Below are positions 1 to 64,000 of a DNA stretch of 64,000 nt, one piece after another. The stretch is from Bacillus sp. REN16 (lineage in GTDB: Bacteria; Bacillota; Bacilli; Bacillales; Bacillaceae_L): positions 266,054 through 330,053 of the forward strand of contig NZ_JAJFZK010000007.1 in NCBI RefSeq assembly GCF_020731355.1, read 5' to 3'. The translations under genes were made by a program, and so were the position numbers. The notes under the pieces were generated by a model. The model saw only the letters and a list, made by a program, of their open reading frames with translations, did not search any database and was not told the origin of the DNA. Each line of letters opens with the position of its first letter. Within the stretch, counting starts at the first letter, position 1.

Positions 1-51
1 CAACTTTTTGTTATAATGGGTAGAACAGATCTAGGGTGAGGTGGTTTTTAG

Positions 52-348
52 ATGGCTTTTGGGATTAAACGCAAGGAACTTCTTGAATGGAAAAAGAAAG
101 TTTTCGAAGGAGAAATTGCTTTTCTTACACATTATTGGATTGACGACCGCTTTCCTGGCATGCGTACCGTGACAAAGGTAGGCTGTTCCGACGTTGAGAA
201 ACTAAAAGCATGGGGAAAACAATATGGAATTCCTTCTGCATACATTCATAACCGGACAGGCTTTCCTCATTTTGATTTATTAGGGGAAAGACAAATTGAA
301 ATATTAAAAAGTGAAAACATGCAGCATCAACTAGAAAGATTCAAATGA
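52..348 (+). CDS. Conserved small protein, YneQ-like
   Basis: Encodes 98 residues, soluble, with no signal peptide or membrane segment. It resembles the uncharacterised Bacillus YneQ type (N-terminus MAFGIKRKEL, then an aromatic-rich FLTHYWIDDRFPG motif); this match is from memory. A likely SigA -10 hexamer TATAAT lies at 12-17, but its -35 would fall before the window. A GGTGAGG-type ribosome site sits just before the ATG. mscL follows 73 bases downstream, on the same strand but with its own strong ribosome site. Function unknown. Confidence 0.75.
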   Translation: MAFGIKRKELLEWKKKVFEGEIAFLTHYWIDDRFPGMRTVTKVGCSDVEKLKAWGKQYGIPSAYIHNRTGFPHFDLLGERQIEILKSENMQHQLERFK

Positions 349-421
349 TAAGCATTTCGTACTATTTTCTTTTAAACATATTTTAGTAAAATAAAGAAGT
401 ATTTGAAAGGAGAACAACAAT

Positions 422-799
422 ATGTTAAATGAATTTAAAAAGTTTGCTTTAAAAGGCAATGTGATTGATCTTGCAGTCGGTGTCATTATTGGTGGGGCAT
501 TCGGAAAAATCGTAACATCACTCGTAAATGATATTATTATGCCGTTAATTGGTTTTTTGCTTGGCGGTGTTGACATAACAAAGGCTTCCATCCCCTTTAA
601 TGGCGAGGAAATTATGTATGGTGCTTTTATGCAAACCGTTTTGGACTTTTTAATTATTTCTTTCTCGATTTTTTTCTTTGTCCGCTTTTTCCAACGCTTC
701 AAGAAAAAAGAAGAAGAAAAACCTGCAACACCTACCCCATCAAAAGAAGAACAGCTGCTTACTGAAATTCGTGATTTATTGAAAGAACAAAGGAACTAA
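422..799 (+). CDS. mscL: Large-conductance mechanosensitive channel MscL
   Basis: 125 residues, the usual MscL length. The channel releases solutes from the cytoplasm during hypo-osmotic shock and works as a homopentamer in the cell membrane. The N-terminal amphipathic segment ([20 protein letters not shown]) leads into the pore-lining TM1 (about residues 15-45), a short periplasmic loop containing the FNGEEI stretch, TM2 (about 65-90), and a charged C-terminal bundle helix rich in Lys/Glu. AGGAG lies 8 bases before the ATG. It appears monocistronic, with a strong terminator directly after the stop codon. Confidence 0.97.
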
Positions 800-802
800 C
801 TG

Positions 803-847
803 AAAAAGGGTTGTCCAGAATCGATATCGACTGGACAACCCTTTTTT
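803..847. terminator. Rho-independent terminator after mscL
   Basis: An 11-bp GC-rich stem (GGGTTGTCCAG at 808-818 with CTGGACAACCC at 831-841) is flanked by an A-run and a T-run, so it can act in both directions. It separates mscL from the convergent thioesterase gene. Confidence 0.9.
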
Positions 848-1364
848 AACTCTCCCATGGCAGTGAAATGCTGAACTTCGATGCCATTTTTTCATTCTCT
901 TTTTTGCGTCTTTTTCGGTTTTCAGCACGATCTTTTCCGGATTCATGAAGCATCTTTTCTTCCTCAGATTTCGGGATGACTCTTGGGACCGGCTTTGGTT
1001 TTCCGTTCTCGTCTAACGCTACAAACGTTAAAAATGATAATGCACAAATATTCCGTTCTCCCGTATATAAATCCTCAGCAATCACCTTTACGAAAACCTC
1101 CATCGATGATCGCCCTGTGTATGTTACATAAGCCTCCAAACAAACAGAGCTTCCTTCATGAATCGGATGAAGGAAATCCACTGAATCTGTTGATGCGGTA
1201 ACAACTGGAGAGCGTGAATGTCTTACTGCTGCAATGGAAGCAACATCATCAATATAGGCCATGAGCTTTCCGCCAAACATTGTTCCATGATAATTTGTAT
1301 CAGGCGGAAATACATTGCTTGTCTTCACAACAAAAGATTCCCTGCAGTACTTTGCATCTTCCAT
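846..1364 (-). CDS. Acyl-CoA thioesterase, hotdog fold (YkhA type)
   Basis: 172 residues with one hotdog domain (about residues 8-125). It shows the usual signature of this family: NxxGTMFGGKLMAYIDDVAS near residues 23-43, the segment around the active-site Asp. The C-terminus is a Lys/Arg/Glu-rich tail. The family hydrolyses acyl-CoA thioesters in the cytoplasm; substrate length cannot be read from sequence. The start ATG has AAGGGG 8 bases upstream. It is convergent with mscL and shares its terminator. Confidence 0.92.
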   Translation of the reverse strand: MEDAKYCRESFVVKTSNVFPPDTNYHGTMFGGKLMAYIDDVASIAAVRHSRSPVVTASTDSVDFLHPIHEGSSVCLEAYVTYTGRSSMEVFVKVIAEDLYTGERNICALSFLTFVALDENGKPKPVPRVIPKSEEEKMLHESGKDRAENRKRRKKENEKMASKFSISLPWES

Positions 1365-1421
1365 ACGTAAGTCCCCTTTTTTATTTCTTGTAGTATTCTT
1401 CTCTTATTATACATTTGTAAT

Positions 1422-2387
1422 TCACGCAGTAAATTTTTGTTCAAGACGTTCGAATGAATATACACGATCGATAAATAGAGCGTAAATCGAAGCTAGAATT
1501 TGCTGGAAGAGCATTCCGACAACAACTGGAACGGCAACTTCCGCTGGGAAGAATGCAATTGCAATGACAGCCCCTGCGCTTATATTACGCATACCACCAG
1601 TAAAGATCAGAGCAATTATGACGTCTGGGTCTAATTTCATTAAACGGCCGATTCCCCAGGCGATTAAATAGCCACAAAATGCAATGAAAAACACAACGAC
1701 ACCAATCTTAATCAGTTTTGGGGTTACATTTTGTAAATAAGGTGCAATTTCGGCACTATTGATCATGACTACGACACCAAGCCCAATTTTTGAAAAAGGT
1801 GCCAACGTTGGGCTAAGTGTTTTTGTACACTTGCCTCTCGTAAAATGATTAACTAGCATCCCGAGGATTGATGGAAGCACAACCATGAAAAAGAGACCCT
1901 GCATAATACTGAGCACGTCCATTTCAACATTACTGCCGACAAATAATGTTAAACTATACGGTACAACGAATGGTGAAATCAAAGTATCGATTAAAATGAT
2001 GGATAGTGTAAGCGCAATATTTCCGTGCTTCATGGCAACCCAGATAAAACTTGAAATCCCAGTTGGAATAACTACAGCCAAAATCAATCCCGTAATGGTA
2101 AAACTGTCACCTGGAAAGGTTAAATGTCCAACAATCCAAGCCCAAGCCGGCATAACCAAATGCAATGTAAACAGGGCTATGAGGATTGGAAATGGATGTG
2201 TGATCGCCTTTTTTAATGAACTAAAACTTGAACTTAATGCTCCTGAAAAAGTGATGAATGCAAAAATCCACGGTACCAAATATGAAAAAGGAGCTAAATA
2301 TGCAGTTAGTAAAACTCCCAATACTACACTGGTAGGTGTAATAAGCGGCATGAGCTTCTCTAATTTTTTGTTGAGTTTCTGTAACAT
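1422..2387 (-). CDS. Bile acid:sodium symporter family protein (YocS-like)
   Basis: About 321 residues with roughly nine to ten hydrophobic segments and the SBF/BASS fold. Conserved motifs include the FTGGMRNISAGAV stretch in the C-terminal half and VIPTGISSFIW in the N-terminal half, typical of the sodium/substrate crossing region. Three ATGs stand in a row at the start; the third (2387) has the best distance from AGGAG. Substrate is unknown; relatives move organic anions such as pantoate, pyruvate or bile acids with sodium. A hairpin-rich repeat lies directly upstream. Confidence 0.9.
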   Translation of the reverse strand: MLQKLNKKLEKLMPLITPTSVVLGVLLTAYLAPFSYLVPWIFAFITFSGALSSSFSSLKKAITHPFPILIALFTLHLVMPAWAWIVGHLTFPGDSFTITGLILAVVIPTGISSFIWVAMKHGNIALTLSIILIDTLISPFVVPYSLTLFVGSNVEMDVLSIMQGLFFMVVLPSILGMLVNHFTRGKCTKTLSPTLAPFSKIGLGVVVMINSAEIAPYLQNVTPKLIKIGVVVFFIAFCGYLIAWGIGRLMKLDPDVIIALIFTGGMRNISAGAVIAIAFFPAEVAVPVVVGMLFQQILASIYALFIDRVYSFERLEQKFTA

Positions 2388-2419
2388 CATCATTCTCCTA
2401 GTTTATCAATCTACTTCTA

Positions 2420-2590
2420 TCAAATGCGCCAAAGCGCATTTGCTGCACGATTTTTTTCGAGCAAGCTCGAAAAATTACCCCTAAAAAATCGTGGCATCCG
2501 CCGGAGGCATGACTTTATTCAGTCAGCTGAATAAAGTCAAGACCATTTTTTAAGTATACTACAATTTTAGCATTTTAGAGGTTGTCTTAT
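2420..2590. repeat. Hairpin-rich intergenic repeat, copy A
   Basis: Four consecutive inverted repeats: CAAATGCGCC with GCGCATTTG (2421-2442), TTTTTTCGAGC with GCTCGAAAA (2452-2473), GCATCCGCC/GGAGGC (2494-2509), and TGACTTTATTC (2510-2520) with GAATAAAGTCA (2529-2539). The same series in the same order recurs at 52258-52448. It lies in the 5' leader of the symporter gene on the minus strand. No ORF is present; it looks like a non-autonomous repeat or a structured RNA element. Confidence 0.75.
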
Positions 2591-2631
2591 AAAGGAAATC
2601 AAAAAACTTGGGTTTTATTACCGCAAAATGA

Positions 2632-2664
2632 GAAAAGCATCATCACGGATGTGACAATGCTTTC
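2632..2664 (-). terminator. Possible terminator of the 50-aa gene
   Basis: On the minus strand GAAAGCAT-TGTCAC pairs imperfectly with GTGATG-ATGCTTTTC and is followed by T-rich sequence. It lies 8 bases after the stop codon of the small gene at 2672-2824. Confidence 0.45.
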
Positions 2665-2671
2665 GATCAGT

Positions 2672-2824
2672 TTAGCTTGGATCATTCTCATCAAATGAAA
2701 GGGTTGTAACCTGTGTATAATCCCCCTCTTCTATTTCTTCCATTGACGCATTTTCTCTTAATTCATCCTCTGTATCCATACCAACTGCGATTGTTGCCTG
2801 TTCCTTTTGTTGACGTTTTTTCAT
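2672..2824 (-). CDS. Small acidic protein, unknown
   Basis: A 50-residue protein starting MKKRQQKEQATIAVGM, with a basic first few residues followed by a strongly acidic body (many Glu/Asp, ending SFDENDPS). AAGGAG stands at good distance before the ATG and a hairpin follows the stop, so this is probably a real gene. No membrane segment or cysteine. I do not recognise a family. Its position alone, between two unrelated membrane-protein genes, says nothing about function. Confidence 0.6.
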   Translation of the reverse strand: MKKRQQKEQATIAVGMDTEDELRENASMEEIEEGDYTQVTTLSFDENDPS

Positions 2825-3012
2825 AGGTAAACACTCCTTTCTTTTTAGTATGTCCCATTATAAGTTGGGAATGCTACAAAAAAAACCGCTTTTTCAGAAT
2901 AGTATTTTTATACGATTGGAAGCATTTTTATTTAAAAAGTCCTCGCATTCTTATGCAATTTGTTATAAAGTATTCATTGTGACTTTTTTAGAATCTTTGA
3001 GGTGAAACAACA

Positions 3013-4374
3013 ATGGCAGTACAAAAATATCAAGAAAAACCAGCAATCACTGATTATTTAAAATTTATAATTCCTTCCTTAATCGGGATTATTTTATTTA
3101 TTGTCCCATTTCAATATAAAGATACATTCACAATCCCTGTTGCCATTTTGGCGGGCATTGTTCAGAATTTATTAGGTGATTCGATTCCTTATATTATGAC
3201 TGGTTTGATCACGATTACCGGGATGATTTCAATCATTTCTTATCTAGTAAAACCTTCATTTATTACGAGATCCCCTTTTTTATCTGGATTATTTTACGTT
3301 GCACCGGTATGGGTAATTGCACGAATTCTCGGTATGATATTCGCAATCATGACCTTATTCAAGGTTGGACCTTCTGCTATTTGGTCGGACTCGACCGGAG
3401 GTACATTATTATTTGATTTAATTCCTGTATTGTTTTCGGTGTTTTTATTTGCAGGATTATTTTTACCATTATTACTTGAATTTGGACTTCTGGAGCTATT
3501 CGGGGCATTGCTGACCAAGGTGATGCGTCCCCTTTTTGGATTACCTGGACGTTCTTCTGTTGACGCCATCGCTTCTTGGTTAGGAGATGGTACCATTGGG
3601 ATTCTCCTTACAAGTAAACAATATGAAGAAGGTTATTATACAAAAAGGGAATCAGCCATTGTTGCAACAGCATTCTCTGTTGTTTCCATTACATTTACAG
3701 TAGTTATTTTAGCTCAAATGGGTTTAGCAAATATGTTTGCCCCATTCTATTTTACAATTTTACTTGCAGGCTTGGTTGCGGCGATCATAACGCCAAGAAT
3801 CCCGCCATTATCGAGAAAGACAGATACGTATTATGAAGGTACCACACAGAAGGCAGACGAAACCATTCCACCCGATATCAGTCGCTTCCAATGGGGAATG
3901 GAACAAGCGGTTGTCCAAGCTAGAAAAAGTAGTGACTTTTCCAAAGTGTTAAAAGGCGGCATACAAAATGTGTTGGATATGTGGATGGGCGTAGTTCCTG
4001 TCGTTATGGCGATTGGAACCATAGCACTGATTATTGCTGAATTCACACCCATCTTTAAATATTTGGGAGCGCCATTTGTACCGATTCTCACACTGCTCCA
4101 GGTGCCAGAAGCAGTTGCTGCATCTGAAACAATGGTAATTGGATTTGCAGATATGTTCTTGCCATCCATAATCGGTGCAGATATCGAGAATGATCTTACA
4201 CGATTTGTAATCGCTGGTGTATCGATAACGCAGTTAATCTATATGTCCGAGGTCGGTGGATTGTTACTCGGCTCCAAAATACCAGTTTCATTCCTGGACT
4301 TAGTGCTTATTTTTTTACAACGTACACTTATCACTTTACCGATTATAGTTGGAATGGCGTATTTGTTTTTTTAG
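3013..4374 (+). CDS. YjiH family membrane protein with nucleoside-recognition (Gate) domain
   Basis: 453 residues and about ten hydrophobic segments. The middle and C-terminal parts show the Gate (nucleoside-recognition) fold shared with NupC and spore proteins: LPGRSSVDAIASWLGDGTIGI near residues 175-195 and SETMVIGFADMFLPSIIGA near 370-390. Family role is not established; substrate transport or gating is inferred. GAGGTG lies 9 bases before the ATG. It stands alone, followed by tandem GGCCATAAA repeats and a strong hairpin. Confidence 0.85.
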   Translation: MAVQKYQEKPAITDYLKFIIPSLIGIILFIVPFQYKDTFTIPVAILAGIVQNLLGDSIPYIMTGLITITGMISIISYLVKPSFITRSPFLSGLFYVAPVWVIARILGMIFAIMTLFKVGPSAIWSDSTGGTLLFDLIPVLFSVFLFAGLFLPLLLEFGLLELFGALLTKVMRPLFGLPGRSSVDAIASWLGDGTIGILLTSKQYEEGYYTKRESAIVATAFSVVSITFTVVILAQMGLANMFAPFYFTILLAGLVAAIITPRIPPLSRKTDTYYEGTTQKADETIPPDISRFQWGMEQAVVQARKSSDFSKVLKGGIQNVLDMWMGVVPVVMAIGTIALIIAEFTPIFKYLGAPFVPILTLLQVPEAVAASETMVIGFADMFLPSIIGADIENDLTRFVIAGVSITQLIYMSEVGGLLLGSKIPVSFLDLVLIFLQRTLITLPIIVGMAYLFF

Positions 4375-4407
4375 ATTGAAGGATTTCTTGTCATTTTTAA
4401 GCTAAAA

Positions 4408-4496
4408 GCCAAAAAATAAAATTATTGGCCATAAAAATGAAATAATGGCCATAAAGCCCCCGCTATTGGCCATAAAATTAAAATATCAGCCATAAC
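4408..4496. repeat. Tandem GGCCATAAA repeats
   Basis: Three copies of GGCCATAAA and a fourth degenerate one (AGCCATAAC) are spaced about 18-24 bases apart (near 4428-4436, 4447-4455, 4468-4476, 4488-4496), with A/T-rich spacers of unequal sequence. The array lies just after the stop of the YjiH gene and before the terminator. No ORF and no cas genes; it looks like a degenerate intergenic repeat. Confidence 0.6.
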
Positions 4497-4506
4497 ACAC
4501 AAATTA

Positions 4507-4533
4507 GCCCTACGAAATGATTCTTCGTAGGGC
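4507..4533. terminator. Bidirectional terminator-like hairpin
   Basis: A 10-bp perfect stem (GCCCTACGAA with TTCGTAGGGC, 7-base loop) stands between the YjiH gene and the convergent ABC exporter operon. T-tracts are short on both sides. Confidence 0.65.
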
Positions 4534-4550
4534 CTTTACATATCAATTTA

Positions 4551-5558
4551 TCAAACTTTCACCGGAACTTCTTCTTTCACAAAGCCTTCCTGATAAATTC
4601 GACTGATGATTGACTCGATTTCAGGCTCTTCTACCGTCAAATCGGTAATATTATGGGTTTGTGTAATTTGTGAAATCACATCTGACGCGGAAAAATTATC
4701 TCGATTGAAACGGATCCATTTTCGATTCCCTTCCTCCTTACAGACCTCTCCATTCGAAACCCGTAAATCAACCCCATTTTCCTCGACATCGACTATTAGC
4801 GTTCGCATTTTTCCGTAGCGTGACTTAACCGCAGCAATCTCTCCATCATACACCTTTTGGCCATGATCAATCAGAACCATTCGTTTACAGAGCTTCTCAA
4901 TGTCTTCCATGTCATGGGTTGTTAAGATCACCGTGACATTTCGAAGCTTATTGATTTCTTGTATAAATTCCCGCATTTTTTCTTTTGCAACGACATCGAG
5001 TCCAATCGTGGGTTCATCTAAAAACAGAATGTCTGGATCATGTAAAAGAGAAGCGGCAATGTCCGCTCTCATTCGCTGACCTAGTGAAAGCTGGCGAACA
5101 GGCGTGTTGAGAAATTCACCAAGGCCCAATATATTTGAAAAAGTAGCCATATTTTCTTTATATCGCGGTTCAGGAACACGGTATATTTCCTTTAGTAATT
5201 CAAATGATTCAATCGTCGGCAGGTCCCACCAAAGCTGGGTTCGTTGCCCAAATACAACCCCGATGTTTTTCGCATTTTCCTTACGATTTTCATAAGGCAC
5301 AATCCCATTTACACGAATTGAACCACTTGATGGCACAAGAATTCCTGTAAGCATTTTTATTGTCGTTGATTTGCCGGCGCCATTTGGTCCAATATAGCCA
5401 ACCATTTCCCCTTTTTCAATCGAAAATGAAATGTCTTTAACCGCCTCTTTTGTTTCAAATTGCCGATTGACAACACTTTTTAATGCTCCAACAAAACCGG
5501 TCTCCCTTTTTGCAATCTTAAATTCTTTCCTTAAATTTTCAACCTCAATGATAGCCAT
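4551..5558 (-). CDS. ABC-2 type exporter, ATP-binding protein
   Basis: 335 residues with one nucleotide-binding domain: Walker A GPNGAGKST near residue 58, the signature LSLGQRMRADIA, and Walker B ILFLDEPTIGLD, with the switch His in TTHDMED. A C-terminal extension of about 90 residues follows. It groups with the COG4586-type ATPases that pair with two distinct permeases. Last gene of a three-gene minus-strand operon. Substrate unknown. Its ATG has AAGGGGG 6 bases upstream. Confidence 0.93.
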   Translation of the reverse strand: MAIIEVENLRKEFKIAKRETGFVGALKSVVNRQFETKEAVKDISFSIEKGEMVGYIGPNGAGKSTTIKMLTGILVPSSGSIRVNGIVPYENRKENAKNIGVVFGQRTQLWWDLPTIESFELLKEIYRVPEPRYKENMATFSNILGLGEFLNTPVRQLSLGQRMRADIAASLLHDPDILFLDEPTIGLDVVAKEKMREFIQEINKLRNVTVILTTHDMEDIEKLCKRMVLIDHGQKVYDGEIAAVKSRYGKMRTLIVDVEENGVDLRVSNGEVCKEEGNRKWIRFNRDNFSASDVISQITQTHNITDLTVEEPEIESIISRIYQEGFVKEEVPVKV

Positions 5559-5576
5559 GACACAACCCCCTTTTTA

Positions 5577-6386
5577 TCAAGATCCAGCACTTTTATATCG
5601 ACTTAACCCAAGCATCCACACATTATACGCTAGTAAAAAAAATACGATTCCCACAAGTGGTGTTAAATACCCGATATAAGATGGGAAATTGGGTGTTTCC
5701 TTATCTAAAATCACCGCTGCCGGGAAGTAGTTCACAAATCCAAATGGAACGACAAACGCTGTTACCCATTGGACTATTTTTGGATAAATCGAAAGCGGAT
5801 AGTTTGTTAAATTTCGAGCAGGATACATCACAACCCAATAAAACCGCTCTGATTTTGTGGTCCAGAAGGCAATAGCTGAAATAAAAACGAGCAGACCCCC
5901 TTGAACTAATATCCCACCGATAATTGCACCTAATAGAAATAGGACTTTTCCAAATTGCCAATGAATATCAAGGGCATTGCCCACCCAGATGAAAACAAGA
6001 ATACTGAAAATGAATTGACCAGCTGCTCCAATATCAAATTTCATCGCCATAAAATGAAAGAATGGATTGATAGGACGCACGAGAAATCGGTCAAACGTTC
6101 CATTCACAATATACGTATCCAGGCTTCTAAAATGGAAAAAGAGAATGATACAAAATCCCCATGATAGAACAGCAAGTGCAAATAAAAAGAGTAGTTCATA
6201 GAAATTCCATTTTCCAAGTTCTTTAAATTGATAAAGCATAATCCACATCGTCACGGCAGTTCCCGTGTAGGCCGCAACCATTCCGGCAATCCGCATGATA
6301 AATGCAAAGCGATACTGCATTTGGGCACGGACCCCCGCCCCTACAAGTTTAAAATATAATTGAATGTAATCGATTATTTTATTCAT
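5577..6386 (-). CDS. ABC-2 type exporter, permease
   Basis: 269 residues and six predicted membrane segments. It resembles the ABC-2 permeases paired with COG4586-type ATPases. A helical cytoplasmic start (NKIIDYIQLYFKLVGAGVRAQMQYR) precedes the first membrane segment. It lies 18 bases before the ATPase gene and 3 bases after the sister permease, so the three subunits are probably made together as a heteromeric exporter in the cell membrane. Confidence 0.88.
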   Translation of the reverse strand: MNKIIDYIQLYFKLVGAGVRAQMQYRFAFIMRIAGMVAAYTGTAVTMWIMLYQFKELGKWNFYELLFLFALAVLSWGFCIILFFHFRSLDTYIVNGTFDRFLVRPINPFFHFMAMKFDIGAAGQFIFSILVFIWVGNALDIHWQFGKVLFLLGAIIGGILVQGGLLVFISAIAFWTTKSERFYWVVMYPARNLTNYPLSIYPKIVQWVTAFVVPFGFVNYFPAAVILDKETPNFPSYIGYLTPLVGIVFFLLAYNVWMLGLSRYKSAGS

Positions 6387-6389
6387 GTG

Positions 6390-7193
6390 TTACCCTCCCT
6401 GCACAATCACTTTGTTTGATGCTTTACGCCAAACAAATCGGAGGATTCCGTAAGACACGGCCACCCAAAATAACTGAATCCCAATTGATAGAAACACAGC
6501 ACTACCCGAAATTTCTTCTATGAAAATAGCATTCGGTATAAAATAGATTCCTTGAAATGGCAAATATGACGCAAACGTTTGCAACCATCCCGGGAAAAAC
6601 CACAGTGGAATGACTGAGCCGGATAATAGTGAAACGGAAAAATAGAAAATATCCTCGATTCCTCCTGTTTCAATAAGCCAAAACGTAAATAGGCCAAAAG
6701 TCAGCTCGATACAGTACCGAATTAAAAAGCCTAAAAAACCTGAAATAATAAATAAAATCCATGTCGCCCACGAAGTTGGAAGGCTCAAATCGACAAAGAA
6801 AAACAAAAGAATATATAACGGAACTAATGCGGTCAACATATAAAACGCAACACTACCAAAATCCGCAAACAAATATCGTAAAGGCACATCAAATGGCCTC
6901 ATTAGTTCGAGTGCGATATCCCCTGTTCGAACTTTTTCCTGTAACTCCCACAAAGGTGTACCAGCACCATTGACTGCTGTTAAAAACTGACTGACGACAA
7001 CATAAGTAAGCATGGCGGTTAACGATATTCCACTTGCTTCTTCTTTTCCAGCATACAGCGCATACCAAATCGACATCCACATTAACAAAAAGATGATATT
7101 TGAAACCAGCCTTGTCCATACATCAAATCGGTAGGCGGCAGATCTCATAAAAGCTTTTTTCGTAAAAGCCGTATACATTTTTACCGTATCCAT
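6390..7193 (-). CDS. ABC-2 type exporter, second permease
   Basis: About 267 residues, six predicted membrane segments, related to the preceding permease in overall plan. First gene of the exporter operon. An in-frame TTG exists at 7211, but AGAGGTG stands at proper distance only from the ATG at 7193, which I take as the start. The protein begins MDTVKMYTAFTKKAF, a typical cytoplasmic helix. Confidence 0.88.
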   Translation of the reverse strand: MDTVKMYTAFTKKAFMRSAAYRFDVWTRLVSNIIFLLMWMSIWYALYAGKEEASGISLTAMLTYVVVSQFLTAVNGAGTPLWELQEKVRTGDIALELMRPFDVPLRYLFADFGSVAFYMLTALVPLYILLFFFVDLSLPTSWATWILFIISGFLGFLIRYCIELTFGLFTFWLIETGGIEDIFYFSVSLLSGSVIPLWFFPGWLQTFASYLPFQGIYFIPNAIFIEEISGSAVFLSIGIQLFWVAVSYGILRFVWRKASNKVIVQGG

Positions 7194-7303
7194 CAGGTCA
7201 CCTCTACTCAACTATCAACAGGTTTGCGAAAAGCAAAGTATATGAAAAATACTTTGCTATTAACAGATTTTTCTTTATAGTAGCACAGTTGTCTATCTTT
7301 CGA

Positions 7304-8614
7304 CTAGGCACTTTCTCTCTTTTTAGCCCCAAGTTTTGTAACCGTTTGTTCGATCAAAATAGCAACGACTGTTCCAAGAACAAGCCCATTATTTAAAACT
7401 GACGTTAAAATAGGTGGTACATCCTGAAAAGCACTTGATGGCACAAACATTGAACCCACCCCAACGAACAACGAAAACACAATAATCATTCTGGATTGAC
7501 TTTTATTGACCAGATTTTCAAATCCGGCTAATGCTGGCAGCATAAGATTTGCGAATATAATAAAAACCGTTGCATAACCAATGGGTGCAGGCAAGCCCGA
7601 AACGAAATTCATAATTTTAGGAAAGAAACTAATTACGACTAAAATAAAACTGCCGACAATAAATGGCAGCCTAGTATTAATTTTCGTAGTTGCAATGAAA
7701 CCTGCAGCCCCGGATATAGGTACAGGTGCAACTGCTGAAAAGAGTCCTGCTAACATTTGGTTAATTCCAGCCATAAATCCAGCTGGCCGATATCTTGTTT
7801 TTGCTAATTTAATGTTTTGCGATTGCAGCACCTGCTCGACAACCCTTACACTTGCGATTAAATTTGTTAAAAGTAACAGAGTCACAAGGATCGATGTAGC
7901 AATCATTCCACTATCAAAAACTGGTTTACCGAAGGCAAAAACAGGTGGAACTTCCATTAATTTATTTGATGTGATCTTGACTGGCTCTGTTAGTCCAAAG
8001 ACAGCAAAAATGATCCAACCAAGGGCTAAGCTAATAAGTACGGAGTATTGCCTTAAGACCCGAGGTCCTTTTTCTGCAAAAACAAACGTAAAAAGAACAA
8101 TAAAAAGACAAATACCCGCGATTTTTAGATTTACTGTTTCTTCGCCACGGTAGCCAACTCCGAAGATGCCATTTAAAAATGAACCACTTAGCTGTAATGA
8201 TAGTAAAATTAAATATGTCCCTGTCACAACAGGTGTAAATAGCTTTGAGAGTCGATCAATTATCCCGAGCACACTTAAAAGCATAAATAAAATCCCGCTG
8301 ACCAAAATCCCCGCTTCTATCGCCCGAAGCGTTTCTTCCCCCGATCCGTACAAGGTCGGCCCTAAACCAGCATAAATAATAAACACGCCCCACCATAGAC
8401 CTGCTGGACCTTCATTAATCGGCAAGCGATGCCCAAAATACACTTGAACCAAACCGGATAATCCAAGTACAAGGAATGTCCGCGAAACGAAGCTTGCCGT
8501 TTCAGAAGCGTCCATCCCATATAGGGCTGCAATCGCGATTGGTGCCACAATCGAACTAGCTATGATAAAGGCTAGCCATTGTAATGAACTAAAAAATACT
8601 TTCAATTTCCTCAT
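7304..8614 (-). CDS. NCS2 family purine/pyrimidine permease (YwdJ-like)
   Basis: 436 residues with about 12-14 membrane segments. It belongs to the uracil/xanthine (NCS2) family, with conserved stretches GPAGLWWG near residue 70, VTGTYLILLSLQLSG in the middle and a loop PVPISGAAGFIATT near 300. It resembles the divergent Bacillus YwdJ branch more than PbuX or PyrP, so the base carried is uncertain. The ribosome site is weak. The 100-base leader is too short for a purine riboswitch and shows none. Confidence 0.87.
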   Translation of the reverse strand: MRKLKVFFSSLQWLAFIIASSIVAPIAIAALYGMDASETASFVSRTFLVLGLSGLVQVYFGHRLPINEGPAGLWWGVFIIYAGLGPTLYGSGEETLRAIEAGILVSGILFMLLSVLGIIDRLSKLFTPVVTGTYLILLSLQLSGSFLNGIFGVGYRGEETVNLKIAGICLFIVLFTFVFAEKGPRVLRQYSVLISLALGWIIFAVFGLTEPVKITSNKLMEVPPVFAFGKPVFDSGMIATSILVTLLLLTNLIASVRVVEQVLQSQNIKLAKTRYRPAGFMAGINQMLAGLFSAVAPVPISGAAGFIATTKINTRLPFIVGSFILVVISFFPKIMNFVSGLPAPIGYATVFIIFANLMLPALAGFENLVNKSQSRMIIVFSLFVGVGSMFVPSSAFQDVPPILTSVLNNGLVLGTVVAILIEQTVTKLGAKKRESA

Positions 8615-8717
8615 CCCATTCCAAAATATTCCGCATTAATCATTTTATCATTTTTTTCAATAGGTGAATGTTTGTTATAATGTATTTGCTTTAATTTTTA
8701 CATATGGAGGAAAATTT

Positions 8718-9701
8718 ATGATTCGTTTTGGAGTAATCGGAACCAACTGGATAACAGATGCATTTTTGGAAGCAGCAAAGGCAATCGATGATTTTTCGCT
8801 AACTGCTGTTTATTCTCGAACAGAGGAACGCGCAAAGGAATTTGCCGAAAAATATCAAGCACCCTATACCTTTTCATCAATCACAGAAATGGCACAATCT
8901 GATGTATTTGATGCGGTTTACATCGCAAGTCCCACTTCCTTCCATGCCTCTCAAGCAATCATTCTATTGAATCATGGTAAACATGTTCTTTGTGAGAAAC
9001 CGATTGCCTCAAACACGAGAGAACTAAAGGAAATGATTCATGCAGCTAAGGTAAACAATGTGCTATTAATGGAAGCGCTGAAGTCAGGATTTCTCCCTTC
9101 ATATTCAAGTATTCGGGAGAACTTGCATAAAATCGGTCCGGTTCGCCGCTATTTCGCAAGCTATTGTCAATATTCATCCCGCTATGATGCCTATAAGGAA
9201 GGAACGGTTTTAAATGCCTTCAAACCTGAATTTTCAAATGGATCATTAATGGATATTGGAGTGTACTGTGTATATCCGATGGTGCAATTATTTGGGAAAC
9301 CTGATGCAATTAAAGCAAGCGGACTAATGCTTGATTCGGGCGTGGATGGCGAAGGGAGTATTCTAGCCCACTACAAAGACATGGAGGGCATGATGATGTT
9401 TTCGAAAATCACCAATTCCTATATCCCATCGGAAATTCAAGGTGAAAATGGCAGCATTCTCATTGATAAAATTTCATCACCCGAGAAGGTGGAAATTCGC
9501 TATCGCGACGGCAGAGTCGAGGATATCTCAAAGCTCCCTGATCAGCACACAATGTATTATGAGGCAAAGGAATTTATTAAACATATTAAAAATGGGGATT
9601 TGGAATCTGACATCAACACATATGAAAACTCACTTGCTGTGATGGAAATTCTTGATGAAGCCCGAAGCCAAATGGGATTAGTGTTTCCAGCAGATCGATA
9701 A
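8718..9701 (+). CDS. Gfo/Idh/MocA family oxidoreductase (YulF-like)
   Basis: About 327 residues. N-terminal Rossmann fold (IRFGVIGTNWIT, residues 2-13) and the conserved EKPI motif near residue 94, followed by the alpha/beta substrate domain. An upstream in-frame ATG at 8664 would add 18 residues, but GGAGG lies just before the ATG at 8718 and that start gives the normal length. It resembles B. subtilis YulF. The sugar or cyclitol substrate is unknown. Monocistronic between NCS2 permease (divergent) and a terminator. Confidence 0.9.
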   Translation: MIRFGVIGTNWITDAFLEAAKAIDDFSLTAVYSRTEERAKEFAEKYQAPYTFSSITEMAQSDVFDAVYIASPTSFHASQAIILLNHGKHVLCEKPIASNTRELKEMIHAAKVNNVLLMEALKSGFLPSYSSIRENLHKIGPVRRYFASYCQYSSRYDAYKEGTVLNAFKPEFSNGSLMDIGVYCVYPMVQLFGKPDAIKASGLMLDSGVDGEGSILAHYKDMEGMMMFSKITNSYIPSEIQGENGSILIDKISSPEKVEIRYRDGRVEDISKLPDQHTMYYEAKEFIKHIKNGDLESDINTYENSLAVMEILDEARSQMGLVFPADR

Positions 9702-9707
9702 GTAAAA

Positions 9708-9734
9708 ACGCTTGCGACTTTTAGCCGCAAGCGT
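9708..9734. terminator. Bidirectional terminator
   Basis: Perfect 9-bp stem ACGCTTGCG/CGCAAGCGT with a 9-base loop between two convergent oxidoreductase genes. Confidence 0.75.
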
Positions 9735-9743
9735 AATCATATC

Positions 9744-10388
9744 CTATAATTTTTTCAATGCATCTGCGACTTGTTCATCACCACTAACCAGGTCAAAGGC
9801 TTGATGGTATGTACGTTCTTCAGTTAAGGAAGCAACTACTGCTTTTGCAACATCCGCACGAGGAATTGTATTTCTAGTTAAATTCTCTCCAATTGCAATC
9901 TTCCCAGTTCCTTCATCATTCAATAAGCCGCCAGGTCGAATAATAGTGTAGGTTAAATCACTTTGCATGAGAAGTCGATCTGCATAATGCTTTGCGACAT
10001 AGTATGGGCGGATGGCCTCATTCCATTTTTCACGCTTATTGGCTCCTAATGCACTAACCATGACAAATCGCTTTACACCGGTTTGTTCTGCTGCTTCAAT
10101 CGTCTTCACTGCACCATCAAGATCAATTAATAGTGTTTGATCTGGACCTGTGTGGCCACCAGAACCGGCAGTAAAAACTATCGCATCACAACCTGATATT
10201 GCTTCAGCTATTTTCCCCACACTATCAGCAATACTTGCAAAGACAGTTTCGACACCTAGATGTTCAAAATAGTCTATTTGCTCTTGTTTGCGAACCATTG
10301 CAAGTGGTGTATACTCACCACTTTCCTTTAATAAATTAATTACCTGTTTACCGATTTGTCCATTAGCTCCGACAACACAAACTCTCAT
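9744..10388 (-). CDS. NAD(P)-binding SDR-like oxidoreductase (YhfK type)
   Basis: 214 residues from the ATG at 10388, which has GAAAGGGG upstream; the longer frame to 10454 lacks a ribosome site. Atypical short-chain dehydrogenase with GANGQIGK nucleotide loop (residues 7-14), FTAGSGGHTG in the middle, the YVAKHYAD segment (Tyr/Lys pair), and IIRPGGL. It matches the B. subtilis YhfK type in length and motifs. Substrate unknown. Confidence 0.9.
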   Translation of the reverse strand: MRVCVVGANGQIGKQVINLLKESGEYTPLAMVRKQEQIDYFEHLGVETVFASIADSVGKIAEAISGCDAIVFTAGSGGHTGPDQTLLIDLDGAVKTIEAAEQTGVKRFVMVSALGANKREKWNEAIRPYYVAKHYADRLLMQSDLTYTIIRPGGLLNDEGTGKIAIGENLTRNTIPRADVAKAVVASLTEERTYHQAFDLVSGDEQVADALKKL

Positions 10389-10462
10389 CAATCTGGCCCC
10401 TTTCTTACATGTACTACTTTTATTATTACAAGATAAGAAAGAGATATCAAACAATAGGGCTT

Positions 10463-10501
10463 ATAAAAAGGACCACCCGCGCTCTGTTGCCGGATGGTCC
10501 C
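10463..10501 (-). terminator. Terminator of the BmrCD-like operon
   Basis: On the minus strand GGACCATCCGG pairs with CGGGTGGTCC (one bulge) and is followed by TTTTTAT. It lies directly after the stop of the BmrD-like gene. Confidence 0.85.
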
Positions 10502-10507
10502 AAAAAT

Positions 10508-12244
10508 TTAAGCATATAATGATTGTGCTTGCATTTGATACATTTGGGCATAAATGCCGCCATGAGCTAATAATTCATCATGGGTACCTTGTTCTTTAAT
10601 CACCCCTTGCTCTAATACGAGAATGCGATCTGCATTTTTGATTGTTGAAAGACGGTGAGCAATAATAAACGTTGTACGTCCTTGCTTAAGAACGTCCATC
10701 GCGTGTTGAATAATCTCTTCTGTCTCAGTATCAATATTAGATGTCGCTTCATCTAGTATTAAGATCGCAGGATCAAAGGCAAGTGCTCTAGCAAATGAGA
10801 TTAGTTGACGTTGACCTGATGAAAGTGTACTTCCCTTCTCTATCACAGGTTCGTCAATCCCTTTTTCCAGGTTCTTAAGGACTCGTTCCGCACCAACCGC
10901 TTCTAATGCCTTCTCTACCTTCTCCCGTGTTATCTTCGGGTCATTTAAGCTCACGTTCGAAGCAATCGTCCCCGTAAACAAATACGGATCCTGTAAAACG
11001 ATCCCCATATGTTGACGGATTGTTTGTCTTGGCAATGTTGTAATGTCGATTCCATCAATATAAATCTTTCCTTTTGAAGGATCATAGAATCGAAATAGCA
11101 GGTTCATGATGGAGCTTTTTCCAGAACCGGTATGGCCAACTAAGGCAACCGTTTCACCACGTTTTGCTTCAAAAGACAAATGCTTTAATACATATTCATC
11201 ATCTTTATAGGCAAAGGTGACATCATCGAATAAAACATGGCCATCATATCTAGGCATTGTTTCCTCTGATACCACTTCCCCATTCAAATCTAATACATCA
11301 AACACGCGTTTCCCCGCAACAAGGGAGCGCTCTAATTGAGAAAACTGATTTACTACATTCGTTATAGGATTAAATAGTCTTGTTAAGTAATCCACAAAGG
11401 CATACAACGTACCCGCTGATGCAACCTCACCGAGTGATAATGATTGCGTTCCAAAATAAAAAATGAAAATCATAAACATAATCAGTCGTAATGTATTAAC
11501 TAAGTTAAATGAAGTGGCAGAGTCCAATAACAATAATTTTCGCCCATAAGCATAATGCTCATCATTCATTTCATCAAACTCTTTCGTCATTTGCTTTTCA
11601 CGACGGAATGCTTGAATAATGGTCATCCCTTGAATAGATTCATTAATCATTGCATTGATGTCCGCAATTTTTTTACGAATCACTTTATTATACTGAGATG
11701 CATATTTCCTGTATAAAATCATCCATACGTAAATGAGCGGAATCATAAGCAATGCGATCATTGCCATTTTCCAATTCAGGATGAACAGTGCAATATATAC
11801 TCCCGCAATCGAAATAAAGCTTGTCGCAAAATTCGAAAGAACCTGCACGTATAAATTCCGAAGCGCTTCTGTATCATTTGTAACGCGCGCCACAATTTTT
11901 CCAGCTGGCCGTTGATCAAAGTATTGAATCGGCAATGTATGAATATGACCAAATACATCCTGCCGCAATTTTTGTATCACCCGATTCGCCCCTATTTGTA
12001 AATAAATATACATAAAGTAGCGCAGAATCGCTGTTGCGATTGCTAATAGTAAATATAAGCAGAGTAACCAAGCAATCGGCTTAATTTCAATATTTCCAAC
12101 AACCATATATTCATCGATAATATATTTTGCAATAAACGGACCTGCAAGATCTGCAAAGACTGCAATTGTTAAGAAAAATAGCCCAAGAAAAATAGGTCTC
12201 TTATAATACATCGCATATTTTATTAACCGTTTACCTGTACTCAT
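10508..12244 (-). CDS. bmrD: Heterodimeric multidrug ABC exporter subunit, BmrD/YheH-like
   Basis: 578 residues: six-helix type-1 exporter membrane domain (about 1-310) and a nucleotide-binding domain with Walker A GHTGSGKSS, signature LSSGQRQLIS, canonical Walker B ILILDEATSNID and the H-loop AHRLSTI. Its start overlaps the stop of the BmrC-like gene (ATGA), so translation is coupled. The catalytic Glu is intact, which makes this the active ATP site of the pair. Assignment to the BmrD lineage rests on the partner gene and order; B. subtilis BmrD is longer. Confidence 0.88.
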   Translation of the reverse strand: MSTGKRLIKYAMYYKRPIFLGLFFLTIAVFADLAGPFIAKYIIDEYMVVGNIEIKPIAWLLCLYLLLAIATAILRYFMYIYLQIGANRVIQKLRQDVFGHIHTLPIQYFDQRPAGKIVARVTNDTEALRNLYVQVLSNFATSFISIAGVYIALFILNWKMAMIALLMIPLIYVWMILYRKYASQYNKVIRKKIADINAMINESIQGMTIIQAFRREKQMTKEFDEMNDEHYAYGRKLLLLDSATSFNLVNTLRLIMFMIFIFYFGTQSLSLGEVASAGTLYAFVDYLTRLFNPITNVVNQFSQLERSLVAGKRVFDVLDLNGEVVSEETMPRYDGHVLFDDVTFAYKDDEYVLKHLSFEAKRGETVALVGHTGSGKSSIMNLLFRFYDPSKGKIYIDGIDITTLPRQTIRQHMGIVLQDPYLFTGTIASNVSLNDPKITREKVEKALEAVGAERVLKNLEKGIDEPVIEKGSTLSSGQRQLISFARALAFDPAILILDEATSNIDTETEEIIQHAMDVLKQGRTTFIIAHRLSTIKNADRILVLEQGVIKEQGTHDELLAHGGIYAQMYQMQAQSLYA

Positions 12245-13983
12245 GCGCCGTCCCCCTCTAGCTGCTGACGGTCAAATTGTTCCTTATACCAGCCATTTTG
12301 TCTTAGGAGCTCTTCGTGAGTACCTTGCTCTGCAATTTGTCCCTCATTCAGCACGATAATCTGATCAGCATGTTGAACGCCTGATAAACGATGTGTTGTA
12401 ATAATCGTTGTTTTGTCGCTTCGCTCGTTCTGAATGTTTTCGATGATCCGTGCCTCTGTTTTCGCATCAACAGCAGATAGTGAATCATCTAGGATTAAAA
12501 TTTCAGGATCTTTTATAAGCGCACGGGCAATAGACACGCGTTGCTTTTGTCCCCCAGATAAGGATACTCCTTTTTCACCTACTAGAGTTTCAAGCCCCCT
12601 CGGTAAGTTTTCTAAGTCCTTTTTAAAGTATGCTAAGTGAATCGCATTATCGATTTCATCATCTGTAGCATCTTCTTTACCAAACAAAATGTTTTCCCGA
12701 ATCGTCCGTGAAAATAACACGTGATCCTGTGGAACATATCCAATCCAATCAAGTATTTGTTCCTTCGTTTGTGACGCGATATCAATTCCAGCAATGCTTA
12801 GTTGCCCCTCCTGCAATGGATATTCGCGTAGTAATTGCCGTAAAAATGTTGTTTTTCCAGCACCTGTTTTCCCTACGATACCAAGTGTTTCTCCTTTTTT
12901 TAGTGCCAACGTTATCTTCTGTAAATTTTTCACCTGGCTTGTTGGATACTGAAACAATAAATCTTGAAACCCAATGGTACTCGGTGTCGAAATAGCAACA
13001 GGGTTATTCGTGTTTTTTACATCTGCCTCATAATTTAGTGTTTCTTGTACACGATCAAGTGAAGCATTCCCTTGTTGCATGACGTTAATTAGCTCGCCAA
13101 TCGCAAAAATTGGCCAAACAGCAAGACCTAAATAGACATTAAAGGTAACAAGTTGACCTACTGTCATTTCACCATTTGCTACGAGAAACGCACCATATCC
13201 AAGGGCTACAACATAGCTGATACCCGTTCCAACCTTGGTAATCGGCCCAAACAAGGCATTGATCTTTGCAGTGTGGATATTTTTTTGGTAAACCTCTTCA
13301 CTCTTATCAGCAAAGAAACTTTCATCCTTTTTTTCCTGTACATAAGCGCGAATGACTCTGACACCTGCAACAGACTCTAGCACATTATCATTCAATTCAC
13401 CAAATGAATCCTGTGCTTTCATATATCGTTCATGTACAATTTTCCCCAAGTATTGAATGAGCACAGCCATAATTGGAACTGGCAGCATTGAAAAGAGGGT
13501 TAATTTCCATGAAATCATGATGCCCATTGCAAAAATAATGGTTCCCAAAAACAAGGTGGAGTCAATTAAGGTCATAATTCCGAAACCCGCTGTTAGCGAA
13601 ACTGAATTCAAATCATTTGTGGCACGTGCCATTAAATCACCTGTACGGTTCTTCTCATAAAAAGTTGGTGTCATTTTTAAAAACTGAAGCATCAGCTTTC
13701 GGCGCATTAACTTTTCCAGATTTAAAGAACCTTCGAATAATCGGTATTGCCAAAAGAAATTCAAGAAATAGCCAGCTACAATAATGGCTGCAAATATTAA
13801 AATATATTGAAGCAGTACTGCTTTTGTCATTTCACCTGCTGTTAAAATATCAATAATTGAGCCAAGTAAATATGGCGGAATAACTTCCAACACAGTGGCA
13901 ATCATTAACAGGACTATGGCAATTGTGTATTGCAACCAATATTTTTTAAAAAACCAGCCAAGCTTACCTAATACATCAAACAT
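12241..13983 (-). CDS. bmrC: Heterodimeric multidrug ABC exporter subunit, BmrC/YheI-like
   Basis: 580 residues, close to the length of B. subtilis BmrC, with a similar start (MFDVLGKLGWFFKKYWLQYT). Membrane domain about 1-310, then an ATPase domain with Walker A GKTGAGKTT and signature LSGGQKQRVS. Walker B reads ILILDDSLSAVD: Asp replaces the catalytic Glu, the degenerate site expected for one half of an asymmetric exporter. It is preceded by a 335-nt leader with a short peptide ORF and a terminator, suggesting induction by ribosome-targeting drugs as described for bmrBCD. Confidence 0.88.
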   Translation of the reverse strand: MFDVLGKLGWFFKKYWLQYTIAIVLLMIATVLEVIPPYLLGSIIDILTAGEMTKAVLLQYILIFAAIIVAGYFLNFFWQYRLFEGSLNLEKLMRRKLMLQFLKMTPTFYEKNRTGDLMARATNDLNSVSLTAGFGIMTLIDSTLFLGTIIFAMGIMISWKLTLFSMLPVPIMAVLIQYLGKIVHERYMKAQDSFGELNDNVLESVAGVRVIRAYVQEKKDESFFADKSEEVYQKNIHTAKINALFGPITKVGTGISYVVALGYGAFLVANGEMTVGQLVTFNVYLGLAVWPIFAIGELINVMQQGNASLDRVQETLNYEADVKNTNNPVAISTPSTIGFQDLLFQYPTSQVKNLQKITLALKKGETLGIVGKTGAGKTTFLRQLLREYPLQEGQLSIAGIDIASQTKEQILDWIGYVPQDHVLFSRTIRENILFGKEDATDDEIDNAIHLAYFKKDLENLPRGLETLVGEKGVSLSGGQKQRVSIARALIKDPEILILDDSLSAVDAKTEARIIENIQNERSDKTTIITTHRLSGVQHADQIIVLNEGQIAEQGTHEELLRQNGWYKEQFDRQQLEGDGA

Positions 13984-14024
13984 ATTCCATACCCTCTTTC
14001 TCTTTCACGGCTGTAAGACCCAAG

Positions 14025-14081
14025 CTACCCACTATCCAGTAACTCCTTTTTGAAGATCAATACTCTTCGTTTGTTCCACAT
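14025..14081 (-). CDS. Possible second short upstream ORF in the exporter leader
   Basis: An 18-codon frame (MWNKRRVLIFKKELLDSG) lies between the attenuator hairpin and the BmrC-like start. GGGAG stands about 7 bases before its ATG. It could be chance; nothing else supports it. Confidence 0.25.
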   Translation of the reverse strand: MWNKRRVLIFKKELLDSG

Positions 14082-14123
14082 GTCACTACTCCCTTTCATC
14101 CATTATCACTAAAGGATTCCACA

Positions 14124-14159
14124 CAAAAAAGATGCATACCCTAAAAAGAGGATGCATCT
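14124..14159 (-). terminator. Attenuator (intrinsic terminator) before the BmrC-like gene
   Basis: On the minus strand AGATGCAT-CCT pairs with AGG-GT-ATGCATCT, followed by a run of six T. It lies 64 bases after the leader-peptide stop and 140 bases before the exporter start, within the transcribed leader. The arm GTATGCA can alternatively pair with TGCATAC inside the leader ORF (14240-14246), offering a mutually exclusive fold. Confidence 0.8.
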
Positions 14160-14164
14160 CTATA

Positions 14165-14193
14165 AAGGTAAAGTAGGCGTACCTATACCTTTT
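14165..14193 (-). other. Secondary hairpin between leader peptide and attenuator
   Basis: AAAGGTA and TAGG pair with CCTA and TACCTTT around a short loop. The CCATACCTTT at the 3' end of the leader ORF (14222-14232) can pair with the same AAAGGTAT arm, so this hairpin can exchange partners depending on where a ribosome stands. Confidence 0.5.
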
Positions 14194-14222
14194 ATTGTAT
14201 TCGGAATCTACAATCCTACAAA

Positions 14223-14282
14223 TTAAAGGTATGGACAATGTATGCAATTATTGTTTATGTTACGTGCATTTAGTTCTCTCAT
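14223..14282 (-). CDS. Leader peptide of the BmrCD-like operon
   Basis: A 19-codon ORF, MRELNARNINNNCIHCPYL, with a very strong ribosome site (AAAGGAGGAAAGG) in front of its ATG. It begins about 35 nt after the predicted transcription start. Its strong initiation signal, short length and position before an intrinsic terminator fit a sensor peptide for ribosome-mediated attenuation, comparable in role to bmrB. The peptide itself shows an Asn cluster and a C-x-x-C pair (CIHC). Role is inferred from layout. Confidence 0.75.
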   Translation of the reverse strand: MRELNARNINNNCIHCPYL

Positions 14283-14323
14283 TGTCCTTTCCTCCTTTGT
14301 AAAATTTTTATTAGTGTTCTTGA

Positions 14324-14353
14324 AGATTACCATTTTTTTCATACAATTGTCAA
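14324..14353 (-). promoter_or_regulatory. SigA-type promoter of the exporter operon
   Basis: Minus-strand TTGACA (14348-14353), 18-bp spacer, TAATCT (14324-14329). Predicted start near 14317, giving a 335-nt leader before the BmrC-like gene. Confidence 0.7.
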
Positions 14354-14461
14354 CTATCAAATTACTGTTTTACGTTTTTTTCAAACCCATATTTAAGGAA
14401 TAAAGACAAGACGACTAACAAAAAATGTTAATGATGCAATTTAAAGATTGGAGCGAAATAA

Positions 14462-15160
14462 ATGGACATTCCAGAATTAGTTTTACGAATTTTCCTTGGA
14501 TTTATTATCTTATTTACGCTTACTCGAATAATGGGAAGAAAAGAAATTAGCCAGATGACATTTTTTAATTTTGTGTCTGCGATAGCGATTGGTTCACTTG
14601 CGGCCAACTGGATCACGACGAAAGATTTAAGTATCCTAAACGGAATTATCGCCCTGAGCGGATGGGCTCTTTTTACACTTTTCATGAGTTATATCGATAT
14701 AAAATCGAAAAAGGCAAGAAAAATTACAACCGGAGATCCCCTTATCGTGATTAAAGATGGGAAAATCATGGATAAGACACTTCGAAAAAGTCGCCTTGAT
14801 CTTGACACATTAAGTGCGATGTTAAGACAAGAAAATGTCTTTTCAATGGCAGATGTAGACTACGCCATATTTGAAACAAATGGAATGCTTTCTGTTCTGA
14901 AAAAAGAAGGAAAGCAGACCATGACCAAAAGCGATATGAATATTCCTCCTTCTCTGACAAAAATTTATCCAATCTCAACAGAAGTTATCGCTGACGGGAG
15001 GGTGTTAACAAATAATTTAACGAAACTCAATTTATCAAAAAACTGGCTGGACCAACAGCTTAAGCAAGCCGGTGTAATCACTCCTTCTGACGTGATGTAT
15101 GCAGAAGTGCAACAGGACGGATCACTATACGTTGATCAAAAGGAAGAAACTCTACATTAA
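14462..15160 (+). CDS. YetF/DUF421 family membrane protein
   Basis: 232 residues: three membrane helices in the first 85 residues (motifs RIMGRKEISQMTFFNFV and AIGSLAA are typical), then a cytoplasmic DUF421/DUF3290-type domain with GDPLIVIKDGKI and the RQENVFSMADVDYAIFE stretch. The family includes B. subtilis YetF and spore-associated paralogues; its biochemical role is unclear. Monocistronic, with GGAGCG before the ATG and a terminator after the stop. Confidence 0.93.
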   Translation: MDIPELVLRIFLGFIILFTLTRIMGRKEISQMTFFNFVSAIAIGSLAANWITTKDLSILNGIIALSGWALFTLFMSYIDIKSKKARKITTGDPLIVIKDGKIMDKTLRKSRLDLDTLSAMLRQENVFSMADVDYAIFETNGMLSVLKKEGKQTMTKSDMNIPPSLTKIYPISTEVIADGRVLTNNLTKLNLSKNWLDQQLKQAGVITPSDVMYAEVQQDGSLYVDQKEETLH

Positions 15161-15170
15161 AATCAATTAA

Positions 15171-15208
15171 AACAAGCATGGAAAATCATTCCGTGCTTGT
15201 TTCTAAAT
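15171..15208 (+). terminator. Terminator after the YetF-type gene
   Basis: AACAAGCATGG pairs with CCGTGCTTGTT (one mismatch), followed by T-rich sequence; it can also serve the convergent ydbT gene. Confidence 0.75.
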
Positions 15209-16723
15209 TGGAACAATGGGATTACCACCGTTGCCCTCCACAATCTCCACTTCCTCCTGCCGCTCCAAATACCAGCTTTCAAAGATAACCGCAAATGGCA
15301 GGGGAATATCCTGTATGGTTTCAATATGTGTCGGTGTTGAACGATTCATCGTAGTTATAGAGGCAACACGGAAGAGCCTTTGTAGTCGTGTCTGAGAATA
15401 GGACATTTCAATAACATGTCTTCGTTTCGTTATAAACATACGGCTCGTTAGTCCACCATGCCACCATTGTACTTGGTCATCATTCAAAGCATAACGTGTA
15501 TGGAGAAATTCGAGAATTCGCAGAATGATAATCAAACATAGTAAAACGAGCGATAAGATCCACCACATCTGGTCAAGTCCAAATGCATTAGGCTTAAAAT
15601 AGCATAATCCAATCGTTGCCAGTATCCAAAACCAGCTTGGTTTCAATAGTTTAACCCACAAGGATTTGCGTGGTAACCTGTCTAATTTAGTTTCATTCAA
15701 CTGATAGATTGGAAGCAATTCCTTGATTAACTCATATGCCTTTTTGACTGGTAAAAACGGATAAAGTGAGTTGACATTCAGGGATTCATCCCCTTTATTC
15801 GGATTGGCCGAACTGATTAATTTTACTTCAGCTAACCCAAATATACGCTTCATAAATGTTTGTTTCATTTCTAATCCCTGAATTTTTTTCTTTTCAATCG
15901 CAAAATAACTTTCATCAAGTACCCCACGGTCAATATAAATATATCGATCATCAGACGAGATTTCATATTTGCCATAACGGATAAATGTCCTAGCAACACC
16001 AAAACTAATGGCAACGATAACAGCCAAAACCAAGATCATGACAAACAGCCATTTGCTAGCTAGTACCACTTCAAATAAGCCGTTTAGCTGATCGGCATCT
16101 GGTAAAAATGTCTCCAAATAATCTAGCGAAGCAAAAACGATCGGAATAATCGCAAGGAAACTTAAAGAAGTAAAACTCGCTTTCCACAAGTCCCTTTTCT
16201 CTGGTGTAAAATGAACCGTTCGACTCGGTACTTGAACAATTGCCTGTTCTGCCTCTTTGTTTTCATGTTCTTCTGTGACTACTGGTTGCTTAGCAGGCTG
16301 AACTAAATTAATTAAAAAATGGGCATGTTTCTTTGATAATACCTCAAACTTGACTGCATCATCCTCCCCATCCATAGCGGTTTCAAATGTAAGGGATGTT
16401 AATCCAAAAATTTTATGAAATACAGATGTTTTTCTTGTCACATTTTGAATTTTAGAGAACGGAATGGTACTATTACGTCTGACAAAAATCCCCTTATGAA
16501 TATGGAACGCACGGCCTTTCCACTCATATTTTTCGACAAACCAACTTATCACAATGTGAAGTAGCCCTATTACAGCAAACAAGAGAAAAGCATATCTTCC
16601 ATACACAAAAATCCAAGAATCTGAATCCCTTCTTAAAACAAATAAAAGCAAAATAACGATGAAACTGCTTTTTATAAATTGATAGATTCGAAAGCCGACA
16701 CTTAGTGGATGATAGCGCATCAT
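15203..16723 (-). CDS. ydbT: YdbT-like protein with repeated bacterial PH domains
   Basis: 506 residues with membrane helix pairs separating two to three bPH2 (DUF304) domains; typical repeats are RNSTIPFSKIQNVTRKTSVFHKIFGL near residue 90 and the equivalents KKKIQGLEMKQTFMKRIFGL and RHVIEMSYSQTRLQRLFRVA further on. It overlaps ydbS by four bases. In B. subtilis the ydbS-ydbT pair is controlled by SigW and contributes to resistance against membrane-active peptides such as amylocyclicin; that role is from the family, not visible here. Confidence 0.9.
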   Translation of the reverse strand: MMRYHPLSVGFRIYQFIKSSFIVILLLFVLRRDSDSWIFVYGRYAFLLFAVIGLLHIVISWFVEKYEWKGRAFHIHKGIFVRRNSTIPFSKIQNVTRKTSVFHKIFGLTSLTFETAMDGEDDAVKFEVLSKKHAHFLINLVQPAKQPVVTEEHENKEAEQAIVQVPSRTVHFTPEKRDLWKASFTSLSFLAIIPIVFASLDYLETFLPDADQLNGLFEVVLASKWLFVMILVLAVIVAISFGVARTFIRYGKYEISSDDRYIYIDRGVLDESYFAIEKKKIQGLEMKQTFMKRIFGLAEVKLISSANPNKGDESLNVNSLYPFLPVKKAYELIKELLPIYQLNETKLDRLPRKSLWVKLLKPSWFWILATIGLCYFKPNAFGLDQMWWILSLVLLCLIIILRILEFLHTRYALNDDQVQWWHGGLTSRMFITKRRHVIEMSYSQTRLQRLFRVASITTMNRSTPTHIETIQDIPLPFAVIFESWYLERQEEVEIVEGNGGNPIVPI

Positions 16724-17214
16724 TCATCCACTTCCTTTAACTTTGCATATTCTGCCAATCTCTCTCTTAACTCGAGGGCAACATCCTCTTCCAAAGCAGG
16801 AATGGTATGGGAAGAGCCCATTGTCTCTACTTTAATGGACCTAGTTTGATAACGTTTCATAATGGGACCTTGACTTGTTGAAACTGACTGGATTTTCGTC
16901 ATCGGAACAGTTACCCATTCCTTTGTTAAAACACCGTAGCTTATCTGAAGGTATTCATCATTAAATTGATAACTCCAGGTTCGATATAGTAATTTTGGTT
17001 CGATAAAGGACCATATCGTACCAAGAACGGCGAACACAAGTATAGCAATCAAAATCCAAAATGCCCATTTTGGCCATGAAAAATAATGATTCAACCAAAA
17101 TAAGACTCCTAGAATAATAAAACCTACTACGTTTGTTATAGTTTCATTAATCATACGTATTTTAGGAAATGCAGGAGATAATTGATTCTCCAATTTTATT
17201 TCACTCTCACTCAA
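16720..17214 (-). CDS. ydbS: YdbS-like bacterial PH domain protein
   Basis: About 164 residues: two adjacent membrane helices (about 25-75) and one bPH2 domain with the motif VPMTKIQSVSTSQGPIMKRYQTRSIKVET. Several TTG codons stand in a row at the start (17223 to 17214); AAGGAG is best spaced for the last ones, and no ATG is available, so a TTG start is assigned. It is translationally coupled to ydbT and both products are likely partners in the membrane. Confidence 0.87.
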   Translation of the reverse strand: MSESEIKLENQLSPAFPKIRMINETITNVVGFIILGVLFWLNHYFSWPKWAFWILIAILVFAVLGTIWSFIEPKLLYRTWSYQFNDEYLQISYGVLTKEWVTVPMTKIQSVSTSQGPIMKRYQTRSIKVETMGSSHTIPALEEDVALELRERLAEYAKLKEVDE

Positions 17215-17398
17215 CAAAAGCAACTCCTTGTGTAATTATTTCTAAGTTTGACTCAGGAATGCTGCCTAACCTTCCTATATATTTTTACGGTTATAACTGC
17301 TATAAAGTTTCATATTTTTACAATCGGCGTAGCAGATGTTTTTTTCCCAAACGAAAAAGGCGTTAGATTCGATGATCTGCGCCCTCTTAAAATGAGAA

Positions 17399-18307
17399 TT
17401 ATGGTTGTATTCGATTAACAGGAAGTTTGATTTTTAGTACAAACCAATTCCCATTCAGCTCTGCACTCATTTCTCCATACATCTTTTCAACTAATTTTTT
17501 AGAAAGATACAGTCCTAACCCGCTTGTTTCTGTATTTGTACGACTGGTTACCTCTGTATAGAAACGCATAAATACTTTTTCAACAGCCACTTTGCTTTCT
17601 GTTTGAATATCATTTTTTATCGTAAAAGTTAAAAAGTCACCTTCCGTCCCATAACTGATAACCGCTTTACTTTTAGCGTAACGAAGGATATTTTGAACAA
17701 TGTTTTGAATCACGCGCATCAGCATTATTTTATCAGCAATCACGGGTCGGTCCTTAAAGTGTTCGGGAAATTGGAGTCCAATTTTCTTTTCTTCGAATTG
17801 TTCATAATATGTTAAAAAGATTTCTTCAACTAGGTTAGAAAGTGAAATCGAGGTTAATGAAATTTCTTTTTGATTTGTTTCAATACGCGCTAAATCATAA
17901 AACTGATCCGTCATTTCAATAAGGCGTTTGACAGACTGTTCGATAATCTTAAGATAATGAATCTTCTTTGTCTCATCAGATATCACTTGTAAAAGTTGAA
18001 CATAGCCATTAATCGAAGTAAGTGGAGTTCGTAAATCATGCGAGAGACCAGCAATTGATAACCTCACATTCTCTTCCATCTGTTTTGCCTGACAGTTTTT
18101 TTCTTCAAACATATCTATCATTTGATTTAACTCATCGACTAATTGCATCAATGTCTTCTCACGAAAATCCAAAGAAAGCCTACTTCCAAACCCTGAACGA
18201 GCAGGAATTCGCTTTAGCTCATATTTCAATTTCTTCAATTCTTGTTTTAAGAAGTAAAGATAAAGAAGGAGCGACAATGCCAGTATGACAAAAAACCATC
18301 CCCACAT
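17399..18307 (-). CDS. Sensor histidine kinase
   Basis: 302 residues with a single N-terminal membrane helix (about 4-20) and almost no extracellular part. A dimerisation domain follows with the phospho-accepting His90 in SHDLRTPLTSI, then HATPase_c with N-box QNIVQNILRYA and G-box SGLGLYLSKKL. Lack of a sensing domain is typical of intramembrane-sensing kinases that respond through a linked ABC transporter. Last gene of the operon; AAGGAG precedes its ATG. Confidence 0.93.
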   Translation of the reverse strand: MWGWFFVILALSLLLYLYFLKQELKKLKYELKRIPARSGFGSRLSLDFREKTLMQLVDELNQMIDMFEEKNCQAKQMEENVRLSIAGLSHDLRTPLTSINGYVQLLQVISDETKKIHYLKIIEQSVKRLIEMTDQFYDLARIETNQKEISLTSISLSNLVEEIFLTYYEQFEEKKIGLQFPEHFKDRPVIADKIMLMRVIQNIVQNILRYAKSKAVISYGTEGDFLTFTIKNDIQTESKVAVEKVFMRFYTEVTSRTNTETSGLGLYLSKKLVEKMYGEMSAELNGNWFVLKIKLPVNRIQP

Positions 18308-18334
18308 TACATTTACGCTCCTTTACGTTTTACG

Positions 18335-19006
18335 TTATTCAAATTTGAAGCCTATGCCCCATATTGTTTTAATATAGCTTTGATCATCCGAGTTTAGTTT
18401 ATTTCTCAAATTACTGATATGCATATTTATCGTTTTATCATTATCAAAAAATGGTTCATTCCACACACTCTCATAAATATTGGAGCGACTGAATACCTTT
18501 TGTGGATTCTCTAGAAATAGGAGAAGGATAGCGTATTCCCTCCCAGTCAAATGTAGGATTTGATCGTTGTTCTTCACTTCACGCGTGTCTAGGTTGACAC
18601 TGATATTCTTATAATGAATTTCTTTCATATTATTGTCAGAAGTCTTCGCGGCATGACGCAATTGAATCTGAATTCTAACAAGAAGTTCCTTTAGGTCAAA
18701 TGGTTTTGTAATGTAATCATCTGCCCCGTTCGTCAAAAGTTCCAATTTCGATTCTTGGTCATTTTTTGCCGAAATGACAATCACAGGTATAGTTGAATTC
18801 TGCCGAACCTGTTGAAGAAATTCTTCTCCATTCATACCGGGAAGCATCAAATCTAAGAGGACTAGGTCAACGTGATATTGTTCAAATAACAATTTTCCCT
18901 CAGTACCCGAGTATGCGTTTAGGGTTTTAAATCCATTCAAATCTAGTGCTTCCCTAATAAGTGAATGAATCGCCATATCATCTTCAATAATTAAAATGGT
19001 TGCCAT
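18335..19006 (-). CDS. OmpR-family response regulator
   Basis: 223 residues. Receiver domain with acidic pocket E8-D9-D10, phospho-accepting Asp52 in LLDLMLPG, and Lys in ITKPFDLKEL; C-terminal winged helix with LTGREYAILLLFLENP and a VWGIGFKFE end. An in-frame TTG at 19015 is too close to the ribosome site, so ATG at 19006 is used. It sits between the transporter permease and the kinase, probably controlling its own operon. Confidence 0.94.
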   Translation of the reverse strand: MATILIIEDDMAIHSLIREALDLNGFKTLNAYSGTEGKLLFEQYHVDLVLLDLMLPGMNGEEFLQQVRQNSTIPVIVISAKNDQESKLELLTNGADDYITKPFDLKELLVRIQIQLRHAAKTSDNNMKEIHYKNISVNLDTREVKNNDQILHLTGREYAILLLFLENPQKVFSRSNIYESVWNEPFFDNDKTINMHISNLRNKLNSDDQSYIKTIWGIGFKFE

Positions 19007-19017
19007 TTTTATCAAAC

Positions 19018-19797
19018 CTACTTAATATCTGTTCGTTTAAAAAATTGAATTCCTAGAACTGATGATACCATGATTGTGATGATACTTACTAATATCATCT
19101 CAGGATATTTTGTGATATCCGCAGGTGCTGCGAAATTCGAATAGAATAAAAATGATTCCGTAAACCAATAAGTGACTTGCTTAAAATGTTCAGTCTGCTG
19201 GAAAATTCCAGGGACAAAACCAGTTGCAATCGTATAAATAAAACTCCAAACAAGTGAAATTCCACTACTTTTTGTCAGAAAACTGATCATTATATAGATT
19301 GATACGTTTGCCAAAATTAATAAATAGAGTGTAGTAAAAGATTTTAGAGCATAGCTAAAATAATCGCTAATCCCAGCTACTTCACCAAAGCCAAAGACCA
19401 CTGAGTAGCTGATCATACCTAGTATGGTTAAGACGATAACACCAACGAGCGAAAGAAGTGCAGCAATCACCAATTTTGACAGATAATAATGCGTACGGCT
19501 GCGACCTAATGACAACGCATTTCGAATCGTCCCGTTTTGAAATTCTTCCCCAATAAAAAAACTGATAAAAGCACTCATAACAAGTAAAACCGTTAATCCA
19601 TTTTTATCAATCATCAAAATACCAGTTGATCCATTGATGACTGTATCTATGGCTTGGACAAGTTTTGTTCCATAATGCACGGTTAATTTACTATTTGCGG
19701 CTTGAAAAATCGGAAGTAAGGATAAAATACTCAGGACGATCCATAATTTTTTACTGCGAAATAATTTAATTCTTTCAGCTGTTAAAAGGTTAAGCAT
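19018..19797 (-). CDS. ABC-2 type permease linked to a two-component system
   Basis: 259 residues, six predicted membrane segments, with a typical ABC-2 start (MLNLLTAERIKLFRSKKLWI). It overlaps the ATPase gene by eight bases. The layout ATPase-permease-regulator-kinase resembles BcrAB/YcbNO-type peptide resistance modules, which remove bacitracin, lantibiotics or similar membrane-active peptides; the actual ligand is not visible. Confidence 0.87.
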   Translation of the reverse strand: MLNLLTAERIKLFRSKKLWIVLSILSLLPIFQAANSKLTVHYGTKLVQAIDTVINGSTGILMIDKNGLTVLLVMSAFISFFIGEEFQNGTIRNALSLGRSRTHYYLSKLVIAALLSLVGVIVLTILGMISYSVVFGFGEVAGISDYFSYALKSFTTLYLLILANVSIYIMISFLTKSSGISLVWSFIYTIATGFVPGIFQQTEHFKQVTYWFTESFLFYSNFAAPADITKYPEMILVSIITIMVSSVLGIQFFKRTDIK

Positions 19798-20707
19798 GCG
19801 TGTTTCCCCCTGTTAATTGTAAGAAATAATCTTCGAGTTTTTGCCTAGTTGTACCAATTCGCGAAACATTCACATCAGCTAGGACTAAAGAACGATTGAT
19901 TGCCGCCACATCATCTAAGTGTTCGAATATATTAATTTCACTATGATTAATAACTTCATAATCTGTTATTCCTAATTCATCAAGCACAACAATTGCTTTG
20001 TGAACCTCTAATGTTTCTAATTCGATGTACATGCGAGTTTGGCGTGCCAACTCCTCTTTTGAAAGTTCACTTATTAGTTTTCCATCATGCAAAATTCCGT
20101 AATGTGTGGCAATCTGTGAAAGTTCATCAAGTAAGTGACTGGAAAGTAGAACGGTAATTCCTCGTTCTGTCACTAAACGTTGTATAATTTCACGCATTTC
20201 AACAATTCCTGATGGATCAAGACCGTTTGTCGGCTCATCTAAGATTAAGAACTCGGGATTTGTAATTAGTGTTGCGGCAATCGCTAAACGTTGACGCATT
20301 CCTAGTGAAAAGTTTTTAGCTTTCTTCTTACCAGTATGACTAATATTCATCAGGCGAAGCAATTCATCAATCTCTCGGTCACTCACTCCTCCGTTTGCTG
20401 CTTGAACCCTTAGATTGTCTCTGGCTGTTAATTCTGGATAAAGTGCCGGTGTTTCAATCGATTGCCCCATCTTTCTTCGAGCATGCTGCAAGCCCTTTGT
20501 ACCGGTTTCCCCGAAAAGTTCGATATTTCCCTCTTCTATTGTGATTAACCCCATAATGGTGCGCATGAACGTCGATTTTCCTGCGCCATTTTCGCCGATT
20601 AGGCCGTAAATCATCCCACGCTTTATTTCGATTGATACTTTATCGAGTGCTTTGTGTTTGCCATATATTTTTGAAACATTGGTTGCTTTTAGGATCGTTT
20701 CCGCCAT
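19790..20707 (-). CDS. ABC transporter ATP-binding protein, BcrA-like
   Basis: 305 residues: Walker A GENGAGKST near residue 38, signature FSLGMRQRLAIA, Walker B FLILDEPTNGLDPSG and SSHLLDEL switch region, followed by an 80-residue C-terminal extension as in BcrA-type ATPases. First gene of a four-gene operon with permease, response regulator and kinase. Its family members power extraction of antimicrobial peptides from the membrane. Confidence 0.92.
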   Translation of the reverse strand: MAETILKATNVSKIYGKHKALDKVSIEIKRGMIYGLIGENGAGKSTFMRTIMGLITIEEGNIELFGETGTKGLQHARRKMGQSIETPALYPELTARDNLRVQAANGGVSDREIDELLRLMNISHTGKKKAKNFSLGMRQRLAIAATLITNPEFLILDEPTNGLDPSGIVEMREIIQRLVTERGITVLLSSHLLDELSQIATHYGILHDGKLISELSKEELARQTRMYIELETLEVHKAIVVLDELGITDYEVINHSEINIFEHLDDVAAINRSLVLADVNVSRIGTTRQKLEDYFLQLTGGNTHA

Positions 20708-20920
20708 TTTTATTCATCCCTTCCGGTGTTGATAAACTTAGTATAGGTATCAGGTGTAAAAAATCTGACTAGAAAAGTATAAAAAAAGTGTAAAGAAAGA
20801 TGTTGTCCGACTAAATTGGACATGATTCATTAGATGTACAAGTCGAATATGATAAAAAAGAAGGGAAAAGCGACTTTTTTTGAGGTGATTTTCATACAAT
20901 GCTTTTAGAGGTGATCAAAA

Positions 20921-21361
20921 ATGGCAAGAGTTAAATATACAGACAAAGACGTCGATTTAGTGGCAAGGATGATGAGGGCAGAGGCAGAAGCCGAAGGACG
21001 ACTAGGGATGCTGATGGTTGGTAATGTCATTGTAAATCGTGCAGTAGCCGATTGTTTGGATTTTAAAGATGTAAGGTCAATACGTGATGTGATTTTTCAA
21101 GTGCAGGGAGGAAATTTTTCCTTTGAGGCCGTACAAAAAGGAAATTTGTTTTATAATCCAGCAAGAGAGGTTGAAAAAAAGTTGGCTAGACAAACTTTAA
21201 CCCATTGGAGACAACATCCTTCCAAGTATTCTCTTTGGTACTTTAATCCGTATGCTCCATGTCCGCCAACATGGTATGGTCAACCATTTGCAGGACAATT
21301 TAAAAATCATTGTTATTATGAACCACAGCCTAACACATGCGAAAGTGTTTACAGACGATAA
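20921..21361 (+). CDS. cwlJ: Spore cortex-lytic cell wall hydrolase CwlJ
   Basis: 146 residues, the size of CwlJ, with the SleB/CwlJ hydrolase domain throughout: catalytic-region motif MMRAEAEAEGRLGMLMVGNVIVNR and the conserved LWYFNPYAPCPPTWY...FKNHCYY stretch. No signal peptide, as usual for CwlJ, which is made in the mother cell and placed in the spore coat to degrade cortex during germination. AGGTGATC precedes the ATG. It supports a spore-forming host. gerQ, often its neighbour, is not adjacent here. Confidence 0.93.
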   Translation: MARVKYTDKDVDLVARMMRAEAEAEGRLGMLMVGNVIVNRAVADCLDFKDVRSIRDVIFQVQGGNFSFEAVQKGNLFYNPAREVEKKLARQTLTHWRQHPSKYSLWYFNPYAPCPPTWYGQPFAGQFKNHCYYEPQPNTCESVYRR

Positions 21362-21390
21362 CCCCACAGATTGTGGGGTTATTGTTTTTT
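21360..21390 (+). terminator. Terminator after cwlJ
   Basis: Perfect 9-bp stem AACCCCACA/TGTGGGGTT with a 3-base loop, followed by ATTGTTTTTT. Confidence 0.9.
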
Positions 21391-21408
21391 ACCATACTAA
21401 CATTAAGA

Positions 21409-22869
21409 TTATGAAAACTTCGCATCAATATTTCGTAAATGTTCAAGGTCTTTCTCCTTAATAAGTAAGCTAACCACGATATAGGTAATGAATGAGAAAA
21501 GAACGGGCAAGACTACTGAATGCATGCCAAAAACTTCTGGAACAGTCGTATGGATGAGAATATAGCTTCCCACCCCAACTAGCATTGAGGAAATGGCTCC
21601 GTACTTATTCCCTTTTTGCCAATACAATCCTAGCACAATCGGCCAAATAAAAGCTGCCTCAAGACCCCCGAAAGCAAAGAGATTTAACCAGATCAGCAAA
21701 TCAGGTGGATTGATGGCAAGGAAAAACACAATTAGACCTACGACTGCCGTTACACTCATACTTATTTTTTTTACAGCAACGTCTGTTGCATCCGGCTTTA
21801 TGTAGTTCAAATATACATCCTTTACAATTGAGGAACCTACTATTAATAATAACGAGTTAACGGTAGACATGATTGCTGCCATCGGTGCAGAAAGAACAAC
21901 TCCGGCCAACCATGGTGGTAATACCTCCATTGCAAGTAAAGGCATCACTGTATCCGGAACATCAACCCCCGGAATGATCGCTCTAGCAAATACTCCTGAT
22001 AAATGCATACCAAGCATGATAAATCCAACAACAATTGTTCCAATGATCATCGCTTGATGCATGGCTTTTGCATGTCGATATGACATCGCCCGAACAGCAA
22101 TCTGCGGCAATCCAACTACCCCTACTCCCACAAGAATCCAAAATGAAGATAAATATAATGGCGTAAGTGAACGATCATGACCAAACGGTGAAACAAGATT
22201 TGGATTTTCCGCGATTAGCTCCTTAACAATCGCTGGGACACCACCACCAGCAATAATTGTTCCAATTAAGATGATGAGTGTACCAAAAAACATGATAATC
22301 CCTTGGATAGTCTCTGTGAGAGCAACGGCACGAAAGCCTCCAATCGTCACGTATACTAAAATCGAAATGGCAAAAATAAATAATGAAGTGGTATAAGACA
22401 ATCCCGTTAAGGACTCAATTAATCTGCCCCCCCCAACCCATTGAGCAATCATTGAAGCAAATAGAAAGATGATAATACTAGCCGATGATAGCAAAACAAC
22501 CCACTTCGAATTATAACGCTCTTTTAAAAAATCAATAAGAGTTACAGCATTTATTTTACGAGCCACAATCGCAAACTTTTTCCCTAAAACAGCAAGCACA
22601 AAATACCCGGTGACCACTTGAATCATGGCAAGAAGCACCCAGCCAAGCCCAATACTATATGCGGCACCAGGACCACCAATGAAGCTGCTGGCACTTCCAT
22701 ATGTAGCAACCATTGTCATTGCAAGGACAAAACCGCCTAGCTCACGACTTCCCAAAAAATAATCTTGCAGAAATCCTGCGTTATCCTTCAGGCGACTCGC
22801 CGCATAAATACCAATTATAAAAATGATCACTAACAATCCTAGGAAAGGGATTAATACTTCCCAATTCAT
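21409..22869 (-). CDS. panF: Sodium/pantothenate symporter PanF
   Basis: 486 residues and 13 or so membrane segments of the sodium:solute symporter family. Motifs include GSRELGGFVLAMTMVATYGSASSFIGGPGAAY near residues 40-75 and the sodium-site region APMAAIMSTVNSLLLIVGSSIVKD near 330-355. Imports pantothenate, the coenzyme A precursor, with sodium. The start overlaps the stop of yhdT (ATGA), the usual yhdT-panF pair, so the two are coupled. Confidence 0.92.
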   Translation of the reverse strand: MNWEVLIPFLGLLVIIFIIGIYAASRLKDNAGFLQDYFLGSRELGGFVLAMTMVATYGSASSFIGGPGAAYSIGLGWVLLAMIQVVTGYFVLAVLGKKFAIVARKINAVTLIDFLKERYNSKWVVLLSSASIIIFLFASMIAQWVGGGRLIESLTGLSYTTSLFIFAISILVYVTIGGFRAVALTETIQGIIMFFGTLIILIGTIIAGGGVPAIVKELIAENPNLVSPFGHDRSLTPLYLSSFWILVGVGVVGLPQIAVRAMSYRHAKAMHQAMIIGTIVVGFIMLGMHLSGVFARAIIPGVDVPDTVMPLLAMEVLPPWLAGVVLSAPMAAIMSTVNSLLLIVGSSIVKDVYLNYIKPDATDVAVKKISMSVTAVVGLIVFFLAINPPDLLIWLNLFAFGGLEAAFIWPIVLGLYWQKGNKYGAISSMLVGVGSYILIHTTVPEVFGMHSVVLPVLFSFITYIVVSLLIKEKDLEHLRNIDAKFS

Positions 22870-23153
22870 AAAGCGTCCCCTCCCTCTTCATCATCAAACG
22901 GTACTTCTTTAAAAACAATTTTTACAAGAATGATTACTAAAAAAACGACAACTAGAAATCCAATCACACAGCTGTAAAAAAACCAGCTAGGTAAACCAGC
23001 AATATATGTATATTCTGAAACAGGCTTCGAACCTAATCCATATGCAAAGCCAAACCACCACAAAAAGTTAAAAACCGCTAAGCCTATACCAATCGATGCC
23101 TCTTTTTTGGCAACCTTGTATCTGCGATCACCTTTATATTTAGTCTTATCCAT
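22866..23153 (-). CDS. yhdT: YhdT family membrane protein
   Basis: 95 residues from the ATG at 23153, which has GGGGAGAAG upstream; the longer frame to 23231 has no ribosome site. Two membrane helices and a charged start. YhdT (DUF997) is found next to PanF in many bacteria; its role, perhaps as a small partner of the symporter, is unproven. Confidence 0.88.
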   Translation of the reverse strand: MDKTKYKGDRRYKVAKKEASIGIGLAVFNFLWWFGFAYGLGSKPVSEYTYIAGLPSWFFYSCVIGFLVVVFLVIILVKIVFKEVPFDDEEGGDAL

Positions 23154-23253
23154 CACTACTTCTCCCCATTTTTCACTTATGTATATCCTACCCGAAAATC
23201 CCTCAACGAACAAAACTAAGTTGTTCGTCACCTATTTCATCAAGTCATCCATT

Positions 23254-23289
23254 AAAAAAAGCTACCTAAGAACCATGCTTAGGTAGCTT
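23254..23289 (-). terminator. Terminator after the lipoteichoic acid synthase gene
   Basis: Perfect 12-bp stem AAGCTACCTAAG/CTTAGGTAGCTT with a 7-base loop and a run of seven T on the minus strand. Confidence 0.9.
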
Positions 23290-23297
23290 CCTTTCTA

Positions 23298-25256
23298 TTA
23301 TTCAGCTGATTCTTCACCGTCAATCAAATAATTGTAATCTGAACGAACAACCGGCTTAAAGCCTTCAGGTGTATAGAATCGCAACAAGTCCCCATTTACA
23401 ACCTTATCAGATGTTGCTAATTTTTCTTCAACAATTTCTTGGAGCTTTTTCGCAGTATCTAGCTCGTCTTCTATAATTTCAGTACCAGTTGCTGAGTCAT
23501 AAAACTTACCATCAATCGCAGAAATGGTCGGACTTACGAAATCACCATTACGGAAAGGAACGACTTGATCATGTTGTTCAGACAATAAATCCGTTCCGAA
23601 TTGAACGTAATCTTTTGTATCAATTCCAAGTAAGTGTAAAAGAGTTGGAAGAAGGTCGATTTGACCACCATATTGGTGTTGAACTCCACCCTCCATACCC
23701 GGAACACGGATAAACAATGGTACCCGTTGAAGGGAAGCATTATCAAATGATGTAATTTCTTCTCTTTCTAAAACTTGCTTCATGGCTTTATTATGGTTTT
23801 CAGAAATACCATAATGGTCACCATACATAACGATAATCGAATTATCGTATAAACCTTTTTCTTTTAAATCATTGAAAAATTGCTCTAACGCCTCATCTGC
23901 ATAACGTGCAGTTTGGAAATATCGATCAACGGAAACGTCACCTGTTGTATGAGGCGCAATCGTTGCATCCTCATCATCAATACGATATGGATAGTGATGC
24001 GTTACTGTAATAAATTTTGTATAAAATGGCTGTGGTAATGTTTCTAGTAAATCTGCCGATTGCTCATAAAATGGTTTATCCATTAATCCATATTCAGCTA
24101 AATCTTCTGGATTCATTTGATAATAACTTGAATCAAAGAAATGTTCAAATCCAAATGATTTATAGATTTCATTTCGGTTCCAGAAGCTTCCTGAGTTACC
24201 ATGGAATACAGCAGACGTATATCCCTCTTGTCCAAGGATTGCTGGTGCTGATTGATATGTGTTCATACCTTTCGTTGTAAAAGCAGATCCCTGTGGAAGG
24301 CCATATAATGAGTTTTCAAGTATAAACTCCGCATCAGCTGTTTTACCTTGTGCAGTCTGATGAAAGAAATTATCAAAATAAAGTGTATTTTCATCCTTTG
24401 TTAATGAGTTAAGGAATGGTGTTACCTCTTCCCCATGCAGCTTGTAATTGATTAAGAAATTTTGCATAGACTCAAGATGAAGATAAATCACGTTCATGCC
24501 CTTACCTGCCCCAAAATACGCAGGATTTGGTTCAGCATAGTTTGCTTTTGTATAGTTAATCACTTCAATACTGTCATTACTGTCCGCTAATGCTCTTTGT
24601 GTTGAAGCCTTTGTACTTTGCACAGCATCATAAATCGTATAGTTGTACATACCTAAATATTTCACAATATAGTGGCGGTCAAATCCACGTGTTAAAAGCT
24701 GTGGACGATCGGCCTCTGCAAGAGTAAGGTTAACAGCTGAAATTAAGATCGCAAAAGCAAATAATGCAGCTACTTTTATACCTCTCACGCTTGTTGCCGT
24801 TTCAACCTTCACGACTTTGAATAATACTAGTCCCAGTAAAACAATAAAGTCAACAAAGAACAAGAAATCATATGGTTTTAAAAGTGAAGTAACACTTCCG
24901 CTCACATCACCAAAGTTTTGAGTTTGGAACAAAGTTGGTAATGTAATAAAGTCACTAAAGAATCGGTAATATAAAATATTTGCGTATAAAAGGAAAGACA
25001 TTAGAAAATAGATAATAAGAAGTCTTCTGTATCTCTTTTTCTCTTTACCTAAAAATGCAAAACCTAAAAAGAATAATGCCGATCCAAGTGGATTCAATAA
25101 TAATAGAAAGGTCTGTAATGTATTATCAATATTTAAGTTAAACTCAGTTGATTGCGAAATATATGTTTTTAACCATAGGAATACCACCGCTAATAAATAA
25201 AAGCCAAAAAAGCCAGTGAAGATATTTTGACTACGTTTTAGAATGTTCTTTTTCAT
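23298..25256 (-). CDS. ltaS: LtaS-type lipoteichoic acid synthase
   Basis: 652 residues: five membrane helices (about 15-185), a linker with a likely signal-peptidase site (ALA-D, residues 222-225), then an extracellular sulfatase-like domain. Metal and active-site residues are visible: Glu262 in LES, the nucleophile Thr306 in GKTADAE, and MYGDHYG with a following HN. It polymerises glycerol phosphate from phosphatidylglycerol onto a glycolipid anchor. The ATG at 25256 is preferred over GTG at 25265 by ribosome-site spacing. Which of the Bacillus paralogues (LtaS, YfnI, YqgS) it matches cannot be settled here. Confidence 0.93.
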   Translation of the reverse strand: MKKNILKRSQNIFTGFFGFYLLAVVFLWLKTYISQSTEFNLNIDNTLQTFLLLLNPLGSALFFLGFAFLGKEKKRYRRLLIIYFLMSFLLYANILYYRFFSDFITLPTLFQTQNFGDVSGSVTSLLKPYDFLFFVDFIVLLGLVLFKVVKVETATSVRGIKVAALFAFAILISAVNLTLAEADRPQLLTRGFDRHYIVKYLGMYNYTIYDAVQSTKASTQRALADSNDSIEVINYTKANYAEPNPAYFGAGKGMNVIYLHLESMQNFLINYKLHGEEVTPFLNSLTKDENTLYFDNFFHQTAQGKTADAEFILENSLYGLPQGSAFTTKGMNTYQSAPAILGQEGYTSAVFHGNSGSFWNRNEIYKSFGFEHFFDSSYYQMNPEDLAEYGLMDKPFYEQSADLLETLPQPFYTKFITVTHHYPYRIDDEDATIAPHTTGDVSVDRYFQTARYADEALEQFFNDLKEKGLYDNSIIVMYGDHYGISENHNKAMKQVLEREEITSFDNASLQRVPLFIRVPGMEGGVQHQYGGQIDLLPTLLHLLGIDTKDYVQFGTDLLSEQHDQVVPFRNGDFVSPTISAIDGKFYDSATGTEIIEDELDTAKKLQEIVEEKLATSDKVVNGDLLRFYTPEGFKPVVRSDYNYLIDGEESAE

Positions 25257-25628
25257 TGATTGCACCTACCTTCAATCTAAACAAGAATTAGTTTTAAGAA
25301 CCAAAATCCTAAAAACTATTTTACCAATCAAATATGAACAAATTATTAACATGCTTAATAAAATTTACATTTGCGATACATTCACTTACTTTACTACGAT
25401 TATTTGAAAAGTCAAGAGATCTGGAAAACCCCGAAATTTTCTTTCAACTTTTGAAATCCTTTACATCATTGCCTGTACAATGTTTCACAAATATTTATAA
25501 ATACGATATTTTTTTCTAATTTATGACAACTTTATTTTCTAAAATAAACAAAAGCCAAGACGAAACAATGAGTTTCAATTATACTACTATAATAGGAACA
25601 AACTTAATTGGAAAGGGCTTAAGGAACT
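25257..25628. other. Divergent intergenic region, no gene seen
   Basis: 370 bases of very AT-rich sequence between the divergent ltaS and metallophosphoesterase genes. A 61-codon plus-strand frame (25334-25519) has no ribosome site and no recognisable product. Near its right end ATTATACTACTATAAT (about 25579-25594) offers -10-like hexamers for the downstream gene. No repeat or structured RNA was recognised. Confidence 0.5.
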
Positions 25629-26705
25629 ATGTTTATTCTTGCGATTCTCCTATTTCTTTTGCTTTATTGTGGGATGAGTTTCTTTTTTGGGTATATGGGA
25701 TGGGTTTGGCTTAAACATTCATTTAATTTTCGACAAAAAAAGACATACATAACAGTCGTTCTCATTTTCTCGTTAACCATTATTGTTGGTTTTGCTGCTT
25801 CATCTGCAATCCTTCAGACTATTGGTTATTTTTGGTTGATTTTATCAGGATTTGGACTCATTCTTTTACCGATTGCAACCCTATTATTCTTTCTATTAAA
25901 AAGGAAAGGCATTCGAATGATTGGATTTGGGGTAATCAGTTTGTACATCTTAATCTTCAGTTTCGGGACTTTCTATGCATGGAGTCCAGTATTGAAAACC
26001 TATGATATATCAATCGACAAAAATGTCGAACGAAATGATCTAAAAATAGTAATGGCATCTGATTTCCATCTAGGGAACATTGTAGGCAAAAAACACCTTG
26101 AAAAATTTGTCCATTTAATAGAAGAAACTCGACCTGACATTGTGTTACTTCCCGGCGATCTCATTGATGATCACATTGATCCCTTTTTAAAAGGGAACAT
26201 GGGTGAAACTCTGAAAAAAATTGATGCACCGCTTGGGGTCTACGCCACCCTCGGAAATCATGATTACTATGGAAGTGATAATGAAAAAATTGTCGAAGAA
26301 ATAGAGAAACTAGGTATTGAGGTTTTAACAGATGAAGTGACCATGATTGAAAATGACTTCTTTATAATAGGAAGAAATGATGATACAGATAAAAATCGTG
26401 ACGATATAGAGAGTCTTGTTTCTTCACTTGATTCCGCAAAACCGATGATTATGCTAGACCATCAACCGAATCAATTAGACGCAGCCTTAGGTAACGGAAT
26501 CGACTTAATTCTGTCAGGGCATACCCATCGCGGACAGATTTTTCCCGGGAACCTGATTACCGGTATGCTGTATGAAAATGATTATGGCCTATTGAAAAAA
26601 GGAAATTTACATTCAATCGTATCTTCTGGTTTTGGAACTTGGGGACCTCCGCTAAGACTCGGCTCAAGGTCTGAGGTTGTCACTATAAATGTAAGCTTTC
26701 AATAA
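25629..26705 (+). CDS. Membrane-anchored metallophosphoesterase (YkoQ-like)
   Basis: 358 residues: about four N-terminal membrane helices (1-125), then a calcineurin-like phosphoesterase domain with the complete metal-binding set SDFHLG, GDLID, GNHD, and SGHTHRGQ. Relatives in B. subtilis (YkoQ, YkuE) are poorly characterised; a membrane or cell-wall lipid substrate is possible for this type. Monocistronic. The start is the ATG after GGGCTTAAGGAACT. Confidence 0.9.
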   Translation: MFILAILLFLLLYCGMSFFFGYMGWVWLKHSFNFRQKKTYITVVLIFSLTIIVGFAASSAILQTIGYFWLILSGFGLILLPIATLLFFLLKRKGIRMIGFGVISLYILIFSFGTFYAWSPVLKTYDISIDKNVERNDLKIVMASDFHLGNIVGKKHLEKFVHLIEETRPDIVLLPGDLIDDHIDPFLKGNMGETLKKIDAPLGVYATLGNHDYYGSDNEKIVEEIEKLGIEVLTDEVTMIENDFFIIGRNDDTDKNRDDIESLVSSLDSAKPMIMLDHQPNQLDAALGNGIDLILSGHTHRGQIFPGNLITGMLYENDYGLLKKGNLHSIVSSGFGTWGPPLRLGSRSEVVTINVSFQ

Positions 26706-26708
26706 AAA

Positions 26709-26743
26709 AAGCATTACCTCCGTGTATTACAGAAGTAATGCTT
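26709..26743. terminator. Hairpin after the metallophosphoesterase gene
   Basis: Perfect 9-bp stem AAGCATTAC/GTAATGCTT. The run of T lies on the minus-strand side (plus-strand AAAAAAA precedes it), so as a terminator it is oriented against its gene; weak for the plus strand. Confidence 0.45.
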
Positions 26744-26807
26744 AGTAGAGTGTCAACCTATTATTTGCTACTATTAAACCAACCAGATAAAATGTGAGGT
26801 ACAAATT

Positions 26808-27347
26808 ATGGATATTGGTGCAAAAATTCGTTCGATACGAAATCGAAAAAAAATAACCATTGCCCAAATGTGTGAAGGTACTGGCCTATCAAAGGGCTTT
26901 ATCAGCAATGTTGAAAACAACAATACATCCCCTTCCATTAACACTTTAAAAGCAATTTCAGATTTTCTAGAGGTACCGCTTCCCTACCTCTTACTAGAAA
27001 AGAAAGAACATATGCGAGTGGTTCGTAAGGATGCACGTAAAATAACGACTTTTAATCATTTGCAAGTGGAGCATCTCACTTCAAAAGGGGGGTTGCGAAT
27101 GATGATAGTCGAATGTCCACCTGGTACATCAATGGGTGAACCGAACGCCCATGAAGGCGAAGAATGCCATTTGGTCTTACAGGGTAAAATCCTTGCTGAA
27201 CAAGGCGATGATTCCATCATCGTCGAAGAAGGTGACTCCTTTAGTTGGAATGCCAGTGTCCCCCATTTTGTAAAAAATATAGGAGATACAAAAGCCGTCA
27301 TATTAATCTCCGTGTATTCTGATTCAGAATCGGACGAAATTTTATAG
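26808..27347 (+). CDS. XRE-family regulator with cupin domain
   Basis: 179 residues: helix-turn-helix at about 6-60 (IAQMCEGTGLSKGFISNVENNNTSPSI) and a small cupin_2 domain (about 110-175) with HEGEECHLVLQGKI and VPHFV, whose His/Glu residues normally bind metal or a small ligand. The family includes regulators of amino acid, polyamine or xenobiotic metabolism. No linked target gene is evident: guaC follows but has its own promoter and a terminator lies between. Confidence 0.9.
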   Translation: MDIGAKIRSIRNRKKITIAQMCEGTGLSKGFISNVENNNTSPSINTLKAISDFLEVPLPYLLLEKKEHMRVVRKDARKITTFNHLQVEHLTSKGGLRMMIVECPPGTSMGEPNAHEGEECHLVLQGKILAEQGDDSIIVEEGDSFSWNASVPHFVKNIGDTKAVILISVYSDSESDEIL

Positions 27348-27353
27348 ATTCTG

Positions 27354-27378
27354 GCCTGCGAATATCGCAGGCTTTTTT
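27354..27378 (+). terminator. Terminator after the XRE-cupin gene
   Basis: GCCTGCG/CGCAGGC stem with a 5-base loop and six T. Confidence 0.9.
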
Positions 27379-27418
27379 ATTGTTTAAATCTTGTTCGGAT
27401 ACAAATACTAAAAAAGCT

Positions 27419-27447
27419 TTGACATCGGTTTAAAAATCATGTACATT
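27419..27447 (+). promoter_or_regulatory. SigA promoter of guaC
   Basis: Perfect -35 TTGACA (27419-27424), 17-bp spacer, -10 TACATT (27442-27447). Predicted start near 27454. Confidence 0.8.
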
Positions 27448-27452
27448 ATCTA

Positions 27453-27497
27453 ATGTACGAACATTATTAAATAACAACGAAAATAATATTCGGTTTT
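27453..27497 (+). promoter_or_regulatory. Pair of PurR-like boxes before guaC
   Basis: Box 1 ATGTACGAACATT (27453-27465) and inverted box 2 AATATTCGGTTTT (27485-27497) match the known PurBox AWWWCCGAACWWT with two mismatches and one mismatch, 19 bases apart (known operators use about 16-18). guaC belongs to the PurR regulon in B. subtilis, so repression by PurR when purines are plentiful is likely. Confidence 0.55.
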
Positions 27498-27511
27498 AGG
27501 AGTGTTTTTAA

Positions 27512-28495
27512 ATGGATAATGTATTTGATTACGAAGATATTCAGTTAATACCTGCAAAATGTATTGTAAACAGTCGTTCAGAGTGTGACACAACAGTGGA
27601 ATTTGGTGGCCACACATTTAAACTTCCGGTTGTTCCAGCAAACATGCAGACTATAATAGATGAAAAAATCGCTTTGTTTTTAGCTGAAAATGGCTATTTC
27701 TATATCATGCACCGTTTCAATCCAGAAAAACGTGTAGACTTTATTAAAGATATGCATTCTCGTGGTTTAATTGCTTCAATAAGTGTTGGTGTGAAGCCTG
27801 AGGAATACACATTCGTCGAACAGCTTGCTGAAGAGAACCTTGTACCAGAATACATCACAATTGATATCGCGCATGGTCATTCAAACTCAGTTATTGAAAT
27901 GATTAAGCATATTAAGGCGCATCTGCCAAAAAGTTTTGTCATTGCTGGTAACGTTGGTACACCAGAAGCAGTAAGAGAATTGGAAAATGCAGGAGCAGAC
28001 GCAACGAAGGTTGGGATTGGACCTGGTAAGGTTTGTATCACCAAAATCAAAACTGGTTTCGGAACTGGCGGCTGGCAGCTGGCTGCACTTCGCTGGTGTG
28101 CAAAGGCTGCAACTAAGCCTGTCATTGCAGATGGTGGTATCCGCACTCACGGTGATATCGCGAAATCCGTACGCTTCGGCGCGAAAATGGTGATGATCGG
28201 TTCCCTCTTCGCTGGACATGAAGAATCACCTGGTGAAACAAAAGAAGTGGAAGGTAAACTTGTGAAAGAATATTTCGGCTCAGCTTCAGAGTTCCAAAAA
28301 GGTGAAAAGAAGAACGTAGAAGGCAAGAAAATCTATGTTGAGCACAAAGGCTCATTAAAAGATACATTAAAAGAAATGGAACAAGACCTACAATCTGCTA
28401 TCTCTTATTCAGGTGGAAACAAATTAGATTCCATCCGCCACGTTGATTATGTAGTTGTTAAAAACTCAATCTTCAACGGAGATCGCATCTATTAA
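27512..28495 (+). CDS. guaC: GMP reductase GuaC
   Basis: 327 residues, the short GuaC2-type enzyme of Firmicutes without CBS domains. It converts GMP to IMP with NADPH, feeding guanine nucleotides back to the purine branch point. The IMPDH/GMPR barrel shows VPANMQTI, the catalytic Cys in GPGKVCITK, and [19 protein letters not shown] lies 9 bases before the ATG. Monocistronic with its own promoter and terminator. Confidence 0.97.
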
Positions 28496-28500
28496 TAGGA

Positions 28501-28533
28501 AAAGGATGAGCTTAAACGGGCTCATCCTTTTAT
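28501..28533 (+). terminator. Terminator after guaC
   Basis: Perfect 11-bp stem AAAGGATGAGC/GCTCATCCTTT with an 8-base loop, followed by TTATAT. Confidence 0.88.
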
Positions 28534-28650
28534 ATTTGCATTTCCCATTTTCTCTAAGCACTTGCCATAAATATATCTAAAAATAAAGCCTTTCATTTAT
28601 AACATTTCATATGTATCTTTAAAGTAATAAGTTTACAAGGAGTGTTTTTA

Positions 28651-28896
28651 ATGTTTATTAAGCTTACGAAAGAACAACAGCAAATGATGATTTCCGAAAT
28701 ACAGGAATTTTTCACACTTGAAAGAGAGGAGGAAATCAGTGAGTTTGCGGCAGAACAAGTCTTACATTTTGTGAAAGAAAAACTAGCTCCACATATCTAC
28801 AATGCTGCCGTCCATGATGTTAAAGCAGTAGTTGATCAACAATTTGCCTCTCTTGATGACGAAATTTTAACGCTTGAAAGACCTATTAGAAAGTAG
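28651..28896 (+). CDS. DUF2164 family protein
   Basis: 81 residues from ATG 28651 (AAGGAG upstream; an earlier ATG at 28642 is badly spaced). It shows the DUF2164 pattern: IKLTKEQQQMMISEIQEFF, then AEQVLHFVKEKLAPHIYNAAVHDVK. Soluble, mostly helical, function unknown. The next small gene follows in the same direction. Confidence 0.85.
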   Translation: MFIKLTKEQQQMMISEIQEFFTLEREEEISEFAAEQVLHFVKEKLAPHIYNAAVHDVKAVVDQQFASLDDEILTLERPIRK

Positions 28897-28945
28897 AGTA
28901 TGTTTGGGTTAAGTTGCTTACACTACCACTAAGGAGTGAATGCAA

Positions 28946-29113
28946 ATGACAAAAGACAAATCCAATCCTTTTGAGCCAGATGATACATATGATGGCGTTT
29001 TTAAGTCTGAGATGGAAGTTGATTCAGATGTTAACGAAGACATGAATCGTGAAAGATTGCTCGATGACTCGGCTGAAGCTTTTATTCGCTCGAAAAAAAA
29101 TCTACCTAAATAG
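28946..29113 (+). CDS. Small acidic protein, unknown
   Basis: 55 residues, starting MTKDKSNPFEPDDTYDG and ending KKNLPK; highly charged, acidic, no membrane helix. AAGGAG stands 9 bases before the ATG. It follows the DUF2164 gene by 49 bases and is probably co-transcribed. No family recognised. Confidence 0.65.
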   Translation: MTKDKSNPFEPDDTYDGVFKSEMEVDSDVNEDMNRERLLDDSAEAFIRSKKNLPK

Positions 29114-29222
29114 TTCTATTTAAAAGATAAGAATCCTCCTTAAAGTTGAAAATCCAAGAAAAATGGATAATTACAACTCAGCCGTAAAAGCTACAAATAG
29201 ACTAAAGATTAGGGGGATTGAT

Positions 29223-29399
29223 ATGTTTAGTAGAGCTACGAAAATCACAACACTGTTTTGGATTGCAATCTTAGGAGTTATTTTAACGACCATCTATACA
29301 ATTGTGATTATGATTCAAGCTAGTAGAACCATGAAGATGATCCGGTATATTTATAATCAAAATAAAAAGCGCAATGGTCATGAAAATCGCGGGGAATGA
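29223..29399 (+). CDS. Small single-span membrane protein
   Basis: 58 residues from ATG 29223, preceded by AGGGGG; the longer frame from 29163 lacks a ribosome site. One membrane helix (about residues 8-32, TTLFWIAILGVILTTIYTIV) and a basic C-terminal tail. No family recognised. A strong terminator overlaps its end. Confidence 0.7.
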   Translation: MFSRATKITTLFWIAILGVILTTIYTIVIMIQASRTMKMIRYIYNQNKKRNGHENRGE

Positions 29400-29412
29400 C
29401 CCCCGCGTTTTT
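29388..29412 (+). terminator. Terminator of the small-gene group
   Basis: CGCGGGG/CCCCGCG stem with a 6-base loop and five T; the stop codon lies in the loop. Confidence 0.9.
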
Positions 29413-29598
29413 CTATTTGGTCTCAATTTTAAAAGTTAGTCCCTTTTCCGCAAGAGCTTTCCTAATCTCGTTAATCGCAGTTGGTCCCACTCCATGTAAA
29501 GCTAACACTTCTTTTTCAGTAAACTTGGAGAACTGATCTAGCTTAACATACCCTCCCCATTCTAAGCCCGCATGCCGGTTTACTTAATTTCAACTCAT
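29413..29598 (-). pseudogene. Broken helix-hairpin-helix protein gene
   Basis: A 53-residue open stretch from 29574 to the stop at 29413 carries an HhH motif (FTEKEVLALHGVGPTAINEIRKAL), as in small Bacillus DNA-binding proteins related to the RNA polymerase alpha C-terminal domain. The matching N-terminal start (LKLSKPA, 29593-29573) is in another frame, and the expected RRALxxAG turn between them is missing. A short frame-changing deletion at the CCGGCATGCGGG junction explains this. No full-length product is possible. Confidence 0.55.
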
Positions 29599-29723
29599 TA
29601 AATTTGAGTTACAAAACATTCTCTCCTTTTTTCATCCATTTACTTTATTCATATTCTCTGCCTAACTGCATCTAAACTTGAAGTTTTACAAGTTTGCCTA
29701 CAGTCTGACTTTTTTCTAATATT

Positions 29724-30782
29724 TCATGAGGCTTTCTCTTTTTTCTGCAATAAAACGGCTGCGATGACGATCACGCCTTTAAATGCTTCTCTTAAAAACG
29801 GAGGTACCCCGAAGAGATTAAGTAAATTATTCATAACGGCAATTATGAGCATACCGTAGACAGTTCCAAGGATGAAACCTCTTCCCCCCATCATATTTGT
29901 TCCTCCAACAACTGCTGCAGCAATTGCATCCATTTCCATTCCTCTTCCTGCATTCGAAAAGTCCATTGATCCAATTCGTGAAACCTGAATAATGGCTGCA
30001 ATGGAAACGAGCAGTCCCATCAACGCATATACGCGCAGCTTAACTTTTTCCACATTAATACCTGAAAGCTTTGCAGCTCGTTCATTTGATCCAACCGCAA
30101 TGATATGCCTGCCAAATGTGGTTCTTTTCGATACATAGTAAAGTATATAGGCAATGACCGCCCAATAAATAATTGGCATAATCATGTAATTTCCAATTTT
30201 AAAGCTTGCAATCTGTAAAAATTCTACTGGTATAGTAGGATTATACCCTTGCATAAAATGCTGAGTAACACTTCTAAAAATCATCATGGCTCCTAATGTA
30301 GCAATAAATGGGGGAACATTCCCCTTGGTAATGCTAACTCCAATCAGTGAACCCAGAAGATATCCTGCTAATAATACGAAAAGAATCGTGATGATAAATG
30401 CCGGCACACCAGTTATTCCTATTATCCCCAAGAACCCTTTTGTACCCGTATCTAGCAGCATCATCGAGAACGCACCCGTGACAACTAAGGTAGAACCTAC
30501 TGCTAAATCAATTCCACCTGTCATAATTACGAAGGTCATCCCAAGAGCAACAATAGCTGTACCAGCATTGTTCCGTAAAATATTTATCCAGTTGTTAGTC
30601 CATGATTGAAACCATTCCCCAAACGAATTGTAGTCAAAACCTAGAACCAATGTTTGTAAAATAATCATAATAATTAATGCAATTGCAATACTGAACAAGG
30701 GATCGTTTGACCATTTATATGTAAACCATTCAAAGAAATTTTTCTTATTTTTTATCGTTGGCTGATCTATACTTGGCTTCAT
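29724..30782 (-). CDS. Ribose-type sugar ABC transporter permease
   Basis: 352 residues, about ten membrane segments, RbsC/BPD_transp_2 family, with MTGGIDLAVGSTLV (residues about 85-100) and AVVGGTNMMGGRGFILGTVYGMLI near 290. Membrane part of an importer with the ATPase and binding protein just upstream on the minus strand. GGGAGGTG precedes its ATG. Last gene of the group; no strong terminator was seen after it. Confidence 0.92.
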   Translation of the reverse strand: MKPSIDQPTIKNKKNFFEWFTYKWSNDPLFSIAIALIIMIILQTLVLGFDYNSFGEWFQSWTNNWINILRNNAGTAIVALGMTFVIMTGGIDLAVGSTLVVTGAFSMMLLDTGTKGFLGIIGITGVPAFIITILFVLLAGYLLGSLIGVSITKGNVPPFIATLGAMMIFRSVTQHFMQGYNPTIPVEFLQIASFKIGNYMIMPIIYWAVIAYILYYVSKRTTFGRHIIAVGSNERAAKLSGINVEKVKLRVYALMGLLVSIAAIIQVSRIGSMDFSNAGRGMEMDAIAAAVVGGTNMMGGRGFILGTVYGMLIIAVMNNLLNLFGVPPFLREAFKGVIVIAAVLLQKKEKAS

Positions 30783-30799
30783 ACTTGCTTACACCTCCC

Positions 30800-32287
30800 T
30801 TAGGTTAAATCCCCACCAGTTGCAAGACTCATGATGGAATGCTCATTCATGTCTTCTCCAGCGACTTCTCCTTGAATTTTTCCATGGTACATGACGATTG
30901 CCCGGTCACAGACGCGAATAATTTCCTGCGCTTCACTGGAAAGAACGACAACAGCAATATTTTCTTCAGCCAGTTTCAAGATAATATCATATATATCTTC
31001 TTTTGCACCTACGTCAACACCCTGGGTAGGATTGTCCAAAATCAGAAGTTTTGGGTTAGCTGCCAACCATTTCGCTAGGACAACCTTTTGTTGGTTACCT
31101 CCTGAGAGACTTGTGATACCATCTTTAAGCTCTCCCATTTTTAATCGTAATGCTTTCCTCTGCTTTTCAAAGATCTCCTGATGTTTTTTCGTATTGATCG
31201 TGCCATGTTTTGAAAATGTTGGCCATGTAACAATGGAGGCATTTTCTAAAATGTTCATATCCTTAATAATTGCATTTTCTTTACGATTTCTAGGAAGGTA
31301 CGCAATTCCTTCCTTAATCGCTTTAGTAGTACTCGTTATTTTAACTTCTTTTCCATTTAGGACTATTTTTCCAGATGAAATTTGATTGGCTCCAAAAATA
31401 GATTGGAAAAGTTCACTTCTGCCGTCTCCTAGCAGTCCTGTAAAACCTACTATTTCACCAGCTCTTATTGAAAATCTAATATCCTTAAACATATTACCTG
31501 AAGTTAACCCTTCTACACGCAGAATCTCGTTTCCATGCCTCTTTTCCCTAACTAAAGACTCGGTTCTCACATCATATCCCACCATATAACGCGCAAGATC
31601 ATTTGTTGTCACATCACTCACATTTCCTTCAGACACCAAGTTTCCATCGCGTAGCACAAGATAACGATTGCAAATTTCCATAACTTCATTTAGTTTATGA
31701 GAGATAAAAATGATACCGACATTATGCTCCTTTAATGTTCTCATCATTGCAAATACCCTTTCAATTTCCTGGTCAGTTAAAGAAGTGGTCGGTTCGTCCA
31801 TAATAATGAAGGATGCATTTGCATTGATAGCCCGACATATTTCAATGATTTGTTTATAAGAAGCATCAAGATCATGGACCAATTTATTCGGATCAAGATC
31901 AACGTTCATCTTTTTAAATATTTCTTTTGTTTCCTGATACATTTTTTCTAAATCCAGGCTCCCCCTTTTCGTTTTTAGCTCACGCCCGAGGAACATATTT
32001 CCATAAATTGGTAAATCATTGATTAAGTTCAGTTCCTGATGAATGAAGGCAATTCCTGCATCCTGAGATTGTGCTGGTGCTGCAAATTCCACTTCGTTCC
32101 CATCAATATTGATTGAGCCAGAATCCATTTGCAATACCCCACCCAATATGTTCATGAGTGTCGATTTCCCAGCGCCATTTTCTCCAAGCAATGCACAAAT
32201 TTCACCGCCCTTTAAGGTAAATGAAACGTCCTTAAGTACATCATTGCTTCCAAAGGATTTTCGAATATGTGACATCTCAATTATCAT
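30800..32287 (-). CDS. Ribose-type sugar ABC transporter ATPase (two domains)
   Basis: 495 residues with two ATPase domains as in RbsA/MglA. The first has Walker A GENGAGKST near residue 36 and Walker B IIMDEPTTSL. The second has a modified P-loop (LLGDGRSEL) typical of the family and signature LSGGNQQKVVLAKW. Energises the importer with the permease 17 bases downstream. Confidence 0.94.
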   Translation of the reverse strand: MIIEMSHIRKSFGSNDVLKDVSFTLKGGEICALLGENGAGKSTLMNILGGVLQMDSGSINIDGNEVEFAAPAQSQDAGIAFIHQELNLINDLPIYGNMFLGRELKTKRGSLDLEKMYQETKEIFKKMNVDLDPNKLVHDLDASYKQIIEICRAINANASFIIMDEPTTSLTDQEIERVFAMMRTLKEHNVGIIFISHKLNEVMEICNRYLVLRDGNLVSEGNVSDVTTNDLARYMVGYDVRTESLVREKRHGNEILRVEGLTSGNMFKDIRFSIRAGEIVGFTGLLGDGRSELFQSIFGANQISSGKIVLNGKEVKITSTTKAIKEGIAYLPRNRKENAIIKDMNILENASIVTWPTFSKHGTINTKKHQEIFEKQRKALRLKMGELKDGITSLSGGNQQKVVLAKWLAANPKLLILDNPTQGVDVGAKEDIYDIILKLAEENIAVVVLSSEAQEIIRVCDRAIVMYHGKIQGEVAGEDMNEHSIMSLATGGDLT

Positions 32288-32346
32288 GTAATCACTTCCA
32301 AACCTTTAATATCACTTACAACTCTCACAAAGAAGGTATAGAGAAA

Positions 32347-32369
32347 GGCTATGCATTTTAGCCATAGCC
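32347..32369 (-). terminator. Intercistronic hairpin after the binding-protein gene
   Basis: GGCTATG/CATAGCC stem with a 9-base loop, then TTTCTC on the minus strand. It could end part of the transcripts or protect the binding-protein mRNA, raising its level over ATPase and permease. Confidence 0.5.
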
Positions 32370-32393
32370 CCCATGATTTATGAACACTAGTAC

Positions 32394-33377
32394 TTAATAA
32401 GGTGAACCCTCATCTAGGAATTCTTTGTAATTGTCTCTGTCAACGATTGTTGTCGGAATAATAGTTTCCATTTCAACATCTTCACCCTTTAAAACCTTAA
32501 GTGCCACATCAACTGCATCTTTAACCATAGCTGGACTGTAAAGTGCAGACTGAATCCAGATGTCTTCATTCTCTGGCATCATGTTGAAATATTCCTGCAT
32601 TCCACCGCCACCAGTTACGACTTTAATATCTGTCCTTCCCGCTTCCTTGATCGCTTGTAAAACACCGATTGATGTTTCATCATCTAAGGAATAGACAGCA
32701 TCAATTTTATCAAGGCTTGTTAAAATATCCGCAAAATCCTTCAACCCATCTTCTCTTGTAAACTGAGTCGCATACGTGTGAAGCTTAATATCTGGAGCGA
32801 TTTCTTCAATTGTTTCAACAAATCCATTCTTGCGTAATTCGGAAACTGAGCCTGAGGTTGGAACCTCTAGAATAACGACATTACCTTCTTTACCGATTTT
32901 TTCAACAACATAATTCGCACCTTGAATGCCCATATCCTTATTGTCTCCCGCTACACGATAAACACCTTCAGCATCGATGACAATGTCAAAGTTTATGATC
33001 TTGATGCCTTCATCCAGTGCACGTTGAATAGGTACTTCCATACCTTCCCATTGTGGGAACGCAACAATAGCTTCCGCACCCCAAGTCATTAAATCATCTA
33101 ATTGCGAAGTCATCTCTGCTGCATTACTACTTGTTTGAATTTGATATTCGATTTCACTGGAAAGTTCCTTTGCACGAGCTTCCGCATGATAAGCAACTGC
33201 CGCAACCCATCCGTGTGTTACAGCTGGTGCTAAAATACCAACCTTGTACTTTTTGCCTGAACTATCTCCAGAATCCCCAGTTTTTGTGTCACCAGTTTGC
33301 TCTGAATTACCACATGCACTCAACATTGGAATTAACAATAAAACTAGCAACGATAATAAACGTAAAGCTTTCTTCAT
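32394..33377 (-). CDS. Sugar-binding lipoprotein of the ribose-type ABC importer
   Basis: 327 residues: lipoprotein signal with lipobox LSAC (Cys22), a Gly/Ser/Asp linker, then a periplasmic-binding protein 4/LacI-type fold starting YKVGILAPAVTHGW. Binding-site candidates include TQFTRED and YSLDDETSIG. Captures the substrate outside the membrane and hands it to the permease. A cre-like box lies about 75 bases upstream. The sugar cannot be named from sequence; neighbouring dehydrogenases suggest a sugar or cyclitol that is oxidised first. Confidence 0.92.
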   Translation of the reverse strand: MKKALRLLSLLVLLLIPMLSACGNSEQTGDTKTGDSGDSSGKKYKVGILAPAVTHGWVAAVAYHAEARAKELSSEIEYQIQTSSNAAEMTSQLDDLMTWGAEAIVAFPQWEGMEVPIQRALDEGIKIINFDIVIDAEGVYRVAGDNKDMGIQGANYVVEKIGKEGNVVILEVPTSGSVSELRKNGFVETIEEIAPDIKLHTYATQFTREDGLKDFADILTSLDKIDAVYSLDDETSIGVLQAIKEAGRTDIKVVTGGGGMQEYFNMMPENEDIWIQSALYSPAMVKDAVDVALKVLKGEDVEMETIIPTTIVDRDNYKEFLDEGSPY

Positions 33378-33450
33378 AAAAATAACCCCCTTTTTTAACT
33401 AGTAATCTATTTCAAAATAGAATTGAAACCTAATATATTTCCTACTAGTA

Positions 33451-33464
33451 TATAAGCGCTTTCA
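33451..33464 (-). promoter_or_regulatory. cre-like site (CcpA)
   Basis: TGAAAGCGCTTATA on the minus strand matches the cre consensus TGWAANCGNTNWCA except one position near the end. It lies between the dehydrogenase and binding-protein genes and would place the transporter under carbon catabolite control. Confidence 0.5.
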
Positions 33465-33523
33465 TCCAGGAGTTAATATCATGTTGTGTTTTCTTGAGGA
33501 CCCTTGTTGTATGTAGGATTACG

Positions 33524-34522
33524 CTAAACTGAGACTTGTTTTCCTGTTTCTAAGGACTCTTCAATAGCTTGCAGCAGCTTCAATGTGTATAGTACATCTT
33601 GCAAAGGCACCGTAATATTCTCTTCGTCCTTGTCAATGCAGTTCACAAAATAGGAAAGTTCATTTTGAAAGGCATCCCCTCTTTCAACAGGAAGGACTGA
33701 ACTTTCTTCGCTATGATAATAAATGAATTGATTGGCATCATCTTCAATATCTTCAATATTTTCACCAGCAATCAAGCTAAATTCCAGAGTTCCTTGAATT
33801 GCTTGTGCCCGCAATGACATTGTAAAAGGATACCCTGTTGGCATTCGCTGAGATGCTTCAACAAAGGCTTTACTCTTATTCATAAAAGTAAGTGTGGTCA
33901 TGATATGGTCCCAAGCTCCATATTTATTCTTAGTTCCAACAGCATATACCGACTCCACCGCACCCAATAAATAGTAGACGAAATCAATATCATGGATATG
34001 AAGATCAAATAAGGCTCCACCGCTTTTTTCAGGATATAAAAACCAATCACTCCATTTAGGTACTTGACCTAATCTCTTTGCATGAATGATTTGAATATCT
34101 TTTAATTTGTCTGTTTGAGACAAAGATTTAATCGCCTTATATGCGGGCCAAAATCGAAGGACATGACCGACAAATAGTTTGACATCATTTTTATTTACTT
34201 CATTCATAATTCGATTTGCAGATTCCATTGTGAGGCTTAATGGTTTTTCACAAATAACATGTTTTCCTGCTCTAGCAGCCTTGATAATATATTCCTCATG
34301 CAAAAAAGTAGGAACACAAATATCAATAATATCAATTTCCTTATTCCAAACTAATTCTTCATAATCTGAAACAAAAGACCCGTTATAATTTTGAATAAGA
34401 TCTTTATCCTTTACCTCATTCCTCGAACAAATGACTGTTACTCTGCAATTCTTAAGATGACGGTAGGCCTCTAAATGCGTTTTTCCCATGAACCCTAAAC
34501 CAACAAGCCCAATATTTCTCAT
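33524..34522 (-). CDS. Gfo/Idh/MocA family dehydrogenase of the sugar locus
   Basis: 332 residues: Rossmann fold with GLVGLGFMGKTH at the start, EKPLSLT near residue 96, and the catalytic-region motif DLHIHDIDFVYYLLG with the His residues usual in this family. Oxidises or reduces a sugar or cyclitol with NAD(P). It starts 11 bases after the isomerase stop, so both are co-transcribed. Closest relatives include inositol and 3-keto-glycoside dehydrogenases. Confidence 0.92.
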   Translation of the reverse strand: MRNIGLVGLGFMGKTHLEAYRHLKNCRVTVICSRNEVKDKDLIQNYNGSFVSDYEELVWNKEIDIIDICVPTFLHEEYIIKAARAGKHVICEKPLSLTMESANRIMNEVNKNDVKLFVGHVLRFWPAYKAIKSLSQTDKLKDIQIIHAKRLGQVPKWSDWFLYPEKSGGALFDLHIHDIDFVYYLLGAVESVYAVGTKNKYGAWDHIMTTLTFMNKSKAFVEASQRMPTGYPFTMSLRAQAIQGTLEFSLIAGENIEDIEDDANQFIYYHSEESSVLPVERGDAFQNELSYFVNCIDKDEENITVPLQDVLYTLKLLQAIEESLETGKQVSV

Positions 34523-34533
34523 CTTTTCTCCTC

Positions 34534-35337
34534 TTATCCTAGTAATCTTGAAAGATATTCGAAGGATTTTCTTACAGAATCATCTACTTCTTTAAGATTT
34601 GCTGGACCTGAAGGTGTAAATTCAATTTCAACACTTATCGGACCTTTAAAATTTGCATTTGTTAAGGTTTTAAATATCCTCTTAAAATCTACATCCCCAT
34701 CTCCGATTGCAGGAAAATTCCATTCATTAAAAGAACCCAATTTATCCTTTAAATGAATGAAATCCACGCAATCAGCGGATGATTCTAGATCTTCATATGG
34801 CAAAATGTTTCCGTAGAACATGACATTGGCCGTATCGTAATTGATTTTTACACGGTTATTTAAAGTTTTAGCTAGGCTCTTAAGTGATTGCCCGGTAGCA
34901 TAGTTATTTCCATGTGTTTCAAGTAATAGCACCTTGTTGAATTTTTCACACTTCGAAAGAACTGGTTCTAAATTCCTAACTAGGAGTTCTTCATCCTCAA
35001 TCAAATTTGCATCATGATGTGCATCCCCTGTGGCTGTAATCAGATACTTACAGTCAAACTTTACAGCAAGGTCTACACTTTTTAATAAATGATCGATTCC
35101 TTCTGCATCCATGACATTGCTGTGGGCACCAATTCCCACGCATTTCATCCCATACGTTTGAAGCAATGAAAGAATCTCATTAATCTGTTCTCTTGACATA
35201 TCAGGTAATACATGGGGAGTATGTGCAACTGCCGCTAATTCGATTTGTGTGAAACCTGCTTTACTTGCTCCTTTTACTGCATCCTCAATTGAAAAGCCAC
35301 GATATGTATTGGAGTTAATCGCAAGCTGTCGTAGCAT
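34534..35337 (-). CDS. Sugar phosphate isomerase/epimerase family protein (TIM barrel)
   Basis: About 267 residues from the ATG at 35337 with AGGAGGG upstream (an earlier GTG/TTG reading adds six residues without a ribosome site). Xylose-isomerase-like barrel with metal ligands in LLETHGNNYATG, YDTANVMFYG, FIHLKDK and VEIEF. Members act as isomerases, dehydratases or 3-keto-sugar lyases. Two LacI-type operators lie in its upstream region. Confidence 0.9.
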   Translation of the reverse strand: MLRQLAINSNTYRGFSIEDAVKGASKAGFTQIELAAVAHTPHVLPDMSREQINEILSLLQTYGMKCVGIGAHSNVMDAEGIDHLLKSVDLAVKFDCKYLITATGDAHHDANLIEDEELLVRNLEPVLSKCEKFNKVLLLETHGNNYATGQSLKSLAKTLNNRVKINYDTANVMFYGNILPYEDLESSADCVDFIHLKDKLGSFNEWNFPAIGDGDVDFKRIFKTLTNANFKGPISVEIEFTPSGPANLKEVDDSVRKSFEYLSRLLG

Positions 35338-35357
35338 GTCCACCCTCCTGTCCAATA

Positions 35358-35371
35358 TGTAATTGATTACA
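35358..35371. promoter_or_regulatory. LacI-type operator O1
   Basis: TGTAATTGATTACA, a 14-bp near-perfect palindrome 20 bases before the isomerase start. Same core as three further sites nearby. Confidence 0.7.
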
Positions 35372-35421
35372 AATACCTAGTACAACCCTTCGATTACTAT
35401 TCATACAAAGCCATACTTATA

Positions 35422-35445
35422 ATGAATGTAATCCATTACATTCAT
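35422..35445. promoter_or_regulatory. LacI-type operator O2
   Basis: ATGAATGTAAT and ATTACATTCAT form 11-bp perfect arms around CC, containing TGTAATCCATTACA (35427-35440). It lies 85 bases before the isomerase start, in the promoter region of the isomerase-dehydrogenase genes. Confidence 0.7.
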
Positions 35446-35548
35446 AGTATAAGATAAACAATATTCAGTCAATTATTTTTAGGTATTAATAATCATTTTT
35501 TCCAAAGGAGGAATTATCTTAATTTCTCCACACATTAGTGTATGAAAC

Positions 35549-36556
35549 TTATGAACCGATTATTTTATCAACTACTCGAAGTGATACCATTGCCTGTTCA
35601 CCTGTAACAGGAGGCGTAACGTCATGAATAATTGAATGAATGAATGCATCAATCACGCCAGTATTTGTTTGGTTATCATTTGTCTGAATTGATTCTAGTT
35701 CAAACTTTTTTATCGTGCCATCTTTTTTTTCTACCACTAGCGGCACTTCAGAATCATGATAGATTTTCATAATTCCCTTTTGACAATAAATGATTGTGGA
35801 ATTATCTTCTGAACCGTAATATGTCCACGAAAACGAGGCCGTTCCTAAACGCCCTTTTCTCGTCTTTAATGCACAGACAACATTATCGCAAACCTCAATT
35901 GGCGATCCGTTTTCATCCACTTTATCCAATGCACCATAAAATGAATGAACGTCTTCTATTTCATCATCTAGCAGGTAATGGATTAAATCAATTTTATGAA
36001 TTCCTAAATCACCTGCAACACCTGAGTGAGAACGGTTTTTTTTAATAAACCAAGTGGAGTTTGATTTATTTACACCCCAGTTTTCTGGTCCTTGATGACC
36101 AAAGGTTGTTTTAAAGGTTAAAGCCTCACCTAACTCTTTGTTATCTAAAATCTCTTTCGCTTTTCGATGGGCTTTGGTAAAGCGCTGGTTATGATCAACC
36201 ATTAATTTCTTTCCAGATTTCCGTTCAGCTGCAAGGATCTCCTCAGCATGTTTGACACTAATAGCTAAAGGCTTTTCGCATAAAACATGCTTCCCGCTTA
36301 ATAATGCTTTAGTCGTGTAAACATGGTGGACCTCGTTAGAAGAACAATCGCTAATTGCGACAATGGATGGATCATTGAGGAGTTCCTCAAGTGTTTTGAC
36401 AGCTCTCCCACCAAATTCATTAGCCAGGCTTTCAGCCCTTTCAGGTTTACGGTCAAAAAAGACGATTTCCTCGACATGTGGATTTGCTTTATACTCAGGT
36501 GCGTGTCGGAATCTTGATATTGAACCACAGCCGATAATGCCTACTTTAATACCCAC
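35549..36556 (-). CDS. Gfo/Idh/MocA family dehydrogenase, next to LacI regulator
   Basis: 335 residues. Rossmann start IKVGIIGCGSISRFRHAPEY, EKPLAIS near residue 95, DHNQRF, and DLGIHKIDLIHYLL. Begins with GTG; GGGAGG lies 9 bases upstream. It starts 42 bases after the regulator gene and is likely co-transcribed with it. Together with the other dehydrogenase it suggests a two-step redox route on the imported sugar. Confidence 0.91.
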   Translation of the reverse strand: MGIKVGIIGCGSISRFRHAPEYKANPHVEEIVFFDRKPERAESLANEFGGRAVKTLEELLNDPSIVAISDCSSNEVHHVYTTKALLSGKHVLCEKPLAISVKHAEEILAAERKSGKKLMVDHNQRFTKAHRKAKEILDNKELGEALTFKTTFGHQGPENWGVNKSNSTWFIKKNRSHSGVAGDLGIHKIDLIHYLLDDEIEDVHSFYGALDKVDENGSPIEVCDNVVCALKTRKGRLGTASFSWTYYGSEDNSTIIYCQKGIMKIYHDSEVPLVVEKKDGTIKKFELESIQTNDNQTNTGVIDAFIHSIIHDVTPPVTGEQAMVSLRVVDKIIGS

Positions 36557-36598
36557 GAATGAAAACCTCCCTCATCTGTTTTTTCACTAAAAAGAAAA

Positions 36599-37588
36599 TT
36601 ACCCCATCGTTGACTTACGAATGATCAATTCATGGTCTAAAACAACACTTTCTACTTTCTCTCCCTGAATTCTATTTATCAGCATATCTGCTGCATAGCA
36701 GCCCATTTTATACATTGGCTGAGAAATCGTTGTTAAGGTTGGATTTGTCATTTTTGAAAAGCTAATATTGTCAAACCCAACGATTGCAACATCATTCGGA
36801 ACATGTAAGCCACATCCATTAATTCCTTTAAGCGCACCAATTGCCAATGTATCTGAAACAGCAAAAACCGCTGTTGGCTTTTCCTCTAGTTGAAACATGA
36901 TTCTCATTGCTTGAACGCCATTCCGGAATTCAAGTTCCTTTGAGCGGTAGATCCATTGCTCACGAATCGGGATACCAAATTCTTTCAAAGCTTTCTCATA
37001 ACCATTTCGACGCTGTCTAGCATATAAATACTTTTCATCTGAATTAATGAGTGCGATGTTACGATGACCTAATTTAATCAAATGCTTAACGGCCTGATAA
37101 GCGGCCAATTCATTATCGATTGTGACATATGGGATACCCCCTCCCTCTTCGTACTCACTACAAAGAATGACAGAGTAATTCTCTGCTAATTCATTCAGCT
37201 TTTGCATATTAACGGTTGGATCCATCGAAATGACTCCATCAGCCAATTTGTTCTTAACCATATTAAAATATATGTTTTCCCGCTCTGGATTTGAATCTGT
37301 TTCACAAAGAAGTATATTGTAGTTATTGGCGATTGCAGTATTTTGAATCCCATTAATGATTTCTGTGTAAAAGGGATTTGAAATACTCGGCAGTAAGACT
37401 AATAATAGTCGACTTTCGGAGTTTCGTAGATTTCTTCCAAGCATACTTGGTTCATAATTTAGATCTTTAATCGCATTTTCAACCTTCAGTCTTGTTTTTG
37501 GACGAACAGATGCTGCATTATTAAGGACCCTTGAAACCGTTGCAACGGATACACCAGCTTTTTGAGCTACCTGTTGAATATTCGCCAT
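36599..37588 (-). CDS. LacI-family transcriptional regulator of the sugar locus
   Basis: 329 residues: N-terminal helix-turn-helix (IQQVAQKAGVSVATVSRVLNN) with hinge, then periplasmic-binding-like effector domain ending RKSTMG. A 20-bp perfect palindrome lies 33 bases upstream and equivalent boxes lie before the isomerase-fold genes on both sides, so it probably represses itself and the locus until the sugar or an intermediate binds. Confidence 0.94.
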   Translation of the reverse strand: MANIQQVAQKAGVSVATVSRVLNNAASVRPKTRLKVENAIKDLNYEPSMLGRNLRNSESRLLLVLLPSISNPFYTEIINGIQNTAIANNYNILLCETDSNPERENIYFNMVKNKLADGVISMDPTVNMQKLNELAENYSVILCSEYEEGGGIPYVTIDNELAAYQAVKHLIKLGHRNIALINSDEKYLYARQRRNGYEKALKEFGIPIREQWIYRSKELEFRNGVQAMRIMFQLEEKPTAVFAVSDTLAIGALKGINGCGLHVPNDVAIVGFDNISFSKMTNPTLTTISQPMYKMGCYAADMLINRIQGEKVESVVLDHELIIRKSTMG

Positions 37589-37620
37589 TGTTGGTCCCCG
37601 CTTTCAATACTATGATAGAA

Positions 37621-37640
37621 AATTGTAATCGATTACAATT
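37621..37640. promoter_or_regulatory. LacI-type operator O3 (autoregulatory)
   Basis: AATTGTAATCGATTACAATT is a perfect 20-bp palindrome in front of the lacI-type gene. Confidence 0.8.
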
Positions 37641-37741
37641 ACGATTGTAAGTATTCTGAATATTTATGTCAAGGTATAACCAAGAACCTATAATTCAATA
37701 ATTTTGAATACTGATTTTTTACTTTTTTTGTTATAATAGGA

Positions 37742-37755
37742 TGTAACGGATTACA
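37742..37755. promoter_or_regulatory. LacI-type operator O4
   Basis: TGTAACGGATTACA, 12 of 14 positions symmetrical, overlapping the region just after a TTATAAT -10-like hexamer (about 37731-37737) of the decayed isomerase-fold gene. Confidence 0.65.
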
Positions 37756-37781
37756 ATATATTATCTTTAGGGGGAAACTTT

Positions 37782-38348
37782 ATGAAGTTAGGGGTTTTCA
37801 CGGTTTTATTTTCGGAAAAAAGTCTTGACGATATGCTGGACCATGTTGCCGCAAAAGGAATCGAAGCAATTGAATTAGGCACAGGTGGTTATCCTGGCGA
37901 TGCCCACTGTAAAGTTGATGAACTATTAGATAATGAACAAAAACAAAAAGAATTCATGGAAAAAATTTCAAACAGAGGAGGTATTTTGATATCCTTAGGA
38001 CCTATGCCATCCATTGGAGAAATGGCCCCATGGAGTACATGATATAAACCTCGGCGAATTGTCAACTTCGCTGGCATGCGCTGAGGAAACAATTAGTGCC
38101 TTAAGTTGTCACGGGAATCCTCTCCACCCTCAAAAACACATTGCTTCGGAAGCAGATTCTGTATTTTTGAAAACGGTTAAATTACCCTTCGTCTCTTTGG
38201 CTATGATTACGTCGTAAGCATTGAGCATGAAGACGGTTTAATGTCAGTCGAAGAAGGATTCACTAAAGCCATTCAAACCATAAAACCTGTTATGGTAAAG
38301 GGTAAAGGACTCTATTGGAGAGATGTGGTGGACGTAAGTGTGTTATAG
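37782..38348 (+). pseudogene. Decayed sugar isomerase/epimerase-family gene
   Basis: Three pieces of one TIM-barrel family protein lie in different frames. Piece 1 (from ATG 37782, good ribosome site) gives MKLGVFTVLFSEKSLDD...NRGG. After about 110 unalignable bases, piece 2 (about 38090-38195) gives [21 protein letters not shown]. The barrel's middle, roughly 180 residues, is missing. Piece 3 (about 38190-38348) gives YVVSIEHEDGLMSVEEGF and a C-terminal end. Intact relatives have about 320 residues. The promoter and LacI operator remain. Confidence 0.8.
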
Positions 38349-38383
38349 GGAGTAGCGGATGAATGCTTCTCCCTTGTTTTTTT
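38347..38383 (+). terminator. Terminator after the decayed isomerase gene
   Basis: AGGGAG pairs with CTCCCT with inner GC/GC pairing, followed by TGTTTTTTT. Confidence 0.7.
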
Positions 38384-38430
38384 ATTCCCGAATTGGTGCC
38401 GATACCCGACTTCGCGTAACCACCATTTTT

Positions 38431-38955
38431 TTATTTTATATACTTCATAGGAATCGGAAACATATTTAACAGAAAGATTATCCATATAACCGAGATTCCC
38501 CATGCTATTAGGGGTTGTTTCTGATGGAGCCTTAGCATCGGAAACATCACAAAATTAAAAAGAATCGACCATCCCAACGACCAGCCATGATGGTGTTCGA
38601 TTAAATGGAGGTACTTCAAATTGAAGAATTCGACGATTGAAAATAGAAACACCCATGTCATAATCCAAAGTAACTTTTTCCACACTTTTTCGGGAAAATG
38701 ACCGAGAAAGATTAATGTTGTGCACGGATAGCACACAAACATAATTAATAAAGAAATAAATGTATGGTTGCTTAGGATCTCTTTTGCAATTATCGTTTCC
38801 TGATACGTCCAAATCCAATAATCATGAAACAATAAATTTTTTAAAAGATCCCCCACAATAAAAAATAAAATGGTTGGGTAATACTCTCGCCACCTTCTCC
38901 AATCACCCCATTTCATGGCGACAAAAAGGAATAGCGCGTTATAGACTAGGTGCAT
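38431..38955 (-). CDS. CBO0543 family membrane protein
   Basis: About 174 residues with five or so membrane helices, rich in Trp and His (DWRRWREYYPTI, HHHGWSLGW). It matches the uncharacterised CBO0543 type common in spore-forming Firmicutes. ATG 38955 is chosen over GTG 38964 because GGGAG is better spaced. Role unknown. Confidence 0.8.
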   Translation of the reverse strand: MHLVYNALFLFVAMKWGDWRRWREYYPTILFFIVGDLLKNLLFHDYWIWTYQETIIAKEILSNHTFISLLIMFVCYPCTTLIFLGHFPEKVWKKLLWIMTWVFLFSIVEFFNLKYLHLIEHHHGWSLGWSILFNFVMFPMLRLHQKQPLIAWGISVIWIIFLLNMFPIPMKYIK

Positions 38956-39012
38956 CAAATACACTCCCGAATATGTAATACTTTTATAATACCCATTTTT
39001 TTACAATAAAAT

Positions 39013-39047
39013 AAGACGAATCTTGAGTTCGATTCGCCTTTTTTTAT
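39013..39047. terminator. Terminator-like hairpin
   Basis: GACGAATC/GATTCGCC stem with an 8-base loop and seven T on the plus-strand side; on the minus strand TTATTTTATT follows. It separates the CBO0543 gene from the methyltransferase remnant. Confidence 0.55.
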
Positions 39048-39057
39048 GCTGACCTTA

Positions 39058-39291
39058 TTACTCCACCGGCTTTGCCCAAATAAGGTGAATAGCATTAAGC
39101 ATATATCGTTCTGATTTAACAACAGACAGTGGTGATTCCTGCACAAGCTTTAGAATGTCGCGATTCATATGACATCCCACTTTTTTTAAATGAAAGGAGT
39201 TTGTTATATTTTGTAGCCAGGCAAGCAAGGAGTTTGTACTAATTCCATGCTCGTAGAGGAGAAGCTCTTCAAATCTATTTTTCAGTGACTC
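39058..39291 (-). pseudogene. C-terminal remnant of a class I SAM methyltransferase
   Basis: A 77-codon open stretch on the minus strand without ribosome site reads LLLYEHGISTNSLLAWLQN, then KKVGCHMNRDILKLV, SVVKSERYMLNAIHLIWAKP. EHGxS, GCxxNRDI and the C-terminal strand pattern are those of UbiE-like methyltransferases of about 200 residues. The SAM-binding N-terminal half is absent; the frame runs into the 3' end of the VanY gene. A deletion that fused the two regions is the simplest explanation. Confidence 0.65.
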
Positions 39292-40084
39292 CTAGATACT
39301 CTTCTAATGTAAGTCCGTGTTCTGTCATATATTTCGCATGTTCGACACCAACGTAGCGAAGATGCCACGGCTCGTACATATAGCCGGTGATATCCTCTTT
39401 CCCAAGTTGAAAGCGGATGATAAATCCATACTCTTCTGCGTGCTCAGCAAGCCATTTTCCTTCTACCGTTTCTCCATATTCTTGTACAAGCTGGTTATCG
39501 ACACTATCACTTGTTACATCCATCGCAAGACCGGTTTGGTGTTCGCTCTGCCCCGGTTTAGCACTAAAAGTACTCGCTGCTTCTTCTCCATTTGCACGAA
39601 CATAAGAATCATAAAGATATTCCTGTGTACCAAAAGAGCGGTAGCCAGATTGTGCATGTAATGTAATTCCGTCATTACTTGCAGCAGCAAATAATTGTTC
39701 CAATGCGTCCGCAGCTTCTTTTACCATCTGCTTACGCTCAGCTACGGAAGTGGAAAATGCTACATTGGGAACCGCAAGATTTTGTGGTACATATGTTTCA
39801 TCTAACACTCCTACTTCTTTATTTACTAATAATAGAAACGGATCATTTGGATCAATGGCAGGTTTCACATCCTCTGGAGCCACTTCCGTCTGTTCACCTG
39901 CTGTTTGAGTTTCAGGTGCCGACACGATTTCCTCATCGTTTTCTTTACTTAAAGCAATTTTTCCAACGACAACTTCCTTAATCGAAGTATAGCTTTCTTG
40001 TAAAATATCAGAAAAAGCTTCCCTCGTAAAAAATAGAGAGGACGCCACTAATATAAGAATCAACCCGATAATAATCTTCTTCAA
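39275..40084 (-). CDS. D-alanyl-D-alanine carboxypeptidase, VanY/LdcB family
   Basis: 269 residues from a TTG at 40084 (GAGG seven bases upstream; the longer frame to 40159 lacks a ribosome site). N-terminal signal anchor (about 5-22), a Glu-rich linker, then the peptidase M15B domain with zinc ligands in SEHQTGLAMDV and EPWHLRYVG. Acts outside the membrane, trimming D-Ala from peptidoglycan stem peptides. Monocistronic. Confidence 0.9.
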   Translation of the reverse strand: MKKIIIGLILILVASSLFFTREAFSDILQESYTSIKEVVVGKIALSKENDEEIVSAPETQTAGEQTEVAPEDVKPAIDPNDPFLLLVNKEVGVLDETYVPQNLAVPNVAFSTSVAERKQMVKEAADALEQLFAAASNDGITLHAQSGYRSFGTQEYLYDSYVRANGEEAASTFSAKPGQSEHQTGLAMDVTSDSVDNQLVQEYGETVEGKWLAEHAEEYGFIIRFQLGKEDITGYMYEPWHLRYVGVEHAKYMTEHGLTLEEYLGVTEK

Positions 40085-40225
40085 TGCTATTCCTCTTCCC
40101 TCATTCGATCTGTTTTTATTTCCATCTATCATTCTACTATATTTTACATAAATCGACACAGGGAATTAGTTGTAAGTTTTTAGCATGAGAAAAGTACTAG
40201 AGGAGTGAGGAACAAATTAGCCACC

Positions 40226-40262
40226 AAAAAGGGCATGCACCTTTAAATCAGGTAGCACGCCC
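40226..40262 (-). terminator. Terminator of the Wadjet operon
   Basis: On the minus strand GGGC-GTGC-ACCT pairs with AGGT-GCAT-GCCC, followed by TTTTTGG, 15 bases after the jetD stop. Confidence 0.75.
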
Positions 40263-40276
40263 ATCTGTCATTTATT

Positions 40277-41563
40277 TTAATTCCTAAATGTGTACATTTC
40301 CTTTATATCATTAACCATTTCTCGCACGAGTGCTTCTTGATATCCTGCGAGTTTTGTTTCCTTCATGGCGGAAATCACGTCTTCCCATTCCGGTGAAGAA
40401 ATTCGGTCAAGTTTGCTCAGTCTAGTTGAAATATCTTCATTTGAAAGTGAATCTAGATAGGATTTCTTATCCATTCTCCATAAAAGAACATTTTCCTTAT
40501 ATCGTTCTTTGAGCCGATTTGCAATTGATATTCCCTCTGGGTCCAAATCACCGGAATAATATAGTAGGCAGTTTTCTGCTACTAATAGGTCTAATAATCT
40601 CCAGCCTGCCATCCTTACTTGACCATGTGTGCAGACAATGGGGGCATCAGGAACTATATCCATTAAAGTTGAAGCAACACTAGAGTTTTCAACTACCCAA
40701 ACCCTATTCCCTTTGACAGGTACAACCCTGTCTATTTTCGTCAACTCTTTCATTGGAATGTTCATAACTGTTTGGGACATAGCTGCTGCTTTCCAAACAG
40801 GGTGGACTTCATCATTACGGGATGCAAGTAAACTTTGACAAGTTACAAAATTCCACAAATCATCGCGCATTAATCGATATTCTGCCAATAAATCATTTAA
40901 TTCCTCGATGCTTTTAGGCATAACTAAATCCGTGCTCCAATGAAGGAGTTGATCAACATACAAACAATGAATAAATAGTTTGCCTCCTACTTCATTATTG
41001 TCAAAGTAGTGTGGATTTCCAGTGATCCGTTGAGAAAAGAAGGGAAGTCTTTCAAACTCTCCTTCTTTTGGCAGTTTTGAGAACGCCTTACAAATCGTTT
41101 GAATCATTTCTCGAAGATTGTCCCTGTCCATTTTATATAACGACCAAATCCATCTTGTGTCTGGCTGTTTAGACCGAATCCAATCAATCCACCAGCTCAT
41201 ATCGGGGGAATCTATCGAATTGAAAAAAGCAGCTTCTTGATCTCGGGCAATCTCTAACTCTTCCTGTTTTGTTAAGATTTTTTCGTGCAGGACTTCTTCC
41301 AGTAAAGATAGTAAAGTAAAATCTTCAAACCCGGTATTTGCTAACTCTTTTTCAAAGTCTAATAAGGAAATGGTTCCCTTTTGTAAAATTTCCCCTATGG
41401 GTTTACCTAAAAAACCTGCAATTGATTCTAGTTCACTTCGATCAAATCCATTTATTCTAACGGTTCCTCCGATTCTGCCGAGGGAGCGATATTTTTCTTT
41501 AAATAAGTGAAAAAGCTGAATAAAACCCCGTTCTCCTTTAAATACATTTACTCTATTATTCAT
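40277..41563 (-). CDS. jetD: Wadjet nuclease subunit JetD (TIGR02679/DUF2399, Toprim)
   Basis: 428 residues. The N-terminal part (about 1-190) corresponds to the DUF3323-type arm, the C-terminal part to the DUF2399 Toprim fold related to topoisomerase VI/Spo11 A subunits: conserved Glu292 in VVENSSV and the metal-binding Asp339 and Asp341 in SGDLDPEG. In Wadjet, JetD cuts circular plasmid DNA after loop extrusion by JetABC. The start overlaps the jetC stop by eight bases. All key residues are present, so it should be active. Confidence 0.92.
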   Translation of the reverse strand: MNNRVNVFKGERGFIQLFHLFKEKYRSLGRIGGTVRINGFDRSELESIAGFLGKPIGEILQKGTISLLDFEKELANTGFEDFTLLSLLEEVLHEKILTKQEELEIARDQEAAFFNSIDSPDMSWWIDWIRSKQPDTRWIWSLYKMDRDNLREMIQTICKAFSKLPKEGEFERLPFFSQRITGNPHYFDNNEVGGKLFIHCLYVDQLLHWSTDLVMPKSIEELNDLLAEYRLMRDDLWNFVTCQSLLASRNDEVHPVWKAAAMSQTVMNIPMKELTKIDRVVPVKGNRVWVVENSSVASTLMDIVPDAPIVCTHGQVRMAGWRLLDLLVAENCLLYYSGDLDPEGISIANRLKERYKENVLLWRMDKKSYLDSLSNEDISTRLSKLDRISSPEWEDVISAMKETKLAGYQEALVREMVNDIKEMYTFRN

Positions 41564-44500
41564 TGGTTACAAGCTCCGCAAACCCTTGCTCCTCATCGAT
41601 AACAAGGGATTTTTTCTTTCCATCCCATTGATAACGAATAACCGTCACAAAATCTGCATTTTTTGGGCGTACTAATTCTGCAATAGACAGGCTTGAAATC
41701 GTGTCATAGTCTCCCCAAAGTGCCTGGGAGTTCATAATATAATTGAAACCGAGCTGTTCTACGACTTCAAACATGTCGCGAATATTATTTTCATCCACAC
41801 CTGCAAATGCTTCATCTAGTGAAATAATATATGGTGCCATATCACCAGCTTCTTTATAGCGTGAATATGCTGCAGTGAATAGAGGAATGTACATCGCCAT
41901 TGCTTTTTCCCCACCGCTAAATTTAAAGAAGGCATTGTTTGTTAACTCTCGCTTTTGTTCGTTAACACGACTGAAAGATAGGACAAATGTAAACCATTTG
42001 CGATAATCCAGGACTTCTTTAAGAACTTGATGAAGTGTTGAGCCTTCATTCTTTAATTGAATAAGTTCTTTAGCTTTGGCAATCCGTGATTGGAAATGTT
42101 TGGTGATTTTGTTTAAATCCTCTTCACTTAAAAATTTGCTGTTTCTCTGTAAAAGCTGAACAAGTTCGCTCGTATCCAACTCCTGCTCTGATTCCGCAGT
42201 TAATGGTTTCCACGCTATCGAGAAAATTAATCCCGAGGAATTATCACGATCCGCCATAATTTTATCCATTTTCTTCACCCATTGCTGTGCTCTTTGGATT
42301 CGGTTGCGAAGGATTGTGCCTACAGTATTTACAATAATATCTTCATACAACTGTCTGTCCTGTTCATCAAGCCAGCCTTTTTGCTCCTCTAGTTCTTTCG
42401 TTAAAGCAGATGAAACAAAATAAGGATTGACACGCTGTCCCCTATATTCCATCTGAATCACGCGTCTTCCTTTTAACGAAATCCACTCCGCTTTAAATGG
42501 TTCATATTGGTCACCATAATCGTTATGAAACCACTCTGGAAGATCTGCTTCTTCTGTATATTCAAACATTCTGTATTCAGTTAAATGCGTTTGTTCATTG
42601 AAGAAGACCTTAGTTAGTTGCTCTAGTAGCTTTGACCGTTCATACTTTGTAAATACGGGTTCTAATTGTTCAAAAAGAGTCGCAGCATCATTTCCATCAA
42701 CCGGCACAAAGCCTTGCTGTTTTTCCTTCTCCACAATTTTTTCCCACTCACGATTCATGTTCTGCCAAAAAAGAAGATCATTTTTAGCTTCTTGAAGCTT
42801 TTCAAAGCATAGACTTTGGTTTGCTTTCGTTTGCGGTAAAGCATCCGAAATAAGTTGAATTTGGTTTTCTGCCTCTTTTAATGCTAACTGAACCTCTTGG
42901 ATACGTCTTCTAACTTCATTAATACCCTGTAATTGAAGCTGTTGTTCAATTGAAATAATTTCAGCCTTGATTTGATTCAACTGGGATTTTCGAATATTTT
43001 GTTCCCCGGCAATCTCATCCAAATCACCCTCTATTTCTTCGATTCGCGATAGAATATCTGAAACCTCTTTCTTTGTAAAGAAAATTTGGATGGATACATT
43101 TTGAAACTGGTTAAGATGTTCGGAATAACTTTCCGCAGCTTCTAAAGCTGTTGAAATATCCGCCTTTGTCAAGGATATGTTCAGATGAATGCCATGTTCA
43201 CGTAATTGTTTCTTTACATCATTAAGATGATCATATACATTTTTCCAGTCCTCATCAATTTGGCGAAGAAGATCCTGTTCACGTTTGAATTCTTGTTTCT
43301 TTTCTACGATTTGTTCATTCAATTCCGCTAAATCTTTGTCATCAGGAAGTTCTTTCTTCCATCTATCAATCAGCTGTTGTTCTACCACAAATCTGTTTAA
43401 CTCGTTTTGTAAATCAGATAGCTCTGTTTCCAGCGTAATAACCAATTCCATCCAAAGTTGAATTTGTTCCTTTTGATGTCGTTTCCTTGATGCACGTCCA
43501 ATAAATTTTGAGTTTTCTTCATATGGTGCGTGACCAACTAAACAGCCTAAAGAGTATGAACCATCAATATCAACGTGAAATCCACTTCCATCTTTTTCTA
43601 GTGATATACTTCTGAGAACTTCATCAATTTTTTCTTTTGAAATTGGACTGTTTTCGTCAACATCTGGCATTAAATAATCAGCTAGTGTATAACCCAAAAG
43701 ACGTGGTTCGGCCACAAGCACTGCATCCTGTTTAGGTGATAATGGGTGATCTGTAATTAAGCTATCTAACATACCTACCCTTTTCAAGGCCGATTCGATT
43801 CGCTCTTTTTGCTCCTCCGTAACATGTTCACGAAATTCAACAGCTGCATAAAATGGTAGAAAAGCTTGTCCCTCCTCCTCCAATTTTCCACGGAATTCAT
43901 TCGTTCCCGCTGCCCTTTCCGGATCAACCATTTTTTGATTTTTAATACGTGATAATTCTTCTGCTGCTTCCGTTATTTCCGTTTGCTTACGGTCCATTTT
44001 ATCTGATGTAATGGCAATGTTCTTTTTAACCTCTGCCTCATAATCATGGATCGCTGAATACAACTTATCACGAACCTGATCGAAACGATTCCGGTCATAG
44101 AGACCTTGCAGGGATCTTGCAATTTCCTGGCGCATTTCTAATGGATATTCTAATTTTGGCCGTTCTTCTATCCATTTGAAAACAGCACTCTCGAGTTGTT
44201 GTTGTTGTTCCTCAAACCACTTCTCGAGGTGATCTATTTCTTTTTGGCATTCATCCACAATTCTCTTCTTTTCCGAGGATTGGCGCCCAAGACGGGAATA
44301 TTCCTCCCCCAGCCTTGTTTGTTCCACTGCTAGTTTTTCCAATTGGACCAAAAGGGCGCGATGTTCTTTTGCTTCCTTTAACCAAACAGTAAAATCAAAA
44401 GATTCGGTTTGTGCTCGTTCAAAGTCGTTCACATTGACCTCATGCTGTGCAAAAGCGGATTCTTTGGACTCTGCATCAAGTTCTTCAAGTAATTCCGAAG

Positions 44501-45668
44501 CCCTTCCTTTTTGCTGAACAAGCCTTGTTTCATTTTCTTCTTTTTCCTTCCAGAACCGATTCAATTTGTTATTTTGGTCTGCCCACTTATTTTCTAGCTT
44601 ACCTATTTCTTGTGTTAACGAAAGAGAATCTTTTTCTTTTTCGGATTTCTTTTCCTCTAAGGACCATACCTCATGCTTTTGTAAAGAGTTTTTCTCCTGC
44701 TCAGCGATATATTTTTGTTGGAGGTATGTCGTTTTATCTTCGGTAAGCTTTGTAATTTCCTTTTCATAATCCTCGAGCTGTTTCGTAAGTTCTTCAACCT
44801 GCTTTTTAGCAGATGTACTCTTCTTTTCTGCACGCTGCCACTGGTTTGCCCGTTCTGCTAAAATAAATTTATTATAGGAATCATATACAGATGCAACCCT
44901 TGCAATAGAATCATATTCTCTTTCTAATTGTTCCAGCTGCTGGGCTGCCTGATCCATATTTTCAATCGTATCTGACAAATGCCTTAACTCATCATCCGTA
45001 AGTGGTGGTAAAGCTGATTCTAAGATTTCATAGATAACAGTTGGTTTAAAATCCTTCGAGAGCTTTGGACTTCTTAATTGAATTAATAATTTTATTAAGT
45101 CCTCATAGGCATCTATCGAATTAAAGCCAAATACGTATTTGTTCACAAGCTCCATATATTCGCGTTGCGTATTAACAACAAAGCCACCATTGCCAATACG
45201 ATTGTCTAATTCTTTTGCTGAAAGTGGTACCATATCCCCGGCAAATTTCTGCGAAAGGTGAAAATCGTGACCTACCCGACGATTATCTGTAATCAAAAAA
45301 TACCAAGATTTGATTCCTTTATTTCGTTTCGCCTGCATCCCAATCCCGGTTGTAATATACTGCTCGGTATCTCTTTTTTTATATTCGATAAACAAATAAC
45401 CAGTCCGTTCATCACGATCAACCACTTCTTTTTCACCTAGTAAATAATCTTCCATTCTTCTAGCCTTAGAGCCGAATGGGTCAAGACGATCTGGTGTCTT
45501 TTTTCCATCTAATAAAACAGGTAGGAAACTTTGCATCGTTACTGATTTCCCAGAACCATTCGAACCTCGTAAAAGGAGCTTTCCATCTTCAAAATGAAAA
45601 ATCTCTTCATCGTAGTACCAAAAGTTTAATAGACCTGCCCGATTCATCACCCATCTATTGGTTGCCAT
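41556..45668 (-). CDS. jetC: Wadjet SMC-like ATPase JetC (TIGR02680)
   Basis: 1370 residues with SMC/MukB architecture. N-terminal ATPase half with Walker A GSNGSGKS (35-42), long coiled coils (about 270-500 and 730-980) around a hinge-like middle containing FLPFYAAVEFREHV, and C-terminal half with ABC signature FSGGEKAMAM (1250-1259) and Walker B ISLDEAF (Asp1285). The motor extrudes DNA loops and senses small circular DNA. The start follows the jetB stop directly (TAA-ATG), with GGAGGAG inside the end of jetB. Confidence 0.93.
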   Translation of the reverse strand: MATNRWVMNRAGLLNFWYYDEEIFHFEDGKLLLRGSNGSGKSVTMQSFLPVLLDGKKTPDRLDPFGSKARRMEDYLLGEKEVVDRDERTGYLFIEYKKRDTEQYITTGIGMQAKRNKGIKSWYFLITDNRRVGHDFHLSQKFAGDMVPLSAKELDNRIGNGGFVVNTQREYMELVNKYVFGFNSIDAYEDLIKLLIQLRSPKLSKDFKPTVIYEILESALPPLTDDELRHLSDTIENMDQAAQQLEQLEREYDSIARVASVYDSYNKFILAERANQWQRAEKKSTSAKKQVEELTKQLEDYEKEITKLTEDKTTYLQQKYIAEQEKNSLQKHEVWSLEEKKSEKEKDSLSLTQEIGKLENKWADQNNKLNRFWKEKEENETRLVQQKGRASELLEELDAESKESAFAQHEVNVNDFERAQTESFDFTVWLKEAKEHRALLVQLEKLAVEQTRLGEEYSRLGRQSSEKKRIVDECQKEIDHLEKWFEEQQQQLESAVFKWIEERPKLEYPLEMRQEIARSLQGLYDRNRFDQVRDKLYSAIHDYEAEVKKNIAITSDKMDRKQTEITEAAEELSRIKNQKMVDPERAAGTNEFRGKLEEEGQAFLPFYAAVEFREHVTEEQKERIESALKRVGMLDSLITDHPLSPKQDAVLVAEPRLLGYTLADYLMPDVDENSPISKEKIDEVLRSISLEKDGSGFHVDIDGSYSLGCLVGHAPYEENSKFIGRASRKRHQKEQIQLWMELVITLETELSDLQNELNRFVVEQQLIDRWKKELPDDKDLAELNEQIVEKKQEFKREQDLLRQIDEDWKNVYDHLNDVKKQLREHGIHLNISLTKADISTALEAAESYSEHLNQFQNVSIQIFFTKKEVSDILSRIEEIEGDLDEIAGEQNIRKSQLNQIKAEIISIEQQLQLQGINEVRRRIQEVQLALKEAENQIQLISDALPQTKANQSLCFEKLQEAKNDLLFWQNMNREWEKIVEKEKQQGFVPVDGNDAATLFEQLEPVFTKYERSKLLEQLTKVFFNEQTHLTEYRMFEYTEEADLPEWFHNDYGDQYEPFKAEWISLKGRRVIQMEYRGQRVNPYFVSSALTKELEEQKGWLDEQDRQLYEDIIVNTVGTILRNRIQRAQQWVKKMDKIMADRDNSSGLIFSIAWKPLTAESEQELDTSELVQLLQRNSKFLSEEDLNKITKHFQSRIAKAKELIQLKNEGSTLHQVLKEVLDYRKWFTFVLSFSRVNEQKRELTNNAFFKFSGGEKAMAMYIPLFTAAYSRYKEAGDMAPYIISLDEAFAGVDENNIRDMFEVVEQLGFNYIMNSQALWGDYDTISSLSIAELVRPKNADFVTVIRYQWDGKKKSLVIDEEQGFAELVTNE

Positions 45669-46829
45669 TTAGACTTCTCCTCCTTCAAAATCATCAGGGT
45701 ACGAGCCTGTCAACACCCCTAAGATTGGCTTCATTTTAATTAAGGAACTTTCTTCTTCGATTTCAACCATCATCCAGTTCTTCATGGCGGCTATTAATTC
45801 AGATCGAACAGTGCTAGTCGTTTTTTCGCGGAAATATTTGGCCCAGCCATTTTCATACTGTTGACGCAGATTTTCTAGAACGGCATCAAGCTCTCCTTCA
45901 GTCATCACAATTTCCCCGTTTTCCTTTGGAGTAAACTGATCAAGATGTTGGTGAAGATAGTCAGATAGTTGTAAAAGAATATCTGTTGACGCCTTTGAAT
46001 TTGGATATACTTGCTGGTACTGTTTCGGCTCGGCCACCGATAAAAAGGCTGTATTCTTATAGACATGCAATTTGTAATCACTATGATTTTCAATATCCTC
46101 AGCTAATCGGTTCCGGTAATTACGAATGTATAAAAAGTCAGGATCTTGAAGATCAACACGATGCAGAGATGGTGAAAAGAATAGCTTCCGATAAACTCTT
46201 TTTCTACGTTCATCTTCTTGATTGAGTTTCCAGTCCTCATTTAATAGCTCTTCCCAATTTTTATAACTTACAAAATCATCTGGGTATGAACGCATAAAAT
46301 AGCGGCTGTAAACAGTCGCTTCGTATAATACTTCCTGTTCTTCATCGTGATCGAATCGACCAATATCTCCGTCAATGGTTCGGATTAATTGGAAATCGAG
46401 TAATACCTTAATCGCACGAATAAGCGATTTTCTGTGGATATAAAGTGTCCAATCAAGCGCAAATTCCCCAGGATAATCCGCCTGAATCTCTTGGCTTATA
46501 TCCGACAATAAAAACTGTTCATCCACAGATTTCCCTTCAAGAAATGACAGTGCACAACAAAAAATGGCATAATCCATTGGCTCCTGAAAATGACTTATCC
46601 CCATCCAGCCTTGAGGTTCAACGGGGATTTTCTCAAGCTTGATAAAATGCTGATGGACAATGAGTCTTAGTCCGAACTTCTCATTGATATAGCGACGGAT
46701 AACCTTTTCACGTTCGCGAATAAGCTGATACCATTCCGGATGATCGGCACGTAAAATCCAGTAATAATTAAATAAGAGGTCCATGCCATGGCTTGCTTTC
46801 TCATCAAACTCAAGCGTTTGCTCCCTCAT
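45669..46829 (-). CDS. jetB: Wadjet subunit JetB (TIGR02678/DUF2398, MukE-like)
   Basis: 386 residues, mostly helical with winged-helix character. Early stretch DHPEWYQLIREREKVIRRYINEKFG followed by KLEKIPVEPQ matches the DUF2398 pattern. It corresponds to the KITE/MukE-type dimer that binds the kleisin JetA. It overlaps jetA by four bases (ATGA) and touches jetC, so expression is tightly coupled. Confidence 0.88.
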   Translation of the reverse strand: MREQTLEFDEKASHGMDLLFNYYWILRADHPEWYQLIREREKVIRRYINEKFGLRLIVHQHFIKLEKIPVEPQGWMGISHFQEPMDYAIFCCALSFLEGKSVDEQFLLSDISQEIQADYPGEFALDWTLYIHRKSLIRAIKVLLDFQLIRTIDGDIGRFDHDEEQEVLYEATVYSRYFMRSYPDDFVSYKNWEELLNEDWKLNQEDERRKRVYRKLFFSPSLHRVDLQDPDFLYIRNYRNRLAEDIENHSDYKLHVYKNTAFLSVAEPKQYQQVYPNSKASTDILLQLSDYLHQHLDQFTPKENGEIVMTEGELDAVLENLRQQYENGWAKYFREKTTSTVRSELIAAMKNWMMVEIEEESSLIKMKPILGVLTGSYPDDFEGGEV

Positions 46830-48328
46830 CCCAATTCACTTCCTTGCTCCTCAAATTCAAAACGTACATCAGGCATTTTCAATGTGCCATCCTCTGATTC
46901 TAGTAAAATTCTTTTACTATTATCCATTGTTACCTTTACAACCATTCCATAATCTGTTTTTACCTTACGATTTTTATTTGCCATTGATTTACCAATCCAA
47001 CTAAGCAACACCTTACGAACAAAGGGATCTACCTGTGAAATTTCTGATAACAAGATGACTCCCTCATGCATATATTGATCGATAAGCGCTCGTTCTTTCC
47101 TGCGCTCTTCCAAATACTCTTCCCGCTGTTGCATTTTCTTTAATGTGTTAGAAGTCATCGCACCGGGCTTCGTCTTTTCCCGATATCGATTTGTTCTCGG
47201 TTTTATGGATAAATGAATTGGCGCCTCTTCCCATGTATCGGAATGCAAATTATCGGTAGTACCTTCCTCAAGTTGAAGATGTTGGATCGTCATTGCCCCA
47301 AAAACAACTGAAGATAGCTTATGTGCCTCATCTAATGTTGTACTATTTGCAAACCAATTCGCCAAATGCAGGTAATCATTTTTCCGACTTCGAAAATGTT
47401 GTTGTCTTTCACCAATTCGTTGAACATATCTTGTCATTCGACGTATCATTTCATTTGTTTGCCATTGTAACATGTCCAATTCACTTTCATGGGTACTGGA
47501 ACCTAAAAACCATTGCCGTAAGGAATCCCAGTATTCTTTGTACTCTACACGCCATTCCTCGACTTCTGATGAAACATCCTCCAAGCGTGGAATAGACTTA
47601 CGATGTTCAATTAATTTTTCAAAAAATGGACTTAATTTTTGTGGTGATAACTCATGTAATCTCTCACCAATTTGAAGGGAGGTTTTTTGTAATGAAACAA
47701 TAAAATCCCTCAAATAGGTTGTAAACTGATTTTTATAAACAAGAAAGGCTTCGGTTTGCATCCTTTGGTCTGTTTGTTCACTATTTATATAAGCGATATA
47801 ATCAGCAGTACTTGTACGGATCGTTTGGAAATAACGAAAAACATCCTCCCACATCCTCATATATTCTTCAGCATCTTTTGTTAAATGGGGATCGAGTTCA
47901 TGCTCTAAGCCGATAATTGCTTGTAGTAGTCGATCAAACTGGGATCGTTCCAATGAACCTTGGAAAGTATCTCCTACCTTTTTTTCAAGAACAACAAGCA
48001 TTCTTTCAATCTCAATTGTGTATGGGGTAGACTGATAGCGAAAACGTTTCTTCTTGTATTCTTCAACCGTCTTCGCATTTGTCATATCTTGTCTGGCAAT
48101 CAAATTGTTCCACTTCACAAGTTGCGCCAGTTGCTGATGCAACTGATCTTCCTGATAATCAGAAAAATGAGGAATCGAGCGCATATATTCTAAAATTTCT
48201 TCCGGTGCAATAAAGTCTCGCATTCGCTCATGCTGATGATAAAAATATCGTAATATAGTCCGATATTGAGCAGCAGAATCCGCTGTCAAATAACTAGCCT
48301 CTATCACTTTTTTCATCGTAACGTCCAA
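46826..48328 (-). CDS. jetA: Wadjet kleisin-like subunit JetA (TIGR02677/DUF2397)
   Basis: About 500 residues from a TTG at 48328 (AAAGGA 8 bases upstream), giving the family's usual N-terminus KKVIEASYLTADSAAQYRTILRYFYHQHERM, a DUF2397 hallmark. A longer frame reaches 48514 but adds residues not typical of the family. Helical middle, low-complexity linker near 410-450 and C-terminal region with DYGMVVKVTMD. MukF-like kleisin bridging the JetC heads. First gene of jetABCD; no transcriptional regulator is intact next to it. Confidence 0.88.
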   Translation of the reverse strand: MDVTMKKVIEASYLTADSAAQYRTILRYFYHQHERMRDFIAPEEILEYMRSIPHFSDYQEDQLHQQLAQLVKWNNLIARQDMTNAKTVEEYKKKRFRYQSTPYTIEIERMLVVLEKKVGDTFQGSLERSQFDRLLQAIIGLEHELDPHLTKDAEEYMRMWEDVFRYFQTIRTSTADYIAYINSEQTDQRMQTEAFLVYKNQFTTYLRDFIVSLQKTSLQIGERLHELSPQKLSPFFEKLIEHRKSIPRLEDVSSEVEEWRVEYKEYWDSLRQWFLGSSTHESELDMLQWQTNEMIRRMTRYVQRIGERQQHFRSRKNDYLHLANWFANSTTLDEAHKLSSVVFGAMTIQHLQLEEGTTDNLHSDTWEEAPIHLSIKPRTNRYREKTKPGAMTSNTLKKMQQREEYLEERRKERALIDQYMHEGVILLSEISQVDPFVRKVLLSWIGKSMANKNRKVKTDYGMVVKVTMDNSKRILLESEDGTLKMPDVRFEFEEQGSELG

Positions 48329-48528
48329 AACAATCATCCTTTCGGGACACAGGATTGGATCAAGGGTTCCTTTGACCACAGCAACTAGTCCCACGTCTTT
48401 ACAATAATCTATTAGTACTATTTTATCGAAATATATATAACAAGGGAAATAGGAAGTCGTAAATTGGGGGAATTTGCCTGATATTGCGCTTGGTGTGATG
48501 TTTTCTGGGTTCAAAAGTCATTCTTTTT

Positions 48529-48561
48529 AAAAAATAACAAAGGAACAGCACCTGTCCCTTT
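48529..48561 (-). terminator. Terminator/REP-like hairpin after the AraC-type pseudogene
   Basis: AAAGGAACAG/CTGTCCCTTT form a near-perfect 10-bp stem with a 3-base loop, followed by GTTATTTTTT on the minus strand. A related GGAAC...GTCCC hairpin occurs at 54541-54566. Confidence 0.65.
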
Positions 48562-48565
48562 GTCT

Positions 48566-48937
48566 TCAACTAGATTTGTTTTTCCGAAATTGGCTTGGGG
48601 TCATGCCATTTAGTTTTTTAAAACAATTGCTAAAGTATGCCAGATCGGAGTATCACAGTCTCGCGGCAATTTCCGATACTCGCAGAGAGGTATGTTCAAG
48701 TAAACGTGCAGCCTCTTGTAAACGTACATTCACAATATAATCGCTAAAATTTGTTCCTGTTTCCTTCTTAAACAACTTGCAAGAATAGCTCGTGCTTAAG
48801 TGGGCCTTTTCTGCGGCCTCCGCTAAAGAGACATCTTTAGCAGATGAATGGTCAATATATAAAAGCACCCGCTCGATAGGGGACAGCTCATTCATATTTT
48901 TTGAGGCCTTGTTTTTCCGATCCAAAATTTTGCTCAA
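48566..48937 (-). pseudogene. AraC-family regulator fragment with in-frame stop
   Basis: A 124-codon frame from a TTG at 48937 encodes the two helix-turn-helix motifs of AraC/YesN-type regulators. The first (LAEAAEKAHLSTSYSCKLFKKETG) is intact. In the second, EIAARL is followed by TGA (48653-48655) where the family has Gly (GGA), and then YSDLAYFSNCFKK and MTPSQFR continue in the same frame. The N-terminal receiver or effector domain is absent. One G-to-T type change explains the stop. Confidence 0.8.
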
Positions 48938-49009
48938 TATATATTGTCCTTAAACCTTTCACACACTTTCGTTAAAAGGAATATGATAAGACAAAAAGGA
49001 GTGTGACGA

Positions 49010-49630
49010 ATGCCTATTTCATTTCCAGTCAGCATAAACACACAAGCATATCGATTCGGACTACAGAAAAGGGTCTATTACCCCCAGGCCAATCAAATGA
49101 AAAATCAACAACTTCAACATTTTATTAATCAATCGATTATTCAACAGGTACAGTCATTGATTTCATTTCAAGTGGGAGACATGCCCTCTACCGTAAAAGA
49201 AATGCTGGGGTCTTATGAAATCAAAAACAATCAAAGACAGGTGCTAAGTCTGACCCAATCGAACTACACCTACCATGACAGAGCTGCGCACGGCATGACA
49301 TTTATCCGATCATTAACGTTTGATTTAAAAAAAGGAAGACGTTGTGACCTAAAAGATCTCTTTAAACCAGGCAGTGATTACGTAAAACGATTGTCAGATC
49401 TTATTCATGAACAAATTAAGGAACGTAAGATTGAGTTAATCTCTGAATTTACAACGATAAGCCCAAACCAGGAATTTTATATTGCTGATAAAACACTTGT
49501 CATTTATTTTCAACTCTATGACCTAACTCCATATGTCTTTGGCTTCCCAATGTTTCCAATCTCCGTCTATGACATCCAAGATATTATTGATGAAGATGGA
49601 CCACTTGGCAGAATGGCAACAAACAATTAA
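49010..49630 (+). CDS. DUF3298/DUF4163-type protein
   Basis: 206 residues, no signal peptide or membrane helix. The C-terminal part has the DUF3298 (RsiV-like) pattern: LTFDLKKGRRCDLKDLFKPGSDYVKRL and FYIADKTLVIYFQLYDLTPYVFGFP. Related domains occur in PdaC and the lysozyme-sensing anti-sigma factor RsiV, usually outside the cell; here export signals are missing, so a cytoplasmic or spore role is possible. AAGGAG precedes the ATG. Confidence 0.82.
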   Translation: MPISFPVSINTQAYRFGLQKRVYYPQANQMKNQQLQHFINQSIIQQVQSLISFQVGDMPSTVKEMLGSYEIKNNQRQVLSLTQSNYTYHDRAAHGMTFIRSLTFDLKKGRRCDLKDLFKPGSDYVKRLSDLIHEQIKERKIELISEFTTISPNQEFYIADKTLVIYFQLYDLTPYVFGFPMFPISVYDIQDIIDEDGPLGRMATNN

Positions 49631-49740
49631 GGCGGGGTCGGATTTTGGCCCCACTTTCCCTTTTTACGCCCATCTTGACACAATTCCAATGAATATCCTA
49701 TGATAGGCAAATAAGAATAATAGAGGGTGGTTGTACCTAA

Positions 49741-50334
49741 ATGACAGAGAGTAATAGGAATCGTAAGGTTGATGGATTCATCAAAAAGGCCAAGCAATGG
49801 AAGGTAGAATTTGAGAAGTTAAGAGAAATCATCCTTGAATTTGAACTAACTGAAGATATTAAGTGGATGCACCCCTGTTACATGTATGAGGGAAAAAACG
49901 TCGTCCTTATGCATGGTTTCAAAGAATACTGTGCGCTCCTGTTCCATAAAGGGTCCTTGTTAAAGGATCCTCACGGAATATTAATTCAGCAAACGGAAAA
50001 TGTACAAGCAGCAAGGCAAATTCGATTCAAAAATCTTCAAGAAATCATCGAACAAGAGCCATTTATTAAAGAGTATATTCTTGAGGCTATCGAGGTAGAA
50101 AAAGCCGGTTTGAAAGTAGAATTAAAAAAGAACACAGATTATGTAATTCCAGAGGAACTAAAAGCGAAATTTGATGAAAACCCTGCCTTAAAAACGGCGT
50201 TTGAAGGGTTAACACCTGGGCGCCAGAATGCATACATTTATTTCATTTCAGGTGCCAAACAATCCAAAACGCGTGTGGCTAGAATTGAAAAATACGAGCA
50301 ACAAATCCTCGATGGAAAAGGTATGAATGATTAA
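49741..50334 (+). CDS. YdeI/OmdA-family (DUF1801) protein
   Basis: 197 residues, the same length as B. subtilis YdeI. DUF1801 domain at about 10-115 (EDIKWMHPCYMYEGKNVVLMHGFKEYCALLFHKG) and the C-terminal bacteriocin-protection OmdA-like helix (ALKTAFEGLTPGRQNAYIYFISGAKQSKTRVARIEK). The molecular role is unknown. AGAGGGTGG precedes the ATG. Monocistronic with a terminator. Confidence 0.9.
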   Translation: MTESNRNRKVDGFIKKAKQWKVEFEKLREIILEFELTEDIKWMHPCYMYEGKNVVLMHGFKEYCALLFHKGSLLKDPHGILIQQTENVQAARQIRFKNLQEIIEQEPFIKEYILEAIEVEKAGLKVELKKNTDYVIPEELKAKFDENPALKTAFEGLTPGRQNAYIYFISGAKQSKTRVARIEKYEQQILDGKGMND

Positions 50335-50338
50335 GAGA

Positions 50339-50374
50339 AACTAAGCTGCACCAATTGGGGCAGCTTAGTTTTGT
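50339..50374. terminator. Terminator after the YdeI-type gene
   Basis: Perfect 11-bp stem AACTAAGCTGC/GCAGCTTAGTT, followed by TTG. Shared with the convergent dehydrogenase gene. Confidence 0.85.
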
Positions 50375-50377
50375 GCT

Positions 50378-51460
50378 CTACATTCGATCCATTTTGACAG
50401 GTTTCCTACACGTACTCTCCATCAAATAATGCCTGCCATTATCCGAAGAATCATGAAATCCATGCATGGCTTCAAGAACATGATAGGCAAGTTTACCATT
50501 TGCACGAAAAGGTTCATTATGTAAAATAGCATTTGCCATATCGGATACACCGATCCCACGATTATTCTTTGGTGTTTCAAAAATAAGCGGAACTTCCACA
50601 AATTCTTTTTCGTCTTTTCTTCTTATTTTTACTGGTCCCCCAAAATGATTTGGATTTGGGACTAGGAGTGTTCCTTCACTTCCATATACTTCAATCGGCG
50701 GCAGAGATGTCCCGCCAAATGCGTCAAAGCTTGTTGTAATCGTTGCTATCGCTCCTGTTTCAAAATCAATCGTCCCCGAAATATGGGTTGGAGTCACTAC
50801 TTCTATTTTAGTCCCTTTTTTCGGTTCACTTATAATGGTTCGCATCGGATAACTAATCCTTGTTGAGCCAGAAATTCGCCTCATTGGGCCTAACAGTGCC
50901 ACCAATGCCGTTAAATAATAGGGTCCCATATCAAACATCGGTCCCCCTCCATGATCATAATAAAAGGCAGGATCTGGATGCCAATGTTCATGCCCTCGAT
51001 TGATCATAAAGGCAGATGCTCCAATTGGAACACCAATCTCACCATTTTCAATCAAATGAATCGCTGTTTGAATTCCAGCACCTAAAAATGTATCTGGGGC
51101 ACCCCCTACTAGCAGATTATATTTCTTAGCTGTTTCTAAGATTTGTTTGCCTTCTTCACGGGAGACCGTAAGAGGTTTTTCCGTATAGACATGCTTCCCT
51201 GCTTCAAGAGCTTGCAGGCTAACAGATGCATGTGCACGCGGAATTGTTAAATTAATCACCAACTGTATTTCAGAATCTGCCAATAACTCTTCTACAGAAC
51301 ATGCTTTAGGCACCCCATATTTCGCTGCCTGCAACTTTGCCCGCTCCACATCTAAGTCTGCACAGACAAGTAGAACCAGATGATCAAACTTTTGAATATT
51401 TTCCATATAGATTGAGCTAATTGTCCCACAGCCGATGATACCAACGTTAAGTTTGCTCAT
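50378..51460 (-). CDS. Gfo/Idh/MocA family oxidoreductase
   Basis: 360 residues: LNVGIIGCGTISSIYMENIQ start, EKPLTVSREEG near residue 95, and the GGGPMFDMGPYYLTALVALLG segment with a following large insertion. Last gene of a three-gene minus-strand group with ThuA and a second dehydrogenase. Acts probably on a glycoside or cyclitol; substrate unknown. GGGGG precedes its ATG. Confidence 0.91.
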   Translation of the reverse strand: MSKLNVGIIGCGTISSIYMENIQKFDHLVLLVCADLDVERAKLQAAKYGVPKACSVEELLADSEIQLVINLTIPRAHASVSLQALEAGKHVYTEKPLTVSREEGKQILETAKKYNLLVGGAPDTFLGAGIQTAIHLIENGEIGVPIGASAFMINRGHEHWHPDPAFYYDHGGGPMFDMGPYYLTALVALLGPMRRISGSTRISYPMRTIISEPKKGTKIEVVTPTHISGTIDFETGAIATITTSFDAFGGTSLPPIEVYGSEGTLLVPNPNHFGGPVKIRRKDEKEFVEVPLIFETPKNNRGIGVSDMANAILHNEPFRANGKLAYHVLEAMHGFHDSSDNGRHYLMESTCRKPVKMDRM

Positions 51461-51506
51461 TTTGTTCCCCCATTTGATTGGCTTAAGAATTTATTTGATA
51501 TTTCCC

Positions 51507-52235
51507 TTACAGGCTATCTCCCATTCCCGTGTATGCGCGTACATCTTGAGATTTAGCTAATTGACTAGCTTTCTGCTTCCCTTCTGCTGCCCATAAAAAG
51601 CCCCGGCGCATAATCAGTGAAACTTCTGGCATTTCGATTATATCTGCATGATGACCTAAGGAGCTATAAAATACCCGCCCTTGTCCCCAGCGTTTCGTCC
51701 AAACAACTGGCATATCAACTGCTTTGTTGGTCGCGTGTGGCCCATCAACAACTGGAAATCTTGTTGTGGCAAGCACTTCAACCGCAGGATCAACATGAAG
51801 GTAGTACTGTTCACTAATAACTTTAAAATCTGTCAATCCCTCTAATAACGGACTAGAGCTATGTTTGATGTTCACCATATACTCGACCCCGTCATTTCCT
51901 GGATGAGCCACCCAGTTTCCACCCGTCATGAACTGCCAATCAACGTTATTACGGAATGAGTCACACATTCCCCCATGACAGCCAGCAATGCCAACTCCAC
52001 TCGCAACTGCTTGCGAAATCAAAGAAACATATTTTTTCTCAATCTGCCCCATTGTCCAATGTGGAACGAGTAAATCTAAGGATTGCAGTTTTTCAGAATC
52101 AGCATACGTATCTAGTGAATTTGACACCTCTACATCAAAATTCTCATCTTCAAGTATTCTTTTAAAAATGTGGGCAACTTGTTCAGGCTCATGACCATCC
52201 CATCCACCCCATACGATTAACGCCTTTTTTTCCAT
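51507..52235 (-). CDS. ThuA domain-containing protein
   Basis: 242 residues from the ATG at 52235; a GTG four codons earlier is too close to the ribosome site. ThuA/class I amidotransferase-like fold: ALIVWGGWDGHEPEQV start, ISQAVASGVGIAGCHGGMCDSFRNN, and YSSLGHHADIIEMP near the end. In Rhizobium and Agrobacterium, ThuA works with a Gfo/Idh dehydrogenase (ThuB) on trehalose and related glycosides through 3-keto forms. Here it lies between two such dehydrogenases. Confidence 0.91.
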   Translation of the reverse strand: MEKKALIVWGGWDGHEPEQVAHIFKRILEDENFDVEVSNSLDTYADSEKLQSLDLLVPHWTMGQIEKKYVSLISQAVASGVGIAGCHGGMCDSFRNNVDWQFMTGGNWVAHPGNDGVEYMVNIKHSSSPLLEGLTDFKVISEQYYLHVDPAVEVLATTRFPVVDGPHATNKAVDMPVVWTKRWGQGRVFYSSLGHHADIIEMPEVSLIMRRGFLWAAEGKQKASQLAKSQDVRAYTGMGDSL

Positions 52236-52257
52236 AAATGAACACACCTTCCTGTAA

Positions 52258-52448
52258 TCAAATGCGCCTTGGCGTATTTGCGCCTGATTTTTTTCGAGCT
52301 CGCTCGAAAAGTTTCATTTGAAAAATTGTGGCATCCGCCGGAGGCTGTAACTTTATTCTGCAAGAGTCATAGACCCATAAAGTGTATACTAGATTTTACA
52401 TTTCTATTACAAAAGTAAATATGCGATTTATGCTGAATAAAGTTACAA
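52258..52448. repeat. Hairpin-rich intergenic repeat, copy B
   Basis: Same order of hairpins as copy A (2420-2590): CAAATGCGCC/GGCGTATTTG, TTTTTTCGAGC/GCTCGAAAA, GCATCCGCCGGAGGC, and TGTAACTTTATTC (52346-52358) with GAATAAAGTTACA (52435-52447). Here the last arms are separated by 76 bases instead of 8. The right arm overlaps the end of the upstream dehydrogenase gene and supplies its final TTG-TAA. It interrupts an otherwise compact sugar gene group. Confidence 0.75.
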
Positions 52449-53606
52449 GTCTGATATTTTTATCCACTGACGTTTTTCTATTGAAAGTTCGACTGCTTCT
52501 AATACTGCCTGGCATTTAACACCATCTTTGAAATTAGGTACTGGCTGCCGATCTTCTCGAATCGCATCCATCAATTCTACGATTTCATGGATAAATGTAT
52601 GCTCATACCCAATCGTATGTCCTGCTGGCCAATAACGATCAATATATTCATGGGTTGGCTCTGTTGCTAAAACTCTACGGAAGCCTTGAGTATCTTTTCT
52701 ATCATCTGAAAAATAAACCTGGAGCTCATTCAAACGCTCGAAATCAAAAATCACACTACCTTTACTTCCATTAATCTCAAACGAATTTGTACTTCGATGA
52801 CCAGTCGCAAAACGAGTCGCTTCAAAACTTCCTAACGCACCATTTGCAAACCGAGCCATAAATAATGTTGCATCATCAACAGTAACTGGTCCTTTTTCAC
52901 CTTGACTACTTCCGGTTGCAGATAGTCCTGTCATCTTTTCAGGAATGGGTCTTTCTTTTATAAAAGTCTCACTCATCCCAATCACTTCAGTCATATCGCC
53001 GATTAAGTAATGGGCTAAATCAATGAGATGTGCTCCCAAATCCCCGTGCGCACCAGAACCAGCTATTTCCTTTTGAAGTCTCCATGCTAAAGGAAAATTC
53101 GGATCCACTAACCAATCCTGAAGGAACCACGCACGGAAATGATAGATGTCGCCCAATGCACCCTCATCAATCAACTTTTTCGCAAGTCTCACGGCTGGTG
53201 TAAAACGATAATTAAAGCCAATCATATGCTTAACACCTGCTGCTTCCGCAGCTTCAAGCATGTCACGAGAGTCCTGTAAGGAAAGGGCCAATGGTTTTTC
53301 GCAAAAAATATGTTTTCCAGATTTTGCCGCCGCAATCGCGATTTCCTTATGTACATCACTTGGCGCATTAATATCAATCAAATCAATATCATCACGCTCG
53401 ATAAGCGTGCTCCAATCACTCGTATACTCCTCCCACCCAAACTGAGAGGCCGCTTCTGAGACCGCTTTCTCATTTCGTCCGCAAATAACTTTCATCCTAG
53501 GACGAAGCCGGTCAGGAAAAAATAGGGAAAGATCGCGATAGGCATGGCTATGTGCTTTCCCCATAAATTTGTAACCAATCATCCCGATATTAATCTCGTT
53601 ACTCAT
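52443..53606 (-). CDS. Gfo/Idh/MocA family oxidoreductase, first gene of the ThuA group
   Basis: 387 residues: INIGMIGYKFMGKAHSHAYRD start, EKPLALSLQDSRDM near residue 97, and GAHGDLGAHLIDLAHYLIGD. Long form of the family as in glucose-fructose and inositol-type enzymes with TGHRSTNSFEINGSKGSV in the sheet domain. AAAGGGG precedes the ATG. The last codons fall in the right arm of a repeat, so its natural C-terminus may have been altered. Confidence 0.92.
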   Translation of the reverse strand: MSNEINIGMIGYKFMGKAHSHAYRDLSLFFPDRLRPRMKVICGRNEKAVSEAASQFGWEEYTSDWSTLIERDDIDLIDINAPSDVHKEIAIAAAKSGKHIFCEKPLALSLQDSRDMLEAAEAAGVKHMIGFNYRFTPAVRLAKKLIDEGALGDIYHFRAWFLQDWLVDPNFPLAWRLQKEIAGSGAHGDLGAHLIDLAHYLIGDMTEVIGMSETFIKERPIPEKMTGLSATGSSQGEKGPVTVDDATLFMARFANGALGSFEATRFATGHRSTNSFEINGSKGSVIFDFERLNELQVYFSDDRKDTQGFRRVLATEPTHEYIDRYWPAGHTIGYEHTFIHEIVELMDAIREDRQPVPNFKDGVKCQAVLEAVELSIEKRQWIKISDL

Positions 53607-53841
53607 TGTTATATCCCCTTTCCCCGTTCACAGTTTTAATAAGTATGTTCCACCTTATTTAATCATACATTTTGTATAACATTAATAATCACTTTATAAG
53701 GAATTACTAAATTTTTTAAATAACTAGAAAATGTTCCGTTTTTTCAACAATACTTCCCTTTAATATATTACCTTTACCTGCTAACCTAAAACTAGTAAGT
53801 TACCAATTTTTTGTATCCACAAGAATAAAGGTGGGATTTTC

Positions 53842-54186
53842 ATGAGAAAAATCATAATAGTTCTATTTTCAATATGCTTCGTGCTTTTGTTGGGATCTGT
53901 GCTAATTGATGTTATGAATAAAGATCGGGATATAATGCTATATAAAGGAAATTTGTACTCCAATGTAACAGAACTGGAGTGGTTTGAAAAGGACAAAGGG
54001 AAATTTCAAAAAGGAGAGAAAATAGGAGAAGCCAATAAAGCACTTATCTTCATGTGGAATTTTTCGGCAAACAAATTGCCTAGAGGAACAGCCCTTTATA
54101 ATACAAACGATGGGAAATCTGGAATAATCATAGCGGAAACCGAGAATGGAGAACTCTTATATTATTTTAGGCAGCTAAAAGAATAA
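53842..54186 (+). CDS. Small membrane-anchored or secreted protein, unknown
   Basis: 114 residues with an N-terminal hydrophobic segment (IIIVLFSICFVLLLGSVLIDV, residues about 4-24) and no lipobox or clear cleavage site. The rest is a small mixed domain with KGEKIGEANKALIFMWNFSANKLPRGTALY. AAAGGTGGG precedes the ATG. I do not recognise a named family. Standing alone, its neighbours give no hint. Confidence 0.75.
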   Translation: MRKIIIVLFSICFVLLLGSVLIDVMNKDRDIMLYKGNLYSNVTELEWFEKDKGKFQKGEKIGEANKALIFMWNFSANKLPRGTALYNTNDGKSGIIIAETENGELLYYFRQLKE

Positions 54187-54275
54187 AATAATCTCTGATT
54201 ACTCAAGAAAATACTTATTTTTTTCTCGAATATGAAAATGGACACCCAACGATATTACAGTCAGGTGCCCAAATT

Positions 54276-54446
54276 TTACAATATATTTTTCTTCATTTCA
54301 TATGTCGGGTCGGCCTTCATGCTTTGTGGCAGCATTTGAATCGAGTCGATGACTCCATCTAGCTTCGTTTCGATCCGATGCAATAGATAGAGTGTCACGA
54401 CAACGGGAAAGCCCACCTCGTGAATAAAAGGCAATAACTGCTCCAC
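54276..54446 (-). CDS. YvrJ family small membrane protein
   Basis: 56 residues from a GTG at 54446 with GAAGGAGGAG upstream. One membrane helix and the YvrJ pattern LLPFIHEVGFPVVVTLYLLHRIETKLDGVIDSIQ. B. subtilis YvrJ is similar in size; function unknown. A shadow frame on the same strand covers the region but lacks a ribosome site. Confidence 0.8.
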   Translation of the reverse strand: MEQLLPFIHEVGFPVVVTLYLLHRIETKLDGVIDSIQMLPQSMKADPTYEMKKNIL

Positions 54447-54540
54447 CCAAACTCCTCCTTCCTATAAAAAATGCAAACTTCATTGTTGAAAATTGGGACG
54501 AGGGACCTCCCTCTGCCACACCAATATGGAAAAAAATAGG

Positions 54541-54566
54541 AGAACACCGGAACCGTCCCCATGTTC
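54541..54566. repeat. REP-like hairpin at the end of the NERD fragment
   Basis: GAACACCGGAACC and GTCCCCATGTTC form an imperfect palindrome. The stop codon of the truncated NERD gene falls in its right end. It is similar in core to the hairpin at 48539-48561. Confidence 0.45.
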
Positions 54567-54726
54567 ACCCCAGTGGTATCAGGACATCATTAAATACCTG
54601 ATATTTCTCTTTATCAAGCTTGTTTAAATATATGCGTACGGACGCTTCACCTAGAAAACCTTTAACTTTAGGTAATCCAAGAATGGCTAGAATGGCAATT
54701 ATTATTAAACTTATTAGTAGTCCCAT
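54565..54726 (-). pseudogene. N-terminal fragment of a NERD-domain protein
   Basis: 53 residues with GGGGGAAAG before the ATG: one membrane helix (residues about 2-19), then KVKGFLGEASVRIYLNKLDKEKYQVFNDVLIP, the opening of a nuclease-related (NERD) domain. The domain's next conserved part, with the QIDH motif, is missing; a stop follows at a REP-like hairpin. Probably truncated by a rearrangement at the hairpin. Confidence 0.65.
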
Positions 54727-54850
54727 CACTTTCCCCCTAGTAATTATGTAAAACCAAAAAATACAATTTTCTATATTTTTCTAGATTATATCACAATATT
54801 TTACATTTTTGATAAATTCATAGGTAATATCACTAAAAAAAGAAGAGTCA

Positions 54851-57289
54851 CTAAGACTCTTCTCGCCTTTGGGCTTTTCTTTCAAAATGATAATGCAAAC
54901 GATATTTACAGATTTCCATTGTCCATTTATAAATGGTTTCAAGATCTTCTTCTAGGACATCAAACGCGATAAAAAATTGATTATCACTAAAATTAACCAG
55001 TCCTTTTGAACTACCACTCCACTTGGTCATAGGCATCTTGGCGATAAGTTTCGCAACCTTTGCTTCATCATAGTCCCATAACCTTTTTGTTTCACCGTCT
55101 GAGAAATCAATATTTTTACGATATTCCTTTTCAGTTAAATATCTGTGAAAAAATGGTGCAACTTCCTCTGGAGTAATGGGTTTAAACCATTTGTTGTCAC
55201 CTCTAGATAACATAGCAAGTAGCACAACCATCTTGTAGCTCTTTGCCATACCTGTTTTTTCAACCTCTATTAACCATGGTTCATACCTTTTGTAAGTTTC
55301 TTTTTCTCTTTCTGATAACTCGTCTGCCCAATATAAAAATCCTGCAAATGATTTAAATTCTGACCTATATTGTGAAGCATCTGCCTGCCCTTTTAAGTGC
55401 AAGTCTAAATAGGTTGGTCTGATACCAAGAGTGATCTTTAAATCCATATAACTATAAAGCAGCTTTTCTTTTCTGGGTTCTCTTTTATTCACTAACTCGC
55501 TCAACAGATCTATAACTTCAACATCAAGATTTATTGAACACGTTTCCGGAATTGTAGGGTGGATATTATTTTTTGTGTTCTTTTTATCGTCATTTTTTAT
55601 ATCAAACAGGCTTAGTTTAACATCGGCATTACGATAGTTTCCAATCAAATCTATAACTACACAATAGTCTTTCTCGGAATGCAGACGTAGTCCTCTACCA
55701 ATTTGTTGAGTGAATACTGTTAATGATTCAGTCGGACGCACAAATAATAAGGTATCTACCGAAGGAATATCCACACCCTCATTAAATAAATCTACAGTAA
55801 AGATAGCATCTAATTCTGAATCCTTTAGCATACTTATAGCTTGCTTTCGTCCAATTGATTGCTGTTGGGAATGTAATGCTACGGTTCGGTAGCCATGATT
55901 ATTAAAATACGTTGCAAGAAATTCTGCTTGTTTAATGGATGAGCAAAATACTATTGTTCTAGTTTTTTTATATTTTTCCCATGATCGAAGTATATTATCT
56001 GCAGTTTCTTTTCGAAGCTGCACCTTAAGGAGTTCGTCCTCAGCATATTTACTACCTAACCAGGTTATTTGTGAGTAATCGGTTTCATCGTAAACCCCAT
56101 AATAACTAAATGGTGCTAACCATTGTCTTTGGATTGCTTCTAAAAAGTCAATTCGATAGGCAACATTTCCCTTACAAATTGCATATACATCCTTATTGTC
56201 ATTCCGATCAGGTGTAGCGGTAATACCTAATAAAAAAACTGGATTAAAATAGTTAATTACCCTTTGATAGGAGTCAGCGGCTGCATGGTGAAATTCATCG
56301 ACTATTATCAAATCAAATTCATCAATTGAAAAAGCCTCCAGATGATGTTTCATACACAAGGTATAAATTGAGGCGAAAACCAGATCAGCCTCACGCTCTT
56401 TACTATTACCATTAAAAATACCACTTTTTCTATTAGGTAAGATATTCTTAAAAGAATTTTGCGCCTGATAGAGGATTTCCTCTCTATGGGCAATAAATAA
56501 AACACGTTGAAAATGCCGGGCAAAAAAACCCGCTAAATACGTTTTCCCTAGTCCAGTAGCCATAACTACCAGAGCACTTGAATATTCCTCTTCAAGGGTT
56601 TTCTCTAGTTCCTCAAGTGCTTCTACCTGGGCAAACCTGGGCTTTATATCCCCATAAGCAACAGTTTCTTCTTTTATGTTATCAGCTTCAATTTTATGCT
56701 TTTGGCTAGGAAGCATTAAATCTAACTCTTCAAGTTGCGTCCATGTATTTACTAGAGAAGGATTCTTTTGATGATACTTCTCATATTCATTTTGATATAA
56801 TTTTACGATTTCAGGATTGACGCTTACCGTATTTTCATGTAAAAAGTGATAAGAAAATTGATCAATTGCCTTTAGAAAAGTATGATTCTTATTGGAAGAA
56901 TCTACAGCTAAATTCCATTCAATACCGGAAGTTAATGCTGAACGAGACAGGTTAGATGAACCAACAACCAACACACCCTCATTTCCATTTTGAAAAATGT
57001 AGGATTTTGGATGAAAAGAGGTCCCGTTACTTCTCCAAAGCCGAACCTCAATATTTTTATGAATACCAATTAGATTCTTTAATGCATCTGGTTGGGTTAC
57101 AAACAGGTAATCCCCAGTACAAATTTTTATATCTGCCCCGCGTTCGGCAGCACGTCTCAAAGATTCATTTAAGACTTCAACACCTGATTTCATTACAAAC
57201 GAAGTCAAAATAAAAATGCTCGAAGACTTCTCAATCTGAACAAGTAAATGTTCTATTAGATTTCTAGTAATTAAATCAATTTTAGTCAT
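54851..57289 (-). CDS. PLD-family nuclease/DEAD-DEAH helicase fusion
   Basis: 812 residues from ATG 57289 (GAGG 6 bases upstream). N-terminal phospholipase-D-like domain (about 1-150) with one HxK motif (His93, Lys95) and VVGSSNLS. Then a superfamily 2 helicase: Walker A MATGLGKT (243-250), DEFH box (331-334), ITATPDR, and QQIGRGLRL. The C-terminal 220 residues are helical and typical of COG1061/COG3886 proteins. The gene overlaps a MazG-like gene by eight bases. A role in DNA repair or anti-phage defence is inferred, not shown. Confidence 0.88.
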   Translation of the reverse strand: MTKIDLITRNLIEHLLVQIEKSSSIFILTSFVMKSGVEVLNESLRRAAERGADIKICTGDYLFVTQPDALKNLIGIHKNIEVRLWRSNGTSFHPKSYIFQNGNEGVLVVGSSNLSRSALTSGIEWNLAVDSSNKNHTFLKAIDQFSYHFLHENTVSVNPEIVKLYQNEYEKYHQKNPSLVNTWTQLEELDLMLPSQKHKIEADNIKEETVAYGDIKPRFAQVEALEELEKTLEEEYSSALVVMATGLGKTYLAGFFARHFQRVLFIAHREEILYQAQNSFKNILPNRKSGIFNGNSKEREADLVFASIYTLCMKHHLEAFSIDEFDLIIVDEFHHAAADSYQRVINYFNPVFLLGITATPDRNDNKDVYAICKGNVAYRIDFLEAIQRQWLAPFSYYGVYDETDYSQITWLGSKYAEDELLKVQLRKETADNILRSWEKYKKTRTIVFCSSIKQAEFLATYFNNHGYRTVALHSQQQSIGRKQAISMLKDSELDAIFTVDLFNEGVDIPSVDTLLFVRPTESLTVFTQQIGRGLRLHSEKDYCVVIDLIGNYRNADVKLSLFDIKNDDKKNTKNNIHPTIPETCSINLDVEVIDLLSELVNKREPRKEKLLYSYMDLKITLGIRPTYLDLHLKGQADASQYRSEFKSFAGFLYWADELSEREKETYKRYEPWLIEVEKTGMAKSYKMVVLLAMLSRGDNKWFKPITPEEVAPFFHRYLTEKEYRKNIDFSDGETKRLWDYDEAKVAKLIAKMPMTKWSGSSKGLVNFSDNQFFIAFDVLEEDLETIYKWTMEICKYRLHYHFERKAQRREES

Positions 57290-57608
57290 CTTCAACCTCA
57301 ATCAAAAAAATTTTTTCTTGAAAACCACCACGTTTTTGTGCTTTTCTTTCACGTATTGCTTCTACTTCATTAAATGAAGATTCATGTGCAACTGCTAATG
57401 CATGAATGATTTCTAGTAGGTCTGCAAGCTCTTCTAAAGCATTTTCTTTATCCGAAGCATTAACATACTCTTCTAACTCTTCAAAGCCCTTTTTCCGTAG
57501 TTCTATAAGGTACTCATCATTTGCAAGTACTCGTGTTGAAAATTTTTTGCCTGTGTTTTCTATGATTTCAGGTATACGGTCACGTACTAATTTCTGGTGA
57601 ACAGTCAT
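57282..57608 (-). CDS. MazG-like nucleoside triphosphate pyrophosphohydrolase
   Basis: 108 residues, all-alpha NTP pyrophosphohydrolase of the COG4997 type. It starts with the phosphoribosyl-ATP pyrophosphatase-like LVRDRIPEII and has metal-binding acidic clusters in FEELEEYV and EELADLLEIIHAL. It would hydrolyse a nucleoside triphosphate to the monophosphate. It overlaps the helicase gene (ATGACTAA), so the two are translated together. GGGG precedes the ATG. Confidence 0.9.
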   Translation of the reverse strand: MTVHQKLVRDRIPEIIENTGKKFSTRVLANDEYLIELRKKGFEELEEYVNASDKENALEELADLLEIIHALAVAHESSFNEVEAIRERKAQKRGGFQEKIFLIEVEDD

Positions 57609-57675
57609 TTCAAATTCCCCTTTATTAATCTTTTTATCAATATTCTACCATAAGTTTTTCTTTGCATTTCTCAAG

Positions 57676-57688
57676 TGTCGCCTCGACA
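57676..57688. promoter_or_regulatory. Palindrome before the MazG-like/helicase pair
   Basis: TGTCG-CCT-CGACA forms perfect 5-bp arms within the upstream region, 68 bases before the start. It may be an operator; no regulator is linked. Confidence 0.3.
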
Positions 57689-57777
57689 TTTTTTGTCTAT
57701 TGTTGAATAGTTTCCATCCCTTTGTCAAAAAATCCTTCTTTTTACCCAAGAAAGTAATATGAAAGTAGTGATATAAC

Positions 57778-57814
57778 ATAAAAAAACTAGTTCGGAAGTT
57801 ACGAACTAGTTTTT
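57778..57814 (-). terminator. Terminator of the alcohol dehydrogenase gene
   Basis: Perfect 11-bp stem AAACTAGTTCG/CGAACTAGTTT with a 7-base loop and a T-run. The stop codon lies within the stem. Confidence 0.88.
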
Positions 57815-59023
57815 ATGGATTACATTATTTGATTCATTTATCCCTTCACCCATATCATAATCAAAACAACCTTGATATAATTCAATAATTTCTTCTTCAG
57901 TTGGAATTCTTGGATTGTTTGAGGGGCTTCCACTTTCAATCGCGTCTTTCGCCATCTTTCCTACAACATTGTCTAATTCTTGTTTTTTAATCCCCCACTC
58001 CTTCATGTTCGGGATATTCAAGTTAAAACAGAGTTTCTTGATTTCTTGGACAACTATATTTGCAATTTCTTCACTAGAATAACCGCTCAACTCTGGTTTA
58101 ATAAATAGTCCAACACTAGCTAAACGATCAATGCAGGCAGATTTACTAAATTCCAAAATTGCCGGTAGCAACATGGCATTTGACACTCCATGCGGGACAT
58201 GAAAGAGGGCTCCTATTGGTCGTGACATTCCATGAACTAAGCAAACAGAAGCATTTGAAAATGCGATGCCGGCCTTTAAGGCTCCCAAAGACATTTTTTC
58301 TCTCGCTGCCAGATTACTGCCATTCTTATATACTTCTTCTATATTTTCGTAAATCAATTTAATTGCGGATAAAGCAAGTGTGTCTGTGAATGGATGTGAA
58401 CGTCTTGATATGTATGCTTCGATGGCGTGAGTGAGGGCATCAACCCCCGTTGCTGAAGTGATGTGTTTTGGAGAAGAAAGTGTGAGTGTTGGATCAACAA
58501 TTGCTATTTCCGGTAAAAACGTTGGTTGCTTAATCATCATTTTTACATCATTTTTTGTATTGGTAATAACGGTCACGTCTGTTGCTTCAGAGCCAGTACC
58601 AGCAGTGGTTGGAATTGCAATGAGAGGAATTGCCTTTTTATCAGCTATTTTTTTATTCCCCATAAAATCACTGATATCTCCCCCATTAGTCGCAATTACC
58701 GCAACAGCTTTACCAGTGTCAATACAGCTCCCACCACCTAATGCGATTATGACGTCACAATTATTTTGTTTACATATTTCGAGCGCTTCATTTACGAATA
58801 TATCAATCGGTTCCGAATCAATTCCTAAATAGGTAGTACAATTAATCTCTTCTTCATTTAACATACTTTTGCATTCATCGACAACCCCAAGATTCTCCAT
58901 AACCTTATCACTTATGATAAGTGCTCTTTTTCCTAGTTTCCTTGTTTCAACCGCAACTTGTTTAAAGGAATCATAACCATAAAAAATAGCCCTTGGCATG
59001 TAGACACTTGATATTGGATTCAA
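57806..59023 (-). CDS. Iron-containing alcohol dehydrogenase
   Basis: 405 residues, group III alcohol dehydrogenase. NAD-binding GGGSCIDTGKAVA, and iron ligands in GVDALTHAIEAYIS (Asp, His) and HGMSRPIGALFHVPHG (two His). Starts with TTG; AGGGAGGGGAAGG lies upstream. Relatives include butanol, 1,3-propanediol, lactaldehyde and hydroxybutyrate dehydrogenases; the substrate cannot be fixed. The divergent neighbour is AtoE, a short-chain fatty acid carrier, which would fit hydroxy-acid metabolism. Confidence 0.92.
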   Translation of the reverse strand: MNPISSVYMPRAIFYGYDSFKQVAVETRKLGKRALIISDKVMENLGVVDECKSMLNEEEINCTTYLGIDSEPIDIFVNEALEICKQNNCDVIIALGGGSCIDTGKAVAVIATNGGDISDFMGNKKIADKKAIPLIAIPTTAGTGSEATDVTVITNTKNDVKMMIKQPTFLPEIAIVDPTLTLSSPKHITSATGVDALTHAIEAYISRRSHPFTDTLALSAIKLIYENIEEVYKNGSNLAAREKMSLGALKAGIAFSNASVCLVHGMSRPIGALFHVPHGVSNAMLLPAILEFSKSACIDRLASVGLFIKPELSGYSSEEIANIVVQEIKKLCFNLNIPNMKEWGIKKQELDNVVGKMAKDAIESGSPSNNPRIPTEEEIIELYQGCFDYDMGEGINESNNVIHKN

Positions 59024-59234
59024 ACCTTCCCCTCCCTAGATTCGCTAATCTTTGAACCTCTGCTTTCTGAGTATGGTTGGGCTAATTGCAGCGACCATTT
59101 TCAATCCAATTTTACCTATAAATATTATTATTCAACAATTATGATTAAAGACTACTAGTTTATGTTTTGATATCAATATGGTTGCGTATTTTACACGGGT
59201 GGTTGATGAACAACCTGGTCATAATACATTCCCT

Positions 59235-59264
59235 CCCCTCATACTTTTGTAATAAAAGGAGGGG
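59235..59264 (+). promoter_or_regulatory. Hairpin covering the atoE ribosome site
   Basis: CCCCTC (59235-59240) can pair with GAGGGG (59259-59264), which is the Shine-Dalgarno region of atoE. A weak, possible translational control element. Confidence 0.25.
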
Positions 59265-59269
59265 AAAAA

Positions 59270-60586
59270 ATGTTAAACAGATTGTCAGAACGATTTTCTC
59301 GTGTCATTCAGCGGTACTTGCCTGATGCATTTGTTATTGCTGTGTTGATGACTTTGTTTGTTTTTGTTTTAGCCTTCTTTACAACTCCGGCTGATCCAAT
59401 GAATTTGTTTCAGTCGTATGGGGATGGATTTTGGACTTATCTAGCTTTTACGATGCAAATGGTGCTCTTGCTTATGACGGGGATGGTACTTGCTTCAGTT
59501 CCATTTATCAGAAGAGGATTAGAAGCTATTTCTGCAAAAGCTAATACCGCCAATAAAGCTTACCTCTTTACATTTTTAATTACGTCCGCTGCCTATTATA
59601 TTAACTGGGGGTTAGCTGTTATTGTTGGGGCGATTGTTGCTCGTGAGGTTGGAAAACGAAATCAAAATGCTCATTTTCCATTGTTGGTAGCATGTGCATA
59701 TGCTCCAACCGCACTTTACACAGCTGGTCTCTCAAGTTCCATTGGGTTAACGGTTGCAACCGAAAATCATTTTCTTGCCGATGTCATGGGGGTTATTCCA
59801 ACCTCTGAAACGATTTTTCATCCGGGTACCATCATTATCCTTTTAACCCTAGTTATCACCATGCCTATTTTCATTCTTCTTATGGCTCCAAAAAAGAATA
59901 TCATTCCATATACTGTAAAAGAAAAGGAAAAACTGACTGTTACAACAGAGGTGGCAGATGAAAATACGCCCGCCCTTCGCTTAGAAAATACGCCTATACT
60001 TGGCATTTTAATCGGTTTGGTAGGCATTATTTATACGGTTTTACAATTTGCAAATGGCACTGATATCAATCTAAATCTTATTAATATTTTGTTTTTATCA
60101 CTAGGTTTGATTTTTCATCGTTCTCTCAGTCAATATGGGAAAGCATTTCAAGAAGCAGCTGGTTCCATTTCGCCTATTATCCTACAATTTCCTTTTTATG
60201 CAGGGATCATTGCACTCCTTGGGAGCTCAGGGCTTGCAGATATCATTATTAAGGGGATAACTTCCGTTTCAATTACGGAGTCATTTGGTGTCTTTACCTA
60301 TTGGACTGCCGGACTTGTCAACATGCTTGCCCCATCTGGTGGGGGGCAATGGGCACTTCAAGGACCGCTTTCAGTCCCGGCTGGGATGAAGTTAGGAGTA
60401 GAACCGGGTGTTATTGCAATGGTAGTCGGATGGGGGGATGCATGGACAAATCTCATTCAACCATTCTGGGCATTGCCAATCTTAAGCATTGTCGGTCTTC
60501 ATATTCGTCATATTATGGGATATTGTATTTTGCTAGCTGTTTGGATTGGGGTTGTGACTTCAATTTTGATTTATTTTGTTTATTAA
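59270..60586 (+). CDS. atoE: Short-chain fatty acid transporter AtoE
   Basis: 438 residues with about 11-12 membrane segments, AtoE/ScfA family. Conserved stretches are YLPDAFVIAVLMTLFVFVLAF at the start, YINWGLAVIVGAIVAREVG near residue 110, and NMLAPSGGGQWALQGP with WGDAWTNLIQPFWALPILSI near the end. Imports acetoacetate, butyrate or similar acids. Strong AAAGGAGGGG before the ATG. No atoDAB genes are linked; the divergent neighbour is an alcohol dehydrogenase. Confidence 0.93.
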   Translation: MLNRLSERFSRVIQRYLPDAFVIAVLMTLFVFVLAFFTTPADPMNLFQSYGDGFWTYLAFTMQMVLLLMTGMVLASVPFIRRGLEAISAKANTANKAYLFTFLITSAAYYINWGLAVIVGAIVAREVGKRNQNAHFPLLVACAYAPTALYTAGLSSSIGLTVATENHFLADVMGVIPTSETIFHPGTIIILLTLVITMPIFILLMAPKKNIIPYTVKEKEKLTVTTEVADENTPALRLENTPILGILIGLVGIIYTVLQFANGTDINLNLINILFLSLGLIFHRSLSQYGKAFQEAAGSISPIILQFPFYAGIIALLGSSGLADIIIKGITSVSITESFGVFTYWTAGLVNMLAPSGGGQWALQGPLSVPAGMKLGVEPGVIAMVVGWGDAWTNLIQPFWALPILSIVGLHIRHIMGYCILLAVWIGVVTSILIYFVY

Positions 60587-60691
60587 AAAGAGGTTGTTAA
60601 TCCTAACGGGTTCCGTTTCCTGTCGCAAAACCCGAAAATGTAGCCCATTTTGTACTGCTTCTTGTATCTGTTTTTGTAATTAAAAATAAGG

Positions 60692-60717
60692 TGGCTCAGT
60701 TCACCGAGCCATTTTTG
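60692..60717 (+). terminator. Terminator inside the MITE-like element
   Basis: TGGCTC/GAGCCA stem with inner pairing and five T follow. It probably ends atoE transcripts. Confidence 0.75.
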
Positions 60718-60764
60718 ATTGGAAAAGAGGTTAGGGGCAGCTTACGCACCGGATTTTTAAAAAT

Positions 60765-60960
60765 AGAGGGAGAAATTCCTCTTAATTTGTAAATAAGCTA
60801 AAAAATAGCGTAAATAAGAGGAGAAATTTCCCCTATTGACTCAAGTAACGTAAAAATTGGGGATTTTTCTTTGCATAAGCGGAAAATTTCCCCCTATAAA
60901 CCCCGAAAAGAGCTCTATTCTGCATTTAACGGAAATATCTCCGCTTATTTTAAATATCAC
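60765..60960. repeat. Degenerate palindromic repeats (GGAGAAATTTCCCC type)
   Basis: Four related modules spaced about 45-60 bases apart each join a purine-rich GGAGAAA or GGAAAA with TTTCCCC-type pyrimidine tract followed by TAT/TTAT (near 60768, 60820, 60880, 60935). They are irregular and have no associated cas genes. They lie within the MITE-like element. Confidence 0.5.
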
Positions 60961-61111
60961 TGGGTTATTCAATTAAGGATAGGATTTCTTATGTTTCTAA
61001 GTACTTTTGTAAGATAAAATGTATGCCAAATTGGCACTCATTTTAACTTACATTTTTAATGTTTGTGATAGTTAACGGAACCCGATATGTTAATCCACTT
61101 TACACATCATG

Positions 61112-61150
61112 AAATGACCTTGCAAAGAGCGGCTGCAAGGTCATTTTTTA
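61112..61150 (+). terminator. Orphan terminator after the MITE-like element
   Basis: Perfect 11-bp stem ATGACCTTGCA/TGCAAGGTCAT with a 9-base loop and six T. No gene lies between it and atoE, so it was probably the original atoE terminator, pushed 500 bases away by the insertion. Confidence 0.85.
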
Positions 61151-61247
61151 TTTGCATAGAGAGTTTGATATGCAAAATTCCAAATCAATGTGAAACAAAT
61201 TTTTTTATTATCCGTCTAATAGGGTAAAGACCAAAGGGGGACTATGG

Positions 61248-62150
61248 ATGAGAAGAGGCACTCTTTTCTTTAAATTGCTCGTGTTACTTCTAGTGTTAGT
61301 AACTGGATGCAGTAACCAAAGTTCAGAAAGCAAAGCAGATCGTGCCACTATGGATGAGCGGCATACAGAAATGGATCAAGAATCAAGCAAAGAAGAAATG
61401 AGTGTTCAACCAGTCACAGAGCCTGAATATAAAGCAAGTGATAACGGAAGCGATACAATTAAAAACGACCGCATGTTCATATACCATGCAAATCTGTCCA
61501 TCCAAGTAAAAAAGTTTCATTCCGTAGAAGCGGAATTTCAACAAAAGGCCATTGATCTTGGCGGATATGTGGTGGAATCCTCAACATATGATGCTGGAAC
61601 GGAATCGATTAATGGCACCATTGTCATTAAAATACCTCAGTCACATTTCCAATCCTATATTAATGATGTAGAAAAAAACAGTATAAAAGTAGTTGAAAAA
61701 AGTATATCGGGTAATGATGTAACTGAGGAATTTGTGGACCTTGAATCACGATTAAAAGCAAAAGAAGCTGTGGAACAAAGACTGTTAACCTTAATGGATC
61801 AGGCGGAAAAAACAGAAGACCTTTTAAAAATATCAAATGATCTTTCAAAGGTACAAGAAGAAAAAGAACAAATTTTAGGAAGAATGAACTATCTAAAAAA
61901 TAATGTTGACTATTCAACCGTTACAATTCATCTAGAAGAGGAATTAGTTAAAATTGATTCCATCAAGGACAACAGCTCCTTAAATACTTGGCAAAAAGCA
62001 AAAAGTTTATTTGTAAATACAATTAACGGAATCATATCCGTTTTATCGGGTTTAGTCGTATTCGTTATAGGATTATCACCAATCATCCTTCCAATTGTTG
62101 CTATTTTGATTGCTTGGTTCATCCTCAGGAAAAAGAAAAAACAAGAATAA
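61248..62150 (+). CDS. DUF4349 domain lipoprotein
   Basis: 300 residues: lipoprotein signal with VTGC lipobox (Cys21), a charged linker, the DUF4349 domain (about 75-265) with IYHANLSIQVKKF, LGGYVVESSTYD and the DLESRLKAKEAVEQRLLTLMDQA coiled coil, and C-terminal membrane helix with a basic KKKKQE tail. Anchored at both ends on the outer face of the membrane. The family's function is unknown. GGGGG precedes the ATG. Confidence 0.9.
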   Translation: MRRGTLFFKLLVLLLVLVTGCSNQSSESKADRATMDERHTEMDQESSKEEMSVQPVTEPEYKASDNGSDTIKNDRMFIYHANLSIQVKKFHSVEAEFQQKAIDLGGYVVESSTYDAGTESINGTIVIKIPQSHFQSYINDVEKNSIKVVEKSISGNDVTEEFVDLESRLKAKEAVEQRLLTLMDQAEKTEDLLKISNDLSKVQEEKEQILGRMNYLKNNVDYSTVTIHLEEELVKIDSIKDNSSLNTWQKAKSLFVNTINGIISVLSGLVVFVIGLSPIILPIVAILIAWFILRKKKKQE

Positions 62151-62189
62151 CTCTAATTATGATCGAAAATATCCTTTTAAACAAAACTT

Positions 62190-62222
62190 AGGCGCACCTT
62201 TTATTAAGATGCGCCTTGTTTT
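62190..62222. terminator. Terminator after the DUF4349 gene
   Basis: AGGCGCA/TGCGCCT stem with a 13-base loop and TTGTTTTATT; convergent gene on the other side. Confidence 0.85.
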
Positions 62223-62667
62223 ATTCACCCAATTGTTTAATTTGATCAATTGTATTGGTTACGTTTTGTAAGGTTTGAAACATCTCACTATTTTCAAAAA
62301 GAGCTGGATCAATTTGTCCATTCTCAATATTTTCTATATATAGATTTATGCCCTCTTCTGCTTGTTGGTTGTAATCGACGATTTGCTGATGAAGATCTGC
62401 TGCCATTTCTGGCGGCTCTAGTGAGTTGAATGATACCATATCATCCTGCATTTCGGTAAGCTTTGTCTCAAGATCGACCATTGACTGTTCATCCGTAACT
62501 GCCTGTTCTGCTAGGGCTGGTGCTTCATTAATAAACGTACTAACCTCATTAACGTAATCTGTTGCCTCATTTACATACGTTACAGTATTATTAACATCCT
62601 CAAGGATGGAGCATGCCCCAAGAAAAATCAATCCCATTAGAGAAAAGGCTAAAAAACGTTTCTTCAA
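62221..62667 (-). CDS. DUF6376-like lipoprotein
   Basis: 148 residues from a TTG at 62667, because GGAGGGG stands 5 bases before it; the longer frame to 62691 begins inside the ribosome site region. Lipoprotein signal with LGAC lipobox (Cys19), then a helical acidic domain (NNTVTYVNEATDYVNEVSTFINEAP). It matches the small DUF6376 lipoproteins of Bacillus. Function unknown. Confidence 0.8.
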   Translation of the reverse strand: MKKRFLAFSLMGLIFLGACSILEDVNNTVTYVNEATDYVNEVSTFINEAPALAEQAVTDEQSMVDLETKLTEMQDDMVSFNSLEPPEMAADLHQQIVDYNQQAEEGINLYIENIENGQIDPALFENSEMFQTLQNVTNTIDQIKQLGE

Positions 62668-62854
62668 ATAATCCCCTCCGTTTTCTGGCATAACTTATAT
62701 ACGATACTAAACGGAAAAGGTTTCACATATCAATACTGGGTATTCTTTACAATTTCAAGTGGAGGCATTTGTTTTTTCTGTACTTCTTTCTTAACAAGCC
62801 AAAATAGATTATACTGTATTAACGACCATTTTTATAAATAAGGAGGTTATCACT

Positions 62855-63049
62855 ATGACCGAGAATAATCAATCCGAAGCACCAAAAAAGAAAATCAGTC
62901 TGCAAGAAGCAATGAAGCAGCAACTTGAAAACAAAAAGAACCAGGCAGCAGCTGGTAAAGGAAAAATGAATGGTGACCTTTCAACAAAAAAAATGAAAAG
63001 CCAACAAACGAAAAAGCCGAGCAATACCCGCAGAAAAATGGGTGTCTAA
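62855..63049 (+). CDS. Small basic protein, conserved in Bacillus
   Basis: 64 residues, Lys- and Gln-rich, probably disordered: MTENNQSEAPKKKISLQEAMKQQLENKK at the start and KKPSNTRRKMGV at the end. AAGGAGG at good distance from the ATG and a terminator behind support a real gene. The type looks familiar from other Bacillus genomes but has no known role. Confidence 0.75.
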   Translation: MTENNQSEAPKKKISLQEAMKQQLENKKNQAAAGKGKMNGDLSTKKMKSQQTKKPSNTRRKMGV

Positions 63050-63056
63050 CAAACGG

Positions 63057-63097
63057 AAAAAAGAACCAATTCATATCTGAATGTGGTTCTTTTTTTG
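63057..63097 (+). terminator. Terminator after the small basic protein gene
   Basis: AAGAACCA/TGGTTCTT with inner ATTCA/TGAAT pairing and seven T. Confidence 0.9.
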
Positions 63098-63124
63098 TAT
63101 TTGGATAAAATTTACCAAAAGGAG

Positions 63125-63823
63125 CTACATGTCTTGCAGCTCATTAACAGTTACAAACGAATATCCCTCTTCAATTAACACTTGAATGATTCCTTCAATC
63201 TCTGCAAGCACCTTCTCAATATCATCATACATTGGATGCATTAGAATAATTGAACCTGGCTCAATTGATTCTTTTACATATTTCACTCTATCCTGGGTAG
63301 AAGAGTAATACGTTTCTGGCTCTATGTTCCACGTAATGGTGTCTTTATTTTGTTTATTAAGATAGTAAGGTAAACCTACGAGCTTTTTCCCGTTTGGTGG
63401 ACGGAAATCAATTTCACCCTCGTACCCTGCTTCACGTATCAGCCGATCCGTTTTTTCGATTTCTTCTTTTATAAAGGATGGGGATTTAGAAATCATACGA
63501 TTATGAGAATACGTGTGATTTCCAACCTGATGCCCTGCTTCCACGATTTTTTTGGCTTCTTCCGGGTATTTTTCTATATCCTTGCCAATTAAAAAGAAGG
63601 TCGCCTTCACATCATGCTTCTCGAGAAGCGGCAGAATTTCATTTACATTACCAGTTGGACCATCATCAAATGTGAGTGCAACTACCTTTTGATCAGTTTC
63701 AACTTGCTGTGTGAGCCCTCCAAATAATTGAAATGACCTTGAATTCATTAACTTATACGTGCTGAATATCATTAGAAAAAGAATTAAAAATACGAGAACA
63801 CTACCTATTAATTTTCTTTTCAT
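63125..63823 (-). CDS. Polysaccharide deacetylase (NodB domain)
   Basis: 232 residues: N-terminal signal anchor (about 5-22) and a NodB deacetylase domain with TFDDGP (51-56, metal Asp54), the metal-binding HTYSH (103-107) and FRPPNGKK. Acts outside the cell on N-acetyl groups of peptidoglycan or another glycan. The substrate is not visible. AAGGAAG precedes the ATG. Monocistronic. Confidence 0.92.
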   Translation of the reverse strand: MKRKLIGSVLVFLILFLMIFSTYKLMNSRSFQLFGGLTQQVETDQKVVALTFDDGPTGNVNEILPLLEKHDVKATFFLIGKDIEKYPEEAKKIVEAGHQVGNHTYSHNRMISKSPSFIKEEIEKTDRLIREAGYEGEIDFRPPNGKKLVGLPYYLNKQNKDTITWNIEPETYYSSTQDRVKYVKESIEPGSIILMHPMYDDIEKVLAEIEGIIQVLIEEGYSFVTVNELQDM

Positions 63824-64000
63824 CGCTTACTTCCTTTTCGTTATTTCAAATTCTATTATAGTAAAATTATATACATAATTGATGGGGAAAAATATGAACT
63901 GGCTATGCTCTTAGGATCCAGAATGGCACCTATGCAAACAGTGGTTTTAAGGAAAGTGGACTAAGCAGGGAAATACACCCAGCTTTTTATGATAATTTAC

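Follow-up and report, generated by a model that had tools for sequence, protein, structure and literature searches.

In PMC12647877, Wadjet is described as a system in which JetABC motor dimers fully extrude circular DNA, which JetD then cuts. The complex from Neobacillus vireti LMG 21834 is named Wadjet-II there and, as nvJET, cuts naked circular DNA, possesses a channel-less hinge and is bypass-incompetent (PMC12647877). The consequences for plasmids are described in PMC12287153: in a Clostridium study, deletion of jetABCD is reported to increase conjugative transfer by about five orders of magnitude, and in Bacillota jetABCD and plasmids under 40 kb show near-complete mutual exclusion. Type III Wadjet operons are listed for Weizmannia (Heyndrickxia) coagulans 36D1 in PMC8954581.

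The four-gene cassette analyzed here lies in a 64-kb stretch of Bacillus sp. REN16 DNA (the window). Judged by its sequence, it is very probably a chromosomal plasmid-defence operon with all its genes intact, a type II Wadjet (jetABCD), for which restriction of small circular plasmids by extrusion and cutting is the most likely function. It is an ordinary, well-formed new case of a kind of system for which a related bacterium has already provided studies. Compared with the described systems, (i) JetD is 57% identical to its N. vireti counterpart and JetA, JetB and JetC align with almost the whole of the solved chains 9qe0/9qe1, both presumably belonging to nvJET; cutting of circular DNA is known for the purified type II complex of N. 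vireti, whereas the REN16 operon comes from a different species and is known from its genes, (ii) the jetABCD operon of B. timonensis AF060A6 (L033/L041, genome G001) encodes JetA to JetD proteins that are 93, 92, 86 and 79% identical, in the same order and likewise adjoining vanY, and differs in having a ZorAB-like pair as its upstream neighbour, and (iii) type I Wadjet/MksBEFG of E. coli GF4-3, P. aeruginosa PA14 and C. glutamicum shares the SMC motor and the Toprim nuclease, but its JetA and JetB families differ and JetD in REN16 is a DUF3323/DUF2399 protein.

Gene content and type of the operon

The operon consists of four intact genes in the order jetA-jetB-jetC-jetD, which overlap by 4, 0 and 8 bases (Table 1); the coordinates agree in strand, order, lengths and overlaps with the preliminary description of the locus. 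The same order of adjacent genes is found in L033, L034 and L035.

Table 1. Features of the jet operon and its borders (window positions)
Feature	Position	Strand	Remarks
vanY-like D-Ala-D-Ala carboxypeptidase gene, intact	39275..40159	-	Left border, outside the system; Pfam VanY 4.4e-46
Predicted intrinsic terminator after jetD	40226..40262	-	12-pair hairpin, with four further outer pairs in the prediction, followed by five U
jetD (type II; DUF3323 + DUF2399/TIGR02679), Toprim nuclease subunit	40277..41563	-	428 aa
jetC (type II; TIGR02680), SMC-like ATPase	41556..45668	-	1370 aa
jetB (type II; DUF2398/TIGR02678), KITE-like subunit	45669..46829	-	386 aa
jetA (type II; DUF2397/TIGR02677), kleisin-like subunit	46826..48328	-	500 aa, TTG start
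Predicted terminator upstream of jetA, past the response-regulator remnant	48536..48564	-	13-pair stem and T run
Response-regulator remnant (two-component; AraC-type C-terminal part)	48569..48919	-	Right border, outside the system; 79% identity to the G006 gene by tblastn

The identification of the cassette as Wadjet jetABCD, also proposed earlier, is borne out by PADLOC and by searches with TIGR02677-TIGR02680, in which all four genes match. The best PADLOC models are JetA2 (681 bits), JetB2 (511 bits, E 6.9e-154), JetC2 (1644 bits, E 0) and JetD2 (520 bits, E 1.4e-156), and the top match of each gene, with an E-value between 7e-154 and 0, is far beyond chance. Scores and cut-offs of the NCBIfam models are 409 and 166 bits for TIGR02677, 241 and 125 for TIGR02678 and 957 and 463 for TIGR02680, while TIGR02679 passes its cut-off narrowly (203 vs 196 bits). 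In Pfam, DUF2397 is above its cut-off on JetA, DUF2398 matches JetB, and DUF3323 and DUF2399 match JetD.

The preliminary description had called the cassette type III-like. This label has to be replaced, as all four genes score best with type II models and JetA, JetB and JetC have no match to JetA3, JetB3 and JetC3 (PADLOC-DB, E 0.001). A type III Wadjet would fit the weak match of JetD to the JetD3 models, the best of which reaches 27 bits, and the listing of type III operons in H. coagulans 36D1 in PMC8954581, since that strain carries a relative of the cassette. JetD2 is, however, ahead of JetD3 by about 490 bits, and the 36D1 relative is type II by all four genes, so that we regard a type III assignment as highly improbable. 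For type I, JetA1 and JetB1 gave no match in PADLOC-DB at E 0.001 and JetC1 and JetD1 scored weakly (58 and 43 bits). The best type II models together with the TIGR02677-TIGR02680 matches indicate that the gene set assigned to type III in the preliminary description belongs to type II in the PADLOC library. The type given here is that of PADLOC-DB 2.0.0, and a naming scheme in which DUF2397/DUF2398 define type III would flip the label, not the biology.

For jetA, a start at the TTG at 48328 is supported by sequence comparison, because (i) the B. timonensis gene, also 500 aa, begins at the matching TTG, (ii) DNA similarity to B. timonensis starts just 17 bases upstream (48345), (iii) alignment to the solved JetA chain begins at the same point, and (iv) AAAGGA is located 8 bases ahead. 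The open frame extends back to a TTG at 48514, which would give a protein of 562 aa. We rejected this start: the extra 62 codons have no match in G001 or in the solved JetA chain, profile and PDB matches of the longer form begin only at residue 62-76, and the JetA2 result is unchanged with the 500-aa form (681 bits).

The predicted hairpin after jetD has a folding energy of -23.1 kcal/mol (z -4.7; 1/200 shuffles equally good). A sequence resembling the terminator upstream of jetA follows the intact response-regulator gene in G006; the possibility that this palindrome is a mobile repeat was dismissed because the genome contains only one exact and one near copy. With predicted terminators flanking it on both sides, the jet operon is likely its own transcription unit. 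Promoter-like sites gave no signal above shuffled sequence (29 vs 25.1, sd 4.5).

Motor, nuclease and proposed mechanism

JetC contains Walker A (GSNGSGKS, residue 35), the ABC signature (FSGG, 1250) and Walker B (YIISLDE, 1280), and JetD contains the Toprim motifs VVEN (290) and GDLDPEG (338); thus, all catalytic motifs named in the preliminary description could be located. Over almost their full length, JetA, JetB and JetC align to solved JetABC chains (835 bits to 9qe0_E, 698 to 9qe0_D and 1892 to 9qe0_A, respectively). We infer that 9qe0/9qe1 is the N. vireti nvJET entry; a search for literature on 9QE0, or on Wadjet with DUF2397/DUF2398, found none. The similarity of JetC to the solved chain spans the hinge region, with the printed alignment ending near residue 1000, and this likeness suggests that the REN16 hinge may also be channel-less and, hence, poor at bypassing obstacles on DNA.

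The residues E292, D339 and D341 of JetD are invariant in 55/55 aligned sequences, the rows of this alignment (VIA-align) covering mainly residues 98-428. JetD is also the least conserved subunit, with 79% identity to G001 vs 93% and 92% for JetA and JetB. The N. vireti TIGR02679 protein to which it is 57% identical would be nvJetD. Searched against the PDB at E 0.001, neither the single JetD sequence nor a 5-sequence profile gave a match, and at E up to 10 just two unrelated chains appeared, both with E above 1. By fold search, the predicted model of JetD matches topoisomerase VI-A, the C. glutamicum nuclease and JetD folds, and it aligns with 8b7f and 7til. The model has a pTM of 0.66 and superposes loosely when the whole chain is used (rmsd 5-13 A), which leaves the domain arrangement uncertain.

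By analogy with the N. vireti complex, we suggest the following course of plasmid defence in REN16, from assembly of the complex through extrusion to cutting: (i) JetC dimers, JetA (kleisin-like) and JetB (KITE-like) would assemble into a motor dimer driven by ATP, (ii) the motor dimer would reel in circular DNA until free DNA runs out, (iii) the motor would then activate a JetD dimer, and (iv) the Toprim site of JetD (E292, D339, D341) would introduce a double-strand cut in a sequence-independent manner.

The vanY site and its neighbours

According to the preliminary description the cassette is bordered by gene remnants. On the right this holds: the response-regulator fragment corresponds to residues 132-248 of 248 and has one in-frame stop, its domain being assigned from the Pfam match of the G006 gene. 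On the left, the border is an intact vanY-like gene, whose copy in G001 is 89% identical across 279 residues. At the near-empty site in G006, the matches to vanY and to the intact response-regulator gene are 231 bases apart; in the window about 8.35 kb, holding jetABCD, lie between 40180 and 48529 at the same site. To the right of the remnant, the window jumps at about 48960 to an rsiV-like gene, and about 9.4 kb of G006 (the interval from the remnant to rsiV, which includes a ZorAB-like pair) are missing from the window. Neither a tRNA in the 64-kb window nor direct repeats of at least 14 bases joining both cassette flanks in 40160-48600 were found; the latter region contains 7 chance-like two-copy repeat families.

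ZorAB-like pairs, which consist of a MotA/ExbB-like and an OmpA-like protein, are located at L041:6563-9068 and L037:2645-5171. A ZorB-like protein is present in 7/8 genus relatives and within 9 kb of vanY in 6/8. It was found neither in G048, which is outside the genus, nor in the genome of the window (G000), and the same query matched 7/9 other genomes. We considered the pair as a possible part of the system, since it adjoins jetA in G001, and rejected it for three reasons: in G002 and G004-G007 the pair is near vanY without jet genes, a different gene is next upstream of jetA in L034 and L035, and the G001 proteins score under the NCBIfam Zorya cut-offs (86 vs 400 for ZorB1; 37 vs 190 and 30 vs 100 for ZorA).

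Elsewhere in the window, the minus-strand segment 54851-57608 contains a helicase gene whose product has a PLD-like domain (PADLOC mREase_IV, 290 bits) and which overlaps by 20 bases the gene for a 108-residue PRA-PH (MazG-like) protein (22 bits, cut-off 21). At a distance of about 6.5 kb from the Wadjet operon, the two are possibly another pair of defence genes.

Selection, distribution and plasmid content

All four Jet proteins are under purifying selection. Between the window and G001, the one relative compared, dN/dS is 0.047 for JetA, 0.034 for JetB, 0.086 for JetC and 0.128 for JetD, at dS of 0.83-0.96 and with no internal stop. The earlier claim that the system is active is favoured indirectly: the frames are intact, the catalytic residues are conserved and dN/dS is low.

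A match to JetC is present in 12/60 genomes (REN16 included), in 2/9 within the genus, and TIGR02679 matches in 4/17 genomes of the family, above its cut-off in 2. This distribution bears on whether the cassette could instead be a chromosome-maintenance condensin of the MksBEF/MukBEF type with a Toprim partner and no role in defence. A chromosome-segregation set of this kind was not the best match in the searches, a separate full-length housekeeping SMC (1221 bits) is encoded in the same genome at G000:C60:84089-87622, the cassette is absent from 7/9 genus genomes and from the corresponding G006 site, and the nuclease gene jetD overlaps the motor gene jetC. The presence of a nuclease gene, the separate SMC and the patchy distribution all depart from MukBEF/MksBEF condensins, and we regard this explanation as highly improbable.

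Two divergent loci were observed in other organisms. In L003 (G048:C1:3542362-3546473) a jetC relative is in three pieces, with jetB and the start of jetD still recognisable, and represents a broken or mis-sequenced Wadjet of another species. L036, from a Meiothermus MAG, has jetA-like sequence (22% identity) on the strand opposite jetC and jetD, and jetB was not found there by tblastn at E 1e-5.

The genome of REN16 also includes a 56.8-kb contig (G000:C8) with a Rep_3-type replication initiator (L049 10203-11456; PF01051), a family with matches in 2/9 genomes and one gene in G000. In the 40 kb of this contig that were inspected, the frames resemble, by reading, transposases, recombinases and genes for sugar and other catabolism. 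A PF01446 search of 9 genomes gave no match, and its control was empty as well. The contig, which shows that REN16 does contain plasmid-like DNA, may be a large plasmid (57 kb or more) that coexists with the Wadjet operon. Its size is in keeping with the exclusion of plasmids under 40 kb by jetABCD described in PMC12287153.

A plasmid-type replication gene in the genome, as well as promoter-like sites that are no commoner than in shuffles, would be expected if the type II Wadjet were intact but silent in REN16, either unexpressed or inhibited. Against this, dN/dS of 0.03-0.13 between two genomes shows long-term selection on all four proteins, and tolerance of large plasmids could account for the presence of the 56.8-kb contig; we therefore consider silence improbable. 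A broader scenario, in which jetABCD replaced a resident ZorAB-like ion-channel pair at a vanY hot spot and the host tolerates a plasmid of 57 kb or more since large or obstacle-laden circles are spared by a closed-hinge type II Wadjet, is speculative and, in our estimate, rather unlikely as a whole.

Reading the cassette as a type II Wadjet operon puts its type label right and provides a further intact cassette of this type, kept under selection and close to the biochemically characterised type II complex. It leads to the prediction that REN16 would be refractory to small plasmids as long as it carries jetABCD, and relatives that have or lack the cassette at one site may provide a useful set for comparing plasmid content.
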